Source: a virus. From it: a stretch of DNA of 61,925 nt. This document shows positions 1-61,925 of this stretch, one piece after another (the first letter of the stretch is position 1; the number at the start of each line of letters is the position of its first letter). A program made the position numbers and the translations under genes. Under the pieces are notes generated by a model, which was given only the letters and a program-made list of their open reading frames with translations, did no database searches and was not told the origin of the DNA. Location of the stretch: the IMG/VR virus record IMGVR_UViG_3300005338_000002, positions 1-61,925 of that record; one strand, given 5' to 3'.

Positions 1-118
1 CACGCTCCCGACCACTGTGGGCGGTTCGCTGTCCCTGGACGGCCTGACCTCTGCTGAAGGCCTCACGCTCCCGACCACTGTGGGCGGTTCGCTGTCCCTG
101 GACGGCCTGACCTCTGCT
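1..118 (+). repeat. 63-bp tandem coding repeat, left contig end
   Basis: Continuation of the repeat at 61750-61925: a partial unit to position 34, a full unit at 35-97, and a final partial unit from 98. Positions 1-21 are identical to 61905-61925, the overlap that closes the circle. Confidence 0.9.
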
Positions 119-154
119 GACCGGACCAATGTTATGAGCAGGCTTCGGAAGTAG
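2..154 (+). CDS. C-terminal end of the tandem-repeat protein (other part at 61375-61925)
   Basis: Open from the first base in the frame that joins the gene at the far end, ending in TAG at 152-154. It contains one partial and one full copy of the 21-residue repeat, then a truncated copy and a short unique tail (SADRTNVMSRLRK). The next gene starts five bases after the stop, so this protein heads or belongs to the small-gene operon that follows. The 21-base overlap of window ends (1-21 equals 61905-61925) supports joining the two parts. Confidence 0.8.
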   Translation, partial: TLPTTVGGSLSLDGLTSAEGLTLPTTVGGSLSLDGLTSADRTNVMSRLRK

Positions 155-159
155 GCTTT

Positions 160-342
160 ATGACAACCTATCAAGCCGCCATCGCCCTCGGGATCACCCG
201 TGCCGCCGTCCTCAAACGGATTGCGGCCGGGACTCTCAAGGCCACCAAGGAAGGCCGGGACTGGCGTATCCTCCCGCGAGACATCGAAGCAGCCCGAACG
301 GTGAAGAAGGGCCGAAGGCCAAAGAAAGAGGCAAGACAATGA
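160..342 (+). CDS. Small excisionase/MerR-type helix-turn-helix protein
   Basis: 60 residues. The N-terminal half (TYQAAIALGITRAAVLKRIAAG) has the pattern of an excisionase-family (HTH_17) winged helix: a first helix, a turn at GIT and a recognition helix, then a short beta wing (GRDWRILPRDIE). The C-terminus is very basic (VKKGRRPKKEARQ), fitting nonspecific DNA contact. It opens a chain of genes joined by ATGA overlaps (339-342 here). No integrase gene is seen, so a role as transcription regulator is more likely than excision. DNA-binding fold fairly sure, target unknown. Confidence 0.75.
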   Translation: MTTYQAAIALGITRAAVLKRIAAGTLKATKEGRDWRILPRDIEAARTVKKGRRPKKEARQ

Positions 343-671
343 CTACGCAAGGACCGGACCTACCGGATGTGACGATCGACGTAGCGCCCCTGGTTGATCC
401 ATTTGCTTCGTGTCCTTACTGCACCGGCCCTACGGCCGTCCTCAGTGAATCCACTCAGTATCACTGTGTGGATTGCCTTGATACCGGCTACGCGGACCCG
501 GAGGCGGCTACGTATTGCTACTACTGCCGCAAGGTTGCCACTCAGTACGTGAACGAAACCCACCCGACGCACATAATCCGCGTCGAAGGCCGATTGTGGC
601 GGGCGCACGGCTCATGCCTTGATGATGAGCGCCGATCCCACGATTCCAACCAGGACCCGGACCTACAATGA
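339..671 (+). CDS. Small zinc-ribbon protein, unknown function
   Basis: 110 residues with cysteine pairs CPYC, CVDC and CYYC plus a later H/C pair, enough for two zinc-binding knuckles. The chain TYCYYCRKVATQYVN followed by an IIRVEGRLWRAHGSC segment resembles small treble-clef proteins in actinobacterial-type phages. Starts by ATGA overlap with the HTH gene and ends in another ATGA overlap, so it is translationally coupled on both sides. No enzyme motif seen. Confidence 0.7.
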   Translation: MTTQGPDLPDVTIDVAPLVDPFASCPYCTGPTAVLSESTQYHCVDCLDTGYADPEAATYCYYCRKVATQYVNETHPTHIIRVEGRLWRAHGSCLDDERRSHDSNQDPDLQ

Positions 672-895
672 TCCAGACGAAAAAAGGCAAGCCGCAGTTG
701 CCTGACAAGTGGTGGATCGGCTTAACGGTGGTTTGCGACATCTGTGAAGCCGAAGCAATGCTGGAGCCTACGGATCGCCCGCGAAACCGTCAATACCAGG
801 CCGGTCGGTGCATGATCGTCAAGTGCCCCACCGAGAACTGCAAGGGCTACATGCACGTCGAGAAGCCCGACCTTCAATCGGAGGCTGACCAATGA
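668..895 (+). CDS. Small zinc-ribbon protein, unknown function
   Basis: 75 residues with one four-cysteine set: CDIC near residue 25 and C plus CKG later (VKCPTENCKG), the spacing of a rubredoxin-like zinc knuckle. Coupled by ATGA overlaps at both ends. No recognisable catalytic motif; probably a nucleic-acid or protein-binding accessory factor. Confidence 0.65.
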   Translation: MIQTKKGKPQLPDKWWIGLTVVCDICEAEAMLEPTDRPRNRQYQAGRCMIVKCPTENCKGYMHVEKPDLQSEADQ

Positions 896-1170
896 CCCAT
901 CAAGAAACACAGAACATGGACGAGCGTGCTTGTCCGAAGTGCGGCGTTCCGTACCGGTTCCTCACCGGGGCTCAACTCCCGGACGGAAGCCGGATCAACC
1001 CGGACCACTGTTACACCTGCGCCCAAGCCTGGAACTTCATATCTCGCGGCATTGGAGGCAATGACCCCATCGCTCTAGCCAAGCGTTCGTTGGCTGGGGA
1101 AGCCGCTATCTACCGATCACGGGCTGGGTGGATACCTCGTGACGTGTTGTATCTGGAGGGTACGCAATGA
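892..1170 (+). CDS. Small zinc-ribbon protein, unknown function
   Basis: 92 residues. CPKCG and CYTC (DHCYTCAQAW) about 25 residues apart form one zinc ribbon, followed by a helical tail rich in alanine. Coupled by ATGA overlaps. Third zinc-binding protein in a row in this operon. Confidence 0.65.
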   Translation: MTHQETQNMDERACPKCGVPYRFLTGAQLPDGSRINPDHCYTCAQAWNFISRGIGGNDPIALAKRSLAGEAAIYRSRAGWIPRDVLYLEGTQ

Positions 1171-1382
1171 AGCCCCTCCGCGTACGCCCTCTCAGCGACT
1201 TCGACGCCCGCGCGGTGGCGTTCTATCTCAATCGCGCACAGATGCCGGAGACGGCCGCTATGAAGCGGCTGTACGGCCGGTTGGCCGCTCGACATCATCA
1301 GGTACCGACAATGCATCCTGCGGAGCAAACGGCTACGAGCCGATGGCTGTGGCCGATACGGAATGGGAAGAGGATTTCTTAA
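1167..1382 (+). CDS. Small basic hypothetical protein
   Basis: 71 residues, arginine-rich, no cysteine motif, not recognised. Retained as a gene because it starts with an ATGA overlap (1167-1170) and its TAA stop overlaps the next ATG as TAATG (1380-1384), which keeps the operon gap-free. An overlapping longer frame through this interval is the shadow of the next gene's frame. Confidence 0.55.
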   Translation: MKPLRVRPLSDFDARAVAFYLNRAQMPETAAMKRLYGRLAARHHQVPTMHPAEQTATSRWLWPIRNGKRIS

Positions 1383-1657
1383 TGGCAGACACCAACGCTA
1401 GGGCGTACACGCAAGGGATTCCGTTCTATGCGGACTCTTGGCGACCATACGAGATCGGGGCGACTGTGCCTCCGGTGAACCTCTCCCGCTACGAGTGGAA
1501 CACCATCTGCAAGATCGTCAATGAACTCTGCGAGCTTTCTGACGAGGTAGCACCCAACAGCCTTGCTGATAGCCTCATTCAAGGCAAGGTGCTGGTAGAG
1601 ATCGTAGAAAAAGCGAAGGAACTTAGGTTCCGCACTCGCGACGAGGCTACCAAATGA
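1382..1657 (+). CDS. Hypothetical acidic protein
   Basis: 91 residues starting MADTNARAYTQG at the TAATG overlap; an upstream extension in the same frame is rejected because it covers the preceding coupled gene. Predicted mainly helical (NTICKIVNELCELSDEVAPN, then a helix ending RFRTRDEATK). Ends in an ATGA overlap with the next gene. Function not recognised. Confidence 0.6.
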   Translation: MADTNARAYTQGIPFYADSWRPYEIGATVPPVNLSRYEWNTICKIVNELCELSDEVAPNSLADSLIQGKVLVEIVEKAKELRFRTRDEATK

Positions 1658-1977
1658 CACAGGTCTGCCCGTTCTGCAAGCAGGCATTCGAAGGCGGCGG
1701 CATCCGCCACGTTGACAATGATTGCCCTTCGCCTCCCTCCCGTGAGCGTCGGGTGGCATCCTTGCGGCGAGTAGCCGCCATGTTCGATGCACTAGCCCTT
1801 GACGACGGTTCGCCCGAATACAAGAAGGCGCAGGCCGAGTTCCGCAACCTCATGAGCCCAGAACCTGACCCAGTCACAGAGAAAGACCTTGATGATGTCG
1901 AGCAGTTGTTCTTGAGGCGGTTAGCCGAGGATGAGCCGAACCATCCTTGGGTGCAGGAAGGAATGGCAGGTCGATGA
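1654..1977 (+). CDS. C2HC zinc-finger protein with acidic helical tail
   Basis: 107 residues. The N-terminus CPFCKQAFEGGGIRHVDNDC gives C-x2-C-x11-H-x4-C, a classical zinc-knuckle/BED-like finger, followed by an acidic helical region. Coupled by ATGA overlaps. Likely binds nucleic acid or a host protein; function unknown. Confidence 0.65.
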   Translation: MTQVCPFCKQAFEGGGIRHVDNDCPSPPSRERRVASLRRVAAMFDALALDDGSPEYKKAQAEFRNLMSPEPDPVTEKDLDDVEQLFLRRLAEDEPNHPWVQEGMAGR

Positions 1978-2327
1978 CATCGCTTACTCATAGGGTCGGA
2001 CCCGGCGAAGATATCCTCGTTGAGATTTACTTCGATCCGGACGGCATGAAAGGCGGCAAGATAGGCTGCTACCGGGCGCGATTGCTCAAGAACCATAAGT
2101 GCCACGATGCCGGTACTACGGCCGAAGATGCATACCGAGCCCTCATCTGTACGGCCTGGTCACTCGGATACATCCGTGATCCTGAGCGCTACCGCATAGC
2201 GAATGCCGGGTGCTTCAAGGTCTACGGCCCACCAACAGAGCCGTATTACCACCACCCTGACGATCCGAACGGTAGCCTGCCGGGGCATTACGCCACGCGC
2301 GAGGACTGGGCGGCCGACAATGAGTGA
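1974..2327 (+). CDS. Hypothetical protein, mixed alpha/beta
   Basis: 117 residues from the ATG in the ATGA overlap (a 9-residue upstream extension has no support). Begins with beta-like DILVEIYFDPDG and has a helical AEDAYRALICTAWSLG segment, then a proline- and histidine-rich stretch. Not recognised. Overlaps the next start by eight bases. Confidence 0.6.
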   Translation: MTSLTHRVGPGEDILVEIYFDPDGMKGGKIGCYRARLLKNHKCHDAGTTAEDAYRALICTAWSLGYIRDPERYRIANAGCFKVYGPPTEPYYHHPDDPNGSLPGHYATREDWAADNE

Positions 2328-2562
2328 CATCACACCCGAAGAGAAGGCTATCGCAACCGCTGCGCGGCGTCTGGAGAAGGCGCTCGGCGATACCTACGTG
2401 TACTCCTACCATCCCCAGCCCGCACGGGTCCCACAACGCCAGCACTGCATCACTATCCGCCGAGCGATTAACGGTGAGTGGATCTGTTCTGGATACGGAT
2501 GTACGGCACCGGCCGCAGTGCGTGATGCGCTTAAAGAGTTCCGGGCGTCACTGGCGTTCTAA
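2320..2562 (+). CDS. Hypothetical small protein, last gene of the rightward block
   Basis: 80 residues (MSDITPEEKAIATAARRLEK...). Alpha-beta-beta-alpha pattern with ITIRRAINGEWICSGYG and a final helix. The ATG sits in the end of the preceding gene. The stop at 2560-2562 overlaps by four bases the stop of the convergent leftward gene ending at 2559, so there is no intergenic terminator between the two operons. Confidence 0.6.
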   Translation: MSDITPEEKAIATAARRLEKALGDTYVYSYHPQPARVPQRQHCITIRRAINGEWICSGYGCTAPAAVRDALKEFRASLAF

Positions 2563-3029
2563 ATCCCCTGCCCCGTCGCGCCCGGCATCCGGTCGAGACG
2601 CTGCGTAAGACGGGCCACTTCGTCACGGAGCGACTTTAGTTCCATCTCTCGCGGCACGTTGGTAGCAATCTCGGCCTCATACTTCTGCTGCCACGACGCC
2701 GCAAGCACTTCCGCTGCGGTCGCCCGCGCCTCGGCCGTCGCCAACTTGACTTTGAGGCTGTTGATTTCGGCCCGGTCGGCGGCGGCGTCCAGCTTCATGC
2801 GCTCAATCTCGGCACGGAGGTCTACCCGCAGGCCCTTGTTCTCCTCGGCGAGTTCCTTGCGCTCGGCCATGAGCCGTTGCGCTTCCGTCTCCTTCGCCTT
2901 ACTCTCGCCTTCGAGGGTGGCCGTACGGGTCCTAGCACGGCCTGCGAGCCGCCGTTGGTACTCGCCGTGGACAAGCGCCAAGAGCGCGACTACAGGGCCG
3001 CCAATGGCCCCGGCGTCCGTGAGTGTCAT
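2559..3029 (-). CDS. Rz-like membrane-anchored coiled-coil protein (putative i-spanin)
   Basis: 156 residues from the ATG at 3029, which has a GGAGG ribosome site six bases upstream; a 55-residue upstream extension lacks one. A short hydrophobic segment (residues about 8-21, GAIGGPVVALLALV) is followed by more than 100 residues of heptad-rich, highly charged helix, the topology of phage inner-membrane spanins such as Rz. No outer spanin (Rz1) with a lipobox was found inside or beside it. It is the last gene of the late operon, next to a small membrane protein, which suits a lysis role. A structural coiled-coil protein is the alternative. Confidence 0.6.
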   Translation of the reverse strand: MTLTDAGAIGGPVVALLALVHGEYQRRLAGRARTRTATLEGESKAKETEAQRLMAERKELAEENKGLRVDLRAEIERMKLDAAADRAEINSLKVKLATAEARATAAEVLAASWQQKYEAEIATNVPREMELKSLRDEVARLTQRLDRMPGATGQGI

Positions 3030-3181
3030 AGCGCCTCCGTATCGGGGCAGAGTAGCGGTGTGTGCCATCGGCGGATAGCCTCCGTAGTCATGCGATGCGC
3101 TCCTTCTGTAAGCGGGCGCAACAAAACGCGGTAAACTTGCTGCTGCGTTCAGTTGCAGATGCATTCTGCACAGGGCGTAGT

Positions 3182-3218
3182 AGCCGGTCGGCACGGCTGT
3201 AAACTCTGCCGGCCGGCT
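3182..3218. other. Strong hairpin between lysis-like genes
   Basis: Arms 3182-3193 and 3207-3218 pair over 12 positions (one T-G pair) around a 13-base loop. There is no T-run on either strand, so it is more likely a processing or stability element in the late mRNA than a simple terminator. The rest of the 3030-3245 gap shows no credible gene. Confidence 0.5.
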
Positions 3219-3245
3219 GCGATTAGATTACCCCACGGGTTGGCC

Positions 3246-3374
3246 TCATAGCAGCATCGACACGCCGAGAGCAGTCAGCCCGCAGGCGATGAAGTTGGCT
3301 CGGCCCGAGGGAACGCCGAAGGCCGCTAGGGCCTCAAAGACGATGAAGGTGACGATTAGGAGTTGGTGTATCAT
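3246..3374 (-). CDS. 42-residue two-helix membrane protein (holin-like)
   Basis: Starts MIHQLLIVTFIVFEALAAFG and ends CGLTALGVSMLL: two hydrophobic segments joined by a short polar turn. An AGAGGT ribosome site overlaps the stop of the giant upstream gene, and the ATG lies six bases after that stop. Size, topology and the neighbouring spanin-like gene suggest a holin or a small virion membrane protein. Function is inferred only from topology and place. Confidence 0.55.
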   Translation of the reverse strand: MIHQLLIVTFIVFEALAAFGVPSGRANFIACGLTALGVSMLL

Positions 3375-3380
3375 TTCTGT

Positions 3381-6300
3381 TTACCTCTTTGGCATGTACG
3401 GCGTCAGGTCCTTAGTGAGCCTGGCGTTTTCTTGGGGTGTGAGCTTGCCTTTGCGCTGCGCCGATCGCATGAGGGCCGCGAGAGCGGGCGCAAGCATCCT
3501 CCGATCCGCTTCCGTGGCGTCGTGCTCGAATATATCGGCTGCTGCGGTGATGTCCTTCGAGCCGAGTGCGCCGAACTTGGCGACAACCGGCGGCTCGTTG
3601 GCATCCTGTGCCAAGAACCGGACATTCGCCTGTGTGAGAAGCCCGGTATCGATGTCGTGGGCAAGCCGCTTGCCGAGTTCGCTTTTCGGATCAAGCGGCT
3701 TGCTGCCAAGAGCCTTCACCATCGGCATCAATGCTCGCCGTTCGGCGTATGATGCTCTGTCAGCATCGGTAAAGGTGCCGCCTGGAGATGGCCCAAGGCG
3801 ACGCGCTATAGCAGCCTCAAGCCTGGATGGGCGGTGCACACTCGACATCGGCACTTCCCGGAAGAATCCCGGCTGCGGGTAAGGATGGCCGGGTCGGTTA
3901 GGATCGGACGTAAGCGGTAGGTCCTCACGGTATCCCGGCTGTGCATTCTTGATGTAGTCGGCAAGCGTCTGTTTAGAGCGGATACCCTTCGATGGATCGG
4001 TCAGAGCGGCAGTCTGCGAGAGGAAGGCGCTGAACGGCTTGTGCATGGACACCACGCCCGCCTCAGCCCTCGCGGCCTTCCGTGGGTCCTCCCCAGTGAA
4101 TATATTCGCTGCCGTTTGGGCGTTCTCATTGATCCGGGTGTACGGGTTGTCGGCAAACGGCTCAAATAGCTTGCCTGCGGCCTCGCCAGCAGTAGGCGCA
4201 TCATGCGCCTTAAACCGATCGTAGATTTCCCCGGCGATGGCCCCGGTGTTCAGCAGGCCACCGACATTCCCGTATTGCCCCACGTCCCACTTTTTTCCAC
4301 GGGCATTGATAGAGCCGTATTCACCATGAGCAGGATCAGGCGCGTTGGACTGCCCGGTTTGCTGCCGGTAGAATCCATACGCCATGATCCCGGCCCCGAC
4401 AAGGCCCCTCTCAAACACCTTCTGCCGGTAGGCGGCCACTTCGGCGGGAGTCGCCTCCGGGTGCATGTGAGCATAAAGTCGAGCGAGCATCGGGGCGCTG
4501 ATCGATCCCGTAGCCATCTCGATCTGCCGGCCAACGCTATTCATGGGAACGGACGCCACCGGGGCGATATTGGTACGGATCACCTTGCCGATCGGCCCCA
4601 GACGATCCAGTGATGTAAGCCACGCCGCCGCCCGGTTCGGATTCGTCTGCGTCTCTTCCCGAGCGAACCTGATAGCAGCCTCAGTCATGGCCGGAGTCGG
4701 GTTCAGGCGGGCATCAGCCACCGCGTTCCGATATGAGGTCCCTCTGAGCCCCTTCGCCTTCGCTGCCTTCTCCGCTTCGATGAACAGGCCCCGCTCGAAG
4801 TTGTACGTCTGCATCACATGGTAGATGGCCCCGTGAACACGCATTGGGATACGGTAGGGAGCCAATGCCCGGTGCATCAGAGGATCACGTGACGAGAGTT
4901 CGGTATGGATGGGGTCGCCCGGTGTGTGCAGAGCATCCTTGCCTGCCAGTTGCATGGCTAGCGGGCCGGACTTCATTAGTCGAATGGAATCCGGGACTGC
5001 GCGGACACCGGCCCTCAGAGCAGTTGCGGTTCCAAGGGCGCTAGATGCCGGGTTACGAACGAACCGGCGGAACTCCTCCGCGCTGATCGTCAGGTTATGA
5101 GCCCCGATGATCCGGCCGAGTGTCTGCAATCCCGACAGGATATTCGACCGCACAAAGTGCTGGTAGTTGTCACCGTCATCGGCAAGGTGCCGCATGATCG
5201 TATGGGCGATCCCGGCATAGTCGCCATCGTCCAGATTGCCGAGGTCGCGCACGGCGGCATCGTACTTGGCGGGATCGATTACGCCATCCACGCCTTTGAA
5301 GTGCTTGCCTAGAACGTCCTTGGCAAAGTCCTTCGGGGAATCGTAGCCAAGCCGCCCGGCCCGAGCATCCGCGATAACCGTCCGCATCTGCTTAATGATG
5401 GCGTGAGGATTGGGCTTCGGCTTGATCCCCCGGAACGCATCGACAGCCTGCGCGAACCTGCGGCCCTCAGCCGGTGTCAACGGCTCATTCGCCTCTAGCT
5501 TTGCAAGGGCGCTCTGCCCAACGGCATCACTGCCAAGATCAGCACGAACCGCCTTCGCGGCATCCGGGCCAACTCTCGCCCGCAGAGAATCGTCCACCAC
5601 CTGAGCGCCGGTGCGGGTGCGTGATGGTCGTGCGGGCCGGGGGCCGCGTGCGTCCTTGACGATCTGCCGGACAGTCGCCATCGCGCCCATCGTTGGCCTG
5701 AAGGACCGCGAGGACACGTTCTTGGCCCATGCGTCAGCGATGATCTGCATTTGTGCCGGAGTAAGCTCCCCGCCGTGGATCAGCTTGTCGAGGATGGTGT
5801 TCGAACCATCGGCATCCCGGATGGCGTCTACGAACTTGGACGCTCGCAACCGTGACCCGAGCCCGGCGGCGAGCTGGTCTACGAATACCGGCTTGACGGC
5901 CGCGCTCTGCTGCGCGGCCACGGCCTTGCCGAGTGCGCCCCGTGCATTGGCATAGAGAGCCTGCCAGTCGGCTACGCTTAGGTCCGCGCCGGTATCGGCC
6001 TTCATCTTACCGAGCCATGCCCCGAACTCACGCGCCCCGGCTTCCAAGTGGTAGATCGCCATCTTGGTTAGAGGGGCAAGCACGGAAGGATCGATCCCCG
6101 CCGACGCTCTACCCGCCGACTGCTTGAACCACTTGGCTACTTCACCCTTCAGCCCGTCGTAGTCAGCCTTCGTGACGATCCGGTTACGGCTGCCGTAGGA
6201 TTTACCCGCAGGCTTGGGCGCGTTCGTCTCCGCGAGCCGTGGGGCCTTCTGGATAGCACGCTGCGCGGCAACCGCCTTCTCGTTGTACGAAACGACGGAA

Positions 6301-9300
6301 TGGCCTTGCAGTAGTTGGCCGCCGCGCTGCGCTACCTCATCGGCGTGCTGCATGGCAAGCCGGTGGTTCTCGTTGGCGATGTCGGCGGATGCTTGGTTGG
6401 CGACGGAAGGAGTTTCGCGGTTGACCGCTTCGGCATCACTTGCTGCCTCGGCGTAGTGGTTCCGCAGGTTCCTGACCGCAAGCTGCCAGATTTTCGGCTC
6501 TACGCCCGTGGGGATTTCACCGGGCGGAATAGCTCTGAGGTCGTCAATAGACACGCCAAGGTCACGCGCGCCTTGGATGGCCTGAGCGTCAGTGAGAGCA
6601 GGCTTGCCGACGAGCCCGAGGCCATGGGCGGTTGCGGTGATCTTGGCCTTGGCGACGTCGGATGCCTGGATGCGGTCGAGGTTCGTGCTGCCGACCATGT
6701 TAGATGGCGCAACCGTTGCATTATCTGCAACAGTTGGAACCTGCCCATTTTCGGCCGTGTTTTTAACAGGTTCCGGGGATGCGTTAAGCGGGGCAACAGA
6801 TTCAGTGGTCAAGGATTCCTTGACAGGTGCCTTCCCGCCGAGTATGCGTCCGAACATCTGCCGCATCTCATCGGAGAGCCCTGCATCGATCGCCGAGCCC
6901 TTGATCCCACCGTAGATGTTCCCGAGCCATGCTTTGAACTTCTCAAAGACGGTACGCATCGGCACAGTCGGGAACTTTCCTTCGGCTAGGTACTGCTCAA
7001 ACCCCCGCGCGAACTTCTCTTCGTGCGAACGCTGCCAGTTGCCGTCCTTGACGCCGGCCCATGCCTCCGCTGCCTTCCGGTCGACATCGTTGAGCGTTCG
7101 GCGGAAGATATGGCCGAGTTCGTGGACAGCCGTGGAAACATCTGGATCCTTGAGAGCGTGAATTACCGCACGTCCGTCGTCAAGGAAGGAGACTGCGCCC
7201 TTCGGCCCTTGGAAGAGAGTATCGCCGAGTGCGGCATTCGCCTGGCGTGCGAGACGTGTTATGTCGGCATCAGAAGCGTTATCAGCGCCAAAGGTTCGGA
7301 TGTCTCCATGAGCGGGCTGCACCTCTACCGTGACATTCTGGCCTCGCCCTACCCTGCGCAATAGCCCTATCTGGTTAGGCGTCAACGCCCGCACGGGCTC
7401 GGCATATAGGATGTTGTTAACTGGATCGGCGTGGATGCGCAGCGCCCCGGAGCCCTCTTGGAACTGAATCATCCCATCGGTACCACTCTTGCCGCCGGTC
7501 AAGTCCTCGGGTAGTTGACGATGGTCAACAGTCCGTGCGCCACTCGCAAGATTGCCTTCATGCCTGCCAGAGAAATCAAGCATCTGGCCGTCAGGAGTTA
7601 CATAACCTGCCTCGCGAGGATCATTGGTGACACCGAAGTGCTTCTTGGCGGCATCGATGATCGTTGTCGGGCTTGGAATGTCCTGATGTAGCGCCCCCGA
7701 ACCCGATTCGCCCTGCGTCACACCCGCTACATACCGGCGATAGAACTCCGCAGGAGTCGAGTTATTCTCAACCGCCCACTGCTTCGCCCGTGCATCGAAC
7801 AGTGCAGATGATGCCGTCGCCTCATCGGGCGCAAGCCCCATATGCCGCTGAAGGGCCGCTGACATAGAGGCAGGCGAATTGACGAGGGTGAGGGCAGGCT
7901 TCGGAGCCACAGACGGCGCGCCGACGGTAGGTTCACCCTTGCCGTAGATCAGCTTGTCGATCTGGAGCCCTAGCGCGTTCTGGTTGGCATCTTCTACGAA
8001 TGCCGTCAGCCCATCAAAGGGAGCATTCGGATCACCCTCGCCGTGGGCCACCACATCGGCCCCACGCGGCGTTTCCACCACTGACGCGCCGTTCCGTGCG
8101 GCCACGTCACGAAGGACCGTCATCTCTTCCAACGACATCGGGCCGGGGCCTCCGCGTGGCGTCAGCGACATTACCGTATGGGGCGCTACGTTGCCCTGTG
8201 AGGCGATAGCAGAGCTTCGGCGGGCGGTGGCGTCAGAGATCGGTGGCTCTTTGCCCTGCGCCCTCAGAGACGCCGCAAGCGCATCCGGCAGGGCTTCATC
8301 GGCAGTCGGTGGATGCGTGTCTGATCCCCGGTAAGGCTTGCCCTGTGGCGGGCGCATGGTTACGGCGGGAGGCGTGGCGGCATCGTCAACAATCGGCTCA
8401 ACCTGACCCGGTGGCAACGGCTGATCATTCCGGGCCTGCAATCGAGCACGGACATTCGCGCCGGCCTGCGTTTCCGGCTTCATGGCTTGGATAGCGCGGG
8501 CGGTTTGCGCTTGACGCTGAATGTCAGAGGCCATCGGAGGGATAGCATCGGCGGCCGGAGGTGCTATAGGTTCAGGCGCGGGCGGCGGCACAGCCGGGAC
8601 TACTTCAGCAGGTGTCTGACCTCGTCGGTTTCGCAATGATGCGGCGGCTTCTGCGATCGACGGGGAGCCCGGCCGGAGCGGTATGCGCCCGAGCTGGTGC
8701 ATGGTGCCACCGGCCGCCACCCAATCTAGAAGCGCGTTGCCGGGATTGTTCGCCCACTGATCGGCAAAAGCTTTCCGGGCCGCCTTGTCGCCGGTTAGTG
8801 CCTTTGCGGCAAGGACGGGGCTGGCATTCGTGAGCCCACCGATGATCCCGTGGAGGGTGTCCATGTAGTTCTGCGCGGCGTATCGCCCTTCGGTATCCAC
8901 ACCACTACCAGGAGTTACAACCCCCTTGGCCGCTGCGCCGATAGTCTGAGCGCCGTGGATAGCAAGCCCTGCAAGCGACTTCGCGACATCGTACAATCCT
9001 GCCGGAAGGGCTGCCGCATTTGCGACAAGCCCGGCCGCTGCCGGTGAGTGCGTCAATCGCCCCTGCGCCACCCATTTGCGGGCCGATTCCCCAAAGTTGC
9101 GATCCGCCGAAGCAAGCCAATCCAAGTAAGTGGGATCGGTTGCGGCCCCATGACTGAAGCCGCCACCATGATTGATTCCCCTATCAATCGCCGCCATATC
9201 CTGCTGAGTGGCGTTAGGAGGCGCAACCCGACGGGCCGGTGGGCGGTATGGCACTCCCTCACCCGGCAACGGGAGATCGCTTTTGAATGACCCCGAAGGC

Positions 9301-10004
9301 GCAGGGCGTGCCGCTGCGACCATTGCCGCATGAGTTCTCGCCACCCCGCCGAGCCATGCCTGAGTGTCTGCGTTAGTGCTAGGATCGGCGGGCGCGCCGG
9401 GGATATTCCATGTCGGTGCTTGGGGCGTGGGAGTAGCGGCAATCGTTCGGCGCGGGAGGGGCCGCCTTTGTGGCACTGCCGCAGGCTTGGATTTCGATGG
9501 AGGCTGATAGCCTTGGACAACCCCGCCGTGAGCGGATGCAATCTGTGCTATCGTCCGGTCGGAGCGTACATGCCACCCACCATCCGCCCCGGCCTGAGTA
9601 GACTCCGCTACCCGGCCGTTGCCGAGCGAGATGGCAAAGTGCTCGGAACCGTTAGAGCCGATCTGCCCGCGCGGAATGCCACCCTTCGGCGGGAAGAAGA
9701 GTATGGTGCCGTAAGGGTAGTTGCCGGAGGCGTCAGGCTGCACCTGCGATCCATTGCGGACTATCCCCGATGCCGTCGTGTTGAATCCCGACGACTGAAG
9801 CTGCTTCGAGATAGCGGCCCCACACTGAAACGCCGATGGCTTACCCACCTTGGCGAGCATCCGCCCGACGAACGGATGGGCCTGGTCCAGCTGGATAATG
9901 TCGTCAGGAGACGGCATCTGATCGGGGGACTCAGGGGCAGGCGTGGGTGATACACCCGATTGCTGCGCTATGATGTCGTCCGGTGATGGAAGAGTGGTAG
10001 GCAT
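3381..10004 (-). CDS. Giant multidomain virion protein (2207 aa): NlpC/P60-like, zinc metallopeptidase and LPD38-like regions
   Basis: By far the largest gene. Residues about 40-170 resemble an NlpC/P60 cysteine peptidase, with Cys61 (FQCGAAIS) and His122 (SEHFAISL) as candidate catalytic pair. Long proline- and alanine-rich linkers follow. HELGH at residues 961-965 with a downstream HEEKFARGFEQYL glutamate region matches the metallopeptidase of phage polyvalent proteins (MPTase-PolyVal). The region from about 1650 to 2000 resembles the LPD38 domain common at the C-terminus of such proteins. PSPDDII occurs twice at the N-terminus. It follows two other ejection-like genes (TAGATG junction at 10007-10002). 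Likely packaged and injected: wall hydrolysis on entry plus protection or processing functions. Domain calls are by motif only. Confidence 0.75.
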   Translation of the reverse strand: MPTTLPSPDDIIAQQSGVSPTPAPESPDQMPSPDDIIQLDQAHPFVGRMLAKVGKPSAFQCGAAISKQLQSSGFNTTASGIVRNGSQVQPDASGNYPYGTILFFPPKGGIPRGQIGSNGSEHFAISLGNGRVAESTQAGADGGWHVRSDRTIAQIASAHGGVVQGYQPPSKSKPAAVPQRRPLPRRTIAATPTPQAPTWNIPGAPADPSTNADTQAWLGGVARTHAAMVAAARPAPSGSFKSDLPLPGEGVPYRPPARRVAPPNATQQDMAAIDRGINHGGGFSHGAATDPTYLDWLASADRNFGESARKWVAQGRLTHSPAAAGLVANAAALPAGLYDVAKSLAGLAIHGAQTIGAAAKGVVTPGSGVDTEGRYAAQNYMDTLHGIIGGLTNASPVLAAKALTGDKAARKAFADQWANNPGNALLDWVAAGGTMHQLGRIPLRPGSPSIAEAAASLRNRRGQTPAEVVPAVPPPAPEPIAPPAADAIPPMASDIQRQAQTARAIQAMKPETQAGANVRARLQARNDQPLPPGQVEPIVDDAATPPAVTMRPPQGKPYRGSDTHPPTADEALPDALAASLRAQGKEPPISDATARRSSAIASQGNVAPHTVMSLTPRGGPGPMSLEEMTVLRDVAARNGASVVETPRGADVVAHGEGDPNAPFDGLTAFVEDANQNALGLQIDKLIYGKGEPTVGAPSVAPKPALTLVNSPASMSAALQRHMGLAPDEATASSALFDARAKQWAVENNSTPAEFYRRYVAGVTQGESGSGALHQDIPSPTTIIDAAKKHFGVTNDPREAGYVTPDGQMLDFSGRHEGNLASGARTVDHRQLPEDLTGGKSGTDGMIQFQEGSGALRIHADPVNNILYAEPVRALTPNQIGLLRRVGRGQNVTVEVQPAHGDIRTFGADNASDADITRLARQANAALGDTLFQGPKGAVSFLDDGRAVIHALKDPDVSTAVHELGHIFRRTLNDVDRKAAEAWAGVKDGNWQRSHEEKFARGFEQYLAEGKFPTVPMRTVFEKFKAWLGNIYGGIKGSAIDAGLSDEMRQMFGRILGGKAPVKESLTTESVAPLNASPEPVKNTAENGQVPTVADNATVAPSNMVGSTNLDRIQASDVAKAKITATAHGLGLVGKPALTDAQAIQGARDLGVSIDDLRAIPPGEIPTGVEPKIWQLAVRNLRNHYAEAASDAEAVNRETPSVANQASADIANENHRLAMQHADEVAQRGGQLLQGHSVVSYNEKAVAAQRAIQKAPRLAETNAPKPAGKSYGSRNRIVTKADYDGLKGEVAKWFKQSAGRASAGIDPSVLAPLTKMAIYHLEAGAREFGAWLGKMKADTGADLSVADWQALYANARGALGKAVAAQQSAAVKPVFVDQLAAGLGSRLRASKFVDAIRDADGSNTILDKLIHGGELTPAQMQIIADAWAKNVSSRSFRPTMGAMATVRQIVKDARGPRPARPSRTRTGAQVVDDSLRARVGPDAAKAVRADLGSDAVGQSALAKLEANEPLTPAEGRRFAQAVDAFRGIKPKPNPHAIIKQMRTVIADARAGRLGYDSPKDFAKDVLGKHFKGVDGVIDPAKYDAAVRDLGNLDDGDYAGIAHTIMRHLADDGDNYQHFVRSNILSGLQTLGRIIGAHNLTISAEEFRRFVRNPASSALGTATALRAGVRAVPDSIRLMKSGPLAMQLAGKDALHTPGDPIHTELSSRDPLMHRALAPYRIPMRVHGAIYHVMQTYNFERGLFIEAEKAAKAKGLRGTSYRNAVADARLNPTPAMTEAAIRFAREETQTNPNRAAAWLTSLDRLGPIGKVIRTNIAPVASVPMNSVGRQIEMATGSISAPMLARLYAHMHPEATPAEVAAYRQKVFERGLVGAGIMAYGFYRQQTGQSNAPDPAHGEYGSINARGKKWDVGQYGNVGGLLNTGAIAGEIYDRFKAHDAPTAGEAAGKLFEPFADNPYTRINENAQTAANIFTGEDPRKAARAEAGVVSMHKPFSAFLSQTAALTDPSKGIRSKQTLADYIKNAQPGYREDLPLTSDPNRPGHPYPQPGFFREVPMSSVHRPSRLEAAIARRLGPSPGGTFTDADRASYAERRALMPMVKALGSKPLDPKSELGKRLAHDIDTGLLTQANVRFLAQDANEPPVVAKFGALGSKDITAAADIFEHDATEADRRMLAPALAALMRSAQRKGKLTPQENARLTKDLTPYMPKR

Positions 10005-11681
10005 CTAGTGCTTCTTGTAGGGCTTGCCGTTCAGGAAGTAGTTACCGGCGGCGTCACGGGTGAGCGTGCCTTGGTTCGTCCGCCAAGTGCTTACGATGTT
10101 CTTACCACCACCGCTAGGCGGTGGCTGCGGCCTAGCTGCTGCCGCCCGCTGCGCGGCTATCACTTCATTGTAGGCGTGCTGTGCGCCGGGAGCCTTCGGG
10201 TCGATCATGGTCACGGAACCATCGGCGGCTTCGTTCAGTAGTGGGTCCTGTTGAACCGGCCCCATGGGCGTCATGACGGTACGTGGCAGGAAGTAACTCT
10301 TGAACTTGTCGCTGGTAGCGAGTCCCGCGCCTTTGCCTGAGCGAGTGTAATCCGTGTTGGCGTTCAGGTTCGCTATGCGGGCGACCGCCTCCGGCATCCG
10401 GCCATTACGAATGTACTCTATCGTGGCTTGGTCGAGCGGAATACGCCCTTGTCTAATCGCATCGATCTGAGCCTTCCCGAGTTGCGTCCGGGTCGTCTGG
10501 AGGTACTGAAGCATGGCCTGCTTGTAGTCGTCGGCCGTTCGCATATTGGCGAGACGCTGCGCCCCGATCTGCGTCATGGCCGAGCCGGGGATCTGTAGCA
10601 CGTTCCCATTGGCGTCGAGATAAGACGACATCGGGCGGCCGTTGATCATCACCTTGTCACGCTGATCCGGCGGGGTGGCCGCCACCTTCGCCGCAAATGC
10701 TGCCGGGTCCATACCCCCGTTGTACGGCCTCATGCCGGCATCGGGAATCGATACGTCAACGCCCGCCCTGCGGAATGAATTGGTGGTGTTCAGGAACGCT
10801 TCGGGATCGCCGCCCTGTGTCTGGAAATCCTTGTAGAGTTGCGCCCACCGATCGATTCCGCCAAGGTTCTGCTGGTTCATCTGCCCAAGGCGAGCGTACA
10901 ACGAATCCTCATCCTGCCGGAACTGTGATTTGTATTGCGGAGACCGGCCGGGGCGATTGAGTTCCGCTTCATCCTGTGCAATCCGGGCAAGAATCGCATC
11001 ACGGTCGCTCATCCCATTGCCGAGAGGCGCGAAGGGGCTAACACGTGGGCCGGTCGGAGCGTAGCGCGTTCGCCCTCCGGCCGGCAGGGCCACTGATGCT
11101 TGTCGGGCGGTGGCGTACGGGCTGGCCGACGGTGGCAGGATCGACCCGAGTGCTGATGCCAGTGGATCGGCGGGCGGCTGGGGCGCTGCCGGTGGCGGCC
11201 CTTCCATGATGGATCGCAAGGACGCCGCTAGGGGCGGCTGTGCCGATGGCGCGGGCGCAGGGGCCGGTTGGCCGGTTGCGTCCGCCTGCGGGGCTCCTGG
11301 GGCCGCCGTAGGGCTATCAGGTGAGAGCCACGCCATGACATCGTTCTCGGCTTCGCTGGGGTCTACGCCGTAGCTGGCGGCGATGGCCCGCGCCCGGTTC
11401 CGAACTCCGTTGTTGTCCAGCACGCCGTTCCCATAGGCCGCTTGCAGGTTGCTGATCTGCCGTTCGTAGTTGTTGCGCTGCTGCGCTTTCAGAGTATCGT
11501 TACGGGCGTCAAGTTGGGATTGCCGGTAAGACGCCTGAGTTTTGCGAGCATCGACACGATCCGATTCGATCTGTGCCGCCTGCTGCCCGGCAAGTTGCCC
11601 CTTCTTGATCCCGACGCCGAGCCGGAGCAGGGCGTTCGGCAGGTAATTTCCGCCGGGGCCTGTATCGAAGATGGTGCTCAT
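10005..11681 (-). CDS. Internal virion / DNA-ejection-like protein
   Basis: 558 residues. Starts MSTIFDTGPGGNYLPNALLR, then a glutamine- and arginine-rich coiled coil (about 30-85), a proline/alanine-rich disordered middle and a helical C-terminal half. This organisation and the place just before the giant protein match internal core or ejection proteins of podoviruses. No enzymatic motif. The start has no clear ribosome site and faces a divergent cassette at 11716. Confidence 0.55.
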   Translation of the reverse strand: MSTIFDTGPGGNYLPNALLRLGVGIKKGQLAGQQAAQIESDRVDARKTQASYRQSQLDARNDTLKAQQRNNYERQISNLQAAYGNGVLDNNGVRNRARAIAASYGVDPSEAENDVMAWLSPDSPTAAPGAPQADATGQPAPAPAPSAQPPLAASLRSIMEGPPPAAPQPPADPLASALGSILPPSASPYATARQASVALPAGGRTRYAPTGPRVSPFAPLGNGMSDRDAILARIAQDEAELNRPGRSPQYKSQFRQDEDSLYARLGQMNQQNLGGIDRWAQLYKDFQTQGGDPEAFLNTTNSFRRAGVDVSIPDAGMRPYNGGMDPAAFAAKVAATPPDQRDKVMINGRPMSSYLDANGNVLQIPGSAMTQIGAQRLANMRTADDYKQAMLQYLQTTRTQLGKAQIDAIRQGRIPLDQATIEYIRNGRMPEAVARIANLNANTDYTRSGKGAGLATSDKFKSYFLPRTVMTPMGPVQQDPLLNEAADGSVTMIDPKAPGAQHAYNEVIAAQRAAAARPQPPPSGGGKNIVSTWRTNQGTLTRDAAGNYFLNGKPYKKH

Positions 11682-11703
11682 ATCATTAGTGCCTTAAATC
11701 TGG

Positions 11704-11709
11704 TACACT
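11704..11709 (+). promoter_or_regulatory. Extended -10 box (TGG-TACACT) for a leaderless transcript
   Basis: TACACT with TGG directly upstream forms an extended -10. Six bases separate it from the ATG at 11716, so transcription would begin at or next to the start codon. No -35 match and no ribosome site are visible. The same spacing is seen at 19099-19104 and 33439-33444. Confidence 0.5.
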
Positions 11710-11715
11710 GTCGCT

Positions 11716-11988
11716 ATGGAACCAGTTAGAGTCTCGTGCCCAAGATGCGGAGGGGCCGGGAGCGTGCCCGCCAAGCCGTGGCAAATCGCCATTCTCACGA
11801 TCTGCGGCAGTGAGTGGTTATCAACGCCTTTGATCCAGCACGGGTTGAAGGTCGGATACGATATGGACATGAGCTTGAGCCTGCTTAACAACAGGCTAAG
11901 TATACTCTGCAAACAGGGCCTACTTATCCGTAAGCCGGTGCCGCAACCATCGGGCGGCTACGAGTTCCACTACAAGGAGACAGAATGA
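11716..11988 (+). CDS. Zinc-ribbon plus winged-helix protein (moron regulator)
   Basis: 90 residues on the strand opposite to the surrounding late genes. The N-terminus has CPRCGGAG, half of a DnaJ-type zinc knuckle. The remainder (IAILTICGSEWLSTPLIQHG ... LSLLNNRLSILCKQGLLIRK) has the helix pattern of a winged helix with a final beta wing. It is coupled by ATGA overlap (11985-11988) to a secreted protein gene. Probably a transcription regulator of this two-gene cassette; the DNA target is unknown. Confidence 0.6.
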   Translation: MEPVRVSCPRCGGAGSVPAKPWQIAILTICGSEWLSTPLIQHGLKVGYDMDMSLSLLNNRLSILCKQGLLIRKPVPQPSGGYEFHYKETE

Positions 11989-13016
11989 AACTACGTCAAG
12001 CGGCCATCTGCGCGTGCATGGCCTACACGATCTACGCGGTATGCACCGGGCAACTGCAAGCCTGGGCCGACCCTCCGTCAGGTACCTCGACGAGCAACAA
12101 TCCCTCGAATTGGAGCCCTGTGACTCCTACGATCGGGACAAACCCGCATCCGTCGGGCGTTGTTGGCCCTGTCCCTACAATACCTCTAGGGCTCCTGACC
12201 GCACCTCAGAATCCGCCGGGAGTTGTCTTTGACTCCTCCAGACACATACCTATGGGTCTTGCACTAGACCCTAGAGGCGTGCTCATGGTGACCCTCACGA
12301 GCATCCAGTTTCCGGGCAAGATCGTGGCCTTCAACACGCGTGGATCAAAGTTGTGGGTTAAGACGTTCTTGCCAAAACCGACGTTCGTACACTATCATCT
12401 CCCTAACATTGAGATCGCCGGACTCGGTTATCACGAATGGGAGGTAACTATCGTGCCCGGTACGGCGGTCAAGGCAGATGGCAATACGGTTTGGTTCTCG
12501 CCATACCGGAGTATGAAAGCACCCGAAATGACCTTCCCGATGACTTCTCCATCAAGTTACATCGGCGCATCTTCCGGGCCGCCTAATGATCGGCGTACTA
12601 TCACGAGATCAGTCCCAAACTGGACAATCTACACGACGCCTGCTGTCAGAGCGCATATTGTTGGTCAAGTTGTTGTGGTTGATGGGCCGACTACTGACAT
12701 CGACTGGTCAACGGCGATGCGATCAGACGATAACCCGGTGGATCGGGGCCTGATGCAATACTCCAAGGACAACCAACTTGCACCGTTCCCCATCGGAACC
12801 ATCATCGTGACCAAAGATGCTGCCGTGTTCGTGGTTGTGCGCGAGGATGCCAACCCCGCAGGCGGATGGGACGTTCGGATGCAGCGGCTTGTACAACCTC
12901 CTCATAGAGTGGTGGGCTATACCGAGACAGTGAACCAAAACACTGAGGGGCATCCTGTCGTTTGGCATCCCGACGAGGCAGGTATCTTCGCGGATCACAC
13001 TATCCAAGGATCGTAG
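11985..13016 (+). CDS. Secreted or membrane-anchored protein of unknown function (moron)
   Basis: 343 residues. The N-terminal segment (residues 4-28, ending QAWADPPSG) looks like a signal peptide, with a possible cleavage after AWA. The mature part starts with a low-complexity serine/asparagine/proline stretch, followed by beta-rich sequence with no recognised domain. It is in a reverse-oriented cassette inside the late operon, ending six bases from the convergent gene at 13022. Candidate for superinfection exclusion or host-surface change made independently of virion genes. Confidence 0.6.
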   Translation: MKLRQAAICACMAYTIYAVCTGQLQAWADPPSGTSTSNNPSNWSPVTPTIGTNPHPSGVVGPVPTIPLGLLTAPQNPPGVVFDSSRHIPMGLALDPRGVLMVTLTSIQFPGKIVAFNTRGSKLWVKTFLPKPTFVHYHLPNIEIAGLGYHEWEVTIVPGTAVKADGNTVWFSPYRSMKAPEMTFPMTSPSSYIGASSGPPNDRRTITRSVPNWTIYTTPAVRAHIVGQVVVVDGPTTDIDWSTAMRSDDNPVDRGLMQYSKDNQLAPFPIGTIIVTKDAAVFVVVREDANPAGGWDVRMQRLVQPPHRVVGYTETVNQNTEGHPVVWHPDEAGIFADHTIQGS

Positions 13017-13021
13017 ACGCA

Positions 13022-13864
13022 TCACCGTCCGATCGGGGTATAGCGGAGCGGGTTGGGAGGCGTCAGCCCGCCGTAGTAGCCGGGACTGCCGAAGCCGATT
13101 GCGAGGGGCTTTGCACCCGGTACGAACGGCGGGGTAGTGGCCGCAGGCGACATGATCTTCGCGAGCGCCTTCTTGTAGGCCGATCCCTGAGAGTAGAGCG
13201 CCCCGAGGTCGCCAATCGAGCCCATAGCATCTCCGGCCTGCGCCTGTGCGGCCGCTTCGGCATCATCGGCAAGGCCGCCATACTGCCCGGCAAGGTACTG
13301 ATCGGCCGAAGTCTGCTGCCCTAGCGCCTCATTCCCGAATCCGTACGCCTGGTTGGCCTGTCCGGTGGTCAGCCCATAGTCGGCCCCCAGATTGGCCTGC
13401 CGACGCGCTGCGGCCTGCTGTGCGGCATACTGTCCTGCCTGTGACTGGTCCGCTGCCTCCGCGAGATCGACACCCTGAAGGCCACCGGTGGATAGTGACG
13501 ATGGATCGGTGAAGCCACGAGCGGCAAGAGACGACCTTACTCCTGCCCGTGCGGCATCGTAGGCCGACCGGCTGTGCTGCTGCGCCCGCTCGGTATCAAA
13601 CGCAAACTGCTGGTCGGTATCAGGGTTGCGCTGAAGGTACGAATGGTACGCATCGTACGCCTCGCCTTGCTGCGGGCGATAGCGGTTGTAATCGGCAAAC
13701 GCCTGATTCGCGAGGTCGCCATAGCGGCCTGCGTTGGCGTTCACGCCGCCAAGGTACCCTTCCTGAGCCGAGCGGTACCGGCCTGAATTCTGGCCGCCCT
13801 TGTTCCCGCCGAACAGCCCTGCCACGCCGCCGATGAGCGATACGGCATCTCCTACTCCGAACAT
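13022..13864 (-). CDS. Small internal virion protein (ejection-like)
   Basis: 280 residues. A glycine-rich hydrophobic start (VGDAVSLIGGVAGLFGG) is followed by a long alanine-, glutamine- and tyrosine-rich helical region with repeated YG/GQ motifs. This composition is typical of small ejection proteins (P22 gp7/T7 gp14-like) that enter the host envelope. GGAGG ribosome site six to seven bases before ATG. Encoded directly upstream of the other internal proteins apart from the inserted cassette. Confidence 0.55.
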   Translation of the reverse strand: MFGVGDAVSLIGGVAGLFGGNKGGQNSGRYRSAQEGYLGGVNANAGRYGDLANQAFADYNRYRPQQGEAYDAYHSYLQRNPDTDQQFAFDTERAQQHSRSAYDAARAGVRSSLAARGFTDPSSLSTGGLQGVDLAEAADQSQAGQYAAQQAAARRQANLGADYGLTTGQANQAYGFGNEALGQQTSADQYLAGQYGGLADDAEAAAQAQAGDAMGSIGDLGALYSQGSAYKKALAKIMSPAATTPPFVPGAKPLAIGFGSPGYYGGLTPPNPLRYTPIGR

Positions 13865-13883
13865 AACGAGCCTCCGGTCTAAA

Positions 13884-14603
13884 CTACGGTTGCGGATGCA
13901 TTGTCAGCCACCCGGTTCCGTCAGCCCGCACTTTGACGGTGAGTGTCTGAAGATTGTTAGTGATAACGGTCGTTCCGGACCCGTCAATGTCGTCTCCGGC
14001 ATGGGCTGTCAGCGTTATGCTGTTGCCGCCGGGATGGATTTTGACAGTGAGTGCCGGATGGGCCGATGCAAGGTAGGCGCTCGCCTGCGGGAGCGTCACC
14101 GTTCTATTGCCGCCCGATGTATCCACTGCCACGTTTGGGGCCGACGCGCTCATGGTGAAATCGATAGACTGCGCCGTCCACGATTCGTCCGGTAGCCCCG
14201 ACGGAGGCGCAGGCAACGCCGCTGGAGCCCACTCAGTCCCATTATACGTCAGTACGTCATCTGTGGCTGGAGTGGCACTATCCACCGGGACGGACTGCAA
14301 GCCCACCACCACCGGAGCATCCCCGCCGCCGCCGAGGTCACCCGCCATGACGATGTATCCGCCCGAGTCCGATGCGGCAGGCAACGACAGCTCATTGCCA
14401 ACGAGCGAGAGCGGATCATCCACGGTTAGGTTGACCGATGGCGGGGCCGATGGACTACTGCCGGGGATAGAGACAATCGTAGTCCGGGCGGCACGCCCTG
14501 CGGCGGTGGCTGCCCTTGCTCGTTTAGCGAGTTGGTGTACCTGAGCGTTCTCTGTTGTAGTTGGAGGGGCTTGCCCTGGAAGGCGATAGTACGGATTGCT
14601 CAT
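13884..14603 (-). CDS. Tail-fibre or appendage-like protein
   Basis: 239 residues. An N-terminal helical basic stretch (VHQLAKRARAATAAGRAAR), a proline-rich linker, then a beta-rich C-terminus with NRTVTLPQASAYL ... LTVKIHPGGNSITLTAHAGD, a pattern often seen at the end of phage tail-associated and baseplate appendage proteins. ATGA overlap with the upstream tail gene (14600-14603). Confidence 0.55.
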   Translation of the reverse strand: MSNPYYRLPGQAPPTTTENAQVHQLAKRARAATAAGRAARTTIVSIPGSSPSAPPSVNLTVDDPLSLVGNELSLPAASDSGGYIVMAGDLGGGGDAPVVVGLQSVPVDSATPATDDVLTYNGTEWAPAALPAPPSGLPDESWTAQSIDFTMSASAPNVAVDTSGGNRTVTLPQASAYLASAHPALTVKIHPGGNSITLTAHAGDDIDGSGTTVITNNLQTLTVKVRADGTGWLTMHPQP

Positions 14604-17600
14604 TGGTCCGACGGCCTCCCCTGCGCGTACTCGATCCCGAGTGCTGTGATACGGGTCGGCGTGATGGTCGAGCCCGAGAGCCCCACCGTCATATAATCGC
14701 CCCGCACATCCACCGTCACCGGAATCCGCTGCGACCGCCTTTCAGTCGCGAACGTGTACCCCTGCGAGAACGACGCTAGGCTGCCTGCCGCTGATGCCGT
14801 GTACGTCAACGCCGCACTCTCGCCCGTTGTCGCGAGCGCATACACGTAGGTCGGCTGGTTCTCCATCCAGTAGGATTCGGCCCGGTCCTCTTGGCCGATT
14901 CCTCTGCTCTGCGCTGCCCACGATACCGCTACAGCCGATGATGCGCTAAACGCCTTGTCACCGCTGCCGGTGAGCTGATAGATTTGTCCGTCGAGCCCTG
15001 CCATATAGATGTCAGCGTTGTCGGCCCCACCCGAAAGCGCCTCCGCGCCGGAGATATTCATCTGCAAGAATCGGGTCCAACCGTTCTGCCGATGATCCCA
15101 CACGTAAGCGCAAGTATTCGCGCTGTCGCCTACCTGTGGGGCGAAGAGGTAGAGCCGCCGACCGGCCCACAGCATCGCGCATTTCTGATAGGCTGCCGCT
15201 GTGATGGCCGTTCCGCCCGACTGCGAGGGATTGAGCAGCCTTTCGATGGCAACCGATACAGGGGTCACCTTGTTGCCGTTAAACTCGTAAATCCCATCGG
15301 GGCCGAGGAACCATATCTTGTTGTCGACCACCGCAACGGCCCGAGGAGCGATGCATCCCACCTGTGCCCGCCGCAGGTAAGAAGTCAGCGTGAAGTCATT
15401 GGCCCCGAATCCTACGATAGTCCACACCGACCGCTGCTTCAGGATGACAAGGGTAGTACCGAGCGGAACGAGGCGCATGATCGGATCGTTGTCGGCCCCA
15501 CCGGCGGATGCCTGGATGCCCTTCACGTCCGCTTCGGGATCATCCCCTCCGGGACTGATCGCATTGAAGTAGAGCGCCGATGGATTGGATTCGTCTATCA
15601 GCCAACTCGCATAGAGCGTCGAGCCCTTCGCAAGCCATAGCCGCCCCTGCCAACTGACCGCGCTCTGCGCCCCCGTTGGCGGCAGGCCCCGACCGGTGAT
15701 GAGCGACACGGCCAAGGCGCTCTGTAGCACGCCATCTGGCACGTTATCAACCGCCGTGCGGGTCGAGTGATTCCACGATAGGTTCGTGGACGTTGCCGGC
15801 GAAGTGGACGGCAGGCTGTCGGTGCCAACCGGCAGGATCGCCACGAGCCGGTATCCGGGGTCGAGCACGCCACCATCACGGTACAGGAAATAGTAGTTGG
15901 TGTTGCCGTTGAGCGGCGTCGGGAATATGAGCTGCGCAGACGCCTGCGCAAGTGTCATCTGAAGAGATGCCGAGATCGGCGAGGGATCGCCTTCAATGAC
16001 ATCCGAGAGTTGTAGCACGGTGCCACCGGAGGTATACGCCCCGCTCCCGGTCGAGCCCATGAGGGTAAAGGTCGTGTTGCTGGTAACGACAATGAACCAC
16101 GTCCCATTTGCGGCAGTGTTGCCGACCACGCCGTACACAAACACCCGATCGCCGGTTTGGTAGCCGTGAGCTGTGGTCGTAGTAACAGCAATCGGAGCGG
16201 CGTTGCTGGCTGCCGAGATCGTAGCCGACCGGCCATTAACTTCAGTGAACACCCATGTATACGGGCCTGCCACGTCTCCAGTCAGAGCATTGGCAACTGA
16301 AAGCCGCCCTGCCGAATCGATCGGCCCGAACGTGATGACGTTCGGTACGTTCGTGTTCGGCGGCAAGTCTGCCATGAAGAACACGTACAGGTACCGGATA
16401 CTGGCGAGAGTGGCGGCGGCTATCGTGGTGATGTCCACCGACAGCGAACTGCCGTCGTTCGCCCAAGTCATCTCGTTCGTGTAGTTGATCGTGCTGTGCG
16501 TGTAGGAGACAGCCGTACCGCCGGAAGTGTATGCGCCTGATCCGGTCGATCCCGTCAGGGTAAACGTGTCGGCCCCGGTCCTGATAATCGTCCAAGTCCC
16601 GTTGGCGGCCGTGTTGCCGAGTACTCCACTGATCTGCACTACATCCCCGGTCACGTATCCATGAGCGACAGCGGTAATGGCGATTGGGCTGGCGTTCGTG
16701 GCCCCCGTGATGGCCTTCGTGGTCGTGTTGACGGCGATAAGCCCTAGACGCACGTGCATCCCGGAAGTCGGGATCGGCGTAGAGGATGGGAACGAGATGC
16801 GTCCGGCGTTCGATAAGTCCTTACCCGCCTGTCCAAAGTCCCTGACGAGGTACGTCCCGCCAATCTCCGGGAACAGAGCGCCCCACTGCACTTGACTGTT
16901 GGCGGCATCATTGAGAACCGGGCCATTCATGATCGCCGACAGGTTGCACAGGCCGATCCATACGCCGTTGCCGCCCTGGTTGGATGGCCCCGACGCCAGG
17001 ATTATATCGTAGTGGTGCGGATCGCCGATTGCCTCAAGCGCCGGGCCAAAGTTGAGCGTAGCCGATACCGTTCCCGGCATCGTGGCCGACGGCGGATTAA
17101 GCAGGATGGGGCCGATGGTCGCTAGTGGATTGTTGGAAGAATCCATAGCGGTCATTATCAGAGCTATGGTGGCCTTGGACCCGGCCCGCTGGCGTTCGGC
17201 CTGCGCGGTGAACCGGAAACAGGCTGCTTTCGCAAGCCCATACGGTGCCGGGAATCCGAAGGCCGTCACAGCCGGGGCGGTGATCGATTGCCCTATGGCG
17301 TCGGCGGGATTGTCCAACAGAACCGAGAATGGGGCCGTGGCCGCGAAACTGACTTGGGATGATCCGCCGGTAGAGCCGGGGCCGTAGTCCGGTGAATTGG
17401 CCGGCAGGATGTACGGGCCGTTCTTCAGCGTCCAAGGGGTACCTGGCAGGTAGACGTTCCCACTGGCTGAACCAGGCGTATGGAAATCACCGTTCGGGAG
17501 CAGGTTCGATTGCCCACCCTTGACCACCGATGCCGTATTGGCTGTGTATGCACCATTGCCCGCAGAGCCGGTCAGCGTGAAGGTGGTCGCGCCCGTAACG

Positions 17601-18349
17601 GTGATGACCCACGTGCCGTCTGCCGCCGTGTTCCCTTGCGCCCCCGAGATCGTCACCACATCGTTTGTAGCGTATCCGTGATTTGTGGAGGTAGTGACGG
17701 CGATCGGCGTGGCATTGGTCGCTGCGGACACCACAAGGGCCGTAGAGGCGGGTATAGCCGGGGCAGGGGTCCAGTTGGCGGCCACCGGCGTATCAAGCAC
17801 CCCTGCGGTCAGCGTAGCGATCGGAGCGGTGGTCGGCGCAAGCTGACCCACGTACGCCGCAGTGGTCGGGGTGCCACTGGCATCCATCGAAATCCGGTAG
17901 ACCGGCGTCCCGCCCGCTACCGGGCTGTCGGTGCCGTTCCCATCCACCACATACACGAACCGGCCTGCCTGCTCAAAGAACACATTGGCCGATACAAGAT
18001 TGAACGACGTTGCCCCGCCGATCAATACTTCCGTGGAGGTGGTAGCGCCCTTCTGCTGCCGGTAGACCTTCCCGCCACACGCGAACAGGAACCATGTTTG
18101 GTAGGTCGGCGGGGCAACCGTCATATTGGCGGTCACGATCGGGAGGATCCCGTAGGCGGCTGCGCTGCCCCGTGCCACCACATCAGCCTGCGTAAGCGTG
18201 CCTTGCTTGCCAGGGCGCGTGACCAGTTCCCCGCCATCCACAAACAAGTTATCGGCCTGCTGCAAGAAGCCGGGGCGTAGTAGCTGCGCGGCGTGGTATA
18301 CGTCCACCCCGACGAAATCGGTTTCTGTGACTGTGGTGGTGGAAGGCAT
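14600..18349 (-). CDS. Large tail hub / stabilisation-like protein with three FCCH-like repeats
   Basis: 1249 residues from the ATG at 18349 (three bases after the upstream stop). The C-terminal half contains propeller-like blades (SAVSWQGRLWLAKGSTLYAS, VVDNKIWFLGPDGIYEFNG) like P22 gp10 or tail tubular B proteins. Three 65-70-residue repeats (near residues 205-275, 543-616 and 710-776) share N-A-x-P-I-A-[IV] ... HGY-x-[TN]-[GN]-D ... GNTAA-[DN]-GTW ... TFTL, the pattern called ubiquitin-activating E1 FCCH-like in phage tail proteins. It follows an adaptor gene, so it probably forms the tail tube or knob below the portal. Confidence 0.7.
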   Translation of the reverse strand: MPSTTTVTETDFVGVDVYHAAQLLRPGFLQQADNLFVDGGELVTRPGKQGTLTQADVVARGSAAAYGILPIVTANMTVAPPTYQTWFLFACGGKVYRQQKGATTSTEVLIGGATSFNLVSANVFFEQAGRFVYVVDGNGTDSPVAGGTPVYRISMDASGTPTTAAYVGQLAPTTAPIATLTAGVLDTPVAANWTPAPAIPASTALVVSAATNATPIAVTTSTNHGYATNDVVTISGAQGNTAADGTWVITVTGATTFTLTGSAGNGAYTANTASVVKGGQSNLLPNGDFHTPGSASGNVYLPGTPWTLKNGPYILPANSPDYGPGSTGGSSQVSFAATAPFSVLLDNPADAIGQSITAPAVTAFGFPAPYGLAKAACFRFTAQAERQRAGSKATIALIMTAMDSSNNPLATIGPILLNPPSATMPGTVSATLNFGPALEAIGDPHHYDIILASGPSNQGGNGVWIGLCNLSAIMNGPVLNDAANSQVQWGALFPEIGGTYLVRDFGQAGKDLSNAGRISFPSSTPIPTSGMHVRLGLIAVNTTTKAITGATNASPIAITAVAHGYVTGDVVQISGVLGNTAANGTWTIIRTGADTFTLTGSTGSGAYTSGGTAVSYTHSTINYTNEMTWANDGSSLSVDITTIAAATLASIRYLYVFFMADLPPNTNVPNVITFGPIDSAGRLSVANALTGDVAGPYTWVFTEVNGRSATISAASNAAPIAVTTTTAHGYQTGDRVFVYGVVGNTAANGTWFIVVTSNTTFTLMGSTGSGAYTSGGTVLQLSDVIEGDPSPISASLQMTLAQASAQLIFPTPLNGNTNYYFLYRDGGVLDPGYRLVAILPVGTDSLPSTSPATSTNLSWNHSTRTAVDNVPDGVLQSALAVSLITGRGLPPTGAQSAVSWQGRLWLAKGSTLYASWLIDESNPSALYFNAISPGGDDPEADVKGIQASAGGADNDPIMRLVPLGTTLVILKQRSVWTIVGFGANDFTLTSYLRRAQVGCIAPRAVAVVDNKIWFLGPDGIYEFNGNKVTPVSVAIERLLNPSQSGGTAITAAAYQKCAMLWAGRRLYLFAPQVGDSANTCAYVWDHRQNGWTRFLQMNISGAEALSGGADNADIYMAGLDGQIYQLTGSGDKAFSASSAVAVSWAAQSRGIGQEDRAESYWMENQPTYVYALATTGESAALTYTASAAGSLASFSQGYTFATERRSQRIPVTVDVRGDYMTVGLSGSTITPTRITALGIEYAQGRPSDQ

Positions 18350-18351
18350 CG

Positions 18352-19056
18352 TTATTTGGAAGGCTTCGGAAAGTGAGCAGCCCCAAGAGCGGGGTCGCTT
18401 TGCCATAGCCGCACAAGAAGGTCTTGGGTGATGGCCTCAAACTCTCCCATCCATACCGGGATGCGGGCGGCCATCTGGGGATTCTGCGTGTTCTTCTCTG
18501 CGATCAAACACGCAGCCCTGTACACGAGCGCCTTCGCTAGATCGGGCTCAATCCAGGTTGGGACAGCGGAGCCGGTCAGCCGTGCCGGAACAGCGAGTCC
18601 TATCACCGTCAAGGTGGCCGGTGTCGCGGGCTGTGGGTAGACCCCAACACCGTCATTGCCCTGCGGGAACCAGTACAGAGGCGTTCCCGCCGTCTCAAGC
18701 CCGACAGGCCCAAGGTTGGTTTCGAGCGCCGACCGTGAGCAATAGGTGAGCGCATTCGTTCCGTGCTTGACGGCCCGCGCGGCCCACAACGCTTGCCCGG
18801 AGGACACTGTGAGCGAGGAGAACGGGCAGTAGTTCGATGCGAACGATGCCTTAGTGCCCGTGTCCGTGATCGGGTAGCAAGTACGGCATATCTGCTCGGC
18901 GGCTTCATTGAGGTATTGGGTGATCGTCGCGGCCGTAGTGATCGTCGGTGAGCCACCCGTGCCGGTCGGCAAGTCGCCCGCATGGCTTGCTGAATCCAAG
19001 CTGAGCCGGGAGAGAACTTCATTCTGCAAATCGACCAACGTCTGAGGATAAGCCAT
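18352..19056 (-). CDS. Head-tail adaptor-like protein
   Basis: 234 residues. MAYPQTLVDLQNEVLSRLSL and AATITQYLNEAAEQICRTCYP resemble the N-terminal helical bundle of podovirus adaptor proteins, which cap the portal ring. The C-terminal part is helical (ALVYRAACLIAEKNTQNPQM). Similar in plan to the gene at 22107-23003, so the phage may have two adaptor-type proteins. No ribosome site is visible upstream of the ATG. Confidence 0.55.
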   Translation of the reverse strand: MAYPQTLVDLQNEVLSRLSLDSASHAGDLPTGTGGSPTITTAATITQYLNEAAEQICRTCYPITDTGTKASFASNYCPFSSLTVSSGQALWAARAVKHGTNALTYCSRSALETNLGPVGLETAGTPLYWFPQGNDGVGVYPQPATPATLTVIGLAVPARLTGSAVPTWIEPDLAKALVYRAACLIAEKNTQNPQMAARIPVWMGEFEAITQDLLVRLWQSDPALGAAHFPKPSK

Positions 19057-19075
19057 GTTATTTTTAGCCGAACTG

Positions 19076-19104
19076 TTTACGTTATTGCGAACAATGGGTA
19101 CGAT
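19076..19104 (+). promoter_or_regulatory. Promoter of the rightward HTH cassette, apparently leaderless
   Basis: TTTACG (19076-19081), 17-base spacer, TACGAT (19099-19104). The ATG at 19111 lies six bases after the -10, so the transcript would begin at or within a base of the start codon. No ribosome site is present. Confidence 0.55.
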
Positions 19105-19110
19105 GCCAGT

Positions 19111-19323
19111 ATGGAATCATACTCTGATGCGGACCTGGTTGATGTGCTCAATGAACAGATCGCTGAGATCGGCGGGCTGAGGAAGTGGGCCAAAGCTCAC
19201 GACTTCACCCCGAGCTTCCTGAGCGATGTCAGGGCCGGGCGACGGAACATTACGGATCGGCTCGCTACTGCACTCGGGTTTGAGCGCAACAGCGGATGGG
19301 TCAAGAAGGAGACATCCAAGTGA
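19111..19323 (+). CDS. Small Cro/YdaS-like helix-turn-helix regulator
   Basis: 70 residues. GGLRKWAKAHDFTPSFLSDV followed by RRNITDRLATALGFER has the five-helix HTH plan of Cro/C1-type proteins, with the recognition helix at FTPSFLSDV. It lies opposite to the virion genes and is coupled by GTGA overlap to the next gene. With no integrase present it may control only its own cassette or block a second phage. Confidence 0.7.
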   Translation: MESYSDADLVDVLNEQIAEIGGLRKWAKAHDFTPSFLSDVRAGRRNITDRLATALGFERNSGWVKKETSK

Positions 19324-19643
19324 AGCTACTTGATAAACTACTCGGCAGGCGTCAATTCCACACTGCCCGACAGGCTACCGCCGTCGGGCAGTCCGACGCG
19401 ATCACCAACGCTATCCGCCTCTCGAAAGGCGGTGAACTGATCGCCGTCGTTTGGGCCGATGCCGGGAAGGTGGGCTATGCCACCACCACGGAGCGGACAG
19501 CGCTGAACGGCGAGGTTTTCACTGCCTCAACGATGCCTGACCTGTCGCCTGTCGTGTACCGGGTCTATCCGATCAGCCGGTCAGGGCTCGATACAGTGCC
19601 GAACCTTGTGTCGGCTTACCAGTACGGCAAGCGGATCAAGTAG
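19320..19643 (+). CDS. Hypothetical protein of the HTH cassette
   Basis: 107 residues with a GTG start inside the GTGA overlap with the regulator. Middle part beta-rich (GGELIAVVWADAGKVGYATT). No recognised family. Ends seven bases before the convergent stop at 19651. Coupled to the regulator, so it may be the cassette's effector. Confidence 0.6.
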   Translation: MKLLDKLLGRRQFHTARQATAVGQSDAITNAIRLSKGGELIAVVWADAGKVGYATTTERTALNGEVFTASTMPDLSPVVYRVYPISRSGLDTVPNLVSAYQYGKRIK

Positions 19644-19650
19644 CCTCCCG

Positions 19651-20346
19651 TTATTTACCAACCCCAAGGAGCAGGAGAGATCCCGCCGTGGCCGGAGCAG
19701 AACCACCGACCGTTTTGAGCGCCGCGACGTAGCAGGAGTACGTCGAGCTTGCCATGTTGAAGTTGGCCGTCTGCGCCGCGATGGTGTTAGCGGTCATATC
19801 TTCAATGGCGACACCGAAGCTTAGGGAATTGACGGTAGTGAGGTTAGCAAAGCCGCTTCCCAGCGTCGGCGTGCCGCTCCCTCCGGCGATAAACACACCG
19901 ATTACCAGTTCGGGCGTCTCAGTCGTAGCCGACGATGCACCAGAAGTGGGGTTGGTGCCTGTAGTGCTGTTGACTGTATGCACATCCAGGGAGGACGTTT
20001 TCAGGCCGGAGTATTCACGCACCAGCCCCGCCATCGGGACGGTGGTGTTCGTAATAGTCACGGCTGTGACGCCCGAAGCCACATTGTCGGCGACCCATAG
20101 ACGGCCCGTCCCCCCGGTGTCAATTACCGTGTATGTGCTGCTCTTATTGTCTGATACCGTGCTAGATGACAGGCATCCGGCGACAATAAGTGTGTCTCCG
20201 GCCCCAGAAGCGGAGATGGTGATTACCAAGTTGCCAGGGCCGCCGCCGGTTGTGCCAGTGACGGTCTGTACGAGCGTCACAGTCGCCCACGACGGAGCGC
20301 ACAGCAGGGTCAGCAGCAGCCCAATGATCGTAAGAAGTCGTTTCAT
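19651..20346 (-). CDS. Exported beta-rich protein in the virion operon
   Basis: 231 residues. The first 21 residues (MKRLLTIIGLLLTLLCAPSWA) form a textbook signal peptide with AxA-type end. The mature part is a threonine/serine-rich beta fold (VTLVQTVTGTTGGGPGNLVI ... LVREYSGL ... LVIGVFIAGGSGTP), a pattern seen in phage and bacterial surface proteins of jelly-roll type. ATGA overlap with the upstream gene. Exported proteins are not expected among virion genes. Confidence 0.65.
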   Translation of the reverse strand: MKRLLTIIGLLLTLLCAPSWATVTLVQTVTGTTGGGPGNLVITISASGAGDTLIVAGCLSSSTVSDNKSSTYTVIDTGGTGRLWVADNVASGVTAVTITNTTVPMAGLVREYSGLKTSSLDVHTVNSTTGTNPTSGASSATTETPELVIGVFIAGGSGTPTLGSGFANLTTVNSLSFGVAIEDMTANTIAAQTANFNMASSTYSCYVAALKTVGGSAPATAGSLLLLGVGK

Positions 20347-20714
20347 TTACGGCCCTCGGCGGTCGTGGACGTGGTCCTCAGAGTGCCACTGCCGTCAATA
20401 ACGAGAGGGACTGTACTAATGGCCGGGCAAGGCACAGAAATCACGCCCGGACAAACGTAGGCCCCACCTTCCCATGATGGGCCGTACTGAGGCGGCTGAA
20501 CAACAACACTTCCGCCGGGGTGGACTATAACACTCACGCCGACCCCGAGTGACACAGTGATATCGCTCGGCCCCGTGTTCGTCACCGTGTACTGAGGCGA
20601 CACGACCGTGATACACTGGACAGCCCCGGTCACAAGCTGGCCGCTTTGCGGGACAGGGGAAGCGTACACCGAGACGGTCGCGAACCAGAGTAGAAGTCCC
20701 AAAAGGTATCGCAT
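20343..20714 (-). CDS. Small exported protein in the virion operon
   Basis: 123 residues. Signal peptide MRYLLGLLLWFATVSVYAS with A-S-P after the hydrophobic core, then a beta-rich mature part (VTNTGPSDITVSLGVGVSVIVHPGGSVVV) with three cysteines that could form disulfides outside the cytoplasm. Strong AAGGAG ribosome site; ATGA overlap with the next gene. Unknown function. Confidence 0.6.
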   Translation of the reverse strand: MRYLLGLLLWFATVSVYASPVPQSGQLVTGAVQCITVVSPQYTVTNTGPSDITVSLGVGVSVIVHPGGSVVVQPPQYGPSWEGGAYVCPGVISVPCPAISTVPLVIDGSGTLRTTSTTAEGRK

Positions 20715-20723
20715 GGTTGCTCC

Positions 20724-21872
20724 TTATGGCCCGAGGTAGTACGTGACAGTGATGTACTGAGTGGTGGACGCCGAAGCTGTTGTGTAGTCCAAAGCCGTAG
20801 CGGCCGTCACTTTGATAGGTGTCGTGAGCGTGATGTTGCTGCCGCCACCGGCCGGGTTGATCGTCGCTATGAGTGTGCTGCCGGAGTGCGGCAGAAGGCT
20901 CACCAAGGACGCTGTAGAGCCCGTGTTAGCGATGTAGATTCCGGTGATGTAAATCGATACACCGGATGTCGCGTTCGCCGCGAGCTGCGCCGTTGTCGCG
21001 CTCGCGGTGCTAACCGTGGCGCTGGAGTAGTTATCATGCAGGGCATACGGTGATACAACGATCTTGCCGTTCAGGTCGCCGTAGGCGTTGACCCGCTGGC
21101 CTGTGGTGACTGCCGTCGGATCGGCCGACTTTCCGACCATGCCCACCTTGACCGGATTGCCGCCGTCGGTTGCTGCCGACGCCACGTCACCGACCACCTG
21201 AGCATTCAGATTGCTCGCGGTGGCCTGCGTAACCGCCGTCGTGCTGGTCGTGTCCAGAACGGCGTGGAGGTTGGTCCCGGTCGTCTGTACGACCGTCACG
21301 TTCCCAGTTACGGCGGTGGTGCTGCCGGTGTCGTTGATCGTGTGACCGATGACGTTCGTGCCGGCCGGGAGAGGATCGCCAACCGACGTGCGGAGCAACC
21401 CCCCGGTGGTCAGTGATAGCGGCGAGGTTTTGGCCGTTGTGTACGTTGGCGCGGCCGAGGTCACTGCACCCTGGATCAGTGGCCCAAGCTGTCCGGAGGT
21501 CGTAGAGTTCTGGGCCAAGCTCAGATCAGGGAGCAGGCATTCGAGCAGCCCAGCGGTGTTCGTGTAGAATGGTACGCCAGTGGTGCCGGGGGCATTCGAC
21601 GGCGGGCTTGCCGGGTAGGTGGTCGTGGAACTGTTGACCGTGACGCTGCCGCTAATGCTGGCCGTCGTCTTGAGGTTGCCACTGCCGTCGATGTGAAGCG
21701 GTTGTAGCAGGCCACCGTCGTCCAATGCGCCGGGGAGGATCGGTTGAGTACCCGCGCCTGCCGGGGCCACGCCGGGGAGAGTGGGGCCAACCACATCCTG
21801 AGCCCCGAAGGCTACTCCCGGCAAGCCGACCGCCAGAATAGCGGCTATGAAAGATTGGATCTTGAACTTCAC
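20724..21872 (-). CDS. Exported structural-type protein (GTG start)
   Basis: 382 residues from the GTG at 21872, chosen because GTGA overlaps the stop of the upstream gene and gives a clean signal peptide (KFKIQSFIAAILAVGLPGVAFGAQ). The mature part holds motifs common in phage virion proteins, such as TTGTNLHAVLDTTSTTAVTQ and TTGQRVNAYGDLNGKIVVSP, then a beta-rich C-terminus. Related proteins usually lack a signal peptide. First of three consecutive exported proteins. Confidence 0.65.
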   Translation of the reverse strand: MKFKIQSFIAAILAVGLPGVAFGAQDVVGPTLPGVAPAGAGTQPILPGALDDGGLLQPLHIDGSGNLKTTASISGSVTVNSSTTTYPASPPSNAPGTTGVPFYTNTAGLLECLLPDLSLAQNSTTSGQLGPLIQGAVTSAAPTYTTAKTSPLSLTTGGLLRTSVGDPLPAGTNVIGHTINDTGSTTAVTGNVTVVQTTGTNLHAVLDTTSTTAVTQATASNLNAQVVGDVASAATDGGNPVKVGMVGKSADPTAVTTGQRVNAYGDLNGKIVVSPYALHDNYSSATVSTASATTAQLAANATSGVSIYITGIYIANTGSTASLVSLLPHSGSTLIATINPAGGGSNITLTTPIKVTAATALDYTTASASTTQYITVTYYLGP

Positions 21873-22096
21873 GCCTTTGCCCCCACTTTCGGCCCGCACG
21901 TCGGGCAAAAGTCCTTCGATGTTTTCATGCTTCGCCGGTAGCCGAGCGAATGAGCCCGCGCCTGGATGCCATCATGGGACATACCGGCATTACCGACAAC
22001 CTGATTGGAGCACTTCGGCCCGTCACACTTAAGGACAGGGCGAGTGTTGCCATACCCGGACGATGCGCCGGGGATCTTCTGCTCTACGATCGACAT
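21869..22096 (-). CDS. Four-cysteine zinc protein in the virion operon
   Basis: 75 residues from ATG 22096, with AGGAG upstream (an upstream extension overlaps the adaptor gene). Cys pairs CDGPKC and FCPTCG flank a basic helix and can bind one zinc. Ends in a GTGA overlap with the exported protein gene. Function unknown. Confidence 0.6.
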   Translation of the reverse strand: MSIVEQKIPGASSGYGNTRPVLKCDGPKCSNQVVGNAGMSHDGIQARAHSLGYRRSMKTSKDFCPTCGPKVGAKA

Positions 22097-22106
22097 GCGG
22101 TATCTC

Positions 22107-23003
22107 CTACCATCCTGCGTATTGGCGGCGGATCGGGATACCGCCCTTAGTGTCCTTGGTGAGCCGGGAAGTCTGAGCCTCAAGAATGCCTTTGGCCCTC
22201 ACCCACTCCTGCTCCATGCCGGGGAGAAAGGCCGCGTACTCTACCGGGAACTGACGGCATCGGAGCACACACGCCCGCCAGCTTGCGGTTGGCAACGCCC
22301 GGTCAGGTAGCGGGAACAGGTCGCTCGGGTTAGGCCACGTATTGCCGGGCACTCCGAGCCCTTCAATAGAGATCCCGCCAGAGGACAGATTGCCGACACC
22401 ACCGGTAGATGATGCGGTTCCCACCGGCTCCTGCATCGTTGCTACGCCCCCAGCCACACTCACGATCTTGTTCGGGCCATTGATGAATCCGCTATCGACT
22501 ACCGTGTTCATATAGAGCGTGTAACCGACATCGGTACTGACGAACGGTCGCAGAACACTAGAGAACGAATAGGCGGTGGCGGCGACCAGGTCAGTGTAAG
22601 AGGCGATGAGCGATGAAGCGTTCGGAGTCGGGTAGAGCGCCACAATGTTCGTGCCCCGAGTGATGTACCACCGTGGTGATCCCGCAGGCTGATCCCGCCA
22701 ATTAGGGATTAGCTGCGTCAGATTTTCGGCCGTGATGACCCTCAGTGGTGTGCGCGTGCTGGTCGTGTCGGTCCAAAACGCATCCTCTATCTTGTCCACA
22801 TTCGGGGCTGTGTAGATCGGCTGATTTGCCACCGTTTCTATATCCACCGTCACCGCGAAGGAGTTAGTGGCCCTCGCGGTTTCATCGGCGGCATCGTTAA
22901 TGACGGCATCTAACAGGAATGTGTCCTGAGCGCCCACACTGCCGAGCGTTTCTCGGAACCGCCCTTGGATTAATTGCCGGAACTGCGTTCGTGTCATGCT
23001 CAT
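22107..23003 (-). CDS. Head-tail adaptor-like protein
   Basis: 298 residues. MTRTQFRQLIQGRFRETLG and LLDAVINDAADETARATNSF form the N-terminal helices of connector/adaptor proteins. The beta-rich centre has FWTDTTSTRTPLRVITAENLTQ and PRWYITRGTNIVALYPTP, typical of phage adaptor families, and a C-terminal helix lies around LPGMEQEWVRAKGILEAQ. Follows the glycosyltransferase pair. Confidence 0.65.
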   Translation of the reverse strand: MSMTRTQFRQLIQGRFRETLGSVGAQDTFLLDAVINDAADETARATNSFAVTVDIETVANQPIYTAPNVDKIEDAFWTDTTSTRTPLRVITAENLTQLIPNWRDQPAGSPRWYITRGTNIVALYPTPNASSLIASYTDLVAATAYSFSSVLRPFVSTDVGYTLYMNTVVDSGFINGPNKIVSVAGGVATMQEPVGTASSTGGVGNLSSGGISIEGLGVPGNTWPNPSDLFPLPDRALPTASWRACVLRCRQFPVEYAAFLPGMEQEWVRAKGILEAQTSRLTKDTKGGIPIRRQYAGW

Positions 23004-23009
23004 GTGTGG

Positions 23010-23741
23010 TTACTCGGCCGGGTGAGGATGCTCTGCGGCCCATCGCTGCATTCGGATTCGCCGGCCGATTGGAACGCCGTTGCCGTGGAACGCCGCAATA
23101 ACAGGCGCGGAGCAGTCCTGGTCGTGAACGCTGTTGTTCCACCGCCGGGGCAACACCACGAATCGCTCCTGCCACTCCGGGGTACAGGAGAGCGTTTCAT
23201 TGACCGCCCACTGATCGATATAAGACGGGTCACGCTCACAGGTAACGTGCCGTCCGTCCAGTTGCGCCACCGCGTACCCGATTCCGGCCGGGGCCGAAGG
23301 ACGGGCGTTGCGCAGGGCGAATACATGCTCAAGGAACGCTATGGCCCATTCATCACACCGCCAGTACATAGCCCCGGCGTTGAAGTGGATCGGCTCGCGG
23401 AACATCGACGGGTACGGATGAGCCGTCATCCCAAGCGAGGCCCACGCGGGCAGAGCATCGGCGAGCCCTACCGAGAAATCAGCAATGATCGTGTCGGCGT
23501 CAAGCCAAATCACATGAGAATACTTGCCTGACTTAACCGACTCTTGGATAAGGACGAGCTTTTCCCAGAATCCGACCCAATCCCCCTCGTGCATCGGCAG
23601 GGCTTGGTACTCGTAACCGTGCTGTTTGCAATAGGCGGCATGGCGGTCTTGGTGGTCCTCAAGCATTCCTGAAAAATCCGGTGTATCGGCGGCTTGCAGG
23701 ATCATCGGACGGGGCAAGATCAGAGGCCGCTTAGTTGCCAT
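23010..23741 (-). CDS. GT-A type glycosyltransferase (GT34-like)
   Basis: 243 residues. VIWLDADT (Asp81-Ala-Asp83) is the metal- and nucleotide-sugar-binding DxD motif; FNAGAMYW near residue 118 and WAVNETL are typical of the galactosyl/mannosyltransferase GMA12/MNN10-like fold, as is the final AFHGNG histidine. Predicted to move a sugar from a nucleotide donor in the cytoplasm. GGAGG ribosome site; overlaps the upstream glycosyltransferase by 11 bases. Its place between capsid and adaptor genes suggests virion glycosylation. Fold fairly sure, substrate unknown. Confidence 0.75.
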   Translation of the reverse strand: MATKRPLILPRPMILQAADTPDFSGMLEDHQDRHAAYCKQHGYEYQALPMHEGDWVGFWEKLVLIQESVKSGKYSHVIWLDADTIIADFSVGLADALPAWASLGMTAHPYPSMFREPIHFNAGAMYWRCDEWAIAFLEHVFALRNARPSAPAGIGYAVAQLDGRHVTCERDPSYIDQWAVNETLSCTPEWQERFVVLPRRWNNSVHDQDCSAPVIAAFHGNGVPIGRRIRMQRWAAEHPHPAE

Positions 23742-24981
23742 GACGCGCCTCCGTATCTACCACCGTCGCATTTGGGCTCTGTATACGGGCCTGCACGACA
23801 TTGAGTGCATGGCCCCAGTCTCCGGGCTTATGCTGCCGCGTCAGGGTCATGCTGGCATACCAGCATGTCACGTCAGACCGGTGGAACCATCGCCAATCGG
23901 CGTCATGCGGCAGAATCGTGTTGGTCGGAACGCCCATTGCCCCGGCGAGATGCGCCACGCTCGTGTCGATTGTCACCACACGCTCACATGAGCCAATCCG
24001 CAGAGCCGTTGCGAACATGTCGCCCGTGATCGGGTCGTGGTTGAATGGGTCCTCTTTATGCTGAAGCGAGACTATCTCGTAGCCATTATCAGCGAGCGCC
24101 TGACAGAAAGGCCCGAAGGTATTCCAGGGGATAGATCGCTTCGCCAGTGTATCGTTCAGTTGCAGGCCATTCCAACAAACTCCGATACGCTTCGGTGTTG
24201 GCGTCAGGGGCAGGTTGAGATATGGCCCCTCGGGCATCGACGGGTAGTCTGCGCCGAGCACATGGAGCAGCGACATGATGGACACCCATTCATCGCATGG
24301 AACTCCAAACCCACCTGCGGGCTGCATCTCCACCACCATATCAGCATCAGTACAAGCCGTCGCGAGCCGGATCAGCGGCCACGGTGCCTCAAGCACGATG
24401 AACGCACCACTCTTCTGCTTCAGCAACGGCAGGTAACGCCAGAGCCAAATGTGATCGCCGAGGCCCTGCTCTGCCGCCACAAACAGCGTACGGCCCGGTA
24501 TCGGTCGACCGTCCCACATCGGGCGTAGCGACGGGGCCGGGCGATTAAGATTAGGCGCTGCGGTACACCGTCGCCACTCCGCGTCGGCAAGCCCTTCGGC
24601 CCACCATTGCGGCTGAAGGTCGGCCCACTTCAAGGACGTAAATGACCTGTGCAGATGGATGAGGGCATGATCAGGATCGATCTGAACGGCGATGTTATAG
24701 AGCGTCTTTGCCTTACGCCACTCGCCGATCGCGTCGAGCGACATAGCCGCGCCCATGTATACCATCGCGTCCTGCCGAGGCTCACGGGCGAGAACGTAGG
24801 AATAAGCCCCTATGGCCTTCTCGTGCTCACTGTTAGCCGCGTAGTACCCCGCTAGTTGCCTCCATCCGGTCATCTCTTCCGGGTTTTCACGGAGACATTG
24901 TTCGGTTAGCACAATGCAAGCGTCTAAATCTTTTGCATCTACGGCCGCCTGAATCGCCCGTTGCTGCTGTTCAAAATCCAT
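23731..24981 (-). CDS. TPR glycosyltransferase (OGT/GT9-like)
   Basis: 416 residues from ATG 24981. Residues 1-140 form tetratricopeptide repeats (KAIGAYSYVLAREPRQDAMV, KAKTLYNIAVQIDPDHALIH). The catalytic part has EQGLGDHIWLWRYLPLL, GVCWNGLQLNDTLAKRSIPW and the C-terminal TIDTSVAHLAGAMGVPTNTI with DADWRWFHRSDVTCWY, the signature of bacterial TPR transferases related to O-GlcNAc transferase. TPRs recognise a protein acceptor, so a capsid or tail protein is a likely target. A hairpin pair and a terminator precede the start, which should lower its expression relative to capsid. Confidence 0.75.
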   Translation of the reverse strand: MDFEQQQRAIQAAVDAKDLDACIVLTEQCLRENPEEMTGWRQLAGYYAANSEHEKAIGAYSYVLAREPRQDAMVYMGAAMSLDAIGEWRKAKTLYNIAVQIDPDHALIHLHRSFTSLKWADLQPQWWAEGLADAEWRRCTAAPNLNRPAPSLRPMWDGRPIPGRTLFVAAEQGLGDHIWLWRYLPLLKQKSGAFIVLEAPWPLIRLATACTDADMVVEMQPAGGFGVPCDEWVSIMSLLHVLGADYPSMPEGPYLNLPLTPTPKRIGVCWNGLQLNDTLAKRSIPWNTFGPFCQALADNGYEIVSLQHKEDPFNHDPITGDMFATALRIGSCERVVTIDTSVAHLAGAMGVPTNTILPHDADWRWFHRSDVTCWYASMTLTRQHKPGDWGHALNVVQARIQSPNATVVDTEARHGN

Positions 24982-24987
24982 AAGACT

Positions 24988-25008
24988 GCACGCTCCCTTC
25001 AAGCGTGC
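24988..25008 (-). promoter_or_regulatory. Hairpin at the ribosome site of the TPR glycosyltransferase
   Basis: Arms 24988-24994 and 25002-25008 pair over 7 bases. In the leftward mRNA the loop is UGAAGGG, and with the next bases it contains an AAGGGAG ribosome-like site. An AAGGAG lies just 5' of the hairpin and would be brought near the ATG if the hairpin forms. The loop is the exact complement of the loop of the hairpin at 25024-25052. Confidence 0.6.
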
Positions 25009-25023
25009 TCCTTCAAATGAGAA

Positions 25024-25052
25024 CGGCAGGGGAGTGAAGGGCTCCCCTGCCG
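25024..25052 (-). terminator. Intrinsic-type terminator after the capsid genes
   Basis: An 11-bp perfect stem (arms 25024-25034 and 25042-25052) with loop CCCUUCA in the leftward RNA, followed by UUCUCAUUU. It lies 22 bases after the stop of the capsid-associated gene and should reduce read-through into the glycosyltransferases. Confidence 0.7.
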
Positions 25053-25073
25053 CGCCTTCGGCCGAAACCGAAG

Positions 25074-25454
25074 CTAGCTCGTCAGCGCAATGTTCACGCC
25101 GCTGGCGGTGATGCCGGAATCCGGCAGGACCTGAGCGCGGACCCACTCATACGGGTTGTAGAAGCGGGCGATAACGCTGATCGGGGTCGTGGTGGACGCC
25201 GAAGCAAAGACGTAGAGGAACGTCTCCGTAACCAAGGTCGTATTCGTGAAGAGGCTTTCAGTGCTACCCTGGAACACCAGAGTGATGTTCTTGGCGAGGG
25301 TGGCATTCGCGTTCACGACAGAACCGAAGTTGACAGTCCACCGATTTCCACGCGGGGGCGATCCCGGCGTGGTGAGCTGGTCGTACGCCGTGGATGACGT
25401 TGAGGCTGAGATGGTCGAGTTCGTAAAGAGCTGGACCAGGTAATCACGTGCCAT
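25074..25454 (-). CDS. Capsid-associated (decoration-like) protein
   Basis: 126 residues, beta-rich, starting MARDYLVQLFTNSTISASTS. It has a strong AAAGGAG ribosome site and lies 18 bases after the major capsid gene, with a terminator right after it. Gene order (capsid, small beta-rich protein) and expression signals suggest a decoration or minor head protein. Serine/threonine-rich, so it could be an acceptor for the glycosyltransferases encoded next. No specific family recognised. Confidence 0.5.
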   Translation of the reverse strand: MARDYLVQLFTNSTISASTSSTAYDQLTTPGSPPRGNRWTVNFGSVVNANATLAKNITLVFQGSTESLFTNTTLVTETFLYVFASASTTTPISVIARFYNPYEWVRAQVLPDSGITASGVNIALTS

Positions 25455-25472
25455 TCATGTGCTCCTTTCGAA

Positions 25473-26498
25473 CTACGCGATCTTGATACCGTACATCCGG
25501 GCGAAGGACCGGTTGTTCGGAATCCAGAGGCCAACGCCCCAGTCAACCACCCAGTTGAACCGTACGAGGTTCGTGGGGTCGAGCCCGGCCGCCTGCACGC
25601 GCAAGGGCTCGGGCTGCCATCCGCAGAAGGTTTCCGTGCCGTAGTTGACGGCGTAGATCGAGGTGTAACCCGTTCCACCGTCGTTACCGCTGCTGTCCTC
25701 GTTCTGCGAGATGATGCGGGTGGTCTGGTCGGCCTTGCGGCCAACGTCGCGGAGCTTTGCGCCACGGAACGTGCGGATCTTGCGATCGAACGCATCCGTG
25801 GTAGTGTCGAAGCCCGCGCCTGGACCGGCTTGGCGAACGGCATACGCAAACGCACGCCGCATGTAGTCGTTCATGTAGAGAACGACGTTATCGCCATCCT
25901 CGGCCATGATGAAGTCGAGAAGCTGCTCGACGTAGCGGAGAAAGGCATTCGCCGTAGCCGCCGTGATACCGGTCGGGCTCAGGTCCGCGCCGGTGGCGGC
26001 GAACTTGAGTTCCGTGGGCATTCCGTAAGCGCCGGGGTTATCCAGCCGGGTCCGCAGTCCTGCGAAGGCGTCGAGGTTGCCGCCCGAGTTGTGGGCGTTG
26101 TTGATGAACGTGTAGTTGAAGTTGTATTCGAACGCTGCGAAGAACAACTTGGACTGCACGTCGATAGGCGGGCTGATCGCGTTGGTGTCGCGATTGATCC
26201 GCTTATCGATCTGGAACTGCGCCCGGACCAGGAACATCCGCTCGGAGTAGTCGGTCAGCTTGCCGATGACTACGGTCGGGTCCTGATTGACGGCGGTCCA
26301 GATGTTCGTCATGCTCGGCAGGGCGCTGTTCTGGTCCATGCGCGCGCCGAGCATAATCAAGGTGTCCTTCGTTGCGAGAGGGATATCCTTGACGATATTC
26401 TTCGTCCGGTAGAGAGAGTCCGTAAACTTCTCCACCACCGGATCATTGCTCTGTGTGGCGTAGACATCGAGTGTCATCGCCTGTGGTGAGAATGCCAT
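25473..26498 (-). CDS. Major capsid protein
   Basis: 341 residues. Features match HK97-fold coats of podo- and siphoviruses: an N-terminal region with VVEKFTDSLYRTKNIVKDI, a long spine-helix region around NAFLRYVEQLLDFIMAEDGD, VLYMNDYMRRAFAYAVRQAG, and a C-terminal beta region (IYAVNYGTETFCGWQPEPLRVQ ... WVVDWGVGLWIPNNRSFARM). Preceded by a scaffold gene and followed by a small head protein, the usual capsid order. Ends with TAG. Confidence 0.8.
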   Translation of the reverse strand: MAFSPQAMTLDVYATQSNDPVVEKFTDSLYRTKNIVKDIPLATKDTLIMLGARMDQNSALPSMTNIWTAVNQDPTVVIGKLTDYSERMFLVRAQFQIDKRINRDTNAISPPIDVQSKLFFAAFEYNFNYTFINNAHNSGGNLDAFAGLRTRLDNPGAYGMPTELKFAATGADLSPTGITAATANAFLRYVEQLLDFIMAEDGDNVVLYMNDYMRRAFAYAVRQAGPGAGFDTTTDAFDRKIRTFRGAKLRDVGRKADQTTRIISQNEDSSGNDGGTGYTSIYAVNYGTETFCGWQPEPLRVQAAGLDPTNLVRFNWVVDWGVGLWIPNNRSFARMYGIKIA

Positions 26499-26578
26499 TT
26501 AGGGCTGCCTTTCAAATGAAACAAGGCCCCCCTCTTGCGAGAGCGCCTTTTCGTCAGCCCCGAAAGGTCGTACCGTTG

Positions 26579-27508
26579 CTAGTCGTATGATCCACCGGCG
26601 AGGATTTCACCGAGGGAGCGGCTAACCCGCTGCTTGAGCGATAGCGGCTGCGTGCCTAGATTCGGACGCGCCGGAGCGCCACCCGGCCCGATGGGCGCAG
26701 GGGTTTCGGCGGTCTTGGCGCGGCGGGTAGAGGCGCGGGCCACTTCATTATCGGCATAGGCTTCCACTTGGCGCTTGAGCGCACTGTGGGCCTTTGCGAT
26801 AACAGCGGGATCGGCGTCCTGAAGGAGTTCCGACAGCTCGTCATTCAACGGGCCGAGGTCCTTCTCCATTGCGGAGAGCGCCTGCGTGCGAAGCTGCCGG
26901 GTCGTGTACTCGACGCCCTGGGAAGCCTGCTGGTTGAGCCGGTTGGCCTCCATCAGCGCCCGTTGGGTATCGAGATGCTGCCGCTTGATGTCCTCCGGGA
27001 TGTCGTAACGGCTGTTGAGTTCCGTTTCGAGTTCCGCAAGGCGTCTCTGCTCAGCTATATACTGGAAAGCTGCCTCAAGGCTTGGATGCCCGTCGGCCCT
27101 TGCCAGCTCCTCGTCGGCGCGCAGTTCCTCGACCGAGTTGTACCGGGCGAGCCCGGACGCATTGATCTTGGCGACACGCTGCCAATCGGAGGCGACACGT
27201 TCGGCTTCTTGGCGCTTGTGGACGTTCTCCTGAAGCGCTTTGTACGGTACGGTTTCGGGTAGTTTCTTGTCCGCTGAGGCAACCGCATCGGGAGCATTTA
27301 GAGACGGCTCGTCAAGGGCCGCAGGTTCGTCTACTTCCTGGGGCTCGGTGCTGTCATCGGGTGTGGGCTGCGCGGATCGCGTAGGCGGTGCGCTGGCTGC
27401 TTCCGCAACCTGTTCACGCAACGCATCGGCGAATCCGCCGCCAGTGTCTCCAGAGGCCGAGTTTTCCTCTGGATCATCGTTTAGACTCGTGTCGAAATCT
27501 TCGGGCAT
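26579..27508 (-). CDS. Scaffold protein
   Basis: 309 residues, acidic N-terminus (EDFDTSLNDDPEENSASGD), a central charged coiled coil (residues about 100-260) and a basic, glycine/proline-rich C-terminus ending in SLKQRVSRSLGEILAGG. This is the composition of capsid scaffolds, and the gene sits directly upstream of the major capsid gene. Starts in a TAATG overlap with the upstream gene. The 80-base gap to the capsid gene holds small inverted repeats and the GAAAGG ribosome site of the capsid gene. Confidence 0.7.
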   Translation of the reverse strand: MPEDFDTSLNDDPEENSASGDTGGGFADALREQVAEAASAPPTRSAQPTPDDSTEPQEVDEPAALDEPSLNAPDAVASADKKLPETVPYKALQENVHKRQEAERVASDWQRVAKINASGLARYNSVEELRADEELARADGHPSLEAAFQYIAEQRRLAELETELNSRYDIPEDIKRQHLDTQRALMEANRLNQQASQGVEYTTRQLRTQALSAMEKDLGPLNDELSELLQDADPAVIAKAHSALKRQVEAYADNEVARASTRRAKTAETPAPIGPGGAPARPNLGTQPLSLKQRVSRSLGEILAGGSYD

Positions 27509-28137
27509 TAGCTTCCTTTAGGCCGTCCGGGGCCACGCCGGGCCGGGATGGAATCGGAATCAGCCGAGGCCAATTCCTTGATGAGTTCGGTAGGGCGCAG
27601 GTATTCGCTTACATGGGCCATGACCGCATCACGGCTCTCGCGGGCTTTCTCCTGCTTCTGAGGGCCGGTATGGGTCGAAACCCGGATGAGATGATCAGCA
27701 CCGCAGTCGGCGCAGACTTCCCATCGATCACCGGCCTGTATGGTGATGGCGCGGATCTTGTCGATCTGGAACGCCTCCCCATTGATTCCGAGCATCCACC
27801 CGTCTATCGCGCAGTCGTCGGCGTAAGTGTCGACGGTGGGCTCCTCGGGCATCTCGATCGGAGGGAACTCCGTAGCGACCGGACGAATGGTCATCGTGCC
27901 GGGAACCGGGGGCGCATCCGTGTACACCCGCTCAGTATCCGGCTCCATCGGAACCGATTTCGCCTGTCGCTGCATGAGTTCTTCGGAGGTCAGTGGCGGG
28001 GCCGGGCTGTAGTAGCCGGTTGCCATCGGCATCTCAACTGCGACATCTGCCCCCGGCGGGGCCTTGATGAGCGGCGGGGCCGAACTATAACCACCCGTCG
28101 CGTGCGTCATTCCTGTATCGATCGTCTGCATCGTCAC
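27508..28137 (-). CDS. Hypothetical protein between portal and scaffold
   Basis: 209 residues. The N-terminal half is proline-rich and low in order, with a repeated G-Y-x-S-[AP]-A-P-P-L motif (GGYSSAPPLI and GYYSPAPPLT). The C-terminal half has EVCADCGADHLIRVSTH with one CxxC and a basic tail (ARRGPGRPKGS, an AT-hook-like end). Probably a minor head or DNA-binding protein. ATGA overlap with the upstream gene. Confidence 0.6.
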   Translation of the reverse strand: MTMQTIDTGMTHATGGYSSAPPLIKAPPGADVAVEMPMATGYYSPAPPLTSEELMQRQAKSVPMEPDTERVYTDAPPVPGTMTIRPVATEFPPIEMPEEPTVDTYADDCAIDGWMLGINGEAFQIDKIRAITIQAGDRWEVCADCGADHLIRVSTHTGPQKQEKARESRDAVMAHVSEYLRPTELIKELASADSDSIPARRGPGRPKGS

Positions 28138-28463
28138 TCCTTCTTCATTGCCAGCGCTCCCGCAAGGGTCATGCCCTTCAGACGCTTGCGCATACGGGCG
28201 GCAGGATCAGGCGTACTGCCGCCATGCTGCTTCTCGGCTACCTTACGCTTGACAGTAGCTTCTTCGGCGGCGGTGATCGTGCCGTGGGCGCGCGCAATGG
28301 CGGCGTCCTTGTCGGCAATCTGCACACGGCCGGGAGTATTCAGCGGAAACCTGCCGCCGGGGAGCGCAAAGTCTGCACGGGGAGCCTTAGACATATCGTT
28401 GCCTTTCGAGGGATGCAGATAGCCCTTCAGGTTGGCGTGGGGCCACCCAAGATTACTTGCCAT
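28134..28463 (-). CDS. Hypothetical small protein next to portal
   Basis: 109 residues. Two starts are possible: ATG 28463 with GGAGG six bases upstream (chosen), or the internal ATG at 28394 with AAAGG. The segment SKAPRADFALPGGRFPLNTP is a frequent start of small head-gene-cluster proteins in phages. Basic and helical; 11-base overlap with the portal gene. Confidence 0.6.
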   Translation of the reverse strand: MASNLGWPHANLKGYLHPSKGNDMSKAPRADFALPGGRFPLNTPGRVQIADKDAAIARAHGTITAAEEATVKRKVAEKQHGGSTPDPAARMRKRLKGMTLAGALAMKKE

Positions 28464-30750
28464 TCGCGCCTCCGGTAGCGCCCGGCTTGGCCGGGGCCGG
28501 TTTCGTTGCTAGTTTCGTCAAGGTATCGGGGTCGTCCACCACTGGGAAATTAGCCATCTCCTCTGCGCCCACAGTGCCCTTCGGGCCTGCCTTGACGGAT
28601 ATAACCGTCTTAGGCATCGCGGCCTCTACCATGTGCTGCCGCGCCGTGAGTTCGGCTTGATGCTCGTTCTCCTGCATGACCGCCGATGTGGTGTGATCGC
28701 GCTGGCGCATATCGGCATCACTCTTCACGCCCGCGATGGCAATATCACCCTGCGTCTTAGCCTGCTGCCGGATCAGGTCAGCATGGAGTTTGATAGCCTC
28801 CATCGTCTGCGCCAACTGTTCTTTGAGTTGGATCTGTTCCGCCTGCGCTTGATGCTGTTGCTGCTGCATGGCCTGCGGGTCAGGCTCGGAAGCCTTCTGA
28901 AGCGCAACCATCTCGGCTATAGCCTGGTCGATCTTCTCCGACATGATGTCGGAGCGCTCGAATCCGATGTACTCGTAGACGATCTTGACGAATGGTAACA
29001 GGTTCGGATTGCGTGACAGGATACCGAGCAGATCCATCCATTCCTGTTTGCGTGCCGCTGGCGTCTTGGGCATCGCGGAGCCGGGCAGGACTTCAACGCG
29101 GTATAGACCACCGTTTCGTAGTGCCCGGAACGCTCGCGCATTAGCTGTGGCCTTCTCCGGTCCTGATTGAGATACCATCACGAGCCGAGGTTCGTTGTAC
29201 TTCTCGGAACATATCGCTATCTCGCACTCGAACCGCTTTGTCTGCGCCTTCTCGATATTGCCGATGAACTCCGCAAGTTGTGTATGGTCGGACTGCTGAA
29301 GTAGCTCAATGGCCGTTCCAGCAGTCACGCCCGGCGGCGTGTCACCATTGGACGGCTCATGCATACCGACCGAATCCTCCATCTCGCGCTTGTAGGCTTG
29401 GATGAGGGCGAGGTACATTTCGGAGACGGCGGGTGGAGCGTCATACTGCGGCGGAACGGCCCCGTCCCAATAGACCTTGCGATAATTTCGATCGCTCGTG
29501 TAGTCATCGGAATCGATCTCGACGCCCTTCTTGCAGAGCACCACCGGAGTATCGGTATCAATCCGGTCCTGAAGTCGAGAATAGGTCTTGTTGATGTTGT
29601 ACTGAGGGTCCAGAAGGTCAAGAGTGGCATTCATCGACCACAAGGTTCCGTAGGCATCCCCGTATCCAAGGGGAATAAACGGAAACTCTTTCCATTTATC
29701 ATAGGGCCAATCACATTTGCTCGGCGCGGTAAGCAGTACACCGGACGCCACACGGATGAATCGTCCCTTGGGATACTTGGGCGTCGGCTTCTGCCACATT
29801 TCGTATAGGCAGGCTTCCTTAGCCTTACCTTCCACGCTCTGACGGAACCGGTTGCCGGTGATTTCGTTCAGTCGCCACTCCCACCATCCTGTTTCGCTCG
29901 ACGTGCCTTGTGGCTCGGCCTTAACTGCCCATCCACGGCCTTTCGGGTACCCCGGTTCAGGCGTGCTGAACTGCGTTTGGAACCAGGAGAGCGGATAGTA
30001 TTTGGCGTGGATAAGCCACGGGCACTCTTCCCACGACCTCGCGGTGGGGTCCGGGTAGACCTCGAACGACGGAACAATGGATTCTACCAAATCGCCGATC
30101 GGCGCATCCTTGACAATGGTGGGGCGTGCTGATGGCCCATCGCTGAAGTCGTGGTAGGCGGTAGAAGCGCCCTTCTGCGGGTCCCATGCGATCTTAAGGA
30201 ACGACGTGGAGAGCACTAGAGCAGCGTCAACCCACTGCTGAAGCTGCACCTGGCGGCTGAACATCAAGTCATAATGTGCGCCGAGGTCGCGGGCCTCTGC
30301 CGCTGCGGCTACGTCCTGCGGATCGTCCGTCAGGGGCTTCACACTAGCATCCGGGCGCGTCATCGTTGAACGTACCTTCAGCTTTGTGATCAGTGGGCGT
30401 ACGTAGTTAACGGTCACATAGTTGCGGTAGTCATCGTTCGGGTCACGAAGCGACATGAACCGGTTCAGTTTGGGCTTCCATGCAAACCACTGGTTGCCCA
30501 TGCGGAAAGCATAACACCGGAGCCATTCCCGCTCCAGCAGAATCCGGGCCTGTGATGCGCTACGGAAGGACTCCGTGACGAACTCTACGGTTTCCTCTTC
30601 GGATTCTCCTGGGGGTGGAGCGACCCAATCGATATCGGAGGGCTCAAGCTCGGATTCGACGTTCTTTGGCTCTAGCAGCCTGCCCGGCAGACGTGAAGGG
30701 CCTCCGGCGACCGGCCGTCGCTTGAATGGATTTCGTAGGGTTACAGGCAT
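28453..30750 (-). CDS. Portal protein
   Basis: 765 residues, the size of P22-type portals. YVTVNYVRPLITKLKVRSTM, LVESIVPSFEVYPDPTARSW and ALIQAYKREMEDSVGMHEPS are typical of portal wings and stem. From about residue 610 a long glutamine-rich coiled coil follows (MQQQQHQAQAEQIQLKEQLA), resembling the C-terminal barrel of P22-like portals. Forms the 12-fold ring at the packaging vertex and binds terminase and adaptor. Preceded by the terminase cluster and followed by scaffold and capsid genes. Confidence 0.85.
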   Translation of the reverse strand: MPVTLRNPFKRRPVAGGPSRLPGRLLEPKNVESELEPSDIDWVAPPPGESEEETVEFVTESFRSASQARILLEREWLRCYAFRMGNQWFAWKPKLNRFMSLRDPNDDYRNYVTVNYVRPLITKLKVRSTMTRPDASVKPLTDDPQDVAAAAEARDLGAHYDLMFSRQVQLQQWVDAALVLSTSFLKIAWDPQKGASTAYHDFSDGPSARPTIVKDAPIGDLVESIVPSFEVYPDPTARSWEECPWLIHAKYYPLSWFQTQFSTPEPGYPKGRGWAVKAEPQGTSSETGWWEWRLNEITGNRFRQSVEGKAKEACLYEMWQKPTPKYPKGRFIRVASGVLLTAPSKCDWPYDKWKEFPFIPLGYGDAYGTLWSMNATLDLLDPQYNINKTYSRLQDRIDTDTPVVLCKKGVEIDSDDYTSDRNYRKVYWDGAVPPQYDAPPAVSEMYLALIQAYKREMEDSVGMHEPSNGDTPPGVTAGTAIELLQQSDHTQLAEFIGNIEKAQTKRFECEIAICSEKYNEPRLVMVSQSGPEKATANARAFRALRNGGLYRVEVLPGSAMPKTPAARKQEWMDLLGILSRNPNLLPFVKIVYEYIGFERSDIMSEKIDQAIAEMVALQKASEPDPQAMQQQQHQAQAEQIQLKEQLAQTMEAIKLHADLIRQQAKTQGDIAIAGVKSDADMRQRDHTTSAVMQENEHQAELTARQHMVEAAMPKTVISVKAGPKGTVGAEEMANFPVVDDPDTLTKLATKPAPAKPGATGGANGK

Positions 30751-30753
30751 CGG

Positions 30754-31044
30754 TTAATCGTTGGAGAACGTGATCGGGCCGGTTGCGCCCGGCGGGAGGA
30801 TCAAGCGCGGAGGATTCTGCCTCTCGGCCGCCTGCTTCTTCGCCCGCAACGCAATATCGACCATCTGCTGGAGGTTGCTGGCGATGAAATCAGCCTCAGG
30901 TTCGCTGAAGTGGCCGCCGTCGATCGCCAGTTGAGCGGTGAGCTTGCTGTCATCGTCACGAAACCGATATTCCCAGTTGCCGGCGGGCGTTTCTATCGGG
31001 CCGCCAACCGACGGTTCAGGATCGTACTGTTCATCTTGGATCAT
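30754..31044 (-). CDS. Hypothetical small protein
   Basis: 96 residues, acidic N-terminus, helix around FIASNLQQMVDIALRAKKQA and a C-terminal GATGPITFSND. Lies three bases upstream of the portal gene and is coupled by ATGA overlap to the gene before it. Function not recognised. Confidence 0.55.
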   Translation of the reverse strand: MIQDEQYDPEPSVGGPIETPAGNWEYRFRDDDSKLTAQLAIDGGHFSEPEADFIASNLQQMVDIALRAKKQAAERQNPPRLILPPGATGPITFSND

Positions 31045-31241
31045 CGTCTGTCTCGGTGGGCAAAAGAGGAAGAGGACGGCCTACTGATCGGCGTGATACG
31101 GGTTACGGCCGGGACGGCCTCTACGATGTCCTCTGTGCGGACCCAAATCTGCCCGTGGTCACTTGTCACAACCAACGTCATCTCGCCCTGTACGCGCCTC
31201 ACAACCGCCTTCACGTGGACTTCCTGCCCTTCTTCAAGCAT
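31041..31241 (-). CDS. Hypothetical small beta-rich protein
   Basis: 66 residues: EEGQEVHVKAVVRRVQGEMT followed by LVVTSDHGQIWVRTEDIV suggests an OB- or SH3-like small barrel. ATGA overlap with the next gene. Probably a small virion or DNA-interacting factor. Confidence 0.55.
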   Translation of the reverse strand: MLEEGQEVHVKAVVRRVQGEMTLVVTSDHGQIWVRTEDIVEAVPAVTRITPISRPSSSSFAHRDRR

Positions 31242-31305
31242 CTTTGTCCTCGTGCAATGCCCATGTCACATAATCGGGCGGTGACGGGTTGTAGCCGCCG
31301 GGCTG

Positions 31306-31494
31306 TCAGGCGGACGGAGGATCGTTCTCCGGGGCCGGGAGGCGGGAGGCGATCTCGCGGATGGTGTCCTGATCAAATCCGCTCATATTCGTATCGAACC
31401 GGGCATTCGACAGAAGCCGACGCATGAGAATGATCTCATCGGCGCGCAGAGCAAGCGAAAAGTCAGGGGTGGTTACTGGCTCGGTATCAGGCAT
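31306..31494 (-). CDS. Hypothetical small protein
   Basis: 62 residues, mainly helical (LRADEIILMRRLLSNARFDT ... IREIASRLPAP). An AGGAG ribosome site overlapping the stop of the upstream membrane gene supports the ATG at 31494. Not recognised. Confidence 0.55.
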   Translation of the reverse strand: MPDTEPVTTPDFSLALRADEIILMRRLLSNARFDTNMSGFDQDTIREIASRLPAPENDPPSA

Positions 31495-31506
31495 CGGTCA
31501 GTTCTC

Positions 31507-31662
31507 CTAGTCGTAGTGGGGCTTGCGATCTCGCTTTAGCCTCTTCCAATCGATCCATCGCCAATCAGCGTCGGGATCACGCATGTACGCAAGGATGCGA
31601 CCCGCTGCGTAAAGCTGCATGGCCTGCATAAGTATGACAACGATGAGAAGGGCAGTGATCAT
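31507..31662 (-). CDS. 51-residue single-pass membrane protein
   Basis: MITALLIVVILMQAMQLYAAGR is a membrane helix; the rest is polar and tryptophan-rich (DADWRWIDWKRLKRDRKPHYD). The ATG is in an ATGA overlap with the terminase stop (31659-31662) and the TAG stop carries the next gene's AGGAG. Could be a small envelope-acting protein or regulator of lysis; function unknown. Confidence 0.6.
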   Translation of the reverse strand: MITALLIVVILMQAMQLYAAGRILAYMRDPDADWRWIDWKRLKRDRKPHYD

Positions 31663-33434
31663 GCATAGCCGCCCTTGCGCTTGTTACGCATCCACATCGG
31701 CACGTAGGCCGGTTTCTCGGGCGGAATCTCGGCAGGCTGCCACCGAGCACGGCAGAAGTGGCGGAAGTCGTCTATCGCGTGGTCGGAGCACGAACTATCC
31801 ACGTCGTCAGGGTCTTTGGAATCGCACGGGGCCTGCTTCAATTCCCGGATCAGATTCGGACACGCCTCTTCGTAGATCGTCAGGCAGTCCGGTTTATCCA
31901 AGATCGCATTAACCGCGCCCCATCCGTTGTACCGCTCCTTTTTGGAGTTAGAGGACATGGCCGGGTAGACCTGAAGTCCTGCCTCTTGATACATCTCGGA
32001 TATGTACTTGCCCGCGTTGGTGGTCATCGACCATCCGGGCTTGATCGTGCGGCCGTGGCTGATCGTCGCCTGCTCATCGCGGGCCGGGAATATCGACGGG
32101 TCGCAGTAGATCGGGACGCTGCGCGGGTCCAGCCCGAAGCTCTTGAGAACCGCCAGTATCAATTCGGCCTGGCCGGGGTTGGTATGGTCCTCGCTCGACG
32201 GCTCAAGGTCGGTCTCGTAGACCTCTGAGAGTACCTTTACCTCTTCGCTGTCGGTCACGCCGTAGAGATGGAATGAGAACGGGCTACGCCGTCCATAATC
32301 CAGGCCACCGAAGTAGTTCCACCACCGGGGCGGCGGCATCGGGGCCGGAACGTACTTCCCCGTCCCGCCACAGGACACACAGTTGGGGTTTTTCGCCTCG
32401 CACACCGGACACGGGCCGTATGTCTGATTGACCTTGCGGACATGCTTGACCGTGTTGAAGTTCGTAAAGTATATGCCTGTGCGGCTGATGTCGTGCTGGC
32501 ACTCGCGCAGGAACGCCGAGTAGCCATACGTATGGATTTCCTCTTGGCACTTCTCGCGGGGCTTCCCCTCCCATGTGGGCGTGCCTGTCAGGATGTAGTG
32601 CCGCTTTACGTTGTCTGGGTCTATCCGCTCCTCGCAGGTGAAGTCACGCAGGGCGGGAATGGGGCCGAGCGTGATCCTGTTCTTCAGCATGTCGGCCCGG
32701 CCATCAAGCATTTGGCTCATGACCGAGTTGGGCTGCTGCGGGTTTTGGAGGAACGCCACCGCCATATCGTCACTGCCGGTCGGCAGGATCGAATTGGAAA
32801 GTGCCTCGATCTTCTTCAGGATCTCGGCGGCCGAGTCGCCGAGTTCGTCTATGTCGTCAATCAGGATCAGGTCGGGCCGGAAAGTTTCGAGCTTGATACC
32901 GCGAACCGCACCGTCCACCCCGAAACTGATAACCGAGAAACCGTTCTGCGTGGTGAGCTGCTGCGCGTTCCAGTTGACCGCCAGCCCGTATTTGTTGACC
33001 TGCCGATTGACCCCGATCTTCTCAAACCGGCGGGCAATCGTATGGATGTGCTTGTTAGCGGATTCGAGGGACGCTTTGACGTAGAGCGCGAAGTGACGAG
33101 TGCCCTTGACGCAGGTACGGACTACCCCAAGCTCGCCAGTGGTCGACTTGCCATGCCCCCGACTGAAGGCTGCGATCAGCGCCGGGGGCCTGATACCTGG
33201 CTGCAACGCATCGAACCATTCCCACGCCTCTACATGGTGCGGAGCGAGGGGGTAGCGGGTGGCATCAGCACAGTACCGGGCAAGCCATTCTTGCCACGGC
33301 AGTTCAGCGCCGGGAAGTGGAGTGATCTCGCCGATCATCACCCGCCGGCTGATTACCGCCTTATCCTTGTCCGACAGCTCATGCCAGTGTTCGTCGAGCC
33401 ACTGGGCTTCCGCCGGGGTAAACTCAGCGATCAT
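31659..33434 (-). CDS. Terminase large subunit
   Basis: 591 residues. Walker A FSRGHGKST near residues 90-98, Walker B DLILIDDIDE near 188-197, a motor region, then a zinc-binding insert CPVCEAKNPNCVSCGG and an RNase-H-like nuclease starting at FGGLDYGRRSPFSFHLYG. It powers DNA translocation through the portal and cuts concatemers. Start chosen at ATG 33434; a TATTGT box ends five bases upstream and no ribosome site exists, so it could also be made from a leaderless transcript. ATGA overlap downstream. Confidence 0.9.
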   Translation of the reverse strand: MIAEFTPAEAQWLDEHWHELSDKDKAVISRRVMIGEITPLPGAELPWQEWLARYCADATRYPLAPHHVEAWEWFDALQPGIRPPALIAAFSRGHGKSTTGELGVVRTCVKGTRHFALYVKASLESANKHIHTIARRFEKIGVNRQVNKYGLAVNWNAQQLTTQNGFSVISFGVDGAVRGIKLETFRPDLILIDDIDELGDSAAEILKKIEALSNSILPTGSDDMAVAFLQNPQQPNSVMSQMLDGRADMLKNRITLGPIPALRDFTCEERIDPDNVKRHYILTGTPTWEGKPREKCQEEIHTYGYSAFLRECQHDISRTGIYFTNFNTVKHVRKVNQTYGPCPVCEAKNPNCVSCGGTGKYVPAPMPPPRWWNYFGGLDYGRRSPFSFHLYGVTDSEEVKVLSEVYETDLEPSSEDHTNPGQAELILAVLKSFGLDPRSVPIYCDPSIFPARDEQATISHGRTIKPGWSMTTNAGKYISEMYQEAGLQVYPAMSSNSKKERYNGWGAVNAILDKPDCLTIYEEACPNLIRELKQAPCDSKDPDDVDSSCSDHAIDDFRHFCRARWQPAEIPPEKPAYVPMWMRNKRKGGYA

Positions 33435-33438
33435 AGAG

Positions 33439-33445
33439 TACAATA
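33439..33445. promoter_or_regulatory. Overlapping bidirectional -10 (TACAATA / TATTGTA)
   Basis: The top strand reads TACAAT at 33439-33444 and the bottom strand TATTGT at 33445-33440, sharing five bases. ATG codons lie seven bases away on the right (33452) and five on the left (33434). Neither gene has a ribosome site, so both could be read as leaderless messages. No -35 match is visible. Confidence 0.45.
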
Positions 33446-33451
33446 GGCATT

Positions 33452-33781
33452 ATGAGCCACGCCAATGGACAGGTAATCGTAGGGGATTCGGTCGTTGCCT
33501 ATTACGAGTACAACGGCACTTCCGACATAGCGTTATCGTGCCTTTACGGCACCAAGGAGGAAGTCCGCGAGAACTGGCGTAGAGGCGTGCACAATCAGTG
33601 CACATGCGGACAGGAGAGCACTGATTGCCTACTCTACACAGATTACGGCCGAGGATTTTACTGGCCAGCGAAAGTCTGTCTCACCTGCCGCGCTATTACT
33701 CATGGTGCTATGCGGTCAGGTGATGAGTACATCGAGTCTACGGATGGGCACCCTCTGCGGCCTCTGCCGCACGGGCCTTGA
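33452..33781 (+). CDS. Small cysteine-rich protein on the strand opposite to the late genes
   Basis: 109 residues: beta-rich start (GQVIVGDSVVAYYEYNGTSD), then CTCGQESTDC and VCLTCRAITH, a four-cysteine zinc site. Runs between the two terminase genes in reverse orientation and overlaps the end of the small-terminase gene by 44 bases. Single-gene moron with its own putative leaderless promoter. Function unknown. Confidence 0.55.
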   Translation: MSHANGQVIVGDSVVAYYEYNGTSDIALSCLYGTKEEVRENWRRGVHNQCTCGQESTDCLLYTDYGRGFYWPAKVCLTCRAITHGAMRSGDEYIESTDGHPLRPLPHGP

Positions 33782-34277
33782 TCCGGGCGAGAACAGCTTC
33801 CTCGTCGCTGATATTCTTGTTGATCTCCGTCGGATCACCCCGAAGCAGTGCCGCCGAGGTCACAAGCTCCTTATGGATGCTGGAGCACTCACGGGCCGAC
33901 GCATCGTCCAACTTACCGGGGATCATGTTCAGCGCAAGCCCGGCGATCTCTTCCGCCCTGTCAGCCATCTCCTGCGCCGTTATCTTCGCCATCTCCTGAT
34001 CCTCTTCGCTTATCCACTTGCCGTGACGCCACGACGACACTGAGTTAAGCGACACGCCGACCGCCTTAGCCACCTTGCCCACCGGCGCGACCTTGGACGC
34101 CACCACGGCCACCACCTTGGTTTCGGTGTCGTAGCGGGGCAGTGTGCCGGTATCAGGTACCTGCCGCGCCCGCTTCTGCCGGTCCTTGCAGGACTGACAG
34201 TACCGACGCATACGCCGGGAGCGGTTGTGGCAACCTTCAGTAGCGCAGACGTGGTAGGCGGCTGCCATTGGGGTCAC
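33738..34277 (-). CDS. Small-terminase-like DNA-binding protein
   Basis: 179 residues. An N-terminal zinc knuckle (CATEGCHNRSRRMRRYCQSC) is followed by an HTH (KVAKAVGVSLNSVSSWRHGK) and a helical C-terminus that could form an oligomeric ring. The HTH plus helical core directly upstream of the large terminase fits the small subunit that recognises the packaging site. The zinc finger is unusual for that family, so a regulator is the alternative. Confidence 0.6.
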   Translation of the reverse strand: MTPMAAAYHVCATEGCHNRSRRMRRYCQSCKDRQKRARQVPDTGTLPRYDTETKVVAVVASKVAPVGKVAKAVGVSLNSVSSWRHGKWISEEDQEMAKITAQEMADRAEEIAGLALNMIPGKLDDASARECSSIHKELVTSAALLRGDPTEINKNISDEEAVLARIKARAAEAAEGAHP

Positions 34278-34281
34278 AACC

Positions 34282-34923
34282 TTACGATGTTACCACCCGC
34301 AAAAGGCGGAAGGTCCATTGGAATACAAGCAAGTAGATTTTCTGTTCTGGATAGACCGACGCATCATAGCCCATCTTGTGGACAGCCGGCAATGCCGGTA
34401 AGCGAAGGTGTGTAGGTCCTTCCCGCAACCACTCAGGTCCATTTTCACGAGGGAAGTTGCTGCGTTTACGAACTTCGGAGGCTATGCTCTCGCCATATAC
34501 CGCCGCCATCACATCAATCGGCGATTGGATACTATGCGGATCGAGAACCTGACTCATGTCAACTCGGAACGTGTTCCGAAAATTGTACTCCTGCGGCGGG
34601 TACTCGTTAGGGTCCGCAACCGAGCTGAAGTCCAGCCTAAGATCAAGCAGGAAGTCGCCCACATGGCGGAGGATAGGCACAGCAAGATTGAACGGATCGG
34701 CGTCTACAAAGGCCCGGAGGGTCGGGTATTTTGTGCCGTCTTGCCATGCTTGCGGTGGTCTAGCAGCCCGACTTTCCGGGCTGCTGTCTACCTGCCCGGA
34801 GGCGTGATAGTCGTATGCGGCCTTGAAGCTCTCAGGCGACAACGGCTCATCGATCATTGGCGTCTTGTCGTATGCATCCATCGCCTTCAACCGCGCGGTT
34901 TCGACTTCGGGGGAGTCAGTCAT
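34282..34923 (-). CDS. Hypothetical protein upstream of terminase
   Basis: 213 residues, no recognised domain. Mixed helical/beta with ILRHVGDFLLDLRLDFSSVA, RNTFRVDMSQVLDPHS and a C-terminal KIYLLVFQWTFRLLRV beta segment. Its ATG follows the upstream stop directly (TAGATG). A long frame on the opposite strand here is antisense noise. Confidence 0.55.
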   Translation of the reverse strand: MTDSPEVETARLKAMDAYDKTPMIDEPLSPESFKAAYDYHASGQVDSSPESRAARPPQAWQDGTKYPTLRAFVDADPFNLAVPILRHVGDFLLDLRLDFSSVADPNEYPPQEYNFRNTFRVDMSQVLDPHSIQSPIDVMAAVYGESIASEVRKRSNFPRENGPEWLREGPTHLRLPALPAVHKMGYDASVYPEQKIYLLVFQWTFRLLRVVTS

Positions 34924-35205
34924 CTACGCATACTCCGCAGGGCGGCACTTGTTCCGGGCCTGCAAGTCGCTCCGGTGGTGATTGACGGCTTCGCGACGCT
35001 TGGCCCATGCACGATAATCCGGGTCACCGTCTCGGCGCAGAGCAGACTGTTCACGATATTCCATAACACGGCGGGTGATATGACGTCCATCCTCGATCGC
35101 TACCACCTCGTTCGGTCCTGACTGTCGCCACTCGCAGTACAGGCATCCACCACGGAATCCCGAGAGGAATCCGATCAGGAGTGTTCCAACCCATGCAAGG
35201 GTCAT
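34924..35205 (-). CDS. Small membrane protein
   Basis: 93 residues from the ATG in an ATGA overlap at 35202-35205. MTLAWVGTLLIGFLSGFRGG is a membrane helix followed by CLYC and a charged, arginine-rich cytoplasmic tail. Function unknown. Confidence 0.6.
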   Translation of the reverse strand: MTLAWVGTLLIGFLSGFRGGCLYCEWRQSGPNEVVAIEDGRHITRRVMEYREQSALRRDGDPDYRAWAKRREAVNHHRSDLQARNKCRPAEYA

Positions 35206-35693
35206 ACCACCACTCCCGGTGACGATCCGTCCCGCGACATACGCGAACTCGGCAACCGACCTACCCGCCGACATTCCGGGCGCTTGACGTAGCTGAGTTC
35301 GGTTTCCGTCACCGTGAACGCCGGCAACATCTCCATCATCAGCGACCGCCACCAAGCCCGCGCTTCCGATGCCGTCATGCGCCTGTAGGACTGCGCCGGC
35401 GGCGTCTGAGCAGCCAGAGCGGCCTTACGCTCGAATACGAACTCGCGGGGCGTTACAGGCGCTTCTGGGGCCGCTACGCGCATCGGCGGCACCCACTTGA
35501 CCCCGCCATTCCACGAATGACTGCTGCACGACGGGCAGTGAGTCGGCAACGGCACTAGGCCCTGCACCATCTCGGCTACCTTAGTCTGCGGGGTCCATCG
35601 GTGGCCGCAGTCGTCGCAGACGCAGGCGGGTACGGATCCTTGGCCCTGCGCTAGCTTGCGTTCGGACTTGACGAGTGGCCGGTCAGCGATCAT
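35202..35693 (-). CDS. Zinc-ribbon protein
   Basis: 163 residues from ATG 35693, coupled by ATGA to the gene before. CDDCGHRW and CPSCSSHSW form a clear four-cysteine zinc ribbon (residues about 28-62), followed by a proline-rich linker and a helical end. Possibly a nucleic-acid-binding factor of the late operon. Unknown function. Confidence 0.6.
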   Translation of the reverse strand: MIADRPLVKSERKLAQGQGSVPACVCDDCGHRWTPQTKVAEMVQGLVPLPTHCPSCSSHSWNGGVKWVPPMRVAAPEAPVTPREFVFERKAALAAQTPPAQSYRRMTASEARAWWRSLMMEMLPAFTVTETELSYVKRPECRRVGRLPSSRMSRDGSSPGVVV

Positions 35694-35857
35694 GGGGCTG
35701 TAATGCATCCTTCAACGTCTGCGATCGCCTTACACGCGGCCCGATGGCCGTCACCGTAGCCGTTCTTGTGGCCACGGTCGTAGCCGATCACCCAGCCGAC
35801 CACAAGGCCGATGAAGAGGATCAGGGCGACGAGAGCGGCTATGACAATGCCAGTCAC
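35690..35857 (-). CDS. 55-residue single-pass membrane protein (GTG start)
   Basis: Starts in a GTGA overlap (35854-35857) and ends in an ATGA overlap (35690-35693). TGIVIAALVALILFIGLVVG is a membrane helix; the soluble part is GYDRGHKNGYGDGHRAACKA, with glycine-spaced repeats. Overlaps on both sides make the gene credible despite its size. Function unknown. Confidence 0.6.
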   Translation of the reverse strand: MTGIVIAALVALILFIGLVVGWVIGYDRGHKNGYGDGHRAACKAIADVEGCITAP

Positions 35858-36180
35858 TTCGGATCACCCTTCATGTGCGGAGCGCGGGTCGTTCCGTCCC
35901 TCCGCGTCATCTCCTGGTACGGGATGCCACGGGCCATGACGGACCGGGCGCGGTTGTGGCCCGGATAGCTCAGGGGGGCCTGCGTGTGCCCGCCTGGGGC
36001 TAGGATGCGGCCTAGTTCGGCTAGTTCCTCGGGATAGCAGGATTCCTCTGTGGAGGGCCTGCAAGCGTCGCGGGCGATCTTCTCGATGTCGCGGTAGTGG
36101 TCCTTCCGCTTCGCTTCACGCTGCACTACGGCAGATTTGCGGTCGCGCTGCGCGTTCTTCTCGTCTTGGGTTAGGGGCAT
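35854..36180 (-). CDS. Hypothetical basic protein
   Basis: 108 residues, charged helical N-terminus (TQDEKNAQRDRKSAVVQREA), two cysteines around a serine-rich turn and a basic C-terminus. Not recognised. Coupled by GTGA to the membrane protein gene after it. The 84-base gap upstream of its start shows no promoter. Confidence 0.55.
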   Translation of the reverse strand: MPLTQDEKNAQRDRKSAVVQREAKRKDHYRDIEKIARDACRPSTEESCYPEELAELGRILAPGGHTQAPLSYPGHNRARSVMARGIPYQEMTRRDGTTRAPHMKGDPK

Positions 36181-36264
36181 AGCTTCAGTAAGAAACGGAA
36201 CCTATCCGGGTCGGTCTCCCCACTGGTTAAGCTCGCGTGGGACGAGAGATGTTTTACGGGTGAC

Positions 36265-36516
36265 TTAGGTGAGCGGATACACCCGGAACTTCGGTAGCGG
36301 CGTCGAGAGCGAAATCAGCCTCATCGCCTTGTCAGCTGCATGTCGGTACCTATCGCCCGTGTACGGGCCGTGCCTTAATTCTAGTTCGTTGGCTGATTCC
36401 ATGAAGTCCCGGTACATCGACATCAACCGGGCGCGGTCGGGGCTGATAGGTTCCTCGACCGGCTCAAGTCGGTAACCCTGCGGAAAGCGTTCGTTGAGTT
36501 GGGCTAGGACATCCAT
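36265..36516 (-). CDS. Hypothetical small protein
   Basis: 83 residues: LAQLNERFPQGYRLEPVEEP, then a helical stretch with RARLMSMYRDFMESANELEL. Overlaps the upstream gene by 13 bases. Unknown. Confidence 0.55.
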   Translation of the reverse strand: MDVLAQLNERFPQGYRLEPVEEPISPDRARLMSMYRDFMESANELELRHGPYTGDRYRHAADKAMRLISLSTPLPKFRVYPLT

Positions 36517-36851
36517 GACTGATTATACAACCTCTTCGCCTCTTGGGAGGCTAGGAACCGCTGCCTCACTAACTCCTGAAGCTCGTACTCTTCCCGGTCG
36601 CACGGATGCACCAGCGTTTCGGGAATGTCGTCATCGTAGAAGCAATCGGTGATGCGAATCGTGCCGTCAGGCTGCGCCTCGCCGATCACAGCGTAAGCAT
36701 GATCCTTGCCGTAGTCAACGCCAACCACCGCGTTCTTACGCCGCTGCGCGGCAACGATCTCCGGCGTCAGTAACGACGCGTCGTAGGCCCCTAGGGCCAC
36801 TGCGCCGAGGGCCTTGAGGGCGTCGGATAGGAATTGACGGCGGGTACTCAC
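36504..36851 (-). CDS. Hypothetical protein with a twin-arginine-like N-terminus
   Basis: 115 residues. STRRQFLSDALKALGAVALG matches the S/T-R-R-x-F-L consensus of Tat signals with a moderately hydrophobic stretch after it. The body (AVVGVDYGKDHAYAVIGEAQ) looks like the first strands of an RNase-H-like fold with a VDYG aspartate. ATGA overlap with the upstream gene. Whether it is exported or merely starts with two arginines cannot be told from sequence. Confidence 0.5.
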   Translation of the reverse strand: MSTRRQFLSDALKALGAVALGAYDASLLTPEIVAAQRRKNAVVGVDYGKDHAYAVIGEAQPDGTIRITDCFYDDDIPETLVHPCDREEYELQELVRQRFLASQEAKRLYNQSWMS

Positions 36852-37246
36852 AGTCCCATCGGTCCTTTCCCGGACTCGTTAGCCGCTTCGCGGACGAGCG
36901 CCCGGATCTCAATGATATCGGAGTGCGAAGCGCCACGGCCAGCGGACGCGAGGTCGCCCAACTTGGATTCGGCGATCGTGATGGGCGTCATGCCTTCAGG
37001 GGTGGCGGGTGGTATCGGAGTTGGTTGAGTTACGACGGCGTGTGTGTACCGGGCCGCCGCCCGAGCTGTGTGCGGGCCGAGCAAATCGAAGCACTCGTTG
37101 AGCATACGGAAATACGCATAGGGATCGGCCTTAAGCGCCTCGCAAGCAAGATCGTAGTCCCGGCGTTCCTCCGGCCCCATAGCCGCGATGTCGGCGTTCA
37201 GCCTTGATCGTAACCCGCGATGTCCTCCCGGCTCGTGTCGGTCCAT
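36848..37246 (-). CDS. Hypothetical protein, first gene of the late block
   Basis: 132 residues, helical (ERRDYDLACEALKADPYAYF), proline-rich centre and a basic/acidic C-terminus. GAGG ribosome site before the ATG. It is the first coding gene after the long structured leader, about 680 bases from the putative late promoter. Not recognised. Confidence 0.55.
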   Translation of the reverse strand: MDRHEPGGHRGLRSRLNADIAAMGPEERRDYDLACEALKADPYAYFRMLNECFDLLGPHTARAAARYTHAVVTQPTPIPPATPEGMTPITIAESKLGDLASAGRGASHSDIIEIRALVREAANESGKGPMGL

Positions 37247-37261
37247 ACATCCTCACATGTT

Positions 37262-37910
37262 ATCGGCGCGGACATCTGCCCGGTCAACGGCGAGTTGAGC
37301 GCCTCATCAGGCAGAGGAGCAACATCGGGAAATGACCCAAACCGTGTTGCCGCCGATCAATAATTCAATAGCCGCCGTCCTTGTACTTGAACGACCTCTC
37401 GCATGATGGGCGAGTGCCCGGCCTTTCACCGGGATCTGCGGCCCTGGTCCACGCCGAGAGACTTGCACTCCCAACACCCCGGTTTTGCCGGGTGCCTCTG
37501 CTTGGGCTACGCGCGGATGCTGCCCGTCTCTCCGGGCCGTCACGCCTCGTTTTTTTCTTTCTTCAGCCCTGCGGGCGTCCCAAGGGCTGCTTCGTCACAG
37601 TCTGGCTGCCCGGCTCAGGACCTCGCGCCCCTCGGCGAGCAGCCTCTCGTTAGCGGTAGACCTACCGCACTCCCGTTCGTCGCCTGAGCTGCCGGGCGAG
37701 AACAGGAAATGGGTGGGCCGTGATTCCCCGGCTGGGTATCGGCCCTTCGCGCTGCTGCTAGCGGCTGGCGCGAACAATTGTCGGGTACCTCTGGATCACA
37801 GGTTGCGCACCTCCCCAGAGCGTTTCGCCGTTGCGCTGCGCCCGAACTCGTTACACTACCCTCCGCTAGAAAGAAAGGCCCGATCCCGAACTTCTGAACC
37901 GGGCCAATGT
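37262..37910 (-). ncRNA. Highly structured noncoding region (candidate large RNA or late leader)
   Basis: No credible gene between 37247 and 38056. Nearly every segment pairs locally: 37398-37402/37410-37414, 37417-37421/37429-37433, 37475-37482/37488-37494 (one bulge), 37564-37570/37583-37589, a 12-bp stem 37608-37619/37683-37697 (3-base bulge) enclosing 37622-37626/37635-37639 and 37653-37659/37662-37668, then 37715-37720/37740-37745, 37746-37752/37768-37774 and 37789-37794/37815-37820. A leftward promoter lies at 37932-37960. Long multi-hairpin phage RNAs such as GOLLD and ROOL are a precedent by size only; no sequence match is claimed. Confidence 0.6.
37868..37905 (-). terminator. Early terminator just downstream of the late promoter
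   Basis: Arms 37900-37905 and 37877-37882 (GGCCCG/CGGGCC in the leftward RNA), followed by TTTCTTTCT at 37876-37868. It lies about 20-55 bases after the predicted start of the leftward promoter, so unregulated transcripts would end as a short RNA. A second register (CCCG with CGGG) inside the loop offers an alternative fold. Confidence 0.6.
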
Positions 37911-37931
37911 TCCGATGGAGGTTACGTAGCC

Positions 37932-37960
37932 ATCCTAGCATACACGCGCTTGCCTGTCAA
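37932..37960 (-). promoter_or_regulatory. Leftward (late) sigma-70 promoter
   Basis: On the bottom strand TTGACA (37960-37955), 17-base spacer, TAGGAT (37937-37932); predicted start near 37925. It points into the structured region and the late operon and is back-to-back with the rightward promoter at 38002. Confidence 0.75.
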
Positions 37961-38001
37961 GGACGCGACGGAAAATAGTCGAGATTATTTTGGCGGAAGG
38001 C

Positions 38002-38030
38002 TTGCAATGCGCATGTGTACATGATATACT
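38002..38030 (+). promoter_or_regulatory. Rightward sigma-70 promoter
   Basis: TTGCAA (38002-38007), 17-base spacer, TATACT (38025-38030); predicted start near 38037, followed by GGAGG and ATG at 38057. Forms a divergent pair with the leftward promoter at 37932-37960. Confidence 0.75.
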
Positions 38031-38056
38031 AGATTATCAGACGGATGGAGGACGAA

Positions 38057-38380
38057 ATGACTGCTACCCAAACCGAAAAGCTCGCTCGCCTTGCTCACTA
38101 CGGAAGCCAATACGAGATCGTTGCCGTAAAGGCCGGCGAGACTGTACTCCTCGGCTACGCTGCCCGCCATAGTCGCTCCGGCCTCATCGCTGTTATCCGC
38201 CGCCGGGGCGAAGATGTTGTCATGCTCACGGGCTCTGAGGAGTTCACCACCGGCAAGAAGGCCGCCGATCCGATCACCTGCGGCCCGTGGCTGATCAAGT
38301 TCTCGGGCCGCACACAGCGCGAAGCGATCATGTGCGGCGAGCGCCCGTGGATCGGCGATGTCGTTAAGAACTCGATCTAA
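38057..38380 (+). CDS. Hypothetical early protein
   Basis: 107 residues from ATG 38057, ten bases after the start of a GGAGG site (an upstream in-frame ATG at 38045 lies in the ribosome site itself). Beta-rich: YEIVAVKAGETVLLGYAARH, AVIRRRGEDVVMLTGSEEFT. No recognised family. The leader motif GATGGAGG is shared with the promoters at 39008 and 40242. Confidence 0.65.
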   Translation: MTATQTEKLARLAHYGSQYEIVAVKAGETVLLGYAARHSRSGLIAVIRRRGEDVVMLTGSEEFTTGKKAADPITCGPWLIKFSGRTQREAIMCGERPWIGDVVKNSI

Positions 38381-38427
38381 TCGTCAACCCCGAGCCCGGC
38401 GGGTAATCCGGGCAAGGAGAACAAAAA

Positions 38428-38676
38428 ATGGCAATGCCTAAAAACGGGTTCCAGATTCAGCGTTTAGTCAGTGGGATATGGACCACGATACTCACCACAA
38501 AGAGCGCCGACGGTGTTCCGCCGAGGTGCGTAGTCCTTCGAGCCGCCATAGATTTCGCGGCGAGCCATCCAGCCATCACCGAAATCCGGCTCTGGGATGA
38601 ACTGATCGAAGGTAAGCCGAGCGAATACACCGTGTCAGGTTGCTGGCCTGAGATTGCTTTCAAAGAGGCGGAGTAA
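38428..38676 (+). CDS. Hypothetical early protein
   Basis: 82 residues, GGAGA ribosome site. Alpha/beta pattern with FQIQRLVSGIWTTILTTKSA and a final SEYTVSGCWPEIAFKEAE strand. Stop overlaps the next start as TAATG. Unknown. Confidence 0.6.
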   Translation: MAMPKNGFQIQRLVSGIWTTILTTKSADGVPPRCVVLRAAIDFAASHPAITEIRLWDELIEGKPSEYTVSGCWPEIAFKEAE

Positions 38677-39011
38677 TGCCGAAGCATAATCACACGCTGC
38701 GCCTCAGCGACGCTGCCTGGGAGGGCATGCAGAGGGCCGCAGAGGCCAACGGGCATCAGACGCGTCAGGAGCTTCTAGAGGCCGTCTACGGCCCGCAGGG
38801 GCAGCCTATCGCACTATCGCCCGAGAACTACGCTCTGCTGGAGTTGCAACTCGACCGGGCCGAAGCCCACATGCGCCACGCCGAAGAGTTGCATCTGCCC
38901 GGCCATCCGCTCAGGAAGGCCGCATCGCACCGGCTGGCGTTCGCGAAGGCCGAGATGAGCAAGGTCGTACTCCTGGGAAAAGAAATCGGAGAAAGATATG
39001 TAAAAGCTTGA
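38676..39011 (+). CDS. Possible ribbon-helix-helix-type protein
   Basis: 111 residues. The N-terminus HNHTLRLSDAAWEGMQRAAE followed by HQTRQELLEAVYG has the strand-helix-helix plan of RHH or CopG-like DNA-binding proteins; the second half is helical. A second copy of the N-terminal pattern is encoded at 41014-41136. The next promoter's -35 overlaps its stop codon. Confidence 0.55.
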   Translation: MPKHNHTLRLSDAAWEGMQRAAEANGHQTRQELLEAVYGPQGQPIALSPENYALLELQLDRAEAHMRHAEELHLPGHPLRKAASHRLAFAKAEMSKVVLLGKEIGERYVKA

Positions 39012-39036
39012 CATCTAGTCTCCATAGGTATATACT
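39008..39036 (+). promoter_or_regulatory. Consensus sigma-70 promoter
   Basis: TTGACA (39008-39013), 17-base spacer, TATACT (39031-39036); start near 39043. GATGGAGG leader and ATG at 39075 follow. The -35 begins within the last codons of the preceding gene. Confidence 0.8.
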
Positions 39037-39074
39037 GTTTGTAGTACAAAGGAACGTTAGATGGAGGTAGGATC

Positions 39075-39650
39075 ATGAAGGCCACGCATTACGGGAACTG
39101 CCAAGCATGCGGAGCGGAGCAGAAGCTACCGGGCGGGATACTCGCCAAGCACGGCTACCGAGTATCCAAGTGGGCGCGGATGTTCGAAGGGGTCTGCCCT
39201 GGCGCGGGGGAGTTGCCGCTTCAGGTTTCGTGCGCCCTGATCGAGCGGTTCATTACCCAAACCAAGGCCAATATCGCCCGGATGCAGGCGCATCAAGCGG
39301 AACTTCGTCAGCCGGCCACCGAGCCGCGCGCTTGGTTCTACGAGCATCATGAGGCCGAATGGGTCAACGGCTACGGCCGGAAGAGCTTCAGCGCATGGCG
39401 ACAGGTCGATCTTAGGGTGGAGAACCGCCACGGACGCGACTGGCAGGTGTTCACTGACTACAAGGGCAAAACGCTCTACTGCCACACCTACAGCCTCTAC
39501 GCGCCGACACTACTCGATCTCGCCACGCTAATGAACGGGAAGATGGCCGAATCGATCCAGCGCGACATAGACGGCCTCCACGGATACATCACATGGCAGC
39601 AGAGCCGGATCAAGAACTGGAAGCCCACCGAGTGCCGGGAGGTCGCATGA
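39075..39650 (+). CDS. Zinc-binding phage protein of unknown function
   Basis: 191 residues. The N-terminus GNCQACGAEQKLPGGILAKH with GVCPGAGELPLQVSC belongs to a recurring phage family with one CxxC plus distal cysteines; a coiled helix follows (ITQTKANIARMQAHQAEL), then a beta-rich part and a final helix. First gene after a strong promoter, so probably made early. Its role is not known to me. Confidence 0.65.
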   Translation: MKATHYGNCQACGAEQKLPGGILAKHGYRVSKWARMFEGVCPGAGELPLQVSCALIERFITQTKANIARMQAHQAELRQPATEPRAWFYEHHEAEWVNGYGRKSFSAWRQVDLRVENRHGRDWQVFTDYKGKTLYCHTYSLYAPTLLDLATLMNGKMAESIQRDIDGLHGYITWQQSRIKNWKPTECREVA

Positions 39651-39892
39651 AGCGCAGCCCGAAGAAGCCCGGTCCCGCCAAGGGCTCACCGTCCACGAAC
39701 CCCGCCGGCCGCAACACCGGCGGGCAGTTCCGCACCGAACGACTTGAGGCAAGGATCGATCCCGGCACCATGAGCGCCCTGCGCCGACAGAAGGGATCGC
39801 TTGCCGATGCCGTGATCCGGGCGGTCGCAATCGCCGAGATGGCCGATTGGCCTGTTATCAGCCGTAGTACAAACGATTCTGAGATGGACTGA
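39647..39892 (+). CDS. Small basic, possibly DNA-binding protein
   Basis: 81 residues from the ATG in an ATGA overlap. Lysine/proline-rich start (KRSPKKPGPAKGSPSTNPAG), then TERLEARIDPGTMSALRRQK and GSLADAVIRAVAIAEM, an RHH-like strand-helix-helix end. Unknown target. Confidence 0.6.
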   Translation: MKRSPKKPGPAKGSPSTNPAGRNTGGQFRTERLEARIDPGTMSALRRQKGSLADAVIRAVAIAEMADWPVISRSTNDSEMD

Positions 39893-39957
39893 TGCCCCGA
39901 AGCAACAGTTTCCCACCAGGACAGAAGCGCGATACGCTCGCGCAGGAGGAATAGCCG

Positions 39958-40140
39958 ATGGCTGTTTATTACGTGGTGGTGAGCTACCGTATAGAGAGAA
40001 CCCTGGAGGTTGCAGCGGACGACATCGCCGAAGCGGAGAGATTGATCAGGGCGGGATGTGGGACTGAAGTAGAAACCGACGACGATATGCTCTCGTGTGC
40101 GGCTGAATTGCGCATCGAGGAGATGGGCGAATCGCTCTAA
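39958..40140 (+). CDS. Hypothetical small protein
   Basis: 60 residues with AGGAGG ribosome site. Beta-alpha start YYVVVSYRIERTLEVAADDI, then an acidic helix and strand. Resembles small phage proteins of unknown function. Confidence 0.55.
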   Translation: MAVYYVVVSYRIERTLEVAADDIAEAERLIRAGCGTEVETDDDMLSCAAELRIEEMGESL

Positions 40141-40204
40141 AATCCCATCTAGGAACCGCTTCTATCGCGTTTGCCCGGTTTCCCCCGTCGCTTCGCGCGT
40201 AAGG

Positions 40205-40275
40205 ATTTTCCGATATATTTTCACAATATCCTTAAATCCCCTTGACAGGAATAAAGGGATATGCAATAATTAGGT
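40205..40275. other. AT-rich promoter region with inverted repeats
   Basis: This stretch is clearly richer in A/T than its surroundings. It contains AAGGAT...ATCCTT (40200-40205 region with 40227-40232) and ATCCC...GGGAT flanking the TTGACA at 40242. The repeats could be operators; strand opening for replication is another possibility. The remaining bases from 40141 to 40204 show nothing notable. Confidence 0.4.
40242..40270 (+). promoter_or_regulatory. Sigma-70 promoter with flanking inverted repeat
   Basis: TTGACA (40242-40247), 17-base spacer, AATAAT (40265-40270); start near 40277. GATGGAGG leader and ATG at 40300 follow. ATCCC and GGGAT on each side of the -35 could bind a repressor. 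Confidence 0.7.
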
Positions 40276-40299
40276 ATCACTCAGATGGAGGGGCCGAGA

Positions 40300-40605
40300 A
40301 TGACTACCGAGACGACAACCCCATATCGCACCGAACCAATCAGTATCGATGAGGCTCTTAATGGCGCGTCCGGATTGGACCTGCGCGATGAGATCCTGCA
40401 CTACCAGGGCAATCCGCGTAACGAGGGCTATCCTGTTGAGTGCGCCCGTGTTTGGTTTTCCGGGAGCATGGAGGCGGGCTACGCGGTGATGTTCCCCCGT
40501 ACCGGGCGTGTAGGCGTTCGACACTGCGGCGATGCTTGCTACACAGACGCCGAGACGATTGACGAGGCAATCGTTCGGTTCCTCACCGACGACATGGTCA
40601 ACTAG
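40300..40605 (+). CDS. Hypothetical early protein
   Basis: 101 residues from ATG 40300 (GGAGGGG ribosome site covers the more upstream ATG). Helical start, then ECARVWFSGSMEAGYAVMFP and VGVRHCGDACYTDAETIDEA. Not recognised. Stop overlaps the next GTG as TAGTG. Confidence 0.6.
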   Translation: MTTETTTPYRTEPISIDEALNGASGLDLRDEILHYQGNPRNEGYPVECARVWFSGSMEAGYAVMFPRTGRVGVRHCGDACYTDAETIDEAIVRFLTDDMVN

Positions 40606-40931
40606 TGCAAACGCAACAGTGTTCGATCTGTGGCCAAGTCAAGCCTGTGGTCGATTTCCGCCCAGACAAGCGGTATCCCGACCGGTGGCGCGCTGCGTGT
40701 CGACACTGTGAGGCCGTTAAGCTGCGAGATTGGCGTGCCCGGAATGCGGATTGGGTTAAAGTACGGCGGCGGCGCAATTATCTAGACGATATTGCACAAG
40801 GCAAGCCGCTCTCCGCAACAGGGGAATGCTCCTGTTGTGCCAAGAGCGGCCCCTTAATGGCTCGCGGGATGTGCAATGACTGTTATCAACGCGACCGGCG
40901 CGAACGGATGAAGGGACAAGTAGACGCGTAA
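40605..40931 (+). CDS. Zinc-finger protein resembling the start of HNH-type proteins
   Basis: 108 residues, GTG start in a TAGTG overlap. CSICGQVKPVVDFRPDKRYP then CRHCEAVK is the treble-clef motif found at the front of many phage HNH proteins; a second ribbon follows (CSCCAKSGPLMARGMCNDC). The HNH catalytic histidine and asparagine are not evident, so it is probably a binding protein. Confidence 0.65.
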   Translation: MQTQQCSICGQVKPVVDFRPDKRYPDRWRAACRHCEAVKLRDWRARNADWVKVRRRRNYLDDIAQGKPLSATGECSCCAKSGPLMARGMCNDCYQRDRRERMKGQVDA

Positions 40932-41013
40932 ACGCCCACAGATTAAGAAACGGCCGTCCAGCGCTCGTGGCCCCGGCAGGCCCGCTCTCGCGGTTCCCAA
41001 GCGCGCCCATTCG

Positions 41014-41136
41014 GTGAATGTCACCGATGCGGCATGGGCGGGGCTACAGAGGCTTGCAGAGCAGGCCAAGCAGCCGAGCCGCAGCGCGTGGCTGGAGGCG
41101 ATTGGCGCATCGGCGAGTGGTGAACCCACAGCGTGA
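41014..41136 (+). CDS. Short RHH-like protein, start uncertain
   Basis: 40 residues from the GTG at 41014: NVTDAAWAGLQRLAEQAKQP followed by SRSAWLEAIG matches the N-terminal pattern of 38676-39011. The frame stays open upstream to 40932 and encodes a basic proline-rich N-terminus (RPSSARGPGRPALAVPKRAH) that looks coding, but no ATG, GTG or TTG lies there, so a non-standard start is possible. Last gene before the terminator. Confidence 0.45.
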   Translation: MNVTDAAWAGLQRLAEQAKQPSRSAWLEAIGASASGEPTA

Positions 41137-41203
41137 CGAATGGTACAATCTGATCACTCCGATACCGCTTCGGAGGAGAGGATCATCCCCGATCTTCGAG
41201 CAT

Positions 41204-41229
41204 CCGCCCGGTATTGATTTACCGGGCGG
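41204..41229. terminator. Perfect 10-bp hairpin at the convergent operon junction
   Basis: Arms 41204-41213 (CCGCCCGGTA) and 41220-41229 with a 6-base loop. It separates the rightward block ending at 41136 from the leftward block ending at 41234. The rightward tail is TTGCCTATT, a weak U-tract; probably works in both directions. Confidence 0.65.
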
Positions 41230-41233
41230 TTGC

Positions 41234-41458
41234 CTATTCCGGGCCTGCCTCATCGATCGCTTCGATCCTGCGTATCTCTGCTTCTCGGGCGTCGGCCTTC
41301 TCGACCATGATCACGAGATGCATCAAGGCATCAAGCACAGCCTGCCCTTGGCCCCATGAAGCGCTACCGGCCTTGACATACGCTCTTGCGGCTTCGGCGA
41401 TCAGCATATCATCTGCGCGCTCCCGGAACCGACGCGCATCCTGTGTTTCGACAGCCAT
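41234..41458 (-). CDS. Hypothetical helical protein, last gene of the replication block
   Basis: 74 residues from ATG 41458 with GGGAG upstream; the longer frame overlaps two other genes and is rejected. Almost wholly helical (ARRFRERADDMLIAEAARAY, ALMHLVIMVEKADAREAEIR). Function unknown. Confidence 0.55.
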   Translation of the reverse strand: MAVETQDARRFRERADDMLIAEAARAYVKAGSASWGQGQAVLDALMHLVIMVEKADAREAEIRRIEAIDEAGPE

Positions 41459-41459
41459 T

Positions 41460-41672
41460 CTATTCTCCCGCCTTCGGCCTCTTGGGCATCCATCCCCGGC
41501 CATCACATCTCGGGCAATCATAGAACTCGCCCCGCCACCTAGTACCGCTACCGCGACAGAGGGAGCAGGCTTGTTTCCGGGCGTTCGCGTAGGCCGCTTC
41601 ACGCGCCTCCTGCGCCAACTCCTCGGCGGTCGGTTCGATGAATATGCTCTCACCGGAGGGTGTTAGCGTCAT
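41460..41672 (-). CDS. Small DnaJ-type zinc-finger protein
   Basis: 70 residues from ATG 41672. A helix (EELAQEAREAAYANARKQA) precedes CSLCRGSGTRW and CPRCDGRGW, two CxxCxGxG motifs that make one zinc site as in DnaJ. Common among small phage proteins that bind nucleic acid. Overlaps the upstream gene by 23 bases. Confidence 0.6.
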   Translation of the reverse strand: MTLTPSGESIFIEPTAEELAQEAREAAYANARKQACSLCRGSGTRWRGEFYDCPRCDGRGWMPKRPKAGE

Positions 41673-41994
41673 CGGCCTTGTCCTCCGCTCTCTCAACGCA
41701 CATGGCCCCGCATCCCGCGTACCCGGCCATGTCCACCCAACTATCACGCTTGCCCGGATTAACGGCTGCCCGCGTCATCTTAACGCCCACCATCATCAAA
41801 CATCCGATTTCCGGGGGAATGTCCGGGATCGGCTCACGCAGCAGGTCCGGGTGTTTGGTATTGAGCCAGTGCTTGAGCACAGCCGCCCAGATCCGACCGT
41901 TGCAAGTGTAATCGTTGGCAGGATGCCCGTATGCCTGCTGCCGATCGCCATGAATCAGGCGGTTAGCCTCTTCGAGTACTGTTTCGTTGCTCAT
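41650..41994 (-). CDS. DUF6378-like phage protein
   Basis: 114 residues from the ATG in a TGATG overlap. The pattern EEANRLIHGDRQQAYGHPAN, then a hydrophobic helix and KRDSWVDMAGYAGCGAMCVE is characteristic of a widespread small phage family (D-R-x-x-x-Y-G-H-P ... D-x-A-G-Y) found near nucleotide and replication genes. The family's biochemical role is unknown; a nucleotide-binding fold has been suggested by its conserved polar residues. Confidence 0.65.
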   Translation of the reverse strand: MSNETVLEEANRLIHGDRQQAYGHPANDYTCNGRIWAAVLKHWLNTKHPDLLREPIPDIPPEIGCLMMVGVKMTRAAVNPGKRDSWVDMAGYAGCGAMCVERAEDKADDANTLR

Positions 41995-42128
41995 CAAACC
42001 TCTCTTCCGGGCGTCTCCCGCCCACTCGTTATTTCGTCTAGGATCGCCTGTGCGCCCCGCAACGGCCCCGGCATGACCCGGAACCCCTGAAATCGCCTAA
42101 ACGCGCTGTGCGGGCCGCGTGGGGCCAA
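41994..42128 (-). CDS. Short hypothetical protein, start uncertain
   Basis: About 44 residues if started at TTG 42128 (LAPRGPHSAFRRFQGFRVMP ... ETPGREV). It fills the gap between two leftward genes, ends in a TGATG overlap, and the sequence looks coding, but no ribosome site is visible. ATG 42254 would overlap the previous gene too far; ATG 42071 would give only 25 residues. Confidence 0.35.
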   Translation of the reverse strand: MAPRGPHSAFRRFQGFRVMPGPLRGAQAILDEITSGRETPGREV

Positions 42129-42151
42129 GAATTGCCATTGCTGGCTCTGCC

Positions 42152-42373
42152 CTACCAGCAGGTGTTGCCGCGTATTTCGTCCATGAGCGCATGGACGCCT
42201 TTGCCCCATCCCCGCAACCACTCCAACTCCTCCGCTGTGAACTTGCCACCGCATTCAAGTTCCATTTTGGCGTCACCGTTGACGATAAGGATTTTGAGCG
42301 CCCGGTGATGACGTGTCTCAAACTCGTCCTTCAGCCGGGCCACCATGTAGGGGCTGAAGCTTTGCAACGTCAT
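42152..42373 (-). CDS. Hypothetical small protein
   Basis: 73 residues from ATG 42373 in an ATGA overlap with GAGGG upstream. Helical, with FSPYMVARLKDEFETRHHRA and KMELECGGKFTAEELEWLRG. Unknown. Confidence 0.55.
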   Translation of the reverse strand: MTLQSFSPYMVARLKDEFETRHHRALKILIVNGDAKMELECGGKFTAEELEWLRGWGKGVHALMDEIRGNTCW

Positions 42374-42561
42374 ATTCTCGCCCTCTTTCTCAGCACATTC
42401 GGCGCTGGCAGTTCCGCGCAACGTTCCCTCAGCCTGTCGAGTGCCTTATTCCGGGCCTCTTCCACGATCTCAGGTGATGCCTGCTTGGCCGGGTAGTCCA
42501 GCGTGGCGAGGTAGTCGAGTGCCGCGATTGCGGCAAGCCGGTATCTGTCACTGTCGGTCAT
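42370..42561 (-). CDS. Hypothetical helical protein
   Basis: 63 residues, helical (RYRLAAIAALDYLATLDYPA ... EEARNKALDRLRERCAEL). Overlaps the end of the helicase gene by 14 bases, so it is co-translated with it. Unknown. Confidence 0.55.
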   Translation of the reverse strand: MTDSDRYRLAAIAALDYLATLDYPAKQASPEIVEEARNKALDRLRERCAELPAPNVLRKRARI

Positions 42562-43966
42562 GTGTTGGCTCCACGAACCGCGTCAAGCGCGGCAGGTAAG
42601 CGAGCGTTGTCCTACCCGTCTCACCGTCCCGGTTTTTGGCGACGATGATTTGGGTGGGCTCGCTGAGTGGCCTTGTGGCCGGATCGCCGAGGTACCGTTC
42701 CCGGTGCAGGAATATCACCACGTCGGCGGCGTGGGCGATACTGCGGCTTTCGCGGACCTGGTGCAGTCCCGGCTCTTTGTCCGGGCTTGCCGATGATGAG
42801 ATTGTGATTTGGCTGCCGGTCATGATCGGCACGTTGAACTCTTGGGCTAGACGCTGAAGGCCCTTGGAGAATGCCGCGACTTCCTGTTCCCGGTTGTCGG
42901 TTTTCGTGGTGCTTTCCATGAGCTGGAGATAGTCCACGACGCATAGCGAACAGTGTCCATGTTCCCGGACGAACCGCCGCAGGTTGGACCGTATACCTTC
43001 GATGGTGTAGATGCCATCGAACACTTGGAGCGGGGCGCGAAAGCATCGTTCCCCAGCTTCGTGGAGCGCGGTGAAGTCGGCGTCGGTGCACATGCCATGG
43101 GCCTGTTTCCACGTGGAGACGCCGGATTCCATAGCTAGTAATCGGCGGGTCATCCGCTCTTTGCGCATCTCCAGCGAGAACACAGCCACCGGCTTGGGAT
43201 CGCTAGGCTTGCTTGCTTTTGCCACGTTGAGCGCCACCGTGAGACTGTACGCGCTCTTTCCAATCGAAGTATCAGCCCCTACTACCGTGAGTTCTCCTGG
43301 CTTCACCCCTTCGGTGATTCGGTCGAGTGACGGCAGTCCGGTGGATTGCCCGATCAGCGGCCGAGGATTCTGCCGGGCCTCACCGGCCTCTTCGATGTGG
43401 TCCTCGAATGCACGGGTTAGATGGATGCCGGAACCGACCGCCCGGCCCTGGACGGCCATCATCACCGCCTGACACTGATTGATCAGCGAAACCGCATCGT
43501 CCACTTCCCCACGGGCTAGTCCGACCACTTCGAGCGCGGCCGATATCAGACGCCGCTGAATCGATTTCTCCTCAACGATCTTGGAGTAATACTCGACATT
43601 GGAGATGGTTGGCACCGCTTCCAAGAGCGATGTCAGATACGCCATTCCACCGATAACTTCGAGCTTGTCCCGCTTCTTGAGTTCTTCCTGCACCGTGACC
43701 AAATCGACCGGCTCATCCCGCTCGTAGATCGTGGTGAACACCTCGAACAGCACTTGATGCCCGTCGCGGTAGAAGTCGGCGGCACTGAGAATGCCCGTCG
43801 CGGTTTCGATGGCCTCACGATCCAGCAGCATCGCCCCGAGCACGGACAACTCACCTTCGATGCTATGAGGCGGAACATATCCACCCAGAGGACCACCAAT
43901 GGCATCCACAGGGTTTGCGGTCCCATTCCCGCCACTTCGGCCGGGCCTTGCCCATTTCTCGCTCAT
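42548..43966 (-). CDS. dnaB: Replicative DNA helicase, DnaB family
   Basis: 472 residues. The N-terminal domain has PPHSIEGELSVLGAMLLDRE and GGMAYLTSLLEAVPTISNVE, diagnostic of DnaB. The RecA-like domain has Walker A GADTSIGKS (near 228-236), Walker B CVVDYLQLM, the H4 glutamine region MTGSQIT and the arginine-finger region HAADVVIFLHRERY. It unwinds the fork as a hexamer. ATGA overlap with the loader-like gene upstream indicates a helicase-loader pair; synthesis presumably uses the host polymerase because none is encoded here. Confidence 0.9.
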   Translation of the reverse strand: MSEKWARPGRSGGNGTANPVDAIGGPLGGYVPPHSIEGELSVLGAMLLDREAIETATGILSAADFYRDGHQVLFEVFTTIYERDEPVDLVTVQEELKKRDKLEVIGGMAYLTSLLEAVPTISNVEYYSKIVEEKSIQRRLISAALEVVGLARGEVDDAVSLINQCQAVMMAVQGRAVGSGIHLTRAFEDHIEEAGEARQNPRPLIGQSTGLPSLDRITEGVKPGELTVVGADTSIGKSAYSLTVALNVAKASKPSDPKPVAVFSLEMRKERMTRRLLAMESGVSTWKQAHGMCTDADFTALHEAGERCFRAPLQVFDGIYTIEGIRSNLRRFVREHGHCSLCVVDYLQLMESTTKTDNREQEVAAFSKGLQRLAQEFNVPIMTGSQITISSSASPDKEPGLHQVRESRSIAHAADVVIFLHRERYLGDPATRPLSEPTQIIVAKNRDGETGRTTLAYLPRLTRFVEPTHDRQ

Positions 43967-44952
43967 GATGGCCCCCGGCCGTAGGTGGCTTGGAATATGG
44001 CCTCAGTCTGCTCATCGCTGAACGCCGGGGCGGAAGGGGCACTGCCATTACCGTTGGCGTAGCCGTTCACTCTCGCCTGAATCTCCTCGTGTTCTACACG
44101 CTTTCGGCGCTGGACCACGTAGCCGGGGAACGGCAGATCCCATTTCCATTTGCCTTGACGGATGAATGGGCCAATCGCCCCACACCCAACCTTCTCTTCG
44201 TCGGTGAGCTTGAGCCCACGGAAGGGCTCAAACAGCAAAAGCATTTTCTGAACGTCGGCGTCGGTCGGCTTGATCTTGTCCCACGCCAACGCGAAGTCGC
44301 GGGCGTCCCTGTTCCCCGGGTAGCCTGCATAAACCAACCGGGCTTGTTCCGGCTTGTGCTTTGGGGCGTGAGGCTTCGAGGAAGGAACAGCACCACTCAC
44401 AGAATCCTCACACACCAGCGGCGAAGCCGCGTCATCGCCACAGGGAACGTTGGGGGTAGGGGGGTGATTCTGAGCATTCTTATGCGAAGAATCAGGAACG
44501 GGAACGGGAGCAGTGTTACACCCGGCGTTACCTGATGCGTTACATGGCACTTGTAACGGCGTTACATAGCAGCCAGTAACGCTATCTGTAACGGCGTTAC
44601 AAGGGGTGTTTACACCCCCGTTCCGCCATCTGCCTACACGGTGTTTCGTGGCCGTTCGTTTAGCGTTCAATTGGGCGTGACTTGGGTTGTACTTGCAGAA
44701 CGACCGGATTAAGTACGAATCGCGTTCATTTTCCGTTCGATTCTCGATCCACCATCCGATCGCGACAAGCTCTGCAATGGCCTTTGAGTTACCGCCTTTG
44801 AGTCGGTAGACCCGCGCTTTCGGGATCACGCCGTCTGTCTCGTTACGGGCGCAATAAGACGTGGCGCATATGTGGAGGGTGATAGCGGCACACGAGAGCA
44901 CATCAAGGTCTGGGTCGTCGTGGAACTGATCGTCAAGCCGTACCCAACTCAT
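43963..44952 (-). CDS. DnaD/O-like replication initiation or helicase-loader protein
   Basis: 329 residues from ATG 44952, in an ATGA overlap with the methyltransferase stop. The N-terminal region (MSWVRLDDQFHDDPDLDVLS ... LVAIGWWIENRTENERDSYL) is the winged-helix seen in phage replisome organisers. A variable, low-complexity middle and a C-terminal helical part (KIKPTDADVQKMLLLFEPFR) follow. Directly upstream of DnaB. Likely binds the origin and loads the helicase. The origin may lie within or near this gene. Confidence 0.7.
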   Translation of the reverse strand: MSWVRLDDQFHDDPDLDVLSCAAITLHICATSYCARNETDGVIPKARVYRLKGGNSKAIAELVAIGWWIENRTENERDSYLIRSFCKYNPSHAQLNAKRTATKHRVGRWRNGGVNTPCNAVTDSVTGCYVTPLQVPCNASGNAGCNTAPVPVPDSSHKNAQNHPPTPNVPCGDDAASPLVCEDSVSGAVPSSKPHAPKHKPEQARLVYAGYPGNRDARDFALAWDKIKPTDADVQKMLLLFEPFRGLKLTDEEKVGCGAIGPFIRQGKWKWDLPFPGYVVQRRKRVEHEEIQARVNGYANGNGSAPSAPAFSDEQTEAIFQATYGRGPS

Positions 44953-46352
44953 ACGACGACCTCCGTGTCGAAGCAGAGCGATACTTGATCTGGCGGACTG
45001 CCCGCCTCCGGCGCGTCCTCGTAGTCCTTCCATGCGCCGTTTCGGGCCTCTGCAATCGCAAAGTAGTCCGGTTCACGCTCCATACCAATGAAATCGAAAC
45101 CGCCCAACGTTGCGCCTATCCCGGTTGTGCCGCTGCCCATGAACGGATCAAGCACAATGCCATCAAGCGGGCATACCAAACGGCAGAGGTACTTCATTAG
45201 AGCGACCGGCTTGACGGTCGGGTGAGTGTTCCTCTCGCCCTTCTCACGGCGCGTCGGCTTGGCGATAAAGAAGAACCGGGATGCGCCCCCGGAATCGGTG
45301 AATCCTCCTCGCACATACCCATCGTGCGTAGGATGGCCGGCGGGATGCCTCGCGCTGTCGGCACCAAAACCACCGCCTTGATGGCCCTTACTCGTTTTGA
45401 TTGGTTGGGACGTCGCGCTATAGACCGACCGCCCTTCACCGCTCTGTCGATCCAGTTCCGCCACCGGGCAACCGGGCGCGTGCGGGCCGACGCACTGGCA
45501 GGACAGGAGAAGATTGGCAGGCCAACGGCCATCCGCAGTCTCGCCCGCATATTCCGGGCCATCCTTCGGCCTCCAATTACCACCAGTGGCCGCTAGGGTT
45601 GCCCCAGGTTTTAGGCGTTTGACCGTATAGGGCTTTGATTCGCTGCCGGCCGAGTGAATCCGGCAAGCGTCAATATTGATGGCCCCGGCCCCATGCTTCA
45701 ACACATTCCGGGCGACTGACGATTCCGACAGGGGTTTGCGGGCGAGGATTATGGGCTCGACGGCCGGCTTTAGAGCTGTGCCATAACCTTCCCAGGCGGC
45801 AGAGGCGGCAGAGGCGGCAGAGGTAATCGTTTGCTCTCCACTATGATTGGGGCCGCCGCCATAGACATCGTTGCAGACGCCGTAACTGTCAAGCTTTCGG
45901 CATTTGCCGACCACGGGTCGCACATGCCCGTTTAGCTTGTCGATGCCCTTGGAAACGTCATGGCTCTTGGGGAATCCAGTGGCATAGCAGTAATAGACGG
46001 TATCGCGGATCTCGAAGCCCGCGTCCTCGATCGCCACTGTAAGCCGGTGAGAAGTACGAGAACCGCCGAATGCCAACAGATGCCCGCCCGGCTTCAGCAC
46101 CCGCAGAACTTCAGCCCAGAACGTCGGGTCGAACGCGATATCGCCGCCGTCCCACTCCTTGCCCATGAATCCCTTTGCGGCTCTCGCATACGCCCCATCG
46201 GTTCCTTGCTGACACTCTGCCGAGCCGGGCTTACCGAACCGCTTGACGATTGTCGTGAGATGGTACGGCGGATCGCAAATACAACAGTGAATGCTGTCGG
46301 AATCTAGATCCTTTAGTAGCGCCCGACTGTCGCCGAGCATGAGACGTTTCAT
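44949..46352 (-). CDS. DNA N6-adenine (or N4-cytosine) methyltransferase, beta-type order
   Basis: 467 residues. Motif IV DPPY at 27-30 lies near the N-terminus and motif I (DPFMGSGTTGIGATL) near residue 404, with MEREPDYFAIAEAR at the end; this order is that of beta-class enzymes, and DPPY favours adenine. The middle third is longer than in compact relatives and holds the target-recognition region, including an SAASAASAA stretch encoded by three copies of a 9-bp repeat (45794-45820). Likely protects phage DNA from restriction. No paired nuclease is encoded. Preceded by a promoter and an attenuator-like leader. Confidence 0.8.
   Translation of the reverse strand: MKRLMLGDSRALLKDLDSDSIHCCICDPPYHLTTIVKRFGKPGSAECQQGTDGAYARAAKGFMGKEWDGGDIAFDPTFWAEVLRVLKPGGHLLAFGGSRTSHRLTVAIEDAGFEIRDTVYYCYATGFPKSHDVSKGIDKLNGHVRPVVGKCRKLDSYGVCNDVYGGGPNHSGEQTITSAASAASAAWEGYGTALKPAVEPIILARKPLSESSVARNVLKHGAGAINIDACRIHSAGSESKPYTVKRLKPGATLAATGGNWRPKDGPEYAGETADGRWPANLLLSCQCVGPHAPGCPVAELDRQSGEGRSVYSATSQPIKTSKGHQGGGFGADSARHPAGHPTHDGYVRGGFTDSGGASRFFFIAKPTRREKGERNTHPTVKPVALMKYLCRLVCPLDGIVLDPFMGSGTTGIGATLGGFDFIGMEREPDYFAIAEARNGAWKDYEDAPEAGSPPDQVSLCFDTEVVV
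45794..45820. repeat. 9-bp tandem repeat inside the methyltransferase gene
   Basis: AGGCGGCAG occurs three times in a row, encoding S-A-A repeats. The length can change by slippage without breaking the frame. Confidence 0.8.
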
Positions 46353-46413
46353 TGATTCCTACCGGGCGACGGGTGCGCCCTTTTGAAAGAAGAGAAGGTC
46401 CGACAAAGTACAA

Positions 46414-46455
46414 ACCCCCCTCACCTATAAACTTGGCCGTCTAGGTAAGGGGGGT
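46414..46455 (-). terminator. Attenuator-like terminator before the methyltransferase
   Basis: Arms 46443-46455 and 46414-46426 pair over 12 of 13 positions around a 16-base loop, followed on the leftward strand by TTTGTACTTTG. It lies between the promoter at 46544-46572 and the methyltransferase start. Its upstream arm is the coding part of a 7-codon leader frame. Confidence 0.65.
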
Positions 46456-46464
46456 CTGCTCCAT
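46441..46464 (-). CDS. Possible leader peptide MEQTPLT
   Basis: Seven codons and TAG, with GAGG about nine bases upstream. Its codons for T-P-L-T form the upstream arm of the terminator, so a translating ribosome would block the hairpin. Too short to judge by composition; proposed because of its position. Confidence 0.35.
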   Translation of the reverse strand: MEQTPLT

Positions 46465-46543
46465 CCGCGCGCCTCGGGCGGCTTAAGCGCGGAACCGTGT
46501 CTCGGACGGCCAATCACGAGACGTGAACTGAATTGTTACCACG

Positions 46544-46572
46544 AGTATACGGCAAAAGGCCGACCGTGTCAA
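46544..46572 (-). promoter_or_regulatory. Consensus leftward sigma-70 promoter inside the replication block
   Basis: Bottom strand TTGACA (46572-46567), 17-base spacer, TATACT (46549-46544); start near 46537. The -35 overlaps the stop of the ASCH-like gene. Leader of about 185 bases before the methyltransferase, with a GTCTCG...CGAGAC hairpin (near 46499-46521) and then the attenuator. Confidence 0.8.
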
Positions 46573-47318
46573 GCGATTCGGCGGAAGGACACCACCCAAA
46601 CGTAACAGTTGTCTGCCCATGAGCATCCGGGCCTCTTACCGTTGATCGAGTCCCAAAGATACGCGAAGTGCGCGATCAACAATTCCTCATGGGTCCACGA
46701 TGGAAACTCGTTGGGATGGTCTGCGGGCCGATCCGGCAGGTAGATGATCGGCGCGTACTTGCTGCCCATGTCGATCAGCGGACGCCGGTCCTTCGTCACC
46801 GGATAGCGTACGCCCTCGGCTACCACATCCGCAGCGGTGATGGAGGTCAAACGCTCGACCCGTATCTCCGTGATTTCGAGGTTGATCCGGGAGGCCCACC
46901 GGGGCATGTGGATCGATGGTCGGCCTTTGACTAGTGACCAATTCCAGGAGGCGATATCGATGCGCCCGACCGGGCGCGGGGGATCGGAATCGAAGTTGAT
47001 GGCGGTTCGATCGGCTAGGTACGCAATCACCGCCGGAGTTTCCAAATCACGCCCATAGAAGAGGTCCGCAGCGCACCAAGACTCACGAACATACAATCTG
47101 TGCCCCGGTATTCCGTATGGACACGGGACTTCAGCAAGGCATCCGGTGTCCCGGCAGATCACGAGCGGTTCACCATTGCTGCCGATCTCGAAATCATCCC
47201 ATCCTGTCGCCCATCGCGGTAGCTTGATCACCCGACGGGTCACGGACTTACGATCGTCCAGCGTAGCCCGTACCATCTCAGCCGACATGAGAATCGGCCG
47301 CTCCTTAATGTCTGTCAT
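46569..47318 (-). CDS. ASCH-domain-like phage protein
   Basis: 249 residues. The start RPILMSAEMVRATLDDRKSV with TRRVIK, then GHRLYVRESWCA and a beta-rich ending with SWADNCYVWVVSFRR, is the pattern of the ASCH-like family common in phages. PSIHMPRWASRINLEITEIR and VERLTSITAADVVAEGV are also family hallmarks. ASCH domains are proposed RNA-binding or modified-base-reading folds. Coupled by ATGA to the resolvase-like gene. Confidence 0.75.
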   Translation of the reverse strand: MTDIKERPILMSAEMVRATLDDRKSVTRRVIKLPRWATGWDDFEIGSNGEPLVICRDTGCLAEVPCPYGIPGHRLYVRESWCAADLFYGRDLETPAVIAYLADRTAINFDSDPPRPVGRIDIASWNWSLVKGRPSIHMPRWASRINLEITEIRVERLTSITAADVVAEGVRYPVTKDRRPLIDMGSKYAPIIYLPDRPADHPNEFPSWTHEELLIAHFAYLWDSINGKRPGCSWADNCYVWVVSFRRIA

Positions 47319-47866
47319 TTGTTCTTCTCCCTCACTCGGATTTCCACTCTCGGCCTCAGCGGATCATGCTCCAACTTGATCGGCCCGCCCATAGTCCCTC
47401 GGCTATCGTCCACCCACACGCCCGCCGCCGTGAGCGCATCCCATACCGGCTTGAGCATCGCCGGGCGGTTGTCCATTGTGTCCTCCCGATGCCGGGTCCG
47501 CTTGTAGACCGTGACCGACACGCTCGCATAGGCCCACATTGGCCCAGGATGCGTTCCTAGAGCCTCCATAGCGGTAGCCCATGCATCAGCCTTCAGCCGC
47601 TTCCGGGCGTGGTACAGGGCGAAGTGACCGATCCGGGCGTTAGGCGAGAGCGCCCGGCTGAGTTCAGGTAACACAATCGTCAACGTTTCCCCATCGAATG
47701 ACGACAGGCCGGTGAGGTCCACCGAGGGCCTCGCCGGTGCTTTCCGCACCTTCTTCGGCGTTGGCAAGTCGTCCGGTACATCGCCGCCGGGATCGATCCC
47801 TTGGGCGTGGAGTTGCGCGAGGGCGCGAGGGCCGAGCTGCTTGAGTTCGGAGGGCTTCAGGCGCAT
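47315..47866 (-). CDS. rusA-like: RusA-like Holliday-junction resolvase
   Basis: 183 residues. The core LTIVLPELSRALSPNARIGH and RHREDTMDNRPAMLKPVWDA with GVWVDDSRGTM contains the conserved aspartates and lysine of RusA (D...N...K...D...DD). The extra N-terminal 45 residues (LKPSELKQLGPRALAQLHAQ) form a short helix and linker. Resolves recombination or replication junctions before packaging. Overlaps its upstream neighbour by 10 bases. Confidence 0.75.
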   Translation of the reverse strand: MRLKPSELKQLGPRALAQLHAQGIDPGGDVPDDLPTPKKVRKAPARPSVDLTGLSSFDGETLTIVLPELSRALSPNARIGHFALYHARKRLKADAWATAMEALGTHPGPMWAYASVSVTVYKRTRHREDTMDNRPAMLKPVWDALTAAGVWVDDSRGTMGGPIKLEHDPLRPRVEIRVREKNK

Positions 47867-48468
47867 CGGTGATTAGCCTCAAAGACCGCACGGGCGAATC
47901 CGGCAGGTGTTACCGATCGCTTGTCGGCTCGGTCGGCACTCGGCGACATCAGGTGCATCATTGAGCCAAGGTCAGCAGGCACGGGCCGAGGAACCGGCAT
48001 CTTGAATCCATTCCCTGCCCACAGGCACGTACGCTTCATGTAGTGGCCGCCGGGAGGGTCGAGATAGCCGCCGTATTCGCATGGATCGAAGGAGTAGTCG
48101 AACGGTCGCCAGCAGGTGGACAATCGACCGACCGGGTTTTCGATGAAGTACGGCGCTCCGGTCGCTTCACAGAGTGCATGGCAGGCCGCTACTGTAATCA
48201 AGGCTTCCCCGAGCCTTGCAAGCCCCTTATCAGCGAACCAGCGGGCACCACTTGACGCAAGGTCCGTGCAAGGCGGGAACGCGGCACAGAAGGCATACTC
48301 GCCCGGCGGTAGTGCATACGCCCGGACATCCGCGCCGACGTACATGATTCCGTCTCGTTCGATCGTGTCTTTGTGCTGGATGTCAACCGCGATACACCGA
48401 TACCCGGCCTCTGCCCACGGGCGCAGGAACACGCCGGTTCGATCGCACAGACTGAGAACGGTTTTCAA
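47857..48468 (-). CDS. C5-cytosine methyltransferase-like protein
   Basis: 203 residues from TTG 48468, which overlaps the stop of the upstream gene as TTGA. Motif I LSLCDRTGVFLRPWAEAGYR, motif IV FPPCTDLASSG (the PPC cysteine) and motif VI ENPVG are in the order of cytosine-5 enzymes, but the protein is short and lacks an obvious target-recognition domain. RSVTPAGFARAVFEAN closes the fold. May modify host or phage DNA or be a compact specialised form. Confidence 0.7.
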   Translation of the reverse strand: MKTVLSLCDRTGVFLRPWAEAGYRCIAVDIQHKDTIERDGIMYVGADVRAYALPPGEYAFCAAFPPCTDLASSGARWFADKGLARLGEALITVAACHALCEATGAPYFIENPVGRLSTCWRPFDYSFDPCEYGGYLDPPGGHYMKRTCLWAGNGFKMPVPRPVPADLGSMMHLMSPSADRADKRSVTPAGFARAVFEANHRCA

Positions 48469-48722
48469 CTCACACCCGATTCTTCCAATGTAATAGTCCC
48501 TCCGACCGATCTTCCCTGCCCGCACAGCCACCGCCGAACACGGCGGGCCGCAGCGCCATCCGCACGCGCCTCCGGGCGAACCGGGCGGGTCCGCTTCTTC
48601 GGCTTTTGAATGTGGGCCATGTAGCACGGGCGGGTACAGAATGTCGAGCCCGATTCCTTCTGCTTCTCGGGCGTAAACGTGATGCCGCAGTGGAGGCAGA
48701 CGTAGGATTTAAGCTCGGTCAT
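48465..48722 (-). CDS. Small zinc-ribbon protein
   Basis: 85 residues. CLHCGITFTPEKQKESGSTF and CTRPC form a four-cysteine treble-clef, followed by a very basic tail (KPKKRTRPVRPEARADGAAA). Coupled to both neighbours (ATGA upstream, TTGA downstream). Probably binds DNA. Confidence 0.6.
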   Translation of the reverse strand: MTELKSYVCLHCGITFTPEKQKESGSTFCTRPCYMAHIQKPKKRTRPVRPEARADGAAARRVRRWLCGQGRSVGGTITLEESGVS

Positions 48723-49138
48723 GCTGCTGCCTCATCTAGCACAGCCATCGGCCAGTTGTATCGCTTACACGACTGCACATACTGATTGAAGCAGTCTCGC
48801 GAGTGGTAGACCTTGCCTGTGGTATCGAACACGGGTTTGTCGCCATCGCCCGGATCGTCAATATCCTCGATGCTGATCTTCACATCGACACAGCCGCAGC
48901 ACCAGTGATAATAGCCCCGGTCGATCCACTCTCGCGGCGTAGGCGGGTCGGATGCATCATCGAACTCCGGGGCTCTCTTGGCCCGTGCGTCGATGTACTG
49001 AGTGTCCGTCAGGCATCCGGTACCGTGCCCATACAGACGCGCTAGACGAGCCGTCCGGGCGAATACGATCATCTGCCCCGCGTCGTCATCGTTCGCATCC
49101 CATACCAGATACGCCCGCTTGGTTGCTTTTGCATCCAT
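48719..49138 (-). CDS. Hypothetical acidic protein
   Basis: 139 residues from ATG 49138, with GAGGG upstream and a TAATG junction to the frame before it. AYLVWDANDDDAGQMIVFAR starts a small alpha/beta fold; CCGCVDVKISIEDI and RDCFNQYVQSC give scattered cysteines. Not recognised. Confidence 0.6.
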   Translation of the reverse strand: MDAKATKRAYLVWDANDDDAGQMIVFARTARLARLYGHGTGCLTDTQYIDARAKRAPEFDDASDPPTPREWIDRGYYHWCCGCVDVKISIEDIDDPGDGDKPVFDTTGKVYHSRDCFNQYVQSCKRYNWPMAVLDEAAA

Positions 49139-49215
49139 TATCGATCCCTCAGTTTCTTCCTCACCGCGTACTGCCTTATCGACTCGTAGTCGTCTCCCCG
49201 CGCCCGCCATTCGAG

Positions 49216-49344
49216 CTATTCGGGCGGTGCGCCTATCGCGCGGCGACGCGTCTCCACGGCGGTGTTGAACGTGGCGCAGGCATCGGCGAAGAGGGCCTGC
49301 CGGGCTTGGTCGCGGTTGGTGGGTGCGTATGCTAGACGGTTCAT
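49216..49344 (-). CDS. 42-residue protein ending at an in-frame amber
   Basis: MNRLAYAPTNRDQARQALFA ... AIGAPPE, starting in an ATGA overlap with the upstream gene and stopping at TAG (49216-49218). The same frame continues for 24 sense codons (LEWRARGDDYESIRQYAVRK...) and ends in TAA exactly at the TAATG junction of the next gene. The original gene was probably 67 residues long and carries a nonsense mutation, or the TAG is read through. Confidence 0.55.
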   Translation of the reverse strand: MNRLAYAPTNRDQARQALFADACATFNTAVETRRRAIGAPPE

Positions 49345-49817
49345 TTGTTTGCCTGCGGTTTCTGATTAGCACTGATCGCGTTGATTTGCTCAACAGCCCA
49401 CGCCCGGTTCTTGTATTCGAGTTGCCGAGGTGTAAAGCCGTGGGCGAGCAGCAATCGCTCCTGATCGATCGTCAGTGGTACTCGACGTAATGACCGGGAC
49501 TGATTCTCCAATCCGCTTTCAAGATACACTGTTTGCCGTCTCAGTAGAGAGGCGTTCGTCATTTGCTTATCGGACTGCGGGGCCATGCATGCTCCGCAGA
49601 GTCGGGAGTATTCCTCCGGGGTAGCATCCAAGTTCTCGGCGAATGCCCAGTGCTCCGGGTTACAGGCTTTGGTAGCTCCGCACCGAGTTCCGCCCGTGGC
49701 CGTCAGTAAGTGCCATTGCACTCGTCCATCACGACGGCCAAACTTTGCCCCGGCCGGAATAACCTTCTCCGTGTCGCCGGTCACGAGATTTGATGTGTGG
49801 CGATCAAGACCTTCCAT
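49341..49817 (-). CDS. Hypothetical protein with one zinc-like cysteine set
   Basis: 158 residues. The first half has VQWHLLTATGGTRCGATKAC and a later RLCGACMAP, a zinc-binding arrangement common in small actinobacterial-type phage proteins. The second half is helical with an HTH-like VPLTIDQERLLLAHGFTPRQ segment. Function unknown. Confidence 0.55.
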   Translation of the reverse strand: MEGLDRHTSNLVTGDTEKVIPAGAKFGRRDGRVQWHLLTATGGTRCGATKACNPEHWAFAENLDATPEEYSRLCGACMAPQSDKQMTNASLLRRQTVYLESGLENQSRSLRRVPLTIDQERLLLAHGFTPRQLEYKNRAWAVEQINAISANQKPQANK

Positions 49818-49839
49818 ATTTGGATTACCTCGGGGAGTG

Positions 49840-49868
49840 AGCCGCCGTCGTTCGTCCCGCCGGCGGCT
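49840..49868. other. Hairpin between two leftward genes
   Basis: Arms 49840-49847 (AGCCGCCG) and 49861-49868 pair over 8 bases with a 13-base loop. There is no U-tract. It fills the only real gap between the nuclease-associated gene and the next gene and may be an mRNA processing site. Confidence 0.45.
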
Positions 49869-49885
49869 TCGGGCCTCCCATCTGA

Positions 49886-50473
49886 TTAATTCCGCTGCCG
49901 ATTAGGGCATGTGCGGTAGTGGAACGAGCCATCCTCGTTCCATCGTTCGGTGACGTGCTGCCCGTTCTTCTGGATCTTCTTACTGAATATGGGCGCTCCG
50001 CAGTCCCGGCAAAAGCCCTTGTCCGCATCGGGTGGAATACCACCGGTGGACTGCTGCTGCCCACCACCGCCTGACTGAGTGCGGGCCGCAATCTGTGCGC
50101 GCTGATCCTCGGGGATCAACGCTACCAGTTCCTTGACGGTCTTTTCAGCGCCCGTCACGCAGAAGGTGCTTAGAGCCTCCTGGTAGGACTTCATCAATGC
50201 CGCCCGGTTATCCGAGGTCACCCCAGATACCGTCATAGTCCCGGTACACCGCGCGGACTGGTACAACTCCACTCGCGCGGCCTCTACCGTGATCGTAATC
50301 GTCTCGACTGTCGCCATCGTTCTCTCGCTTTCGGTTGCGGCCGTTTCGCCGCCGGTTGTGTCGGCCATCGTTTGTGTCACGATCTGAGTAAGCCGATCAT
50401 CCCTCAGATCAACGCATCCCGCACAGAGAGCCCCATCCACTGATGGGCGTCTGCCGCAGGCTCTACACAGCAT
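49886..50473 (-). CDS. Two-zinc-ribbon protein coupled to the nuclease gene
   Basis: 195 residues. CRACGRRPSVDGALCAGC at the N-terminus and CRDCGAPIFSKKIQKNG with a final HYRTC at the C-terminus flank an acidic centre with a beta segment VETITITVEAARVELYQSAR. A likely single-strand-DNA or protein-binding partner of the PD-(D/E)XK nuclease, whose gene it overlaps by 11 bases. Function is inferred only from context. Confidence 0.55.
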   Translation of the reverse strand: MLCRACGRRPSVDGALCAGCVDLRDDRLTQIVTQTMADTTGGETAATESERTMATVETITITVEAARVELYQSARCTGTMTVSGVTSDNRAALMKSYQEALSTFCVTGAEKTVKELVALIPEDQRAQIAARTQSGGGGQQQSTGGIPPDADKGFCRDCGAPIFSKKIQKNGQHVTERWNEDGSFHYRTCPNRQRN

Positions 50474-51656
50474 CGGGCTTCTTTCGCCCGCGCTTTGCGC
50501 CCGGCGTTACCGTCAGGCTGTTCTTCGGCGGCTTCACGATCGGGGCCATGCCGCAAAGGGCCTGAGATATGATGTGCTGAACCTGCCAGCTCTCGCGCTG
50601 ACGGATTACTTCCTGCCACGCTAGAGCCAACGTAAACTCTTCGGTGTCTCGCCAAATGCGCAGTTCAGCCCGGCACGTGTTCGGCTCTGCATCCTTGCGC
50701 ATATCGGGCGCAACGTACAGGTTGGCGATCCGTTGCGAAGGCTTGAATGGCACTAGTAGGCCGGTCATCGGGTCCGCATAGAACTCCGCATGTTGGTAGG
50801 ACAACAGCGACAGCAGATCCGATATACGCGGGGTAATGTCGCCCCGGCTCTTGGCGTCGAATAAGAACTCGCCCTCGTGACCGTCGAGCACAACCCCGTC
50901 CATATCGAGCGTCCCGGCATAGACCAATGTCCGGTTATAGACCGCGCACTCGGCCCGCCTGACACTCACCACGTTCCGGTCAAGAAACTTGAGCAGCCCC
51001 ACCACGAACGGCAGGACTTCATCCACTGATGGGGTTGCGTAGTCGTTGGCGCTCCGGGCGCTTGCCACCCAATCGGGTAGGTACGGATCATCCCACCGTA
51101 GCACGTCCCGGCGTCCGACCATTGCGCCCTTCGCCCATTCCTCTTGAGCGTCGTGCATGATGGTCCCACGATGCGCCCGCCGGGTCATTCCCCTCGGCCC
51201 GGCCATCGACATGTACCGGGTGTCCGCAAGCACCTCTAAGACCGGGCGTCCGACCATCGCGCCTATGTCGCTATCCCAGACGCCCACAGAGGCGTACAGC
51301 ACGTCGTCGCGGCAGGTGGTTAGTTCCATCGCCTCGCGCAGCACAGCCACGTGTGCGGCCGTCTCAGAGGCGGCAAAGGACTGTTCCGCCCGGCGCATGG
51401 CCTCCGACGAAATGGACCGGAGGAACGTGCTAACCGCCGGGAAGTATTCGGGCTCTTGGCCCGGCCGCAGAAGGCTCGGATGGGGATTCTGGTAAAAGCC
51501 ATCCTTGTTCCGTAGCTCCGTCCCGGTTTTCCAGTACGGCCCGTTGGTCGGTTCAGGTTCGTACTCGCGCAACACTAGCCCGCCATTCGCGATCGTGAGC
51601 GTGTCGGCGAGGTCACGGGTGAGAGTGGCGTCGGTGGTGGGGATGCGGCTGGTCAT
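50463..51656 (-). CDS. PD-(D/E)XK nuclease (RecB/Cas4-like exonuclease)
   Basis: 397 residues. His168 (GTIMHDAQEEW), the Asp251/Asp253 pair in YAGTLDMDGVV, the D-x-K motif FDAKS (Asp267-Ala-Lys269) and the Gln288 motif SYQHAEFYA are the ordered motifs of RecB/Cas4-type exonucleases. Probably makes single-strand tails for recombination together with its zinc-ribbon partner. Coupled by ATGA to the TOPRIM gene before it. No annealing protein of the RecT/Beta type was recognised. Confidence 0.75.
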   Translation of the reverse strand: MTSRIPTTDATLTRDLADTLTIANGGLVLREYEPEPTNGPYWKTGTELRNKDGFYQNPHPSLLRPGQEPEYFPAVSTFLRSISSEAMRRAEQSFAASETAAHVAVLREAMELTTCRDDVLYASVGVWDSDIGAMVGRPVLEVLADTRYMSMAGPRGMTRRAHRGTIMHDAQEEWAKGAMVGRRDVLRWDDPYLPDWVASARSANDYATPSVDEVLPFVVGLLKFLDRNVVSVRRAECAVYNRTLVYAGTLDMDGVVLDGHEGEFLFDAKSRGDITPRISDLLSLLSYQHAEFYADPMTGLLVPFKPSQRIANLYVAPDMRKDAEPNTCRAELRIWRDTEEFTLALAWQEVIRQRESWQVQHIISQALCGMAPIVKPPKNSLTVTPGAKRGRKKPDAV

Positions 51657-52699
51657 TGAGTGCCGCCCTGTAACGAATCCGCAACTTCTGCGATACGAGC
51701 CCGCGCAGTCGCCTGACGCTCCAAAGCCTGCGCATACAGATCATCGTTGCGAACTTCTTCAACCGCATCCCGCACAAGGCCGGTGAGAACAGCAGGCTCC
51801 AGCGCGTCAAGTTCCCACGAGTTATTCCCGAAGTTGCGGATGTACGTTCGGGCGCGGCTGTCGGTGATCTTGGCCGGGTTGGGTGGCGGGTTATACTGCC
51901 GCACCTGAGACATGTTGAGCGCCACGCGATTGATGCGGAACTCCAGCCCGGCATAGTCGTCGGACTCCATCAGGCGAAAGTCTCCTTTGCGCAACCGCTC
52001 CATACCGTCGCCTTCGTCGGTGATGTCCACCCACTGAACATACCGACTGAACAACTTTAGCCGGTCCTCTACGTCGCGGCTCATATCTACGCCGGAGGGA
52101 TCGTGGTCGCCGAGGTAGATAATGCAGATGTCGCGCCCATTGTCGAGAGCGTTCATAATCCGCTGCCCGGCCTCTCTCATGGCGCTACAACTTGAGTATC
52201 CCTTGTTGGCCGTAAAGGGGATGTCGAGTTGGCGACAAACGGGACCGATAATGCCCTCCATCGCTTCCTTCTCGACCATCACTTCGACATACCACGGCTG
52301 ATCGGCCCATGTGTCGAAGCGGAACTGCTCTGAACAGGCCCGCACGATGCTGGCGGGGCTATCCCAATGCCCGTTCTCTACACACTCACGCCCCCGGTCC
52401 TCAATCATGTCCCAATCGACCATACCGCACAGCCGGGCGTCTGTCATGATGCCGCCGAGCCATTTATAGTTAGGCGTGGCGTTCTTGGTGCCGTTTGGGT
52501 CACGCACCCACTTATCACCGCCGACATTGCGCCACTTGCGACTGTCGGGGAAAAGGTCATGAGCGACCATCTGATAGTACGTCTGCCTGAGCGTGAGCCG
52601 GTACCCCTGTGTCCGATATGACGACAGGATACGCCGCACATCTGTGACTATTCGCAAGGCATCGTCGCCCAATGCGATCGGCTCGAAAAACTCTTCCAT
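51653..52699 (-). CDS. TopoVI-A/Spo11-like TOPRIM protein
   Basis: 348 residues. YRLTLRQTYYQMV (Tyr41/Tyr42) resembles the winged-helix with catalytic tyrosine of TopoVI-A/Spo11. The TOPRIM part has Glu144 (YVEVMVEKEAM) and Asp198-x-Asp200 in YLGDHDPSGVDMS. The C-terminus with PPPNPAKITDSRARTYI is typical of a phage-borne family of unknown role. There is no partner ATPase (TopoVI-B) in the window, so it is a lone A-type subunit, perhaps a DNA-breaking or RNA/DNA-nicking enzyme in replication or recombination. The assignment rests on motifs. Confidence 0.65.
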   Translation of the reverse strand: MEEFFEPIALGDDALRIVTDVRRILSSYRTQGYRLTLRQTYYQMVAHDLFPDSRKWRNVGGDKWVRDPNGTKNATPNYKWLGGIMTDARLCGMVDWDMIEDRGRECVENGHWDSPASIVRACSEQFRFDTWADQPWYVEVMVEKEAMEGIIGPVCRQLDIPFTANKGYSSCSAMREAGQRIMNALDNGRDICIIYLGDHDPSGVDMSRDVEDRLKLFSRYVQWVDITDEGDGMERLRKGDFRLMESDDYAGLEFRINRVALNMSQVRQYNPPPNPAKITDSRARTYIRNFGNNSWELDALEPAVLTGLVRDAVEEVRNDDLYAQALERQATARARIAEVADSLQGGTQ

Positions 52700-53002
52700 C
52701 TACAGCCTTCCTCTCGGATGTGCTACTTGCTCCATCGCCGCCCGGCACGGCCCGACGCAGCGGGCATCCGCCAGCGTTATCGCGCCCCACAGCGCAAGCA
52801 GCGCCATGATGCCGACAATGAACGCGAGCGCTACGCCGCCCATCGTGTCGCGGTGGGCTTGGTCGAGCGCCGAGCCGATATGGATGTGCTCGGCCCGCTC
52901 GCGGTCGATCCGGTGTTCCTGCACCACGTTCGGGCAGTTGCGCGGCGGCGGGGTGGGTAGATACTGGTTCGGGCCGCTGTCGCGGAATCGTTGGGTGTTC
53001 AT
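52700..53002 (-). CDS. Single-pass membrane protein
   Basis: 100 residues. A polar N-terminus is followed by the membrane helix GGVALAFIVGIMALLALWGA (residues about 55-75) and a short CVGPC tail. Overlaps the upstream gene by ATGA and abuts the TOPRIM gene. Function unknown. Confidence 0.6.
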   Translation of the reverse strand: MNTQRFRDSGPNQYLPTPPPRNCPNVVQEHRIDRERAEHIHIGSALDQAHRDTMGGVALAFIVGIMALLALWGAITLADARCVGPCRAAMEQVAHPRGRL

Positions 53003-53376
53003 TCGGTGGCCTTTCCGGTGGCGTCCGGGAACGGGTAGCAGTTCGGGGCCAAATGCTTGGGCGCGAACTTCGCCACCTGCCTAGACATGATCAGGTGATT
53101 GCGCAAGTTGCTGAAGCGGGCACACTCGGCCCCTTCTGGTCCTACGACCGCATACCGACATGCCTTCTCGCCTTGGTTCGCCCCGCACTTCCAGAGGTCG
53201 GCCGCTTTCACGTCGTATTTGCCGATAGCGGTCAGTGACGACGTTAACTGCCCATCGAATGCGTCGTCGCCGTCGAAAACGACGGGTGTCTCCTCCTCTG
53301 TGCAACAACCCATGAAGTCGTCGCACACGACGCCGACCCGGCCGCTAGACGTTTGCACAATGGTCCCTGATTTCAT
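52999..53376 (-). CDS. Cysteine-rich hypothetical protein
   Basis: 125 residues with an SH3-like start (GTIVQTSSGRVGVVCDDFMG) and at least seven cysteines (CC, CGANQGEKAC, EC, NC). Possibly zinc-binding. Not recognised. Confidence 0.55.
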   Translation of the reverse strand: MKSGTIVQTSSGRVGVVCDDFMGCCTEEETPVVFDGDDAFDGQLTSSLTAIGKYDVKAADLWKCGANQGEKACRYAVVGPEGAECARFSNLRNHLIMSRQVAKFAPKHLAPNCYPFPDATGKATE

Positions 53377-53604
53377 CTACTTAGCCTCCTCCCATGCCGT
53401 CGTGAGCGCCTTGATGAACGCTTCAACCTCTCTCGGGTCGGCTATCGTCGCCAACGCCGCCTCTGCGGCCCATTTGAACATCTCGCCCTGACCGGCGAAC
53501 CGACCGGACGCGCGGATGAACTCGCGGTCAGCCTTGTGGTAGTCGGCAATGGCCGCGTCGAAGTCGAACGGCTCGGTTGGGTCGGTTAAGAGTTCGGTGG
53601 TCAT
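53377..53604 (-). CDS. Hypothetical acidic protein
   Basis: 75 residues from ATG 53604, four bases after the TAA of the frame before it. FDFDAAIADYHKADREFIRA and FKWAAEAALATIADPREVEA are helices. Longer N-terminal extension in this frame is the remains of the previous gene. Unknown. Confidence 0.55.
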   Translation of the reverse strand: MTTELLTDPTEPFDFDAAIADYHKADREFIRASGRFAGQGEMFKWAAEAALATIADPREVEAFIKALTTAWEEAK

Positions 53605-53608
53605 TGGA

Positions 53609-53724
53609 TTAGGCTTTCTTGAATGTGCCGGTCGCGTCCACCTTGTAGAGAACGGTAGGCGGTTCTCGATCTCGGCTGTAAAGATGCGCTCAAGCACCCG
53701 GAGTTCGGGTTTCTTCAGTCCCAT
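53609..53724 (-). pseudogene. Small gene with an apparent single-base frameshift
   Basis: ATG 53724 opens MGLKKPELRVLERIFTAEIE (then NR); a -1 shift after that point continues as TVLYKVDATGTFKKA and stops at TAA 53611-53609, four bases before the next ATG. Read straight, the first frame runs out of phase into the next gene. No slippery heptamer is visible at the junction (near 53657-53662), so a deletion or a sequencing error is more likely than programmed shifting. The intact protein would have about 38 residues. Confidence 0.5.
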
Positions 53725-53945
53725 ACGATCTCCTCTTCCTTCAAAGCCATCTCATCCCCGGCCGCCTCAACGATCCCGCCGAACGCCGGATGCTCGGCCA
53801 GCCGCCGCACGAACCGCAGATGCGCCTCTTGCGGGCTCTCAGAGGGACGTACGCGGGTCTGAGCCATGATCCGGCCGTCCGGGTCAGTCATGCGGATTAC
53901 CGGGCGTCGGCGGGAGCCTGAGAGGCGTATGAGGCAATTAGCCAT
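53715..53945 (-). CDS. Small hypothetical protein
   Basis: 76 residues from ATG 53945. Beta-hairpin start (MANCLIRLSGSRRRPVIRMT) and helical second part (QEAHLRFVRRLAEHPAFGGI). The ATG lies in the last codons of the preceding gene (8-base overlap). Unknown. Confidence 0.55.
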   Translation of the reverse strand: MANCLIRLSGSRRRPVIRMTDPDGRIMAQTRVRPSESPQEAHLRFVRRLAEHPAFGGIVEAAGDEMALKEEEIVWD

Positions 53946-54156
53946 TCTCAGATATGCTCTCAGGCGGCAGGCGGCACCAAACGACATCGTAGACGAAGGC
54001 GGCAAACCGGGCGAACTCTTTCTCTTTAACCGATGTACGGGTACCGACCGGCCATGCGCCAATGCGGGCCGGACGAAGGCGGTTGTAGTTCTCCCGGAAC
54101 TCCTGGTTATGGGTGCACGTCGTGAGAACATCAGCGAATGTCAGTTTCTCAGCCAT
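53938..54156 (-). CDS. Small hypothetical protein
   Basis: 72 residues from ATG 54156. Helical: EKLTFADVLTTCTHNQEFRE and EKEFARFAAFVYDVVWCRLP. Typical of small early phage proteins; no family assigned. Confidence 0.55.
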   Translation of the reverse strand: MAEKLTFADVLTTCTHNQEFRENYNRLRPARIGAWPVGTRTSVKEKEFARFAAFVYDVVWCRLPPESISENG

Positions 54157-54355
54157 CGGCGTTCTCCTCTTCGGGTAGTTCGCGGACCCGGACCTGCACA
54201 GCCTCACTCGTCGGCCGGAACACCATGAACGCAGCATCCGATGTGATCCCAGCCCAGTGGTCACATGCTCCTGCCACCATCAACGAGGTACAGGGATCAA
54301 CCGCAACGATCCGGTGACAGTACGGACACTCGGCCCCGTATCGCTTCTTAACCAT
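54149..54355 (-). CDS. Small zinc-binding protein
   Basis: 68 residues. CPYCHRIVAVDPCTSLMVAG then C-D-H can bind one zinc (C-x2-C ... C ... H). Acidic C-terminus. Overlaps both neighbours by eight bases. Confidence 0.55.
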   Translation of the reverse strand: MVKKRYGAECPYCHRIVAVDPCTSLMVAGACDHWAGITSDAAFMVFRPTSEAVQVRVRELPEEENADG

Positions 54356-54593
54356 CAGCCTTTTCCTTGTCGAGTTCCGCTAGGGCCGCAAGGCCGGCGG
54401 CGGTGATGCGGACTATGATTGCCGTCCGGCCATATCGTTGCTCAACCAAGTCGCTGTCGATAAGTACGGCCAGCGTACGCACCGATCGGCATACCATGCC
54501 CCGGCGCATAGAGAACGGCCATCCCGGTTCACCCCGCCCGTGATCGGCGAGAGCCCGAAGCGCCCGGATCTGCGCGGGCGTCAGTTTACGCAT
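54348..54593 (-). CDS. Small winged-helix regulator (MarR-like)
   Basis: 81 residues. TPAQIRALRALADHG, SVRTLAVLIDSDLVEQRYGR and TAIIVRITAAGLAALAEL form a helix-HTH-wing-helix plan typical of MarR/PadR-type domains. Second gene after the early leftward promoter; probable regulator of the divergent early operons. Confidence 0.65.
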   Translation of the reverse strand: MRKLTPAQIRALRALADHGRGEPGWPFSMRRGMVCRSVRTLAVLIDSDLVEQRYGRTAIIVRITAAGLAALAELDKEKADG

Positions 54594-54786
54594 TCTCGGC
54601 CTCTTCCGGTCGTACGGGCGTGATCGGGTTCAGACCCCGTGACGACTTGATCCGATACCCGGCCTGAGACAGCGCATAGAGGAACACTTGCCGGGACTTG
54701 AACCCCATCGCCTTCGCGATCTGCTCGGGTGTCTGCCCGGACGTGAGTAACGCGCCGATCTCGGCTACCTGCTTTGATGTCAACAT
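54586..54786 (-). CDS. Small HTH protein, first gene of the leftward replication block
   Basis: 66 residues from ATG 54786. LTSKQVAEIGALLTSGQTPE and EQIAKAMGFKSRQVFLYALS form a resolvase/sigma-like HTH. The ATG lies five bases after a TAGGAT -10 box, so its mRNA is probably leaderless. Its position between divergent promoters suggests it regulates them. Confidence 0.65.
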   Translation of the reverse strand: MLTSKQVAEIGALLTSGQTPEQIAKAMGFKSRQVFLYALSQAGYRIKSSRGLNPITPVRPEEAENA

Positions 54787-54791
54787 GCTAT

Positions 54792-54821
54792 ATCCTAGCA
54801 CGGTGGCGAAGTGCATGTCAA
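54792..54821 (-). promoter_or_regulatory. Early leftward sigma-70 promoter
   Basis: Bottom strand TTGACA (54821-54816), 18-base spacer, TAGGAT (54797-54792). Start would be at the ATG of the HTH gene (54786), giving a leaderless message. Divergent from the promoter at 54863. Confidence 0.75.
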
Positions 54822-54862
54822 GCCGGAAGGCTAAATCTTTTGCGTTTATTTCTGCATGGCGC

Positions 54863-54892
54863 TTGACAGACTGATACAACCCGGTCTATAAT
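54863..54892 (+). promoter_or_regulatory. Early rightward sigma-70 promoter (near consensus)
   Basis: TTGACA (54863-54868), 18-base spacer, perfect TATAAT (54887-54892); start near 54899. The best promoter match in the window. GGAGAG ribosome site and ATG at 54944 follow. Confidence 0.85.
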
Positions 54893-54943
54893 TACCTCAG
54901 ACACACCGAACCGGGGCAGCGCCCCGAAGCCGAGGAGAGAACG

Positions 54944-55096
54944 ATGGAGCGAGATCGAGCATTATTTGAACGCGGCGATTGCCCTGATGAAGGTTTTAAT
55001 CGTCGGGTGGGTGATTTCGGCGACTTTGCTACCGAGGCCGTTGTTCATGGTCCCGGCGTCCGCGATTGTGGGCTGGCTGTTGTGGCGCTGGGGTGA
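54944..55096 (+). CDS. Short frame after the early promoter, overlapping a membrane frame
   Basis: 50 residues (MERDRALFERGDCPDEGFNR...), with a good GAGGAGAG ribosome site. It overlaps a hydrophobic frame at 54987-55124 in another phase for most of its length. Its composition is less protein-like after residue 20, so only its start may matter, for example to couple translation. Confidence 0.4.
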   Translation: MERDRALFERGDCPDEGFNRRVGDFGDFATEAVVHGPGVRDCGLAVVALG

Positions 55097-55124
55097 TCAG
55101 CAGCTTAGAAGTGTCGGCATGTAA
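54987..55124 (+). CDS. 45-residue membrane protein embedded in another frame
   Basis: MKVLIVGWVISATLLPRPLF then MVPASAIVGWLLWRWGDQQL: two hydrophobic segments. It has no ribosome site of its own and may be reached by translational coupling from the ATG at 54944. Ends in TAA 55122-55124. Candidate early membrane-acting peptide. Confidence 0.45.
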   Translation: MKVLIVGWVISATLLPRPLFMVPASAIVGWLLWRWGDQQLRSVGM

Positions 55125-55196
55125 ACAAGAAATCGCCCGGTCAGCCCTGATCCGGCCAACCGGGCGCACACCAACCAGTCTTAGGAGGGCTGATCA

Positions 55197-55505
55197 GTGT
55201 CAACAACTTATACCACAAGCGATTACGGCATGGCCGTCAAGTACCAGAACGACGACATCCGGTTCTTCCAGTCGAACGGCCTGTATGACGACTGGCGACG
55301 GGCGCAAAGCGAAGCGCCGGCAGGGCGGGTGCCCGCAAGGGTCGAGCCGGAGGCGGTGCCGGACTTGGCGAAGGAACTCTGTGACATCGTGCGAGCCGAG
55401 ACGCCTGCCATGATGGCTGAGATTTACGCGACGCTTGAAGAGTTGGGGGAGCAGGTTCGGGCGGTCGAGAAGAAGGCCGACGAGCAGGCGGAAGTTGGAC
55501 GGTAG
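55197..55505 (+). CDS. Hypothetical protein
   Basis: 102 residues, GTG start with AGGAGGG six to seven bases upstream. Polar start (STTYTTSDYGMAVKYQNDDI), then a helical acidic C-terminus (ETPAMMAEIYATLEELGEQV). A 7-bp inverted repeat (CGCCCGG/CCGGGCG, near 55133-55166) lies just upstream. Unknown. Confidence 0.55.
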   Translation: MSTTYTTSDYGMAVKYQNDDIRFFQSNGLYDDWRRAQSEAPAGRVPARVEPEAVPDLAKELCDIVRAETPAMMAEIYATLEELGEQVRAVEKKADEQAEVGR

Positions 55506-55531
55506 CCGGGAGGCTAGAAAGAGGAACAGAC

Positions 55532-56269
55532 ATGCATGCAGTAGCAGAAATCCTTCTGCCGCCCGGTACCAAAGACATCAAGGCGGCCATCGATCAAGTC
55601 ATGAACTTCTTCTGCAACGCCACAGAGGATGACGACGGCAAGGAAACCATAGGCGAGTGCGATTGGTGGGACTACTGGCAGATCGGCGGGCGGTGGTCGG
55701 GCAACAAGACGAAGGCCACGATCCCCCAGGAGCGCCTTGACGAGTTCTGCGCCGAACTGAACCGACGCGGTGTCACGGTGTCCGGCTTCACCGCAGGCAA
55801 ACAGGAGCTAAACCCGCCATCCCAGATCCCGGAGGTCGATGCGCTTTGGCGGGAGTGGTTCCCCGGCGCGGGCGAGCAGTGCCAGATATTCGCCCACTCA
55901 GGAAACCGGGGCGACATCATTGACGGCAATATCTGTACCGTCGCCGATGTGCCCGACAATCTCACCGCAGAACGACTGATCTTGGCCGGGCCGCATTGGG
56001 ATGCAGCCAGCCACCCCAACGATCTTGAGGCGACCGATATGATCGTCACCGAATACTGGAACCGCTGCCGTCATCAGAAAACGGATTGGGATGGCAACGT
56101 GGCGGAAGGCATCCGGCGGTTTGTCGCCAAGGGCACTGAAGAAGCCGAGTGCTACAAGGCCCGTAAGACCGAGCGGGGCGAGGAGATCGATGAGGAGTGG
56201 GTAGCCAGGAAGGAACGGAAGATCCCCGGCCCGAATTGGCTCGTTGTCACCGTGGACTACCACAATTGA
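55532..56269 (+). CDS. Hypothetical phage protein with WDYWQIGGRW motif
   Basis: 245 residues. The WWDYWQIGGRWSGNKTKATI segment is a recurring motif of large phage families found in actinobacterial and other high-GC phages; LILAGPHWDAASHPNDLEAT and a basic C-terminus follow. No catalytic assignment is known to me. AGGAACAG site upstream is weak. Confidence 0.6.
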   Translation: MHAVAEILLPPGTKDIKAAIDQVMNFFCNATEDDDGKETIGECDWWDYWQIGGRWSGNKTKATIPQERLDEFCAELNRRGVTVSGFTAGKQELNPPSQIPEVDALWREWFPGAGEQCQIFAHSGNRGDIIDGNICTVADVPDNLTAERLILAGPHWDAASHPNDLEATDMIVTEYWNRCRHQKTDWDGNVAEGIRRFVAKGTEEAECYKARKTERGEEIDEEWVARKERKIPGPNWLVVTVDYHN

Positions 56270-56286
56270 CCGCCCGCGCCCGCGCG

Positions 56287-56445
56287 ATGTCGTACTACCT
56301 GTCCGTCCAGCGCCGACCACGAACGCCTGAGCGCCGGTGCGTGTGGCTGAAGCGGCACGGGCGGGACCTAGTGACGTGGAGGCGGGTGACGGGCGAGCTT
56401 TGTCCGTCGGAGAGGGAGAGATATGGACAGCACAAAATGGCTTGA
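56287..56445 (+). CDS. Small basic protein
   Basis: 52 residues (MSYYLSVQRRPRTPERRCVW...), arginine-rich. Start by ATG 56287; a TTG at 56266 overlapping the previous stop is an alternative. It overlaps the next gene by 23 bases. Weak ribosome site, so only moderate support. Confidence 0.4.
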   Translation: MSYYLSVQRRPRTPERRCVWLKRHGRDLVTWRRVTGELCPSERERYGQHKMA

Positions 56446-56752
56446 TGACCGCAAAGCGTGGCTCGACAGCCTCAAGCGCGGAGACGAAATTTACGTGGTC
56501 CTACATTGGGACCCAGGGCGACAGCATGTCGAATGCTGCAAGTTCGAGCGCCGAGGCAATGATGTTGTTAAGATCGTGCGCCCGGATGGACGCGATGGGT
56601 CCTGTTACGTTCGGCAGACCTGTAAGACGATGGAGGAGGCGAAGTCCCGCCTAGAGCGTTACGCGGACTTCCTGAGCGTTGAGAAGATCATCGGTGCGCG
56701 AGACTTGACCAATGATCAATTGGTGCGTATCCGCATGATATGCGAGGAATAA
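56423..56752 (+). CDS. Hypothetical protein
   Basis: 109 residues with GGAGAGGGAGAG upstream of ATG. Beta-rich centre (RGDEIYVVLHWDPGRQHVEC) and helical end (EEAKSRLERYADFLSVEKII). Not recognised. Confidence 0.6.
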   Translation: MDSTKWLDDRKAWLDSLKRGDEIYVVLHWDPGRQHVECCKFERRGNDVVKIVRPDGRDGSCYVRQTCKTMEEAKSRLERYADFLSVEKIIGARDLTNDQLVRIRMICEE

Positions 56753-56754
56753 CG

Positions 56755-57300
56755 ATGGACCGACTGAGTGACGAACGTCTCGGGGAGTTGGAGACAGTGG
56801 CGAAGGCAACGACACTGCAAGGCCCATGGGAGCACCATACTTACCACGGCACATTCGAAATGGTGCAACCTGTTCTCTTTGAAGTCCCGAAGAGAACCCC
56901 GTTCGCTATCGAGCGAGACGGCAAGTGGTACCTCGACGGCCATCCGATGAACGTTTTCAAATGCGCGGCTGGCGATTGGGAGCCCGCGCCGGCCGATGCG
57001 GACTTTATCGCCGCCTTCGACCCGTCAACCGCCATCGCCATTCTCTCGGAGTTGCGGCGGGCGAGAGCAGAAGGGCAGGCGATTAAGGATCAGTATAACG
57101 AAGTCGAAGGGGCTGTAATCGACCTCCTGCACTGCATGGGCTTCGACACCAACCCCTACGACTCCGACAGCTACGACCTACTGAGCATGCTCGATGACGC
57201 AAAGCAGCACGCCCTTAAGTTGCGGCGTATGGCTGAGAAGGCCGGAGTGGTATTCGAGGGGTTTGGGCCACTACCGGAGAAGGCTGAGCCAGAGGCATGA
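56755..57300 (+). CDS. Ead/Ea22-like early phage protein
   Basis: 181 residues from ATG 56755 (GAGGAA upstream). DADFIAAFDPSTAIAILSEL is the recurrent motif of Ead/Ea22-type proteins; a C-terminal coiled coil (DDAKQHALKLRRMAEKAG) follows. These early proteins are variable and of unknown role. Ends in an ATGA overlap. Confidence 0.6.
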   Translation: MDRLSDERLGELETVAKATTLQGPWEHHTYHGTFEMVQPVLFEVPKRTPFAIERDGKWYLDGHPMNVFKCAAGDWEPAPADADFIAAFDPSTAIAILSELRRARAEGQAIKDQYNEVEGAVIDLLHCMGFDTNPYDSDSYDLLSMLDDAKQHALKLRRMAEKAGVVFEGFGPLPEKAEPEA

Positions 57301-57476
57301 ACATAGCCATCGGCGGCCTGATGCGGTGCTGCATCGAGACGATCAAGCGCCGGGACGGTGAGTTTCCCGAAGGCGAGAACGCCCGCATCAAATGCGACTA
57401 CTGCCCGTCGCATTTGATGCGAGAGGGCGGGACTTGGAGATGGGAGCGGAAGGAGGACGAGGATGGCACTGAGTAA
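57297..57476 (+). CDS. Small zinc-type protein
   Basis: 59 residues (MNIAIGGLMRCCIETIKRRD...). C11-C12 and C33-x2-C36 with WRWERKEDEDGTE form a compact zinc knuckle of a type frequent in phage early regions. ATGA overlap at its start. Confidence 0.6.
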   Translation: MNIAIGGLMRCCIETIKRRDGEFPEGENARIKCDYCPSHLMREGGTWRWERKEDEDGTE

Positions 57477-57603
57477 TGAGGAGTTAGCCGATCTTGAATT
57501 GCTACGTGCCATTGCGCACACCGGGACGGTGCTAACCCCACCCAAATCGGGTCAGCTTAAGACACGCCGCACATCGAACGACGGGTCGCCGGGATCGCCG
57601 TAG
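57463..57603 (+). CDS. Short hypothetical protein
   Basis: 46 residues (MALSNEELADLELLRAIAHT...), GGAGG ribosome site. Its last third is antisense to the leftward frame at 57552-57662 and looks less natural, so the gene may have been cut short by insertion or rearrangement. Confidence 0.45.
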   Translation: MALSNEELADLELLRAIAHTGTVLTPPKSGQLKTRRTSNDGSPGSP

Positions 57604-57662
57604 TTCTTGTAGAGGTCGGCGTAGGTGTGGGGCTTGGGAACGCTTGCCCAATTGACAGACAT
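57552..57662 (-). CDS. Leftward 36-residue protein or gene fragment
   Basis: MSVNWASVPKPHTYADLYKN then YGDPGDPSFDVRRVLS. AGGAG ribosome site seven bases upstream, natural amino-acid composition. It could be the surviving N-terminus of a larger protein. Overlaps the end of the rightward frame 57463-57603. Confidence 0.45.
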   Translation of the reverse strand: MSVNWASVPKPHTYADLYKNYGDPGDPSFDVRRVLS

Positions 57663-57673
57663 AGGAGACTCCT
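57663..57673. promoter_or_regulatory. Palindromic ribosome site serving both strands
   Basis: AGGAGACTCCT reads AGGAG on each strand, seven bases or less from the ATG codons at 57677 (rightward) and 57662 (leftward). Confidence 0.55.
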
Positions 57674-57676
57674 GAG

Positions 57677-57901
57677 ATGGCAGTTGAGATCGAGAAGGCC
57701 GATTTCGAGAAGTACGGACTAGTGGACGGCGAGAAGCCCTCCATAGCGTCGAAGTGTCCGTTCTGCGGACGTGAGGCGGTCGCATGGGCGAACGATGATA
57801 ACGATGGGTGCGACCATCTTGAGAAGGTGGAAGATGGCGTTTTCTACTTCGAGAAGTGCGAGTGGGATCACAAGGCCGGGGAACCGATCAAGGTAGTTTA
57901 A
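57677..57901 (+). CDS. Small zinc-binding protein
   Basis: 74 residues. CPFCGREAVAWANDDNDGC plus a later C-E-W-D-H supply a zinc-knuckle. AGGAG upstream. Last rightward gene before a hairpin terminator. Confidence 0.6.
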   Translation: MAVEIEKADFEKYGLVDGEKPSIASKCPFCGREAVAWANDDNDGCDHLEKVEDGVFYFEKCEWDHKAGEPIKVV

Positions 57902-57949
57902 CCGGCGCTCTTTCAATTTGCGACGGGTTGATGTGAATCTGAAATAGAC

Positions 57950-57977
57950 CGGGCCGAGCCCTCACGGAATCGGCCCG
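57950..57977. terminator. Hairpin between convergent genes
   Basis: Arms 57950-57957 and 57970-57977 pair over 8 bases with a 12-base loop. Leftward it is followed by GTCTATTTC, rightward by no U-tract. Confidence 0.5.
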
Positions 57978-57986
57978 ATCGGCTAC

Positions 57987-58298
57987 CTAGCCCTGCGCGG
58001 GCGTTGCGCCGGGGTCCTGAGCCGCCGTGCTGGCCGCCGCGCCCTTGAGCGCGTTGTCGAGCGCCGTCAGGTTCGCGAGCGTGTCGGTGAAGTCGGGCTG
58101 ATTGCCCGCAACGGCCGCCTTGATATCGGTGATGGCGGTCGTAATAACCGCTTCGAGGCTCTGTTCGTCGGACTGCGCCTGGGCGACTGCCGCGTCGAGG
58201 TCTGCCTTAGTGACTGTTGCCATGTGGAGAATCCTTCTTGTGTTGAGATAGGTTAGCCAAACCACCCATAGGGTGATGAGGCTGAGTACGTAGGGCAT
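57987..58298 (-). CDS. Helical protein with two possible starts (membrane and soluble forms)
   Basis: 103 residues from ATG 58298 (AGGAGGG nine bases upstream) or 78 from ATG 58223 (AAGGA upstream). The long form begins with the membrane helix PYVLSLITLWVVWLTYL; the short form starts MATVTKADLDAAVAQAQSDE, a motif frequent in small phage tail and lysis-region proteins. Dual starts with and without a membrane segment recall holin/antiholin pairs. Last gene of its cluster. Confidence 0.6.
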   Translation of the reverse strand: MPYVLSLITLWVVWLTYLNTRRILHMATVTKADLDAAVAQAQSDEQSLEAVITTAITDIKAAVAGNQPDFTDTLANLTALDNALKGAAASTAAQDPGATPAQG

Positions 58299-58330
58299 AG
58301 ACTTCGCCCTCCTAGGAACCGGCTATTCCA

Positions 58331-58537
58331 TTATGCACCGGGCGGGTCGGCAGGCGACACCAACGGAACCGCCGGGGCGGCCACGTCCGCGACGGCCTGC
58401 ACGTTGACTGTGTTGGCCTTGATCGCCTTGCCGTGGCGGTTCAGCCGTACCTGCTGTATCGCGGTCACGAGGGCCGTGATGGCCGCCACGACCATTGTGA
58501 TGTCGTTGGCGAGGTTATGGATGTCGGTGGCCGTCAT
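58331..58537 (-). CDS. Small membrane protein (lysis-region)
   Basis: 68 residues. MTATDIHNLANDITMVVAAI leads into a hydrophobic helix; TAIQQVRLNRHGKAI and a proline-rich tail follow. ATGA overlap with the upstream gene. Holin-like by size and topology only. Confidence 0.55.
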   Translation of the reverse strand: MTATDIHNLANDITMVVAAITALVTAIQQVRLNRHGKAIKANTVNVQAVADVAAPAVPLVSPADPPGA

Positions 58538-58731
58538 GGCGTCACCTTATTGATCGTCACGTGCGGGACATCCCCGCCCGCAACAAGGATGTCGAGGAAG
58601 GGCTTGATCTGCGCGAACGCCTTCTCGCCCTTGACGGTGCCGAACACGTGCGTGAGAGTGTATTCGATCACGCCGTCAACGCCACCGAACAGGGCGATGG
58701 CGAAGTTGAGAAGCTGCTTACCGAGGTTCAT
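58534..58731 (-). CDS. Small hypothetical protein (lysis-region)
   Basis: 65 residues from ATG 58731 with AGGAG upstream. NLGKQLLNFAIALFGGVDGV is an amphipathic or membrane-associated helix, then KGEKAFAQIKPFLDILVAGG. First of three coupled small genes. Confidence 0.55.
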   Translation of the reverse strand: MNLGKQLLNFAIALFGGVDGVIEYTLTHVFGTVKGEKAFAQIKPFLDILVAGGDVPHVTINKVTP

Positions 58732-58766
58732 AGTATCTCCTTGTAGGGTTATCCTTGTAGAGCTAA

Positions 58767-58801
58767 GCCCGCGTGCCACAAGGATGAAAAGACACACGGG
58801 C
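58767..58801. other. Hairpin upstream of the small leftward cluster
   Basis: Arms 58767-58775 and 58793-58801 pair over 9 positions (one wobble) around a 17-base loop. It lies between the divergent genes at 58731 and 58838 and may terminate leftward transcripts from the spike gene or shape the leader. Confidence 0.5.
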
Positions 58802-58837
58802 CTGTTTCACCGGCGAGGCCGGGAAAGGTGAAAGATT

Positions 58838-59260
58838 GTGAAAAGCTACGTTCGGCCCCGGCTCACTCTCTACCGGTGCGACTTCTGCAAAAAGCACGGC
58901 ACGAAAGCTCGGATCGGCAAACACGAACCTCAATGCTTCGGCAATCCTGATCGTATCTGTGCCGTCTGCCAGAACGAGGGCCGGGTTGAGGTGGGTTACG
59001 ATGGGTGCCCGCGCCCGCATCCTCGATGGGACGACGGGGCCTGGATTCCCGAAGGCGTTGCCACGTGCCCGTACTGTGTGGCTTACCACCTCCACCTCGC
59101 CGGGATTTACTTCCAGATGACGAAGAACTTGGGCTGCCTCCCCACGATTGAGAACGTCGGGGGTCTGTCCATCACCATCCCGTCGTACTTCCCCGGATCG
59201 ATCAAGGACTACGTTGACAGTCTATACAAGGAGCACAGGTTAGGCTATCCTACGGAGTAG
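58838..59260 (+). CDS. Zinc-binding protein in reverse orientation to the spike
   Basis: 140 residues, GTG start with an AAAGG site. CDFCKKHGTKARIGKHEPQC, CAVC and CPYCVAYH give six cysteines plus histidines, a double zinc finger. The C-terminus is alpha/beta (TIENVGGLSITIPSYFPGSI). Its end overlaps the convergent spike gene by 11 bases. Confidence 0.6.
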   Translation: MKSYVRPRLTLYRCDFCKKHGTKARIGKHEPQCFGNPDRICAVCQNEGRVEVGYDGCPRPHPRWDDGAWIPEGVATCPYCVAYHLHLAGIYFQMTKNLGCLPTIENVGGLSITIPSYFPGSIKDYVDSLYKEHRLGYPTE

Positions 59261-61304
59261 CCGATACCACCGTAGACGCCGCCGACCGGCCTAATGCCCC
59301 GCCTTCTGCCGCGACGTAGTAGTAGTACGTCTTACCGGGCGTACGACCAGTGTCCGTGAACGTCCCGCCAACGATGCCCTGCTTAATGATCGTAAAGCCG
59401 ATCGTGGCCGAGGTCGAGCGGAATACGGTGGAGGCCGTACCGGGCGTTGGTGTCCACGCGAGGGCCACAGAGCCCTTCACAGGAACCGTAGCCGTAAGCC
59501 CGGTCGGCGGGGCCGGGAGCTTCGGGATCAGTGCCACGCCGGCCTCAAGCGCCTCCACGGCCGTATTCACCGGCGCAAGCGCCGTAGCGATGGCGGTATT
59601 GACATCGCCGAGCGTGAGGCCGCCCACGGCCGGAACCGGCGTAGGAGGCGATCCTGGGGCCACTGACGGGGTAGGCAGAGCCGTTCCGTTGATAACGGCC
59701 TGCTGCCAATTGTTCAGAGACGCTCCAGCATCGGTGAGAGCCATCACGGCCCCACTGAGGCTATCAACCAACGGCATGGAATCCTGCCCGAGCGTCGTCC
59801 ACGCCCACCCGGCCATGCCGACGATACCGGATGCCCTTGCGGCTTCGAGTTTCACCGGGTCAAGGTAGTGGTGCTCAGACATGAGCACGTTCGGAAGTCC
59901 CGCCACACGGGCGGCAAACGTCGTAGGGTCCTGCCCGTAGGAATGCCATCCCATGAAGTCGGCGGTTCCTGCTGGCAGAGGATTGGCGGCACATCCCCGG
60001 CCATCGCCCTGAAAGCCTTCAAACGGGCACAGGATCACCGTGGAGGGCTGCACGCTGCGGATTGCGCCACAGAGCATTGCTGCGGTCGGTCGCCATGCCT
60101 CCCATGTCGGGTACCGGTGGGGCTCGTTGAGGATGTCGATCACGACCGGGACACCGGCGTACCGATTCGCCACGAGGACCAAGAGCTTGCCGAGCGCATC
60201 TTCCCGGTCGGTAAGCGTTGCCCCGCCCGGCATGTCCTGCGGGGCAATCACAGGGATCATCCCCGCCGATAGGATGTTCTGCACGACCGAATCAACCAAG
60301 TCGGCATACCAGTGATACGCCCAATATTTGTCTGGATCGTAATTCGCCCGCATCCACTTCATGCCGAGGGAGGCGAGCAAGCGGAAATAACCGGGGGAGT
60401 TATGCGCGGGCGTCGGCTGAGACGCAAGGGCGTTGCCGAAGTTGCCGCCGATGGAGACACCGGCCTTCCCGGTCGGCCCGAACGCGGCCTTGATATCGGG
60501 ATAGGTTGCGGGATCGACCTTGACCACCCACTGCCCCACCGGGATCATTGCGCCCGGCCACACCCATCCGCTGATCTGTTTCCATCCCGAGTTGTAGACG
60601 GCCCCTTGGAGGTTGTAGAGCCCCGGCGTGCTTGGCATCGTGATATGCGACACACCTTTGAACGAAAGGTAATTGTCCAAGGGATCGCCGCCGGGCGTGA
60701 ACTGAGTGCCCCGGATGAATGGCTGCCCCCATCCCGCCGTGCCCTTGATGAGCACGTAGGTATCGACTGCCCCGGTCCCCTGCGCCTCCGGCCCGGTCCA
60801 CGGCCCGGCAGGTATCCGCACCTCGTACGGGATGTTGATCTTCCCGTCGGGGCCAGGGATCAAGGCGTTGTCCTGGTCGAGCAGGAGGGTAGGCGTCGTA
60901 ATCCTGATCTGCGTCGTCGTGACCACAAGCCCGAGATCGGGGCCGTAGAATCCCGCATTCCCGGCAGGCGGCGGGATGAGCTGCGGGGAGGGCGTCACCG
61001 GCTGCCACGGCAGTTCAGTGTTGAAGTTGGAGCCGACCGCAAACAGGACCATCCGCCACTTCGTGTAAGTGCCGACCGGCGCGGGGCCGACGATGGAGAA
61101 CGTATTCGCCATGTTCGGGAACAGGGCTATGGGATGCGCGGGATCGGAGTTGAACGTCTGCCATGCGTTCGTGTCGGCATCCAATGCGTAGACCTGTGCG
61201 ATGGCGTTCTGCCCGTCGCCGGGGCCGGTTACGATCGTTCCGCTGATTGTCACGGTGCCGAGGTCGGCGCTACCGGATGCGGTGACTGATTTTATAGTAA
61301 GCAT
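59250..61304 (-). CDS. Tail-spike/depolymerase: GH5-like glycoside hydrolase with fibronectin III end
   Basis: 684 residues. Beta-rich N-terminal Ig/carbohydrate-binding-like modules (residues 1-250), then a TIM-barrel: VVIDILNEPHRYPTWEAWRP supplies the NEP acid/base glutamate and NVLMSEHHYLDP the likely nucleophile, as in GH5/clan A enzymes. The end (LPAPPTGLTATVPVKGSVAL ... YYYYVAAEGG) is a fibronectin type III domain. Probable receptor-binding or capsule-degrading spike. It lies outside the main late operon. The start has AAGGGG ten bases upstream. Virion attachment is inferred. Confidence 0.75.
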   Translation of the reverse strand: MLTIKSVTASGSADLGTVTISGTIVTGPGDGQNAIAQVYALDADTNAWQTFNSDPAHPIALFPNMANTFSIVGPAPVGTYTKWRMVLFAVGSNFNTELPWQPVTPSPQLIPPPAGNAGFYGPDLGLVVTTTQIRITTPTLLLDQDNALIPGPDGKINIPYEVRIPAGPWTGPEAQGTGAVDTYVLIKGTAGWGQPFIRGTQFTPGGDPLDNYLSFKGVSHITMPSTPGLYNLQGAVYNSGWKQISGWVWPGAMIPVGQWVVKVDPATYPDIKAAFGPTGKAGVSIGGNFGNALASQPTPAHNSPGYFRLLASLGMKWMRANYDPDKYWAYHWYADLVDSVVQNILSAGMIPVIAPQDMPGGATLTDREDALGKLLVLVANRYAGVPVVIDILNEPHRYPTWEAWRPTAAMLCGAIRSVQPSTVILCPFEGFQGDGRGCAANPLPAGTADFMGWHSYGQDPTTFAARVAGLPNVLMSEHHYLDPVKLEAARASGIVGMAGWAWTTLGQDSMPLVDSLSGAVMALTDAGASLNNWQQAVINGTALPTPSVAPGSPPTPVPAVGGLTLGDVNTAIATALAPVNTAVEALEAGVALIPKLPAPPTGLTATVPVKGSVALAWTPTPGTASTVFRSTSATIGFTIIKQGIVGGTFTDTGRTPGKTYYYYVAAEGGALGRSAASTVVSATP

Positions 61305-61318
61305 TTTGGGATTACCCC

Positions 61319-61348
61319 TTGACAGATCGTTCCGACATGTGATAGGAT
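61319..61348 (+). promoter_or_regulatory. Sigma-70 promoter for the repeat protein gene
   Basis: TTGACA at 61319-61324, 18-base spacer, TAGGAT at 61343-61348; predicted start near 61355, followed by the AGGAGGG ribosome site and ATG at 61375. The same TTGACA/TAGGAT pair recurs at two leftward promoters of this genome. It lies between divergent genes. Confidence 0.75.
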
Positions 61349-61374
61349 TACAGCAGGCTCAGGAGGGTCTACTG

Positions 61375-61925
61375 ATGTGTGATTTCCATAGTTGTGTTGT
61401 TTACCGAGACGGCACACTGTACCATAGTGTTAAGAACAGCCATAGCGAGGCTGTCAAGGAGAGTGGTCGAAAGACGAACACTAACACTGTGTCGAAAGCC
61501 GCCTACGTCGAGTTGGAGTGGGACGGCCGGGGCATGTTCCCGAAATGGGAAACCCTTGCTCGTCTGAACGGCTCTGACTACACCAAAGCACAGCAGGACA
61601 GCGGCGAGGCGCATTATCGCAAGTTGGCGGCATTCCTCGCTGGCGATGATAGTCACGCTACGTACTTCGATCGACCGGAATACTTCGACGTAATCATAGC
61701 TCGCCTCGGCGGCTCGGTGAGTTTCGATGGCGATAAGATGAATATCGACCTGGACGGCCTGACCTCTGCTGAAGGCCTCACGCTCCCGACCACTGTGGGC
61801 GGTTGGCTGTCCCTGGACGGCCTGACCTCTGCTGAAGGCCTCACGCTCCCGACCACTGTGGGCGGTTGGCTGTACCTGGACGGCCTGACCTCTGCTGAAG
61901 GCCTCACGCTCCCGACCACTGTGGG
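61375..61925 (+). CDS. Tandem-repeat (leucine-rich-like) protein, N-terminal part, runs off the contig end
   Basis: ATG preceded by a strong AGGAGGG ribosome site about 9 bases upstream and by a TTGACA/TAGGAT promoter. The first 125 residues are a unique domain (starts MCDFHSCVVYRDG). From residue 126 a 21-residue repeat begins (LDGLTSAEGLTLPTTVGG plus three residues ending in leucine and a variable residue), resembling the short leucine-rich repeats seen in phage and bacterial surface or immunity-related proteins. No stop is reached; the frame continues exactly in phase into positions 2-154 across the contig joint. The variable residue after GG is tryptophan in the copies here and serine at the other end, so the copy number is unresolved. 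Function unknown; the repeat suggests a protein-binding solenoid. Confidence 0.8.
   Translation, partial: MCDFHSCVVYRDGTLYHSVKNSHSEAVKESGRKTNTNTVSKAAYVELEWDGRGMFPKWETLARLNGSDYTKAQQDSGEAHYRKLAAFLAGDDSHATYFDRPEYFDVIIARLGGSVSFDGDKMNIDLDGLTSAEGLTLPTTVGGWLSLDGLTSAEGLTLPTTVGGWLYLDGLTSAEGLTLPTTV
61750..61925 (+). repeat. 63-bp tandem coding repeat, right contig end
   Basis: Units of 63 bp start at 61750, 61813 and 61876 (last one cut off). They are nearly identical at the DNA level, differing mainly in the codon for the residue after GG (TGG here, TCG at the left end) and in a TCC/TAC codon. Such uniformity indicates recent duplication or gene conversion rather than old divergence. Confidence 0.9.

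Follow-up and report, generated by a model that had tools for sequence, protein, structure and literature searches.

The window, the whole stretch of 61,925 nt that was analysed, is a virus record for which the collections searched contained no close relative, and the two hairpins and the surrounding late genes lie on its minus strand. The late genes follow the order portal, a 309-aa gene, the major capsid protein (25473–26498), a 126-aa gene (25074–25454), a two-hairpin leader, a TPR-containing, likely glycosyltransferase gene (23731–24981, with its ATG at 24981), a second glycosyltransferase-like gene (23010–23741; Pfam Glyco_transf_34) and an SU10-type adaptor (22107–23003). The gap preceding the TPR gene measures 92 nt and comprises hairpin 1, a linker with UUUGAAGGAG, hairpin 2, AGUCUU and AUG. 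From the gene order, we infer that both hairpins are carried on one transcript. A comparison of the region with phage DNA records yielded zero matches.

The product of the gene downstream of the leader contains TPR repeats (Pfam TPR_14, E 6.7e-07), with a TPR helix predicted to start at residue 3 from the ATG. NCBIfam gave a weak match to heptosyltransferase I that covered a short C-terminal motif. An AlphaFold model was obtained at a pLDDT of 85.6, and the closest PDB structures are O-GlcNAc transferases and SPINDLY, although at low whole-model TM-scores of approximately 0.2–0.35. The product is likely a glycosyltransferase. An earlier note on this DNA, made from the sequence alone, proposed fine control of virion glycosylation; this control is unsupported, and support for the gene product extends only to a TPR domain and a likely glycosyltransferase fold.

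Hairpin 1 (25024–25052, minus strand), which reads CGGCAGGGGAG-CCCTTCA-CTCCCCTGCCG from 25052 to 25024, has a perfect 11-bp stem, or 12 bp when one G-U pair is counted (25053–25023), an energy of -24.8 kcal/mol and the loop CCCUUCA at 25041–25035. By stem length, it ranks second among the hairpins listed for the window. The earlier note describes it as a terminator; its stem is strong, but its U tail, UUCUCAUUU, is interrupted and poor. Terminator-like sites in the region did not exceed the count in shuffled sequences, and the leader had no Rfam family match at E ≤ 1. Hairpin 1 was judged to be a read-through attenuator or a 3′-end hairpin.

A similar arrangement recurs elsewhere. In the same phage, a hairpin and tail running into UUUGAA(A)GG also precede the capsid gene, and the linker block CAUUUGAAGG closely resembles the block CAUUUGAAAGG before that gene, which likewise stands behind a hairpin. 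In many of the relatives L032–L056, a canonical terminator leads straight into UUUUUUGAAAGGA. The succession of hairpin, tail and Shine–Dalgarno (SD) sequence thus looks like the usual unit in these phages. Because this unit recurs before the capsid gene and in L032–L056, hairpin 1 and the upstream SD of the leader look like the ancestral part, with hairpin 2 as an addition. Many of the same relatives carry near-identical GGGAGGGGAAACCCTCCC-TTTTTT terminators in the gap past the gene following the capsid gene, and the U tail of these terminators directly enters the SD of the next gene, GAAAGGA. The heptamer TTGAAGG occurs in 10 copies on the minus strand of the window versus 1 on the plus strand, consistent with its use as an SD block.

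Hairpin 2 (24988–25008, minus strand; GCACGCT-TGAAGGG-AGCGTGC) has a 7-bp stem, an energy of -12.3 kcal/mol and the loop UGAAGGG, which carries a second SD-like sequence, GAAGGGAG. RNAfold closes this hairpin with a U-G pair, leaving a predicted free loop of 5 nt (GAAGG). The leader fold contains both hairpins and was matched in stability by 1 of 200 shuffles (z -3.4). The principal SD candidate, AAGGAG (25008–25013, minus strand), lies 26 nt from the ATG, a distance reduced to approximately 6 nt with hairpin 2 folded, and 5 nt from a TTG (25000–25002, minus strand) at loop 2 that is in frame with the gene. The copy in loop 2 sits 11 nt from the ATG and is usable on paper as an SD. Pairing with the anti-SD is marginally stronger for the upstream SD (-8.0 versus -7.6). 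In the region 24988–25016 (minus strand), the SD block is repeated imperfectly in tandem: since TTGAAGG-AGCACGC (25016–25003) is directly adjoined by TTGAAGGGAGCGTGC (25002–24988), hairpin 2 probably originated through imperfect duplication of this block, which would account for the second SD copy in its loop. TRF reported no array at this repeat, which is short and imperfect.

The loops CCCUUCA and UGAAGGG are exact reverse complements (7/7), so that the complementarity reported in the earlier note, which gives no strand, is confirmed. Both loops are mostly single-stranded in the predicted fold, and the loop–loop duplex reaches -9.5 kcal/mol in isolation. To place this match against chance, adjacent hairpin pairs were defined by stems of at least 6 bp, loops of 5–9 nt and a distance within 150 nt. 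The window holds 17 such pairs, one of which has a 7-nt loop match, whereas base composition predicts a rate of approximately 8e-5 per pair. Twelve Markov genomes contained zero loop matches of at least 5 nt among stems of at least 7 bp, and other viral loci, 1.51 Mb in total, held 288 adjacent pairs, in which no loop match was longer than 4 nt. Shuffling both loops with their composition kept is the most conservative null, given that loop 2 is rich in purines, as SD sequences are, and loop 1 in pyrimidines; here P was 0.0095, or about 1%. As loop 2 is SD-like, what is actually coincidental is the anti-SD character of loop 1. The 7/7 match is beyond chance, with modest multiplicity. The two loops were also considered as arms of one longer inverted repeat, and this was rejected, as pairing ends outside the 7 nt.

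Searches with the capsid protein found relatives at approximately 50% identity or lower, whereas searches that relied solely on its glycosyltransferase, portal and terminase proteins gave no confirmed relative, and none was found among the genome contigs searched. Among relatives whose leaders could be read, L003 (50%) and L004 (49%) are the nearest. L004 has a 15-bp hairpin with the loop AAUAGC but lacks a second one. The layout in L003 is similar to that of the window in having two hairpins: a branched hairpin past its 132-aa gene and a GAGGAG-bearing hairpin right before the next start. Its terminator-side loop UUCCUC can pair with GAGG over 4 nt; this is not evidence by itself, since 14 of the 288 unrelated pairs also reach 4 nt. 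In L006/G004, a similar cassette comprises a TPR-glycosyltransferase and a second glycosyltransferase and stands before an adaptor-like gene, with an FkbM-type methyltransferase gene ahead. There the post-capsid hairpin has the loop ACUUAAAA, and the TPR gene has no hairpin-2-like element, its GTG overlapping a TAG behind dense coding-like sequence. The accessory genes found between the 126-aa gene and the adaptor thus vary from phage to phage, and the kissing loops do not belong to the glycosyltransferase cassette as such. No comparable hairpin pair was found in the leaders of distant TPR-glycosyltransferase genes, whose start codons were guessed. The loop pair is not conserved in relatives, being absent from L004 and L006/G004, with a match of only 4 nt in L003. 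The earlier note held that relatives in which one loop changes without the other would speak against the contact; this is seen in part, the nearest relatives lacking the pair or showing 4 nt only, but they are too distant for a true covariation test.

A two-gene cassette (TPR-glycosyltransferase, then Glyco_transf_34-like) occupies the same position between the capsid block and the adaptor in two distant phages, that of the window (23010–24981) and L061 (827–2706), the match between the second genes having been recognised by reading the proteins. In L001, a GIY-YIG homing endonuclease-like frame, seen by eye, lies in this slot on the opposite strand (5780–6496, minus strand).

Split ribosome-binding sites are known from phage T4, in which a hairpin separates the AUG from a remote SD and shortens the spacing from 22 to 5 nt in gene 38 and from 27 to 11 nt in gene 25 (PMC3014915). 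Similarly, a good SD lies too far from the ATG in the present phage, and a stable hairpin is predicted to fold between them and to leave a distance within the range of 5–11 nt seen in T4. The difference is that the loop in the present phage bears a second SD-like sequence and complements the loop of an upstream hairpin. Hairpin 2 thus probably bridges AAGGAG to the ATG in the manner of the T4 genes. This part of the earlier note is favoured by the spacing in the predicted fold and by the T4 precedent, but the SD in the loop and the TTG would also be usable on paper.

The best explanation, to which we assign a probability of roughly 45%, combines an attenuating hairpin 1 with a ribosome site split by hairpin 2 and an optional pairing of the loops. 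Hairpin 1 would stand where the highly expressed capsid block ends, so that the glycosyltransferase cassette would receive only a share of the transcription or only a stabilised 3′ end. Hairpin 2, probably born by duplication of the SD block, would fold out the 20-nt spacer between AAGGAG and the ATG. Loop 1 may pair with either SD copy, kissing the one in loop 2 over 7 bp or forming a 6-bp pseudoknot with the upstream one, which would slightly reduce initiation on the cassette. The strong leader fold with its two stable hairpins, the slightly better anti-SD pairing of the upstream SD, the recurrence of the hairpin–tail–SD unit, the SD-bearing hairpin just ahead of the next start in L003, the T4 precedent and a loop match above chance all favour this explanation. 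However, the SD in loop 2 could serve the ATG directly, hairpin 1 has a poor U tail, and the loop match is missing or short in the relatives. Most likely, the mechanism is ordinary: a strong post-capsid hairpin, together with a ribosome site that has either a spacing hairpin or two starts. Contact between the kissing loops, seen in the present phage only, is physically plausible, its function hypothetical.

A realistic though tentative alternative is coincidence: hairpin 1 would be nothing more than a hairpin, hairpin 2 would have arisen incidentally from the SD duplication, and the loop match would have no effect. The lack of conservation fits this reading, as do the value of about 1% under the strictest null and the selection of the finding out of the whole window; nevertheless, not one of the 288 real adjacent hairpin pairs reaches even 5 nt. 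If the match has no effect, it illustrates how easily a loop that bears an SD can seem regulatory.

It is rather unlikely that the kissing of the loops in cis is a selected device that masks the SD in loop 2 or keeps the leader compact, thereby tuning the glycosyltransferase genes. The full complementarity is an outlier against all nulls, the loops are open in the fold with a favourable duplex, and the 15-nt linker appears sufficient to join stacked stems. However, relatives do not conserve the pair, and the U-G pair shortens loop 2 in the predicted fold. Furthermore, CCCTTCA and TTGAAGGGA co-occur in viral contigs at no fewer than 125 sites, and among the matches listed none has both stems of at least 6 bp. 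The kissing pair proposed in the earlier note stands as a pairing that can form, but not as one that is conserved. The leader shares with intramolecular kissing-loop regulators two stable hairpins with complementary loops, presumably in one transcript. The kissing complexes of ColE1 RNA I and RNA II also involve fully complementary 7-nt loops, although on two separate molecules, whereas both loops lie in one leader here. In the repZ leader of IncI-alpha/IncB plasmids, which Asano and Mizobuchi (1998, cited in PMC10724649) are said to have described, an upstream hairpin loop likewise pairs in cis with sequence close to where ribosomes bind for the following gene. There, the pseudoknot reportedly turns repZ on, and an antisense RNA counteracts it, whereas no antisense RNA, leader peptide or sequence relation is known for the present leader. 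A broader and doubtful proposal is that of a cis kissing-loop switch in phage late mRNA, in which the loop of the hairpin at the end of the capsid block would be a built-in anti-SD for the ribosome hairpin of the next gene, setting both read-through and translation of the glycosyltransferase cassette. If real, a terminator or attenuator hairpin would also control translation by means of its loop, a compact way for phages to balance capsid against accessory proteins.

Translation may instead begin at the in-frame TTG at 25002, with AAGGAG at an ideal spacing of 5 nt and GAAGGGAG serving the ATG as a second start; we consider this unlikely. The earlier note missed this TTG in its reading of the ribosome site. 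The TTG fits exactly in frame and spacing, no stop closes the frame ahead of the ATG at 24981, and the two SD copies would be explained without bridging. Under the TTG reading, hairpin 2 would cover or contain the first start codon, and bridging would be unnecessary. Nonetheless, TTG is a weak start codon and lies inside hairpin 2, and the seven added residues bring nothing recognisable, the TPR helix starting close behind the ATG.

Finally, an H-type pseudoknot in which loop 1 pairs with UGAAGG of the linker (25015–25010) and hides the main SD is improbable: the 6-nt complementarity (-6.2 kcal/mol in isolation) makes hairpin 1 the sole one of 18 strong minus-strand hairpins (loop of at least 6 nt) with a 6-nt downstream match within 60 nt, a count that pools the linker and loop 2 copies of UGAAGG, but the duplex is weaker than the loop–loop pairing, the geometry is tight across the 12-bp stem, and the problems of chance and conservation are shared.

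Elsewhere in the window, the longest hairpin listed is a perfect 15-bp inverted repeat, CGCATCAAATGCGAC-TACTGCCC-GTCGCATTTGATGCG (57386–57423, plus strand), which sits within a short open frame that starts from an ATG at 57298 and bears a CxxC motif.

Follow-up and report, generated by a model that had tools for sequence, protein, structure and literature searches.

Organization of the locus

IMGVR_UViG_3300005338_000002 is a 61.9-kb virus record with a G+C content of 60%. The window analyzed here is that entire stretch of 61,925 nucleotides, and tailed phage genes were recognized in it, including those for terminase, portal, major head protein and a DnaB-like helicase. TerL matched proteins of cultured phages at ~30% over a third of its length and no better, and the portal protein was 22-25% identical to those of cultured phages and 21-27% identical to those of 39 portal relatives in IMG/VR. 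Relatives of the phage itself were found neither by single-protein scans of IMG/VR and 84,980 prokaryote genomes nor via neighboring proteins, TerL or DNA motifs in IMG/VR and GTDB. Elsewhere in the window, positions 59250-61304 (-) encode a phage protein of 684 aa whose glycosyl hydrolase family 5 (cellulase) domain was recognized at E = 1.3e-11, and positions 41460-41747 (-) encode a small cysteine-rich protein with CxxC repeats, by eye of the DnaJ-central/Anti-TRAP type; the DnaJ-central and Anti-TRAP Pfam families were matched within the scanned protein set, in which the member proteins were not named.

The features of the locus are collected in Table 1. As an earlier note on this DNA had proposed, there is no credible gene between 37246 (-) and 38045 (+), where a rightward gene block begins, and none of the internal ORFs, all of which were scanned, matched a Pfam or PHROG family. 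The same note had placed the interval between divergent promoters and the first late gene, and a divergent pair of sigma-70-like promoters was indeed found (Table 1). The virion genes are most likely transcribed leftward from the 37960-37932 promoter, because the genes directly upstream (38045 onward) point rightward. Judged from the sequence, the transcript would start near 37925 and run leftward through the interval to the virion operon; the predicted length of the RNA is about 680 nt. The product of the first leftward gene had no family match. The GAGG ribosome-binding stretch of this gene, at 37254-37251 (-), may pair with the 5′ end of the RNA: the helix that closes the 5′ and 3′ ends has a predicted probability of about 0.8, and pairing of this kind would fit control in cis.

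Table 1. Positions of features in and around the gene-free interval (window coordinates)
Feature	Position	Strand	Details
First leftward gene	36848..37246	-	132 aa; starts block running into virion genes
Possible second, badly decayed tRNA (weak lead)	37366..37443	-	starts 2 nt past first CCA
tRNA-like cloverleaf	37445..37516	-	72 nt, ends ACCA; R2 model; closest to tRNA-Trp
Competing long hairpin	37456..37532	-	GAGAGAC/GUCUCUC; uses T-stem 3′ strand; z = -3.2
Stable hairpin	37564..37589	-	CAGCCCU/AGGGCUG; pair probability 0.99
Stable hairpin	37604..37644	-	GGCUGCUCG/CGGGCAGCC; pair probability 0.99; z = -2.2
Stable hairpin	37670..37708	-	z = -3.9; pair probability 0.90-1.00
Domain around 23S-like module	37759..37868	-	closed by extended non-rRNA helix
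23S-like module	37779..37849	-	relative of 23S rRNA nt 48-120 (E. coli numbering), helix 7 three-way junction
Kt-7-type kink-turn	37789..37820	-	CUCUGG-GGA-GGU-GCGCA-ACC-UGU-GAU-CCAGAG; 3b.3n = U.G
First hairpin	37877..37905	-	10-bp G+C-rich stem, then UUUCUUUCU; -17.4 kcal/mol, z = -4.4
Leftward sigma-70-like promoter	37932..37960	-	TTGACA-17-TAGGAT, extended TG; consensus match 10/12
Rightward sigma-70-like promoter	38002-38030	+	TTGCAA-17-TATACT

Folding of the interval

The density of hairpins had been taken as the mark of a large structured RNA. We found it to be no higher than elsewhere in this GC-rich genome. Compared with shuffled sequences, the whole interval folded with z = -0.57 on the plus strand and z = -2.84 on the minus strand, and of 40 control windows of 679 nt taken elsewhere in the genome (minus-strand mean -0.7, sd 1.7), 4 had minus-strand values of -2.7 or below. 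The strongest folding among these control windows was that of 25700-26378, inside the major head protein gene (z = -6.7 minus and -4.9 plus; 12 shuffles). A 12-bp stem enclosing two hairpins, which had been singled out, proved ordinary (z = -0.10 plus, -0.63 minus). A plus-strand RNA was rejected, as no promoter reads into the interval in that direction and folding on that strand is weak. The earlier note did not say which strand was meant; the minus strand is indicated jointly by the direction of the promoter, by folding and by the two homologies described below. The proposal of a structured RNA thus stands by virtue of these two modules, a 23S-like and a tRNA-like one, which lie on the minus strand behind the minus promoter, and falls insofar as it was drawn from hairpin density.

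Single hairpins were scored by their stability relative to dinucleotide shuffles (z-scores in Table 1). The first of them lies about 50 nt past the transcript start and has a U-rich tail, and it is possibly an intrinsic terminator or attenuator of the virion operon; the evidence for a terminator is a match at the level of pattern, with 1 found versus 1.4 expected.

A relative of 23S rRNA on the minus strand

When the minus-strand RNA was compared by blastn with plasmid records totaling 7.3 Gb, 23S rRNA from Flammeovirga came up without having been looked for (84.6% over 52 nt, E = 1e-4), and the same query matched Acetoanaerobium 23S rRNA in six places. Rfam identified the matched loci in these plasmid records as LSU. 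A pattern derived from the module found 17 loci in genome contigs, and those that were aligned to E. coli 23S rRNA were 23S genes of diverse bacteria; in one Bacteroidota genome the match lengthened to 63 nt (75%). We then have, from a purpose-built covariance model (R1) of 14 bacterial 23S segments corresponding to E. coli nt 48-120, a match at 37849-37779 (-) of 38.8 bits and E = 3.5e-9 when the whole window was searched without filters, the E-values of this model being rough because of short calibration. The match covers model positions 1-72 of 72, and the second-best match in the window scored 12.5 bits. Thirteen of the 14 members of R1 had been picked by their similarity to E. coli 23S or another rRNA and not to the phage, while the remaining one, L076, came from the phage-derived pattern.

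L076 (IMGVR_UViG_3300019244_000354) is a 3-kb contig on which maturation, coat and replicase-like ORFs of an ssRNA phage can be read from the sequences. Just upstream of the maturation gene, at 3079-2896 (-), it carries 23S rRNA nt 10-187 (E = 9e-28). Since this rRNA part is ordinary 23S, the contig is probably a chimeric assembly; no close relative of it was found.

In a match score the stem of a hairpin is counted twice, and the flanks of the module were therefore tested alone. The 20 flank positions outside the hairpin matched 23S rRNA with p = 5e-7 versus random flanks, and with p = 5.5e-6 when the two closest rRNAs were left out. The phage copy retains 27 of the 33 columns that are invariant in the rRNAs. 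In a joint alignment, two-sided changes were present at 8 pairs versus 3.7 in shuffles, so the structure is supported by covariation. The third closing pair is A-U in 17 of 17 rRNAs and G-C in the phage alone; as read from the alignment, the phage copy thus has a compensatory change of its own.

The module has the same three helices as nt 48-120 of 23S domain I and a Kt-7 with U.G at 3b.3n. It differs in an apical loop that is 2 nt shorter than most and in a closing helix that is specific to the phage. Homology to 23S rRNA stops near the pairs that close the junction, and from there phage sequence extends the helix; a boundary that coincides with that of a structural unit, continued by a phage helix, is what would be expected of a kept module and not of a random fragment. 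The phage-specific closing helices (UAGCGG/CCGCUA, AACGA/UUGUU and UCGGG/CCCGA) have pair probabilities of 0.90-0.98, and enforcing the 23S-like fold costs 0.4 kcal/mol relative to the minimum free energy (MFE) fold, with the kink-turn bonus not counted. The base of the rRNA-like domain has, at 37853-37868 (-), a ribosome-binding-like GCGGAGGGTA followed by GTG-TAA, an immediate start-stop. The nt 48-120 module is all of the 23S rRNA that the phage has, and its location is the phage leader and not an rRNA operon; a search of the window with LSU and SSU profiles (nhmmer --max) found no other 23S or 16S segment.

The kink-turn within the module shows the standard Kt-7 features, namely G.A, A.G and, at 3b.3n, U.G, as read from the sequence and a structural scan. 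U.G is the 3b.3n pair in 92% of natural Kt-7, and L24 binds Kt-7 in the ribosome (Huang and Lilley, PMC5061560). Kink-turn-like motifs alone were not significant genome-wide and are expected by chance. The motif by itself therefore proves nothing, and it is the surrounding 23S match that carries the proof.

A tRNA-like element

A second covariance model (R2), built from 25 tRNAs and likewise used to search the window without filters, matched 37516-37445 (-) end to end, including the ACCA, with 33.9 bits and E = 2.9e-7 over the window; the next-best match in the window scored 12.0 bits. BLAST aligned 37487-37453 to tRNA-Trp (88.6% over 35 nt), and tRNA-Trp was also the best at the element among 45 tRNAs from other bacteria (E = 4e-4). 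In isolation, the 72 nt have the cloverleaf as their MFE fold (-28.6 kcal/mol). With 16 nt more of 5′ flank, the competing hairpin in Table 1 becomes the MFE fold and replaces it.

The element shares with tRNA-Trp the cloverleaf, the length of 72 nt, the ACCA and the sequence of the anticodon arm and T-arm. It differs from a tRNA in its short D-arm, in an altered T-loop (UGCAAGU) and in an anticodon loop of 5 nt (CAAAA) or, read otherwise, of 7 nt without U33 (GCAAAAC). The tRNA elbow features U55 in the T-loop and GG in the D-loop are absent from it. On these sequence features, the tRNA-like element is not a decoding tRNA. Neither ARAGORN at default settings nor Rfam RF00005 called a tRNA here; ARAGORN reports the element at relaxed cut-offs, with 12 of 300 shuffles reaching -ps90. 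The case for a tRNA is weak from ARAGORN alone and became convincing only once the R2 covariance model was used.

Other identities were considered and rejected. For a tmRNA or an intron-containing tRNA, ARAGORN gave nothing but noise, at relaxed thresholds. An attP, in which a tRNA 3′ half serves as integration site, is not favored, because the cloverleaf has its 5′ half as well and none of the scanned proteins was recognized as an integrase. Directly beyond the element, a second, badly decayed tRNA is possible and is a weak lead: R2 scored it at 8.4 bits, with E = 0.049 for the interval and 4.5 for the window.

Known RNA families and other phages

The length of the interval had been likened to that of GOLLD and ROOL, together with the remark that no signature was recognizable. 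Membership in either family was not borne out, in that no Rfam family reached its gathering score in the window, and the remark no longer applies, given the 23S three-way junction and the tRNA-like cloverleaf. A permissive Rfam search of 37000-38100 (E <= 5) listed nothing except Twister-sister (RF02681) at 37455-37378 (-). This match, right at the CCA end of the tRNA-like element, is sub-threshold, with 23.5 bits (E = 0.021) where 34 are required for gathering; it departs from the family at several positions of the core and shares its place with the possible second decayed tRNA.

The phage RNA is like GOLLD and ROOL in its phage origin, its length of several hundred nt and its association with a tRNA-like element, and unlike them in lacking an Rfam sequence or structure match and in its 23S module, which is undescribed for those families in the text consulted (PMC12286853). 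Neither module was found in the portal relatives examined from the set of 39. Motif and homology searches of IMG/VR and a phage collection found no 23S-like module in other phages; the 23S-module matches in phage records fell in unannotated records of 2.6-3.7 kb that look like host rRNA. Across IMG/VR, GTDB and the phage collection, the modules of this phage are one single case for which relatives were not found.

A possible link to ribosome assembly

The anatomy of the RNA, with its two modules, is well supported by the sequence comparisons, and from it we infer a function. Our tentative preference, held at somewhat less than even confidence, is that the RNA is a virion-operon leader or a noncoding RNA in which the 23S mimic binds uL24 and the tRNA-like part is a processing signal. 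Transcription from the leftward promoter would produce the leader of the virion operon, or a noncoding RNA that is cut from this leader. As a mimic, the 23S module would bind the same partners as the corresponding piece of rRNA, foremost uL24 and perhaps uL29 or uL22; alternatively, its partner could be 50S assembly intermediates. Assembly of the 50S subunit nucleates on domain I of 23S rRNA, to which uL22, uL24 and uL29 bind first, with uL24 as an assembly initiator (PMC9935924). Abundant phage transcripts might titrate uL24 and so slow the assembly of new 50S subunits, or free uL24 might regulate virion-operon expression as a ribosomal protein does through its leader. uL24 also contacts other parts of domain I, and these are absent from the phage RNA. 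The principle shared with ribosomal-protein leaders would be that a leader imitates the r-protein binding site of rRNA, but those leaders precede bacterial r-protein genes, whereas the phage RNA precedes virion genes. We know of no uL24 leader family. In the tRNA-like element, the acceptor/T-arm helix and CCA would have been kept for RNase P and the decoding loop would not, a pattern that fits an RNase P processing signal; cleavage there would separate an upstream RNA of ~410 nt from the late mRNA.

Several other explanations were weighed against this one. The interval could be a relic, consisting of fragments of host stable RNA (a 23S piece and one or two tRNAs) that arrived by illegitimate recombination and are decaying without function in a promoter-proximal spacer. 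The damaged anticodon loop and T-loop of the tRNA-like element would agree with such an origin, as would the possible second tRNA, which follows directly and is worse decayed, and the lack of any other rRNA piece in the window. Neutral decay breaks pairs, however, and a decaying captured fragment should end at random places. The 23S piece instead ends structurally, retains most of its invariant positions, is paired throughout and carries a compensatory change at an invariant pair; likewise, the cloverleaf keeps nearly all of its pairs intact despite a new acceptor stem, and the order and spacing of the modules are unlike those of a host rRNA operon. We consider a relic unlikely, and function is favored over it on account of the structural boundaries and the compensated, unusual closing pair. 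Chance resemblance, in which a G+C-rich hairpin spacer would contain one hairpin that looks like rRNA by accident, is compatible with a hairpin density that is ordinary for the genome and with kink-turn-like motifs that alone are expected randomly, but it would have to account for two independent covariance matches that share a strand and lie within 410 nt (E = 3.5e-9 and 2.9e-7), when nothing else in 62 kb exceeds 12.5 bits. Both matches strongly disfavor this reading, and we regard it as very improbable.

The remaining two explanations grant the RNA a role of another kind. It could act in cis as a leader of the late operon, with 37905-37877 as an attenuator subject to phage antitermination and the rRNA-like part recruiting the host rRNA antitermination machinery. 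A stable hairpin with a U-rich tail about 50 nt past the promoter, upstream of the virion operon, is what such a leader might contain, and phages are known to employ Nus complexes that contain r-proteins (PMC10931766). Against this, no boxA-like element was apparent by eye, and the terminator match is at chance level. The 23S piece, moreover, belongs to no rRNA antitermination signal known to us, and we judge the proposal improbable. A new ornate RNA akin to GOLLD and ROOL, forming a multimeric cage or scaffold with the tRNA and 23S parts as tethered cargo or a ribosome dock, would be in keeping with the length of ~680 nt, the late-gene context and the attached tRNA-like element. GOLLD linkers sometimes contain tRNAs, and ribosome binding by GOLLD has been reported in pull-downs (PMC12286853). 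The phage RNA matched neither GOLLD nor ROOL in Rfam, and its overall folding energy is ordinary for the genome; such an architecture seems decidedly improbable here. To our knowledge, GOLLD, ROOL and similar large phage RNAs have no known function.

Returning to the mimicry of rRNA, the full form of the preferred reading is that a transplanted piece of host 23S rRNA, its fold intact, sits in the virion-operon leader and acts as a decoy or sensor of uL24, joined to a tRNA-like RNase P site, and thereby disturbs or reads ribosome assembly. We put it forward as a doubtful but real possibility. Literature searches found no phage rRNA mimic, which is not proof of absence. On the practical side, small purpose-built covariance models easily find diverged rRNA and tRNA modules that whole-LSU and tRNA searches with Rfam can miss. 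Within the literature searched, this would be the first known case of rRNA imitation by an RNA of a DNA phage, and, if the reading is true, uL24 and the domain I proteins would be concrete, testable partners for a phage RNA.
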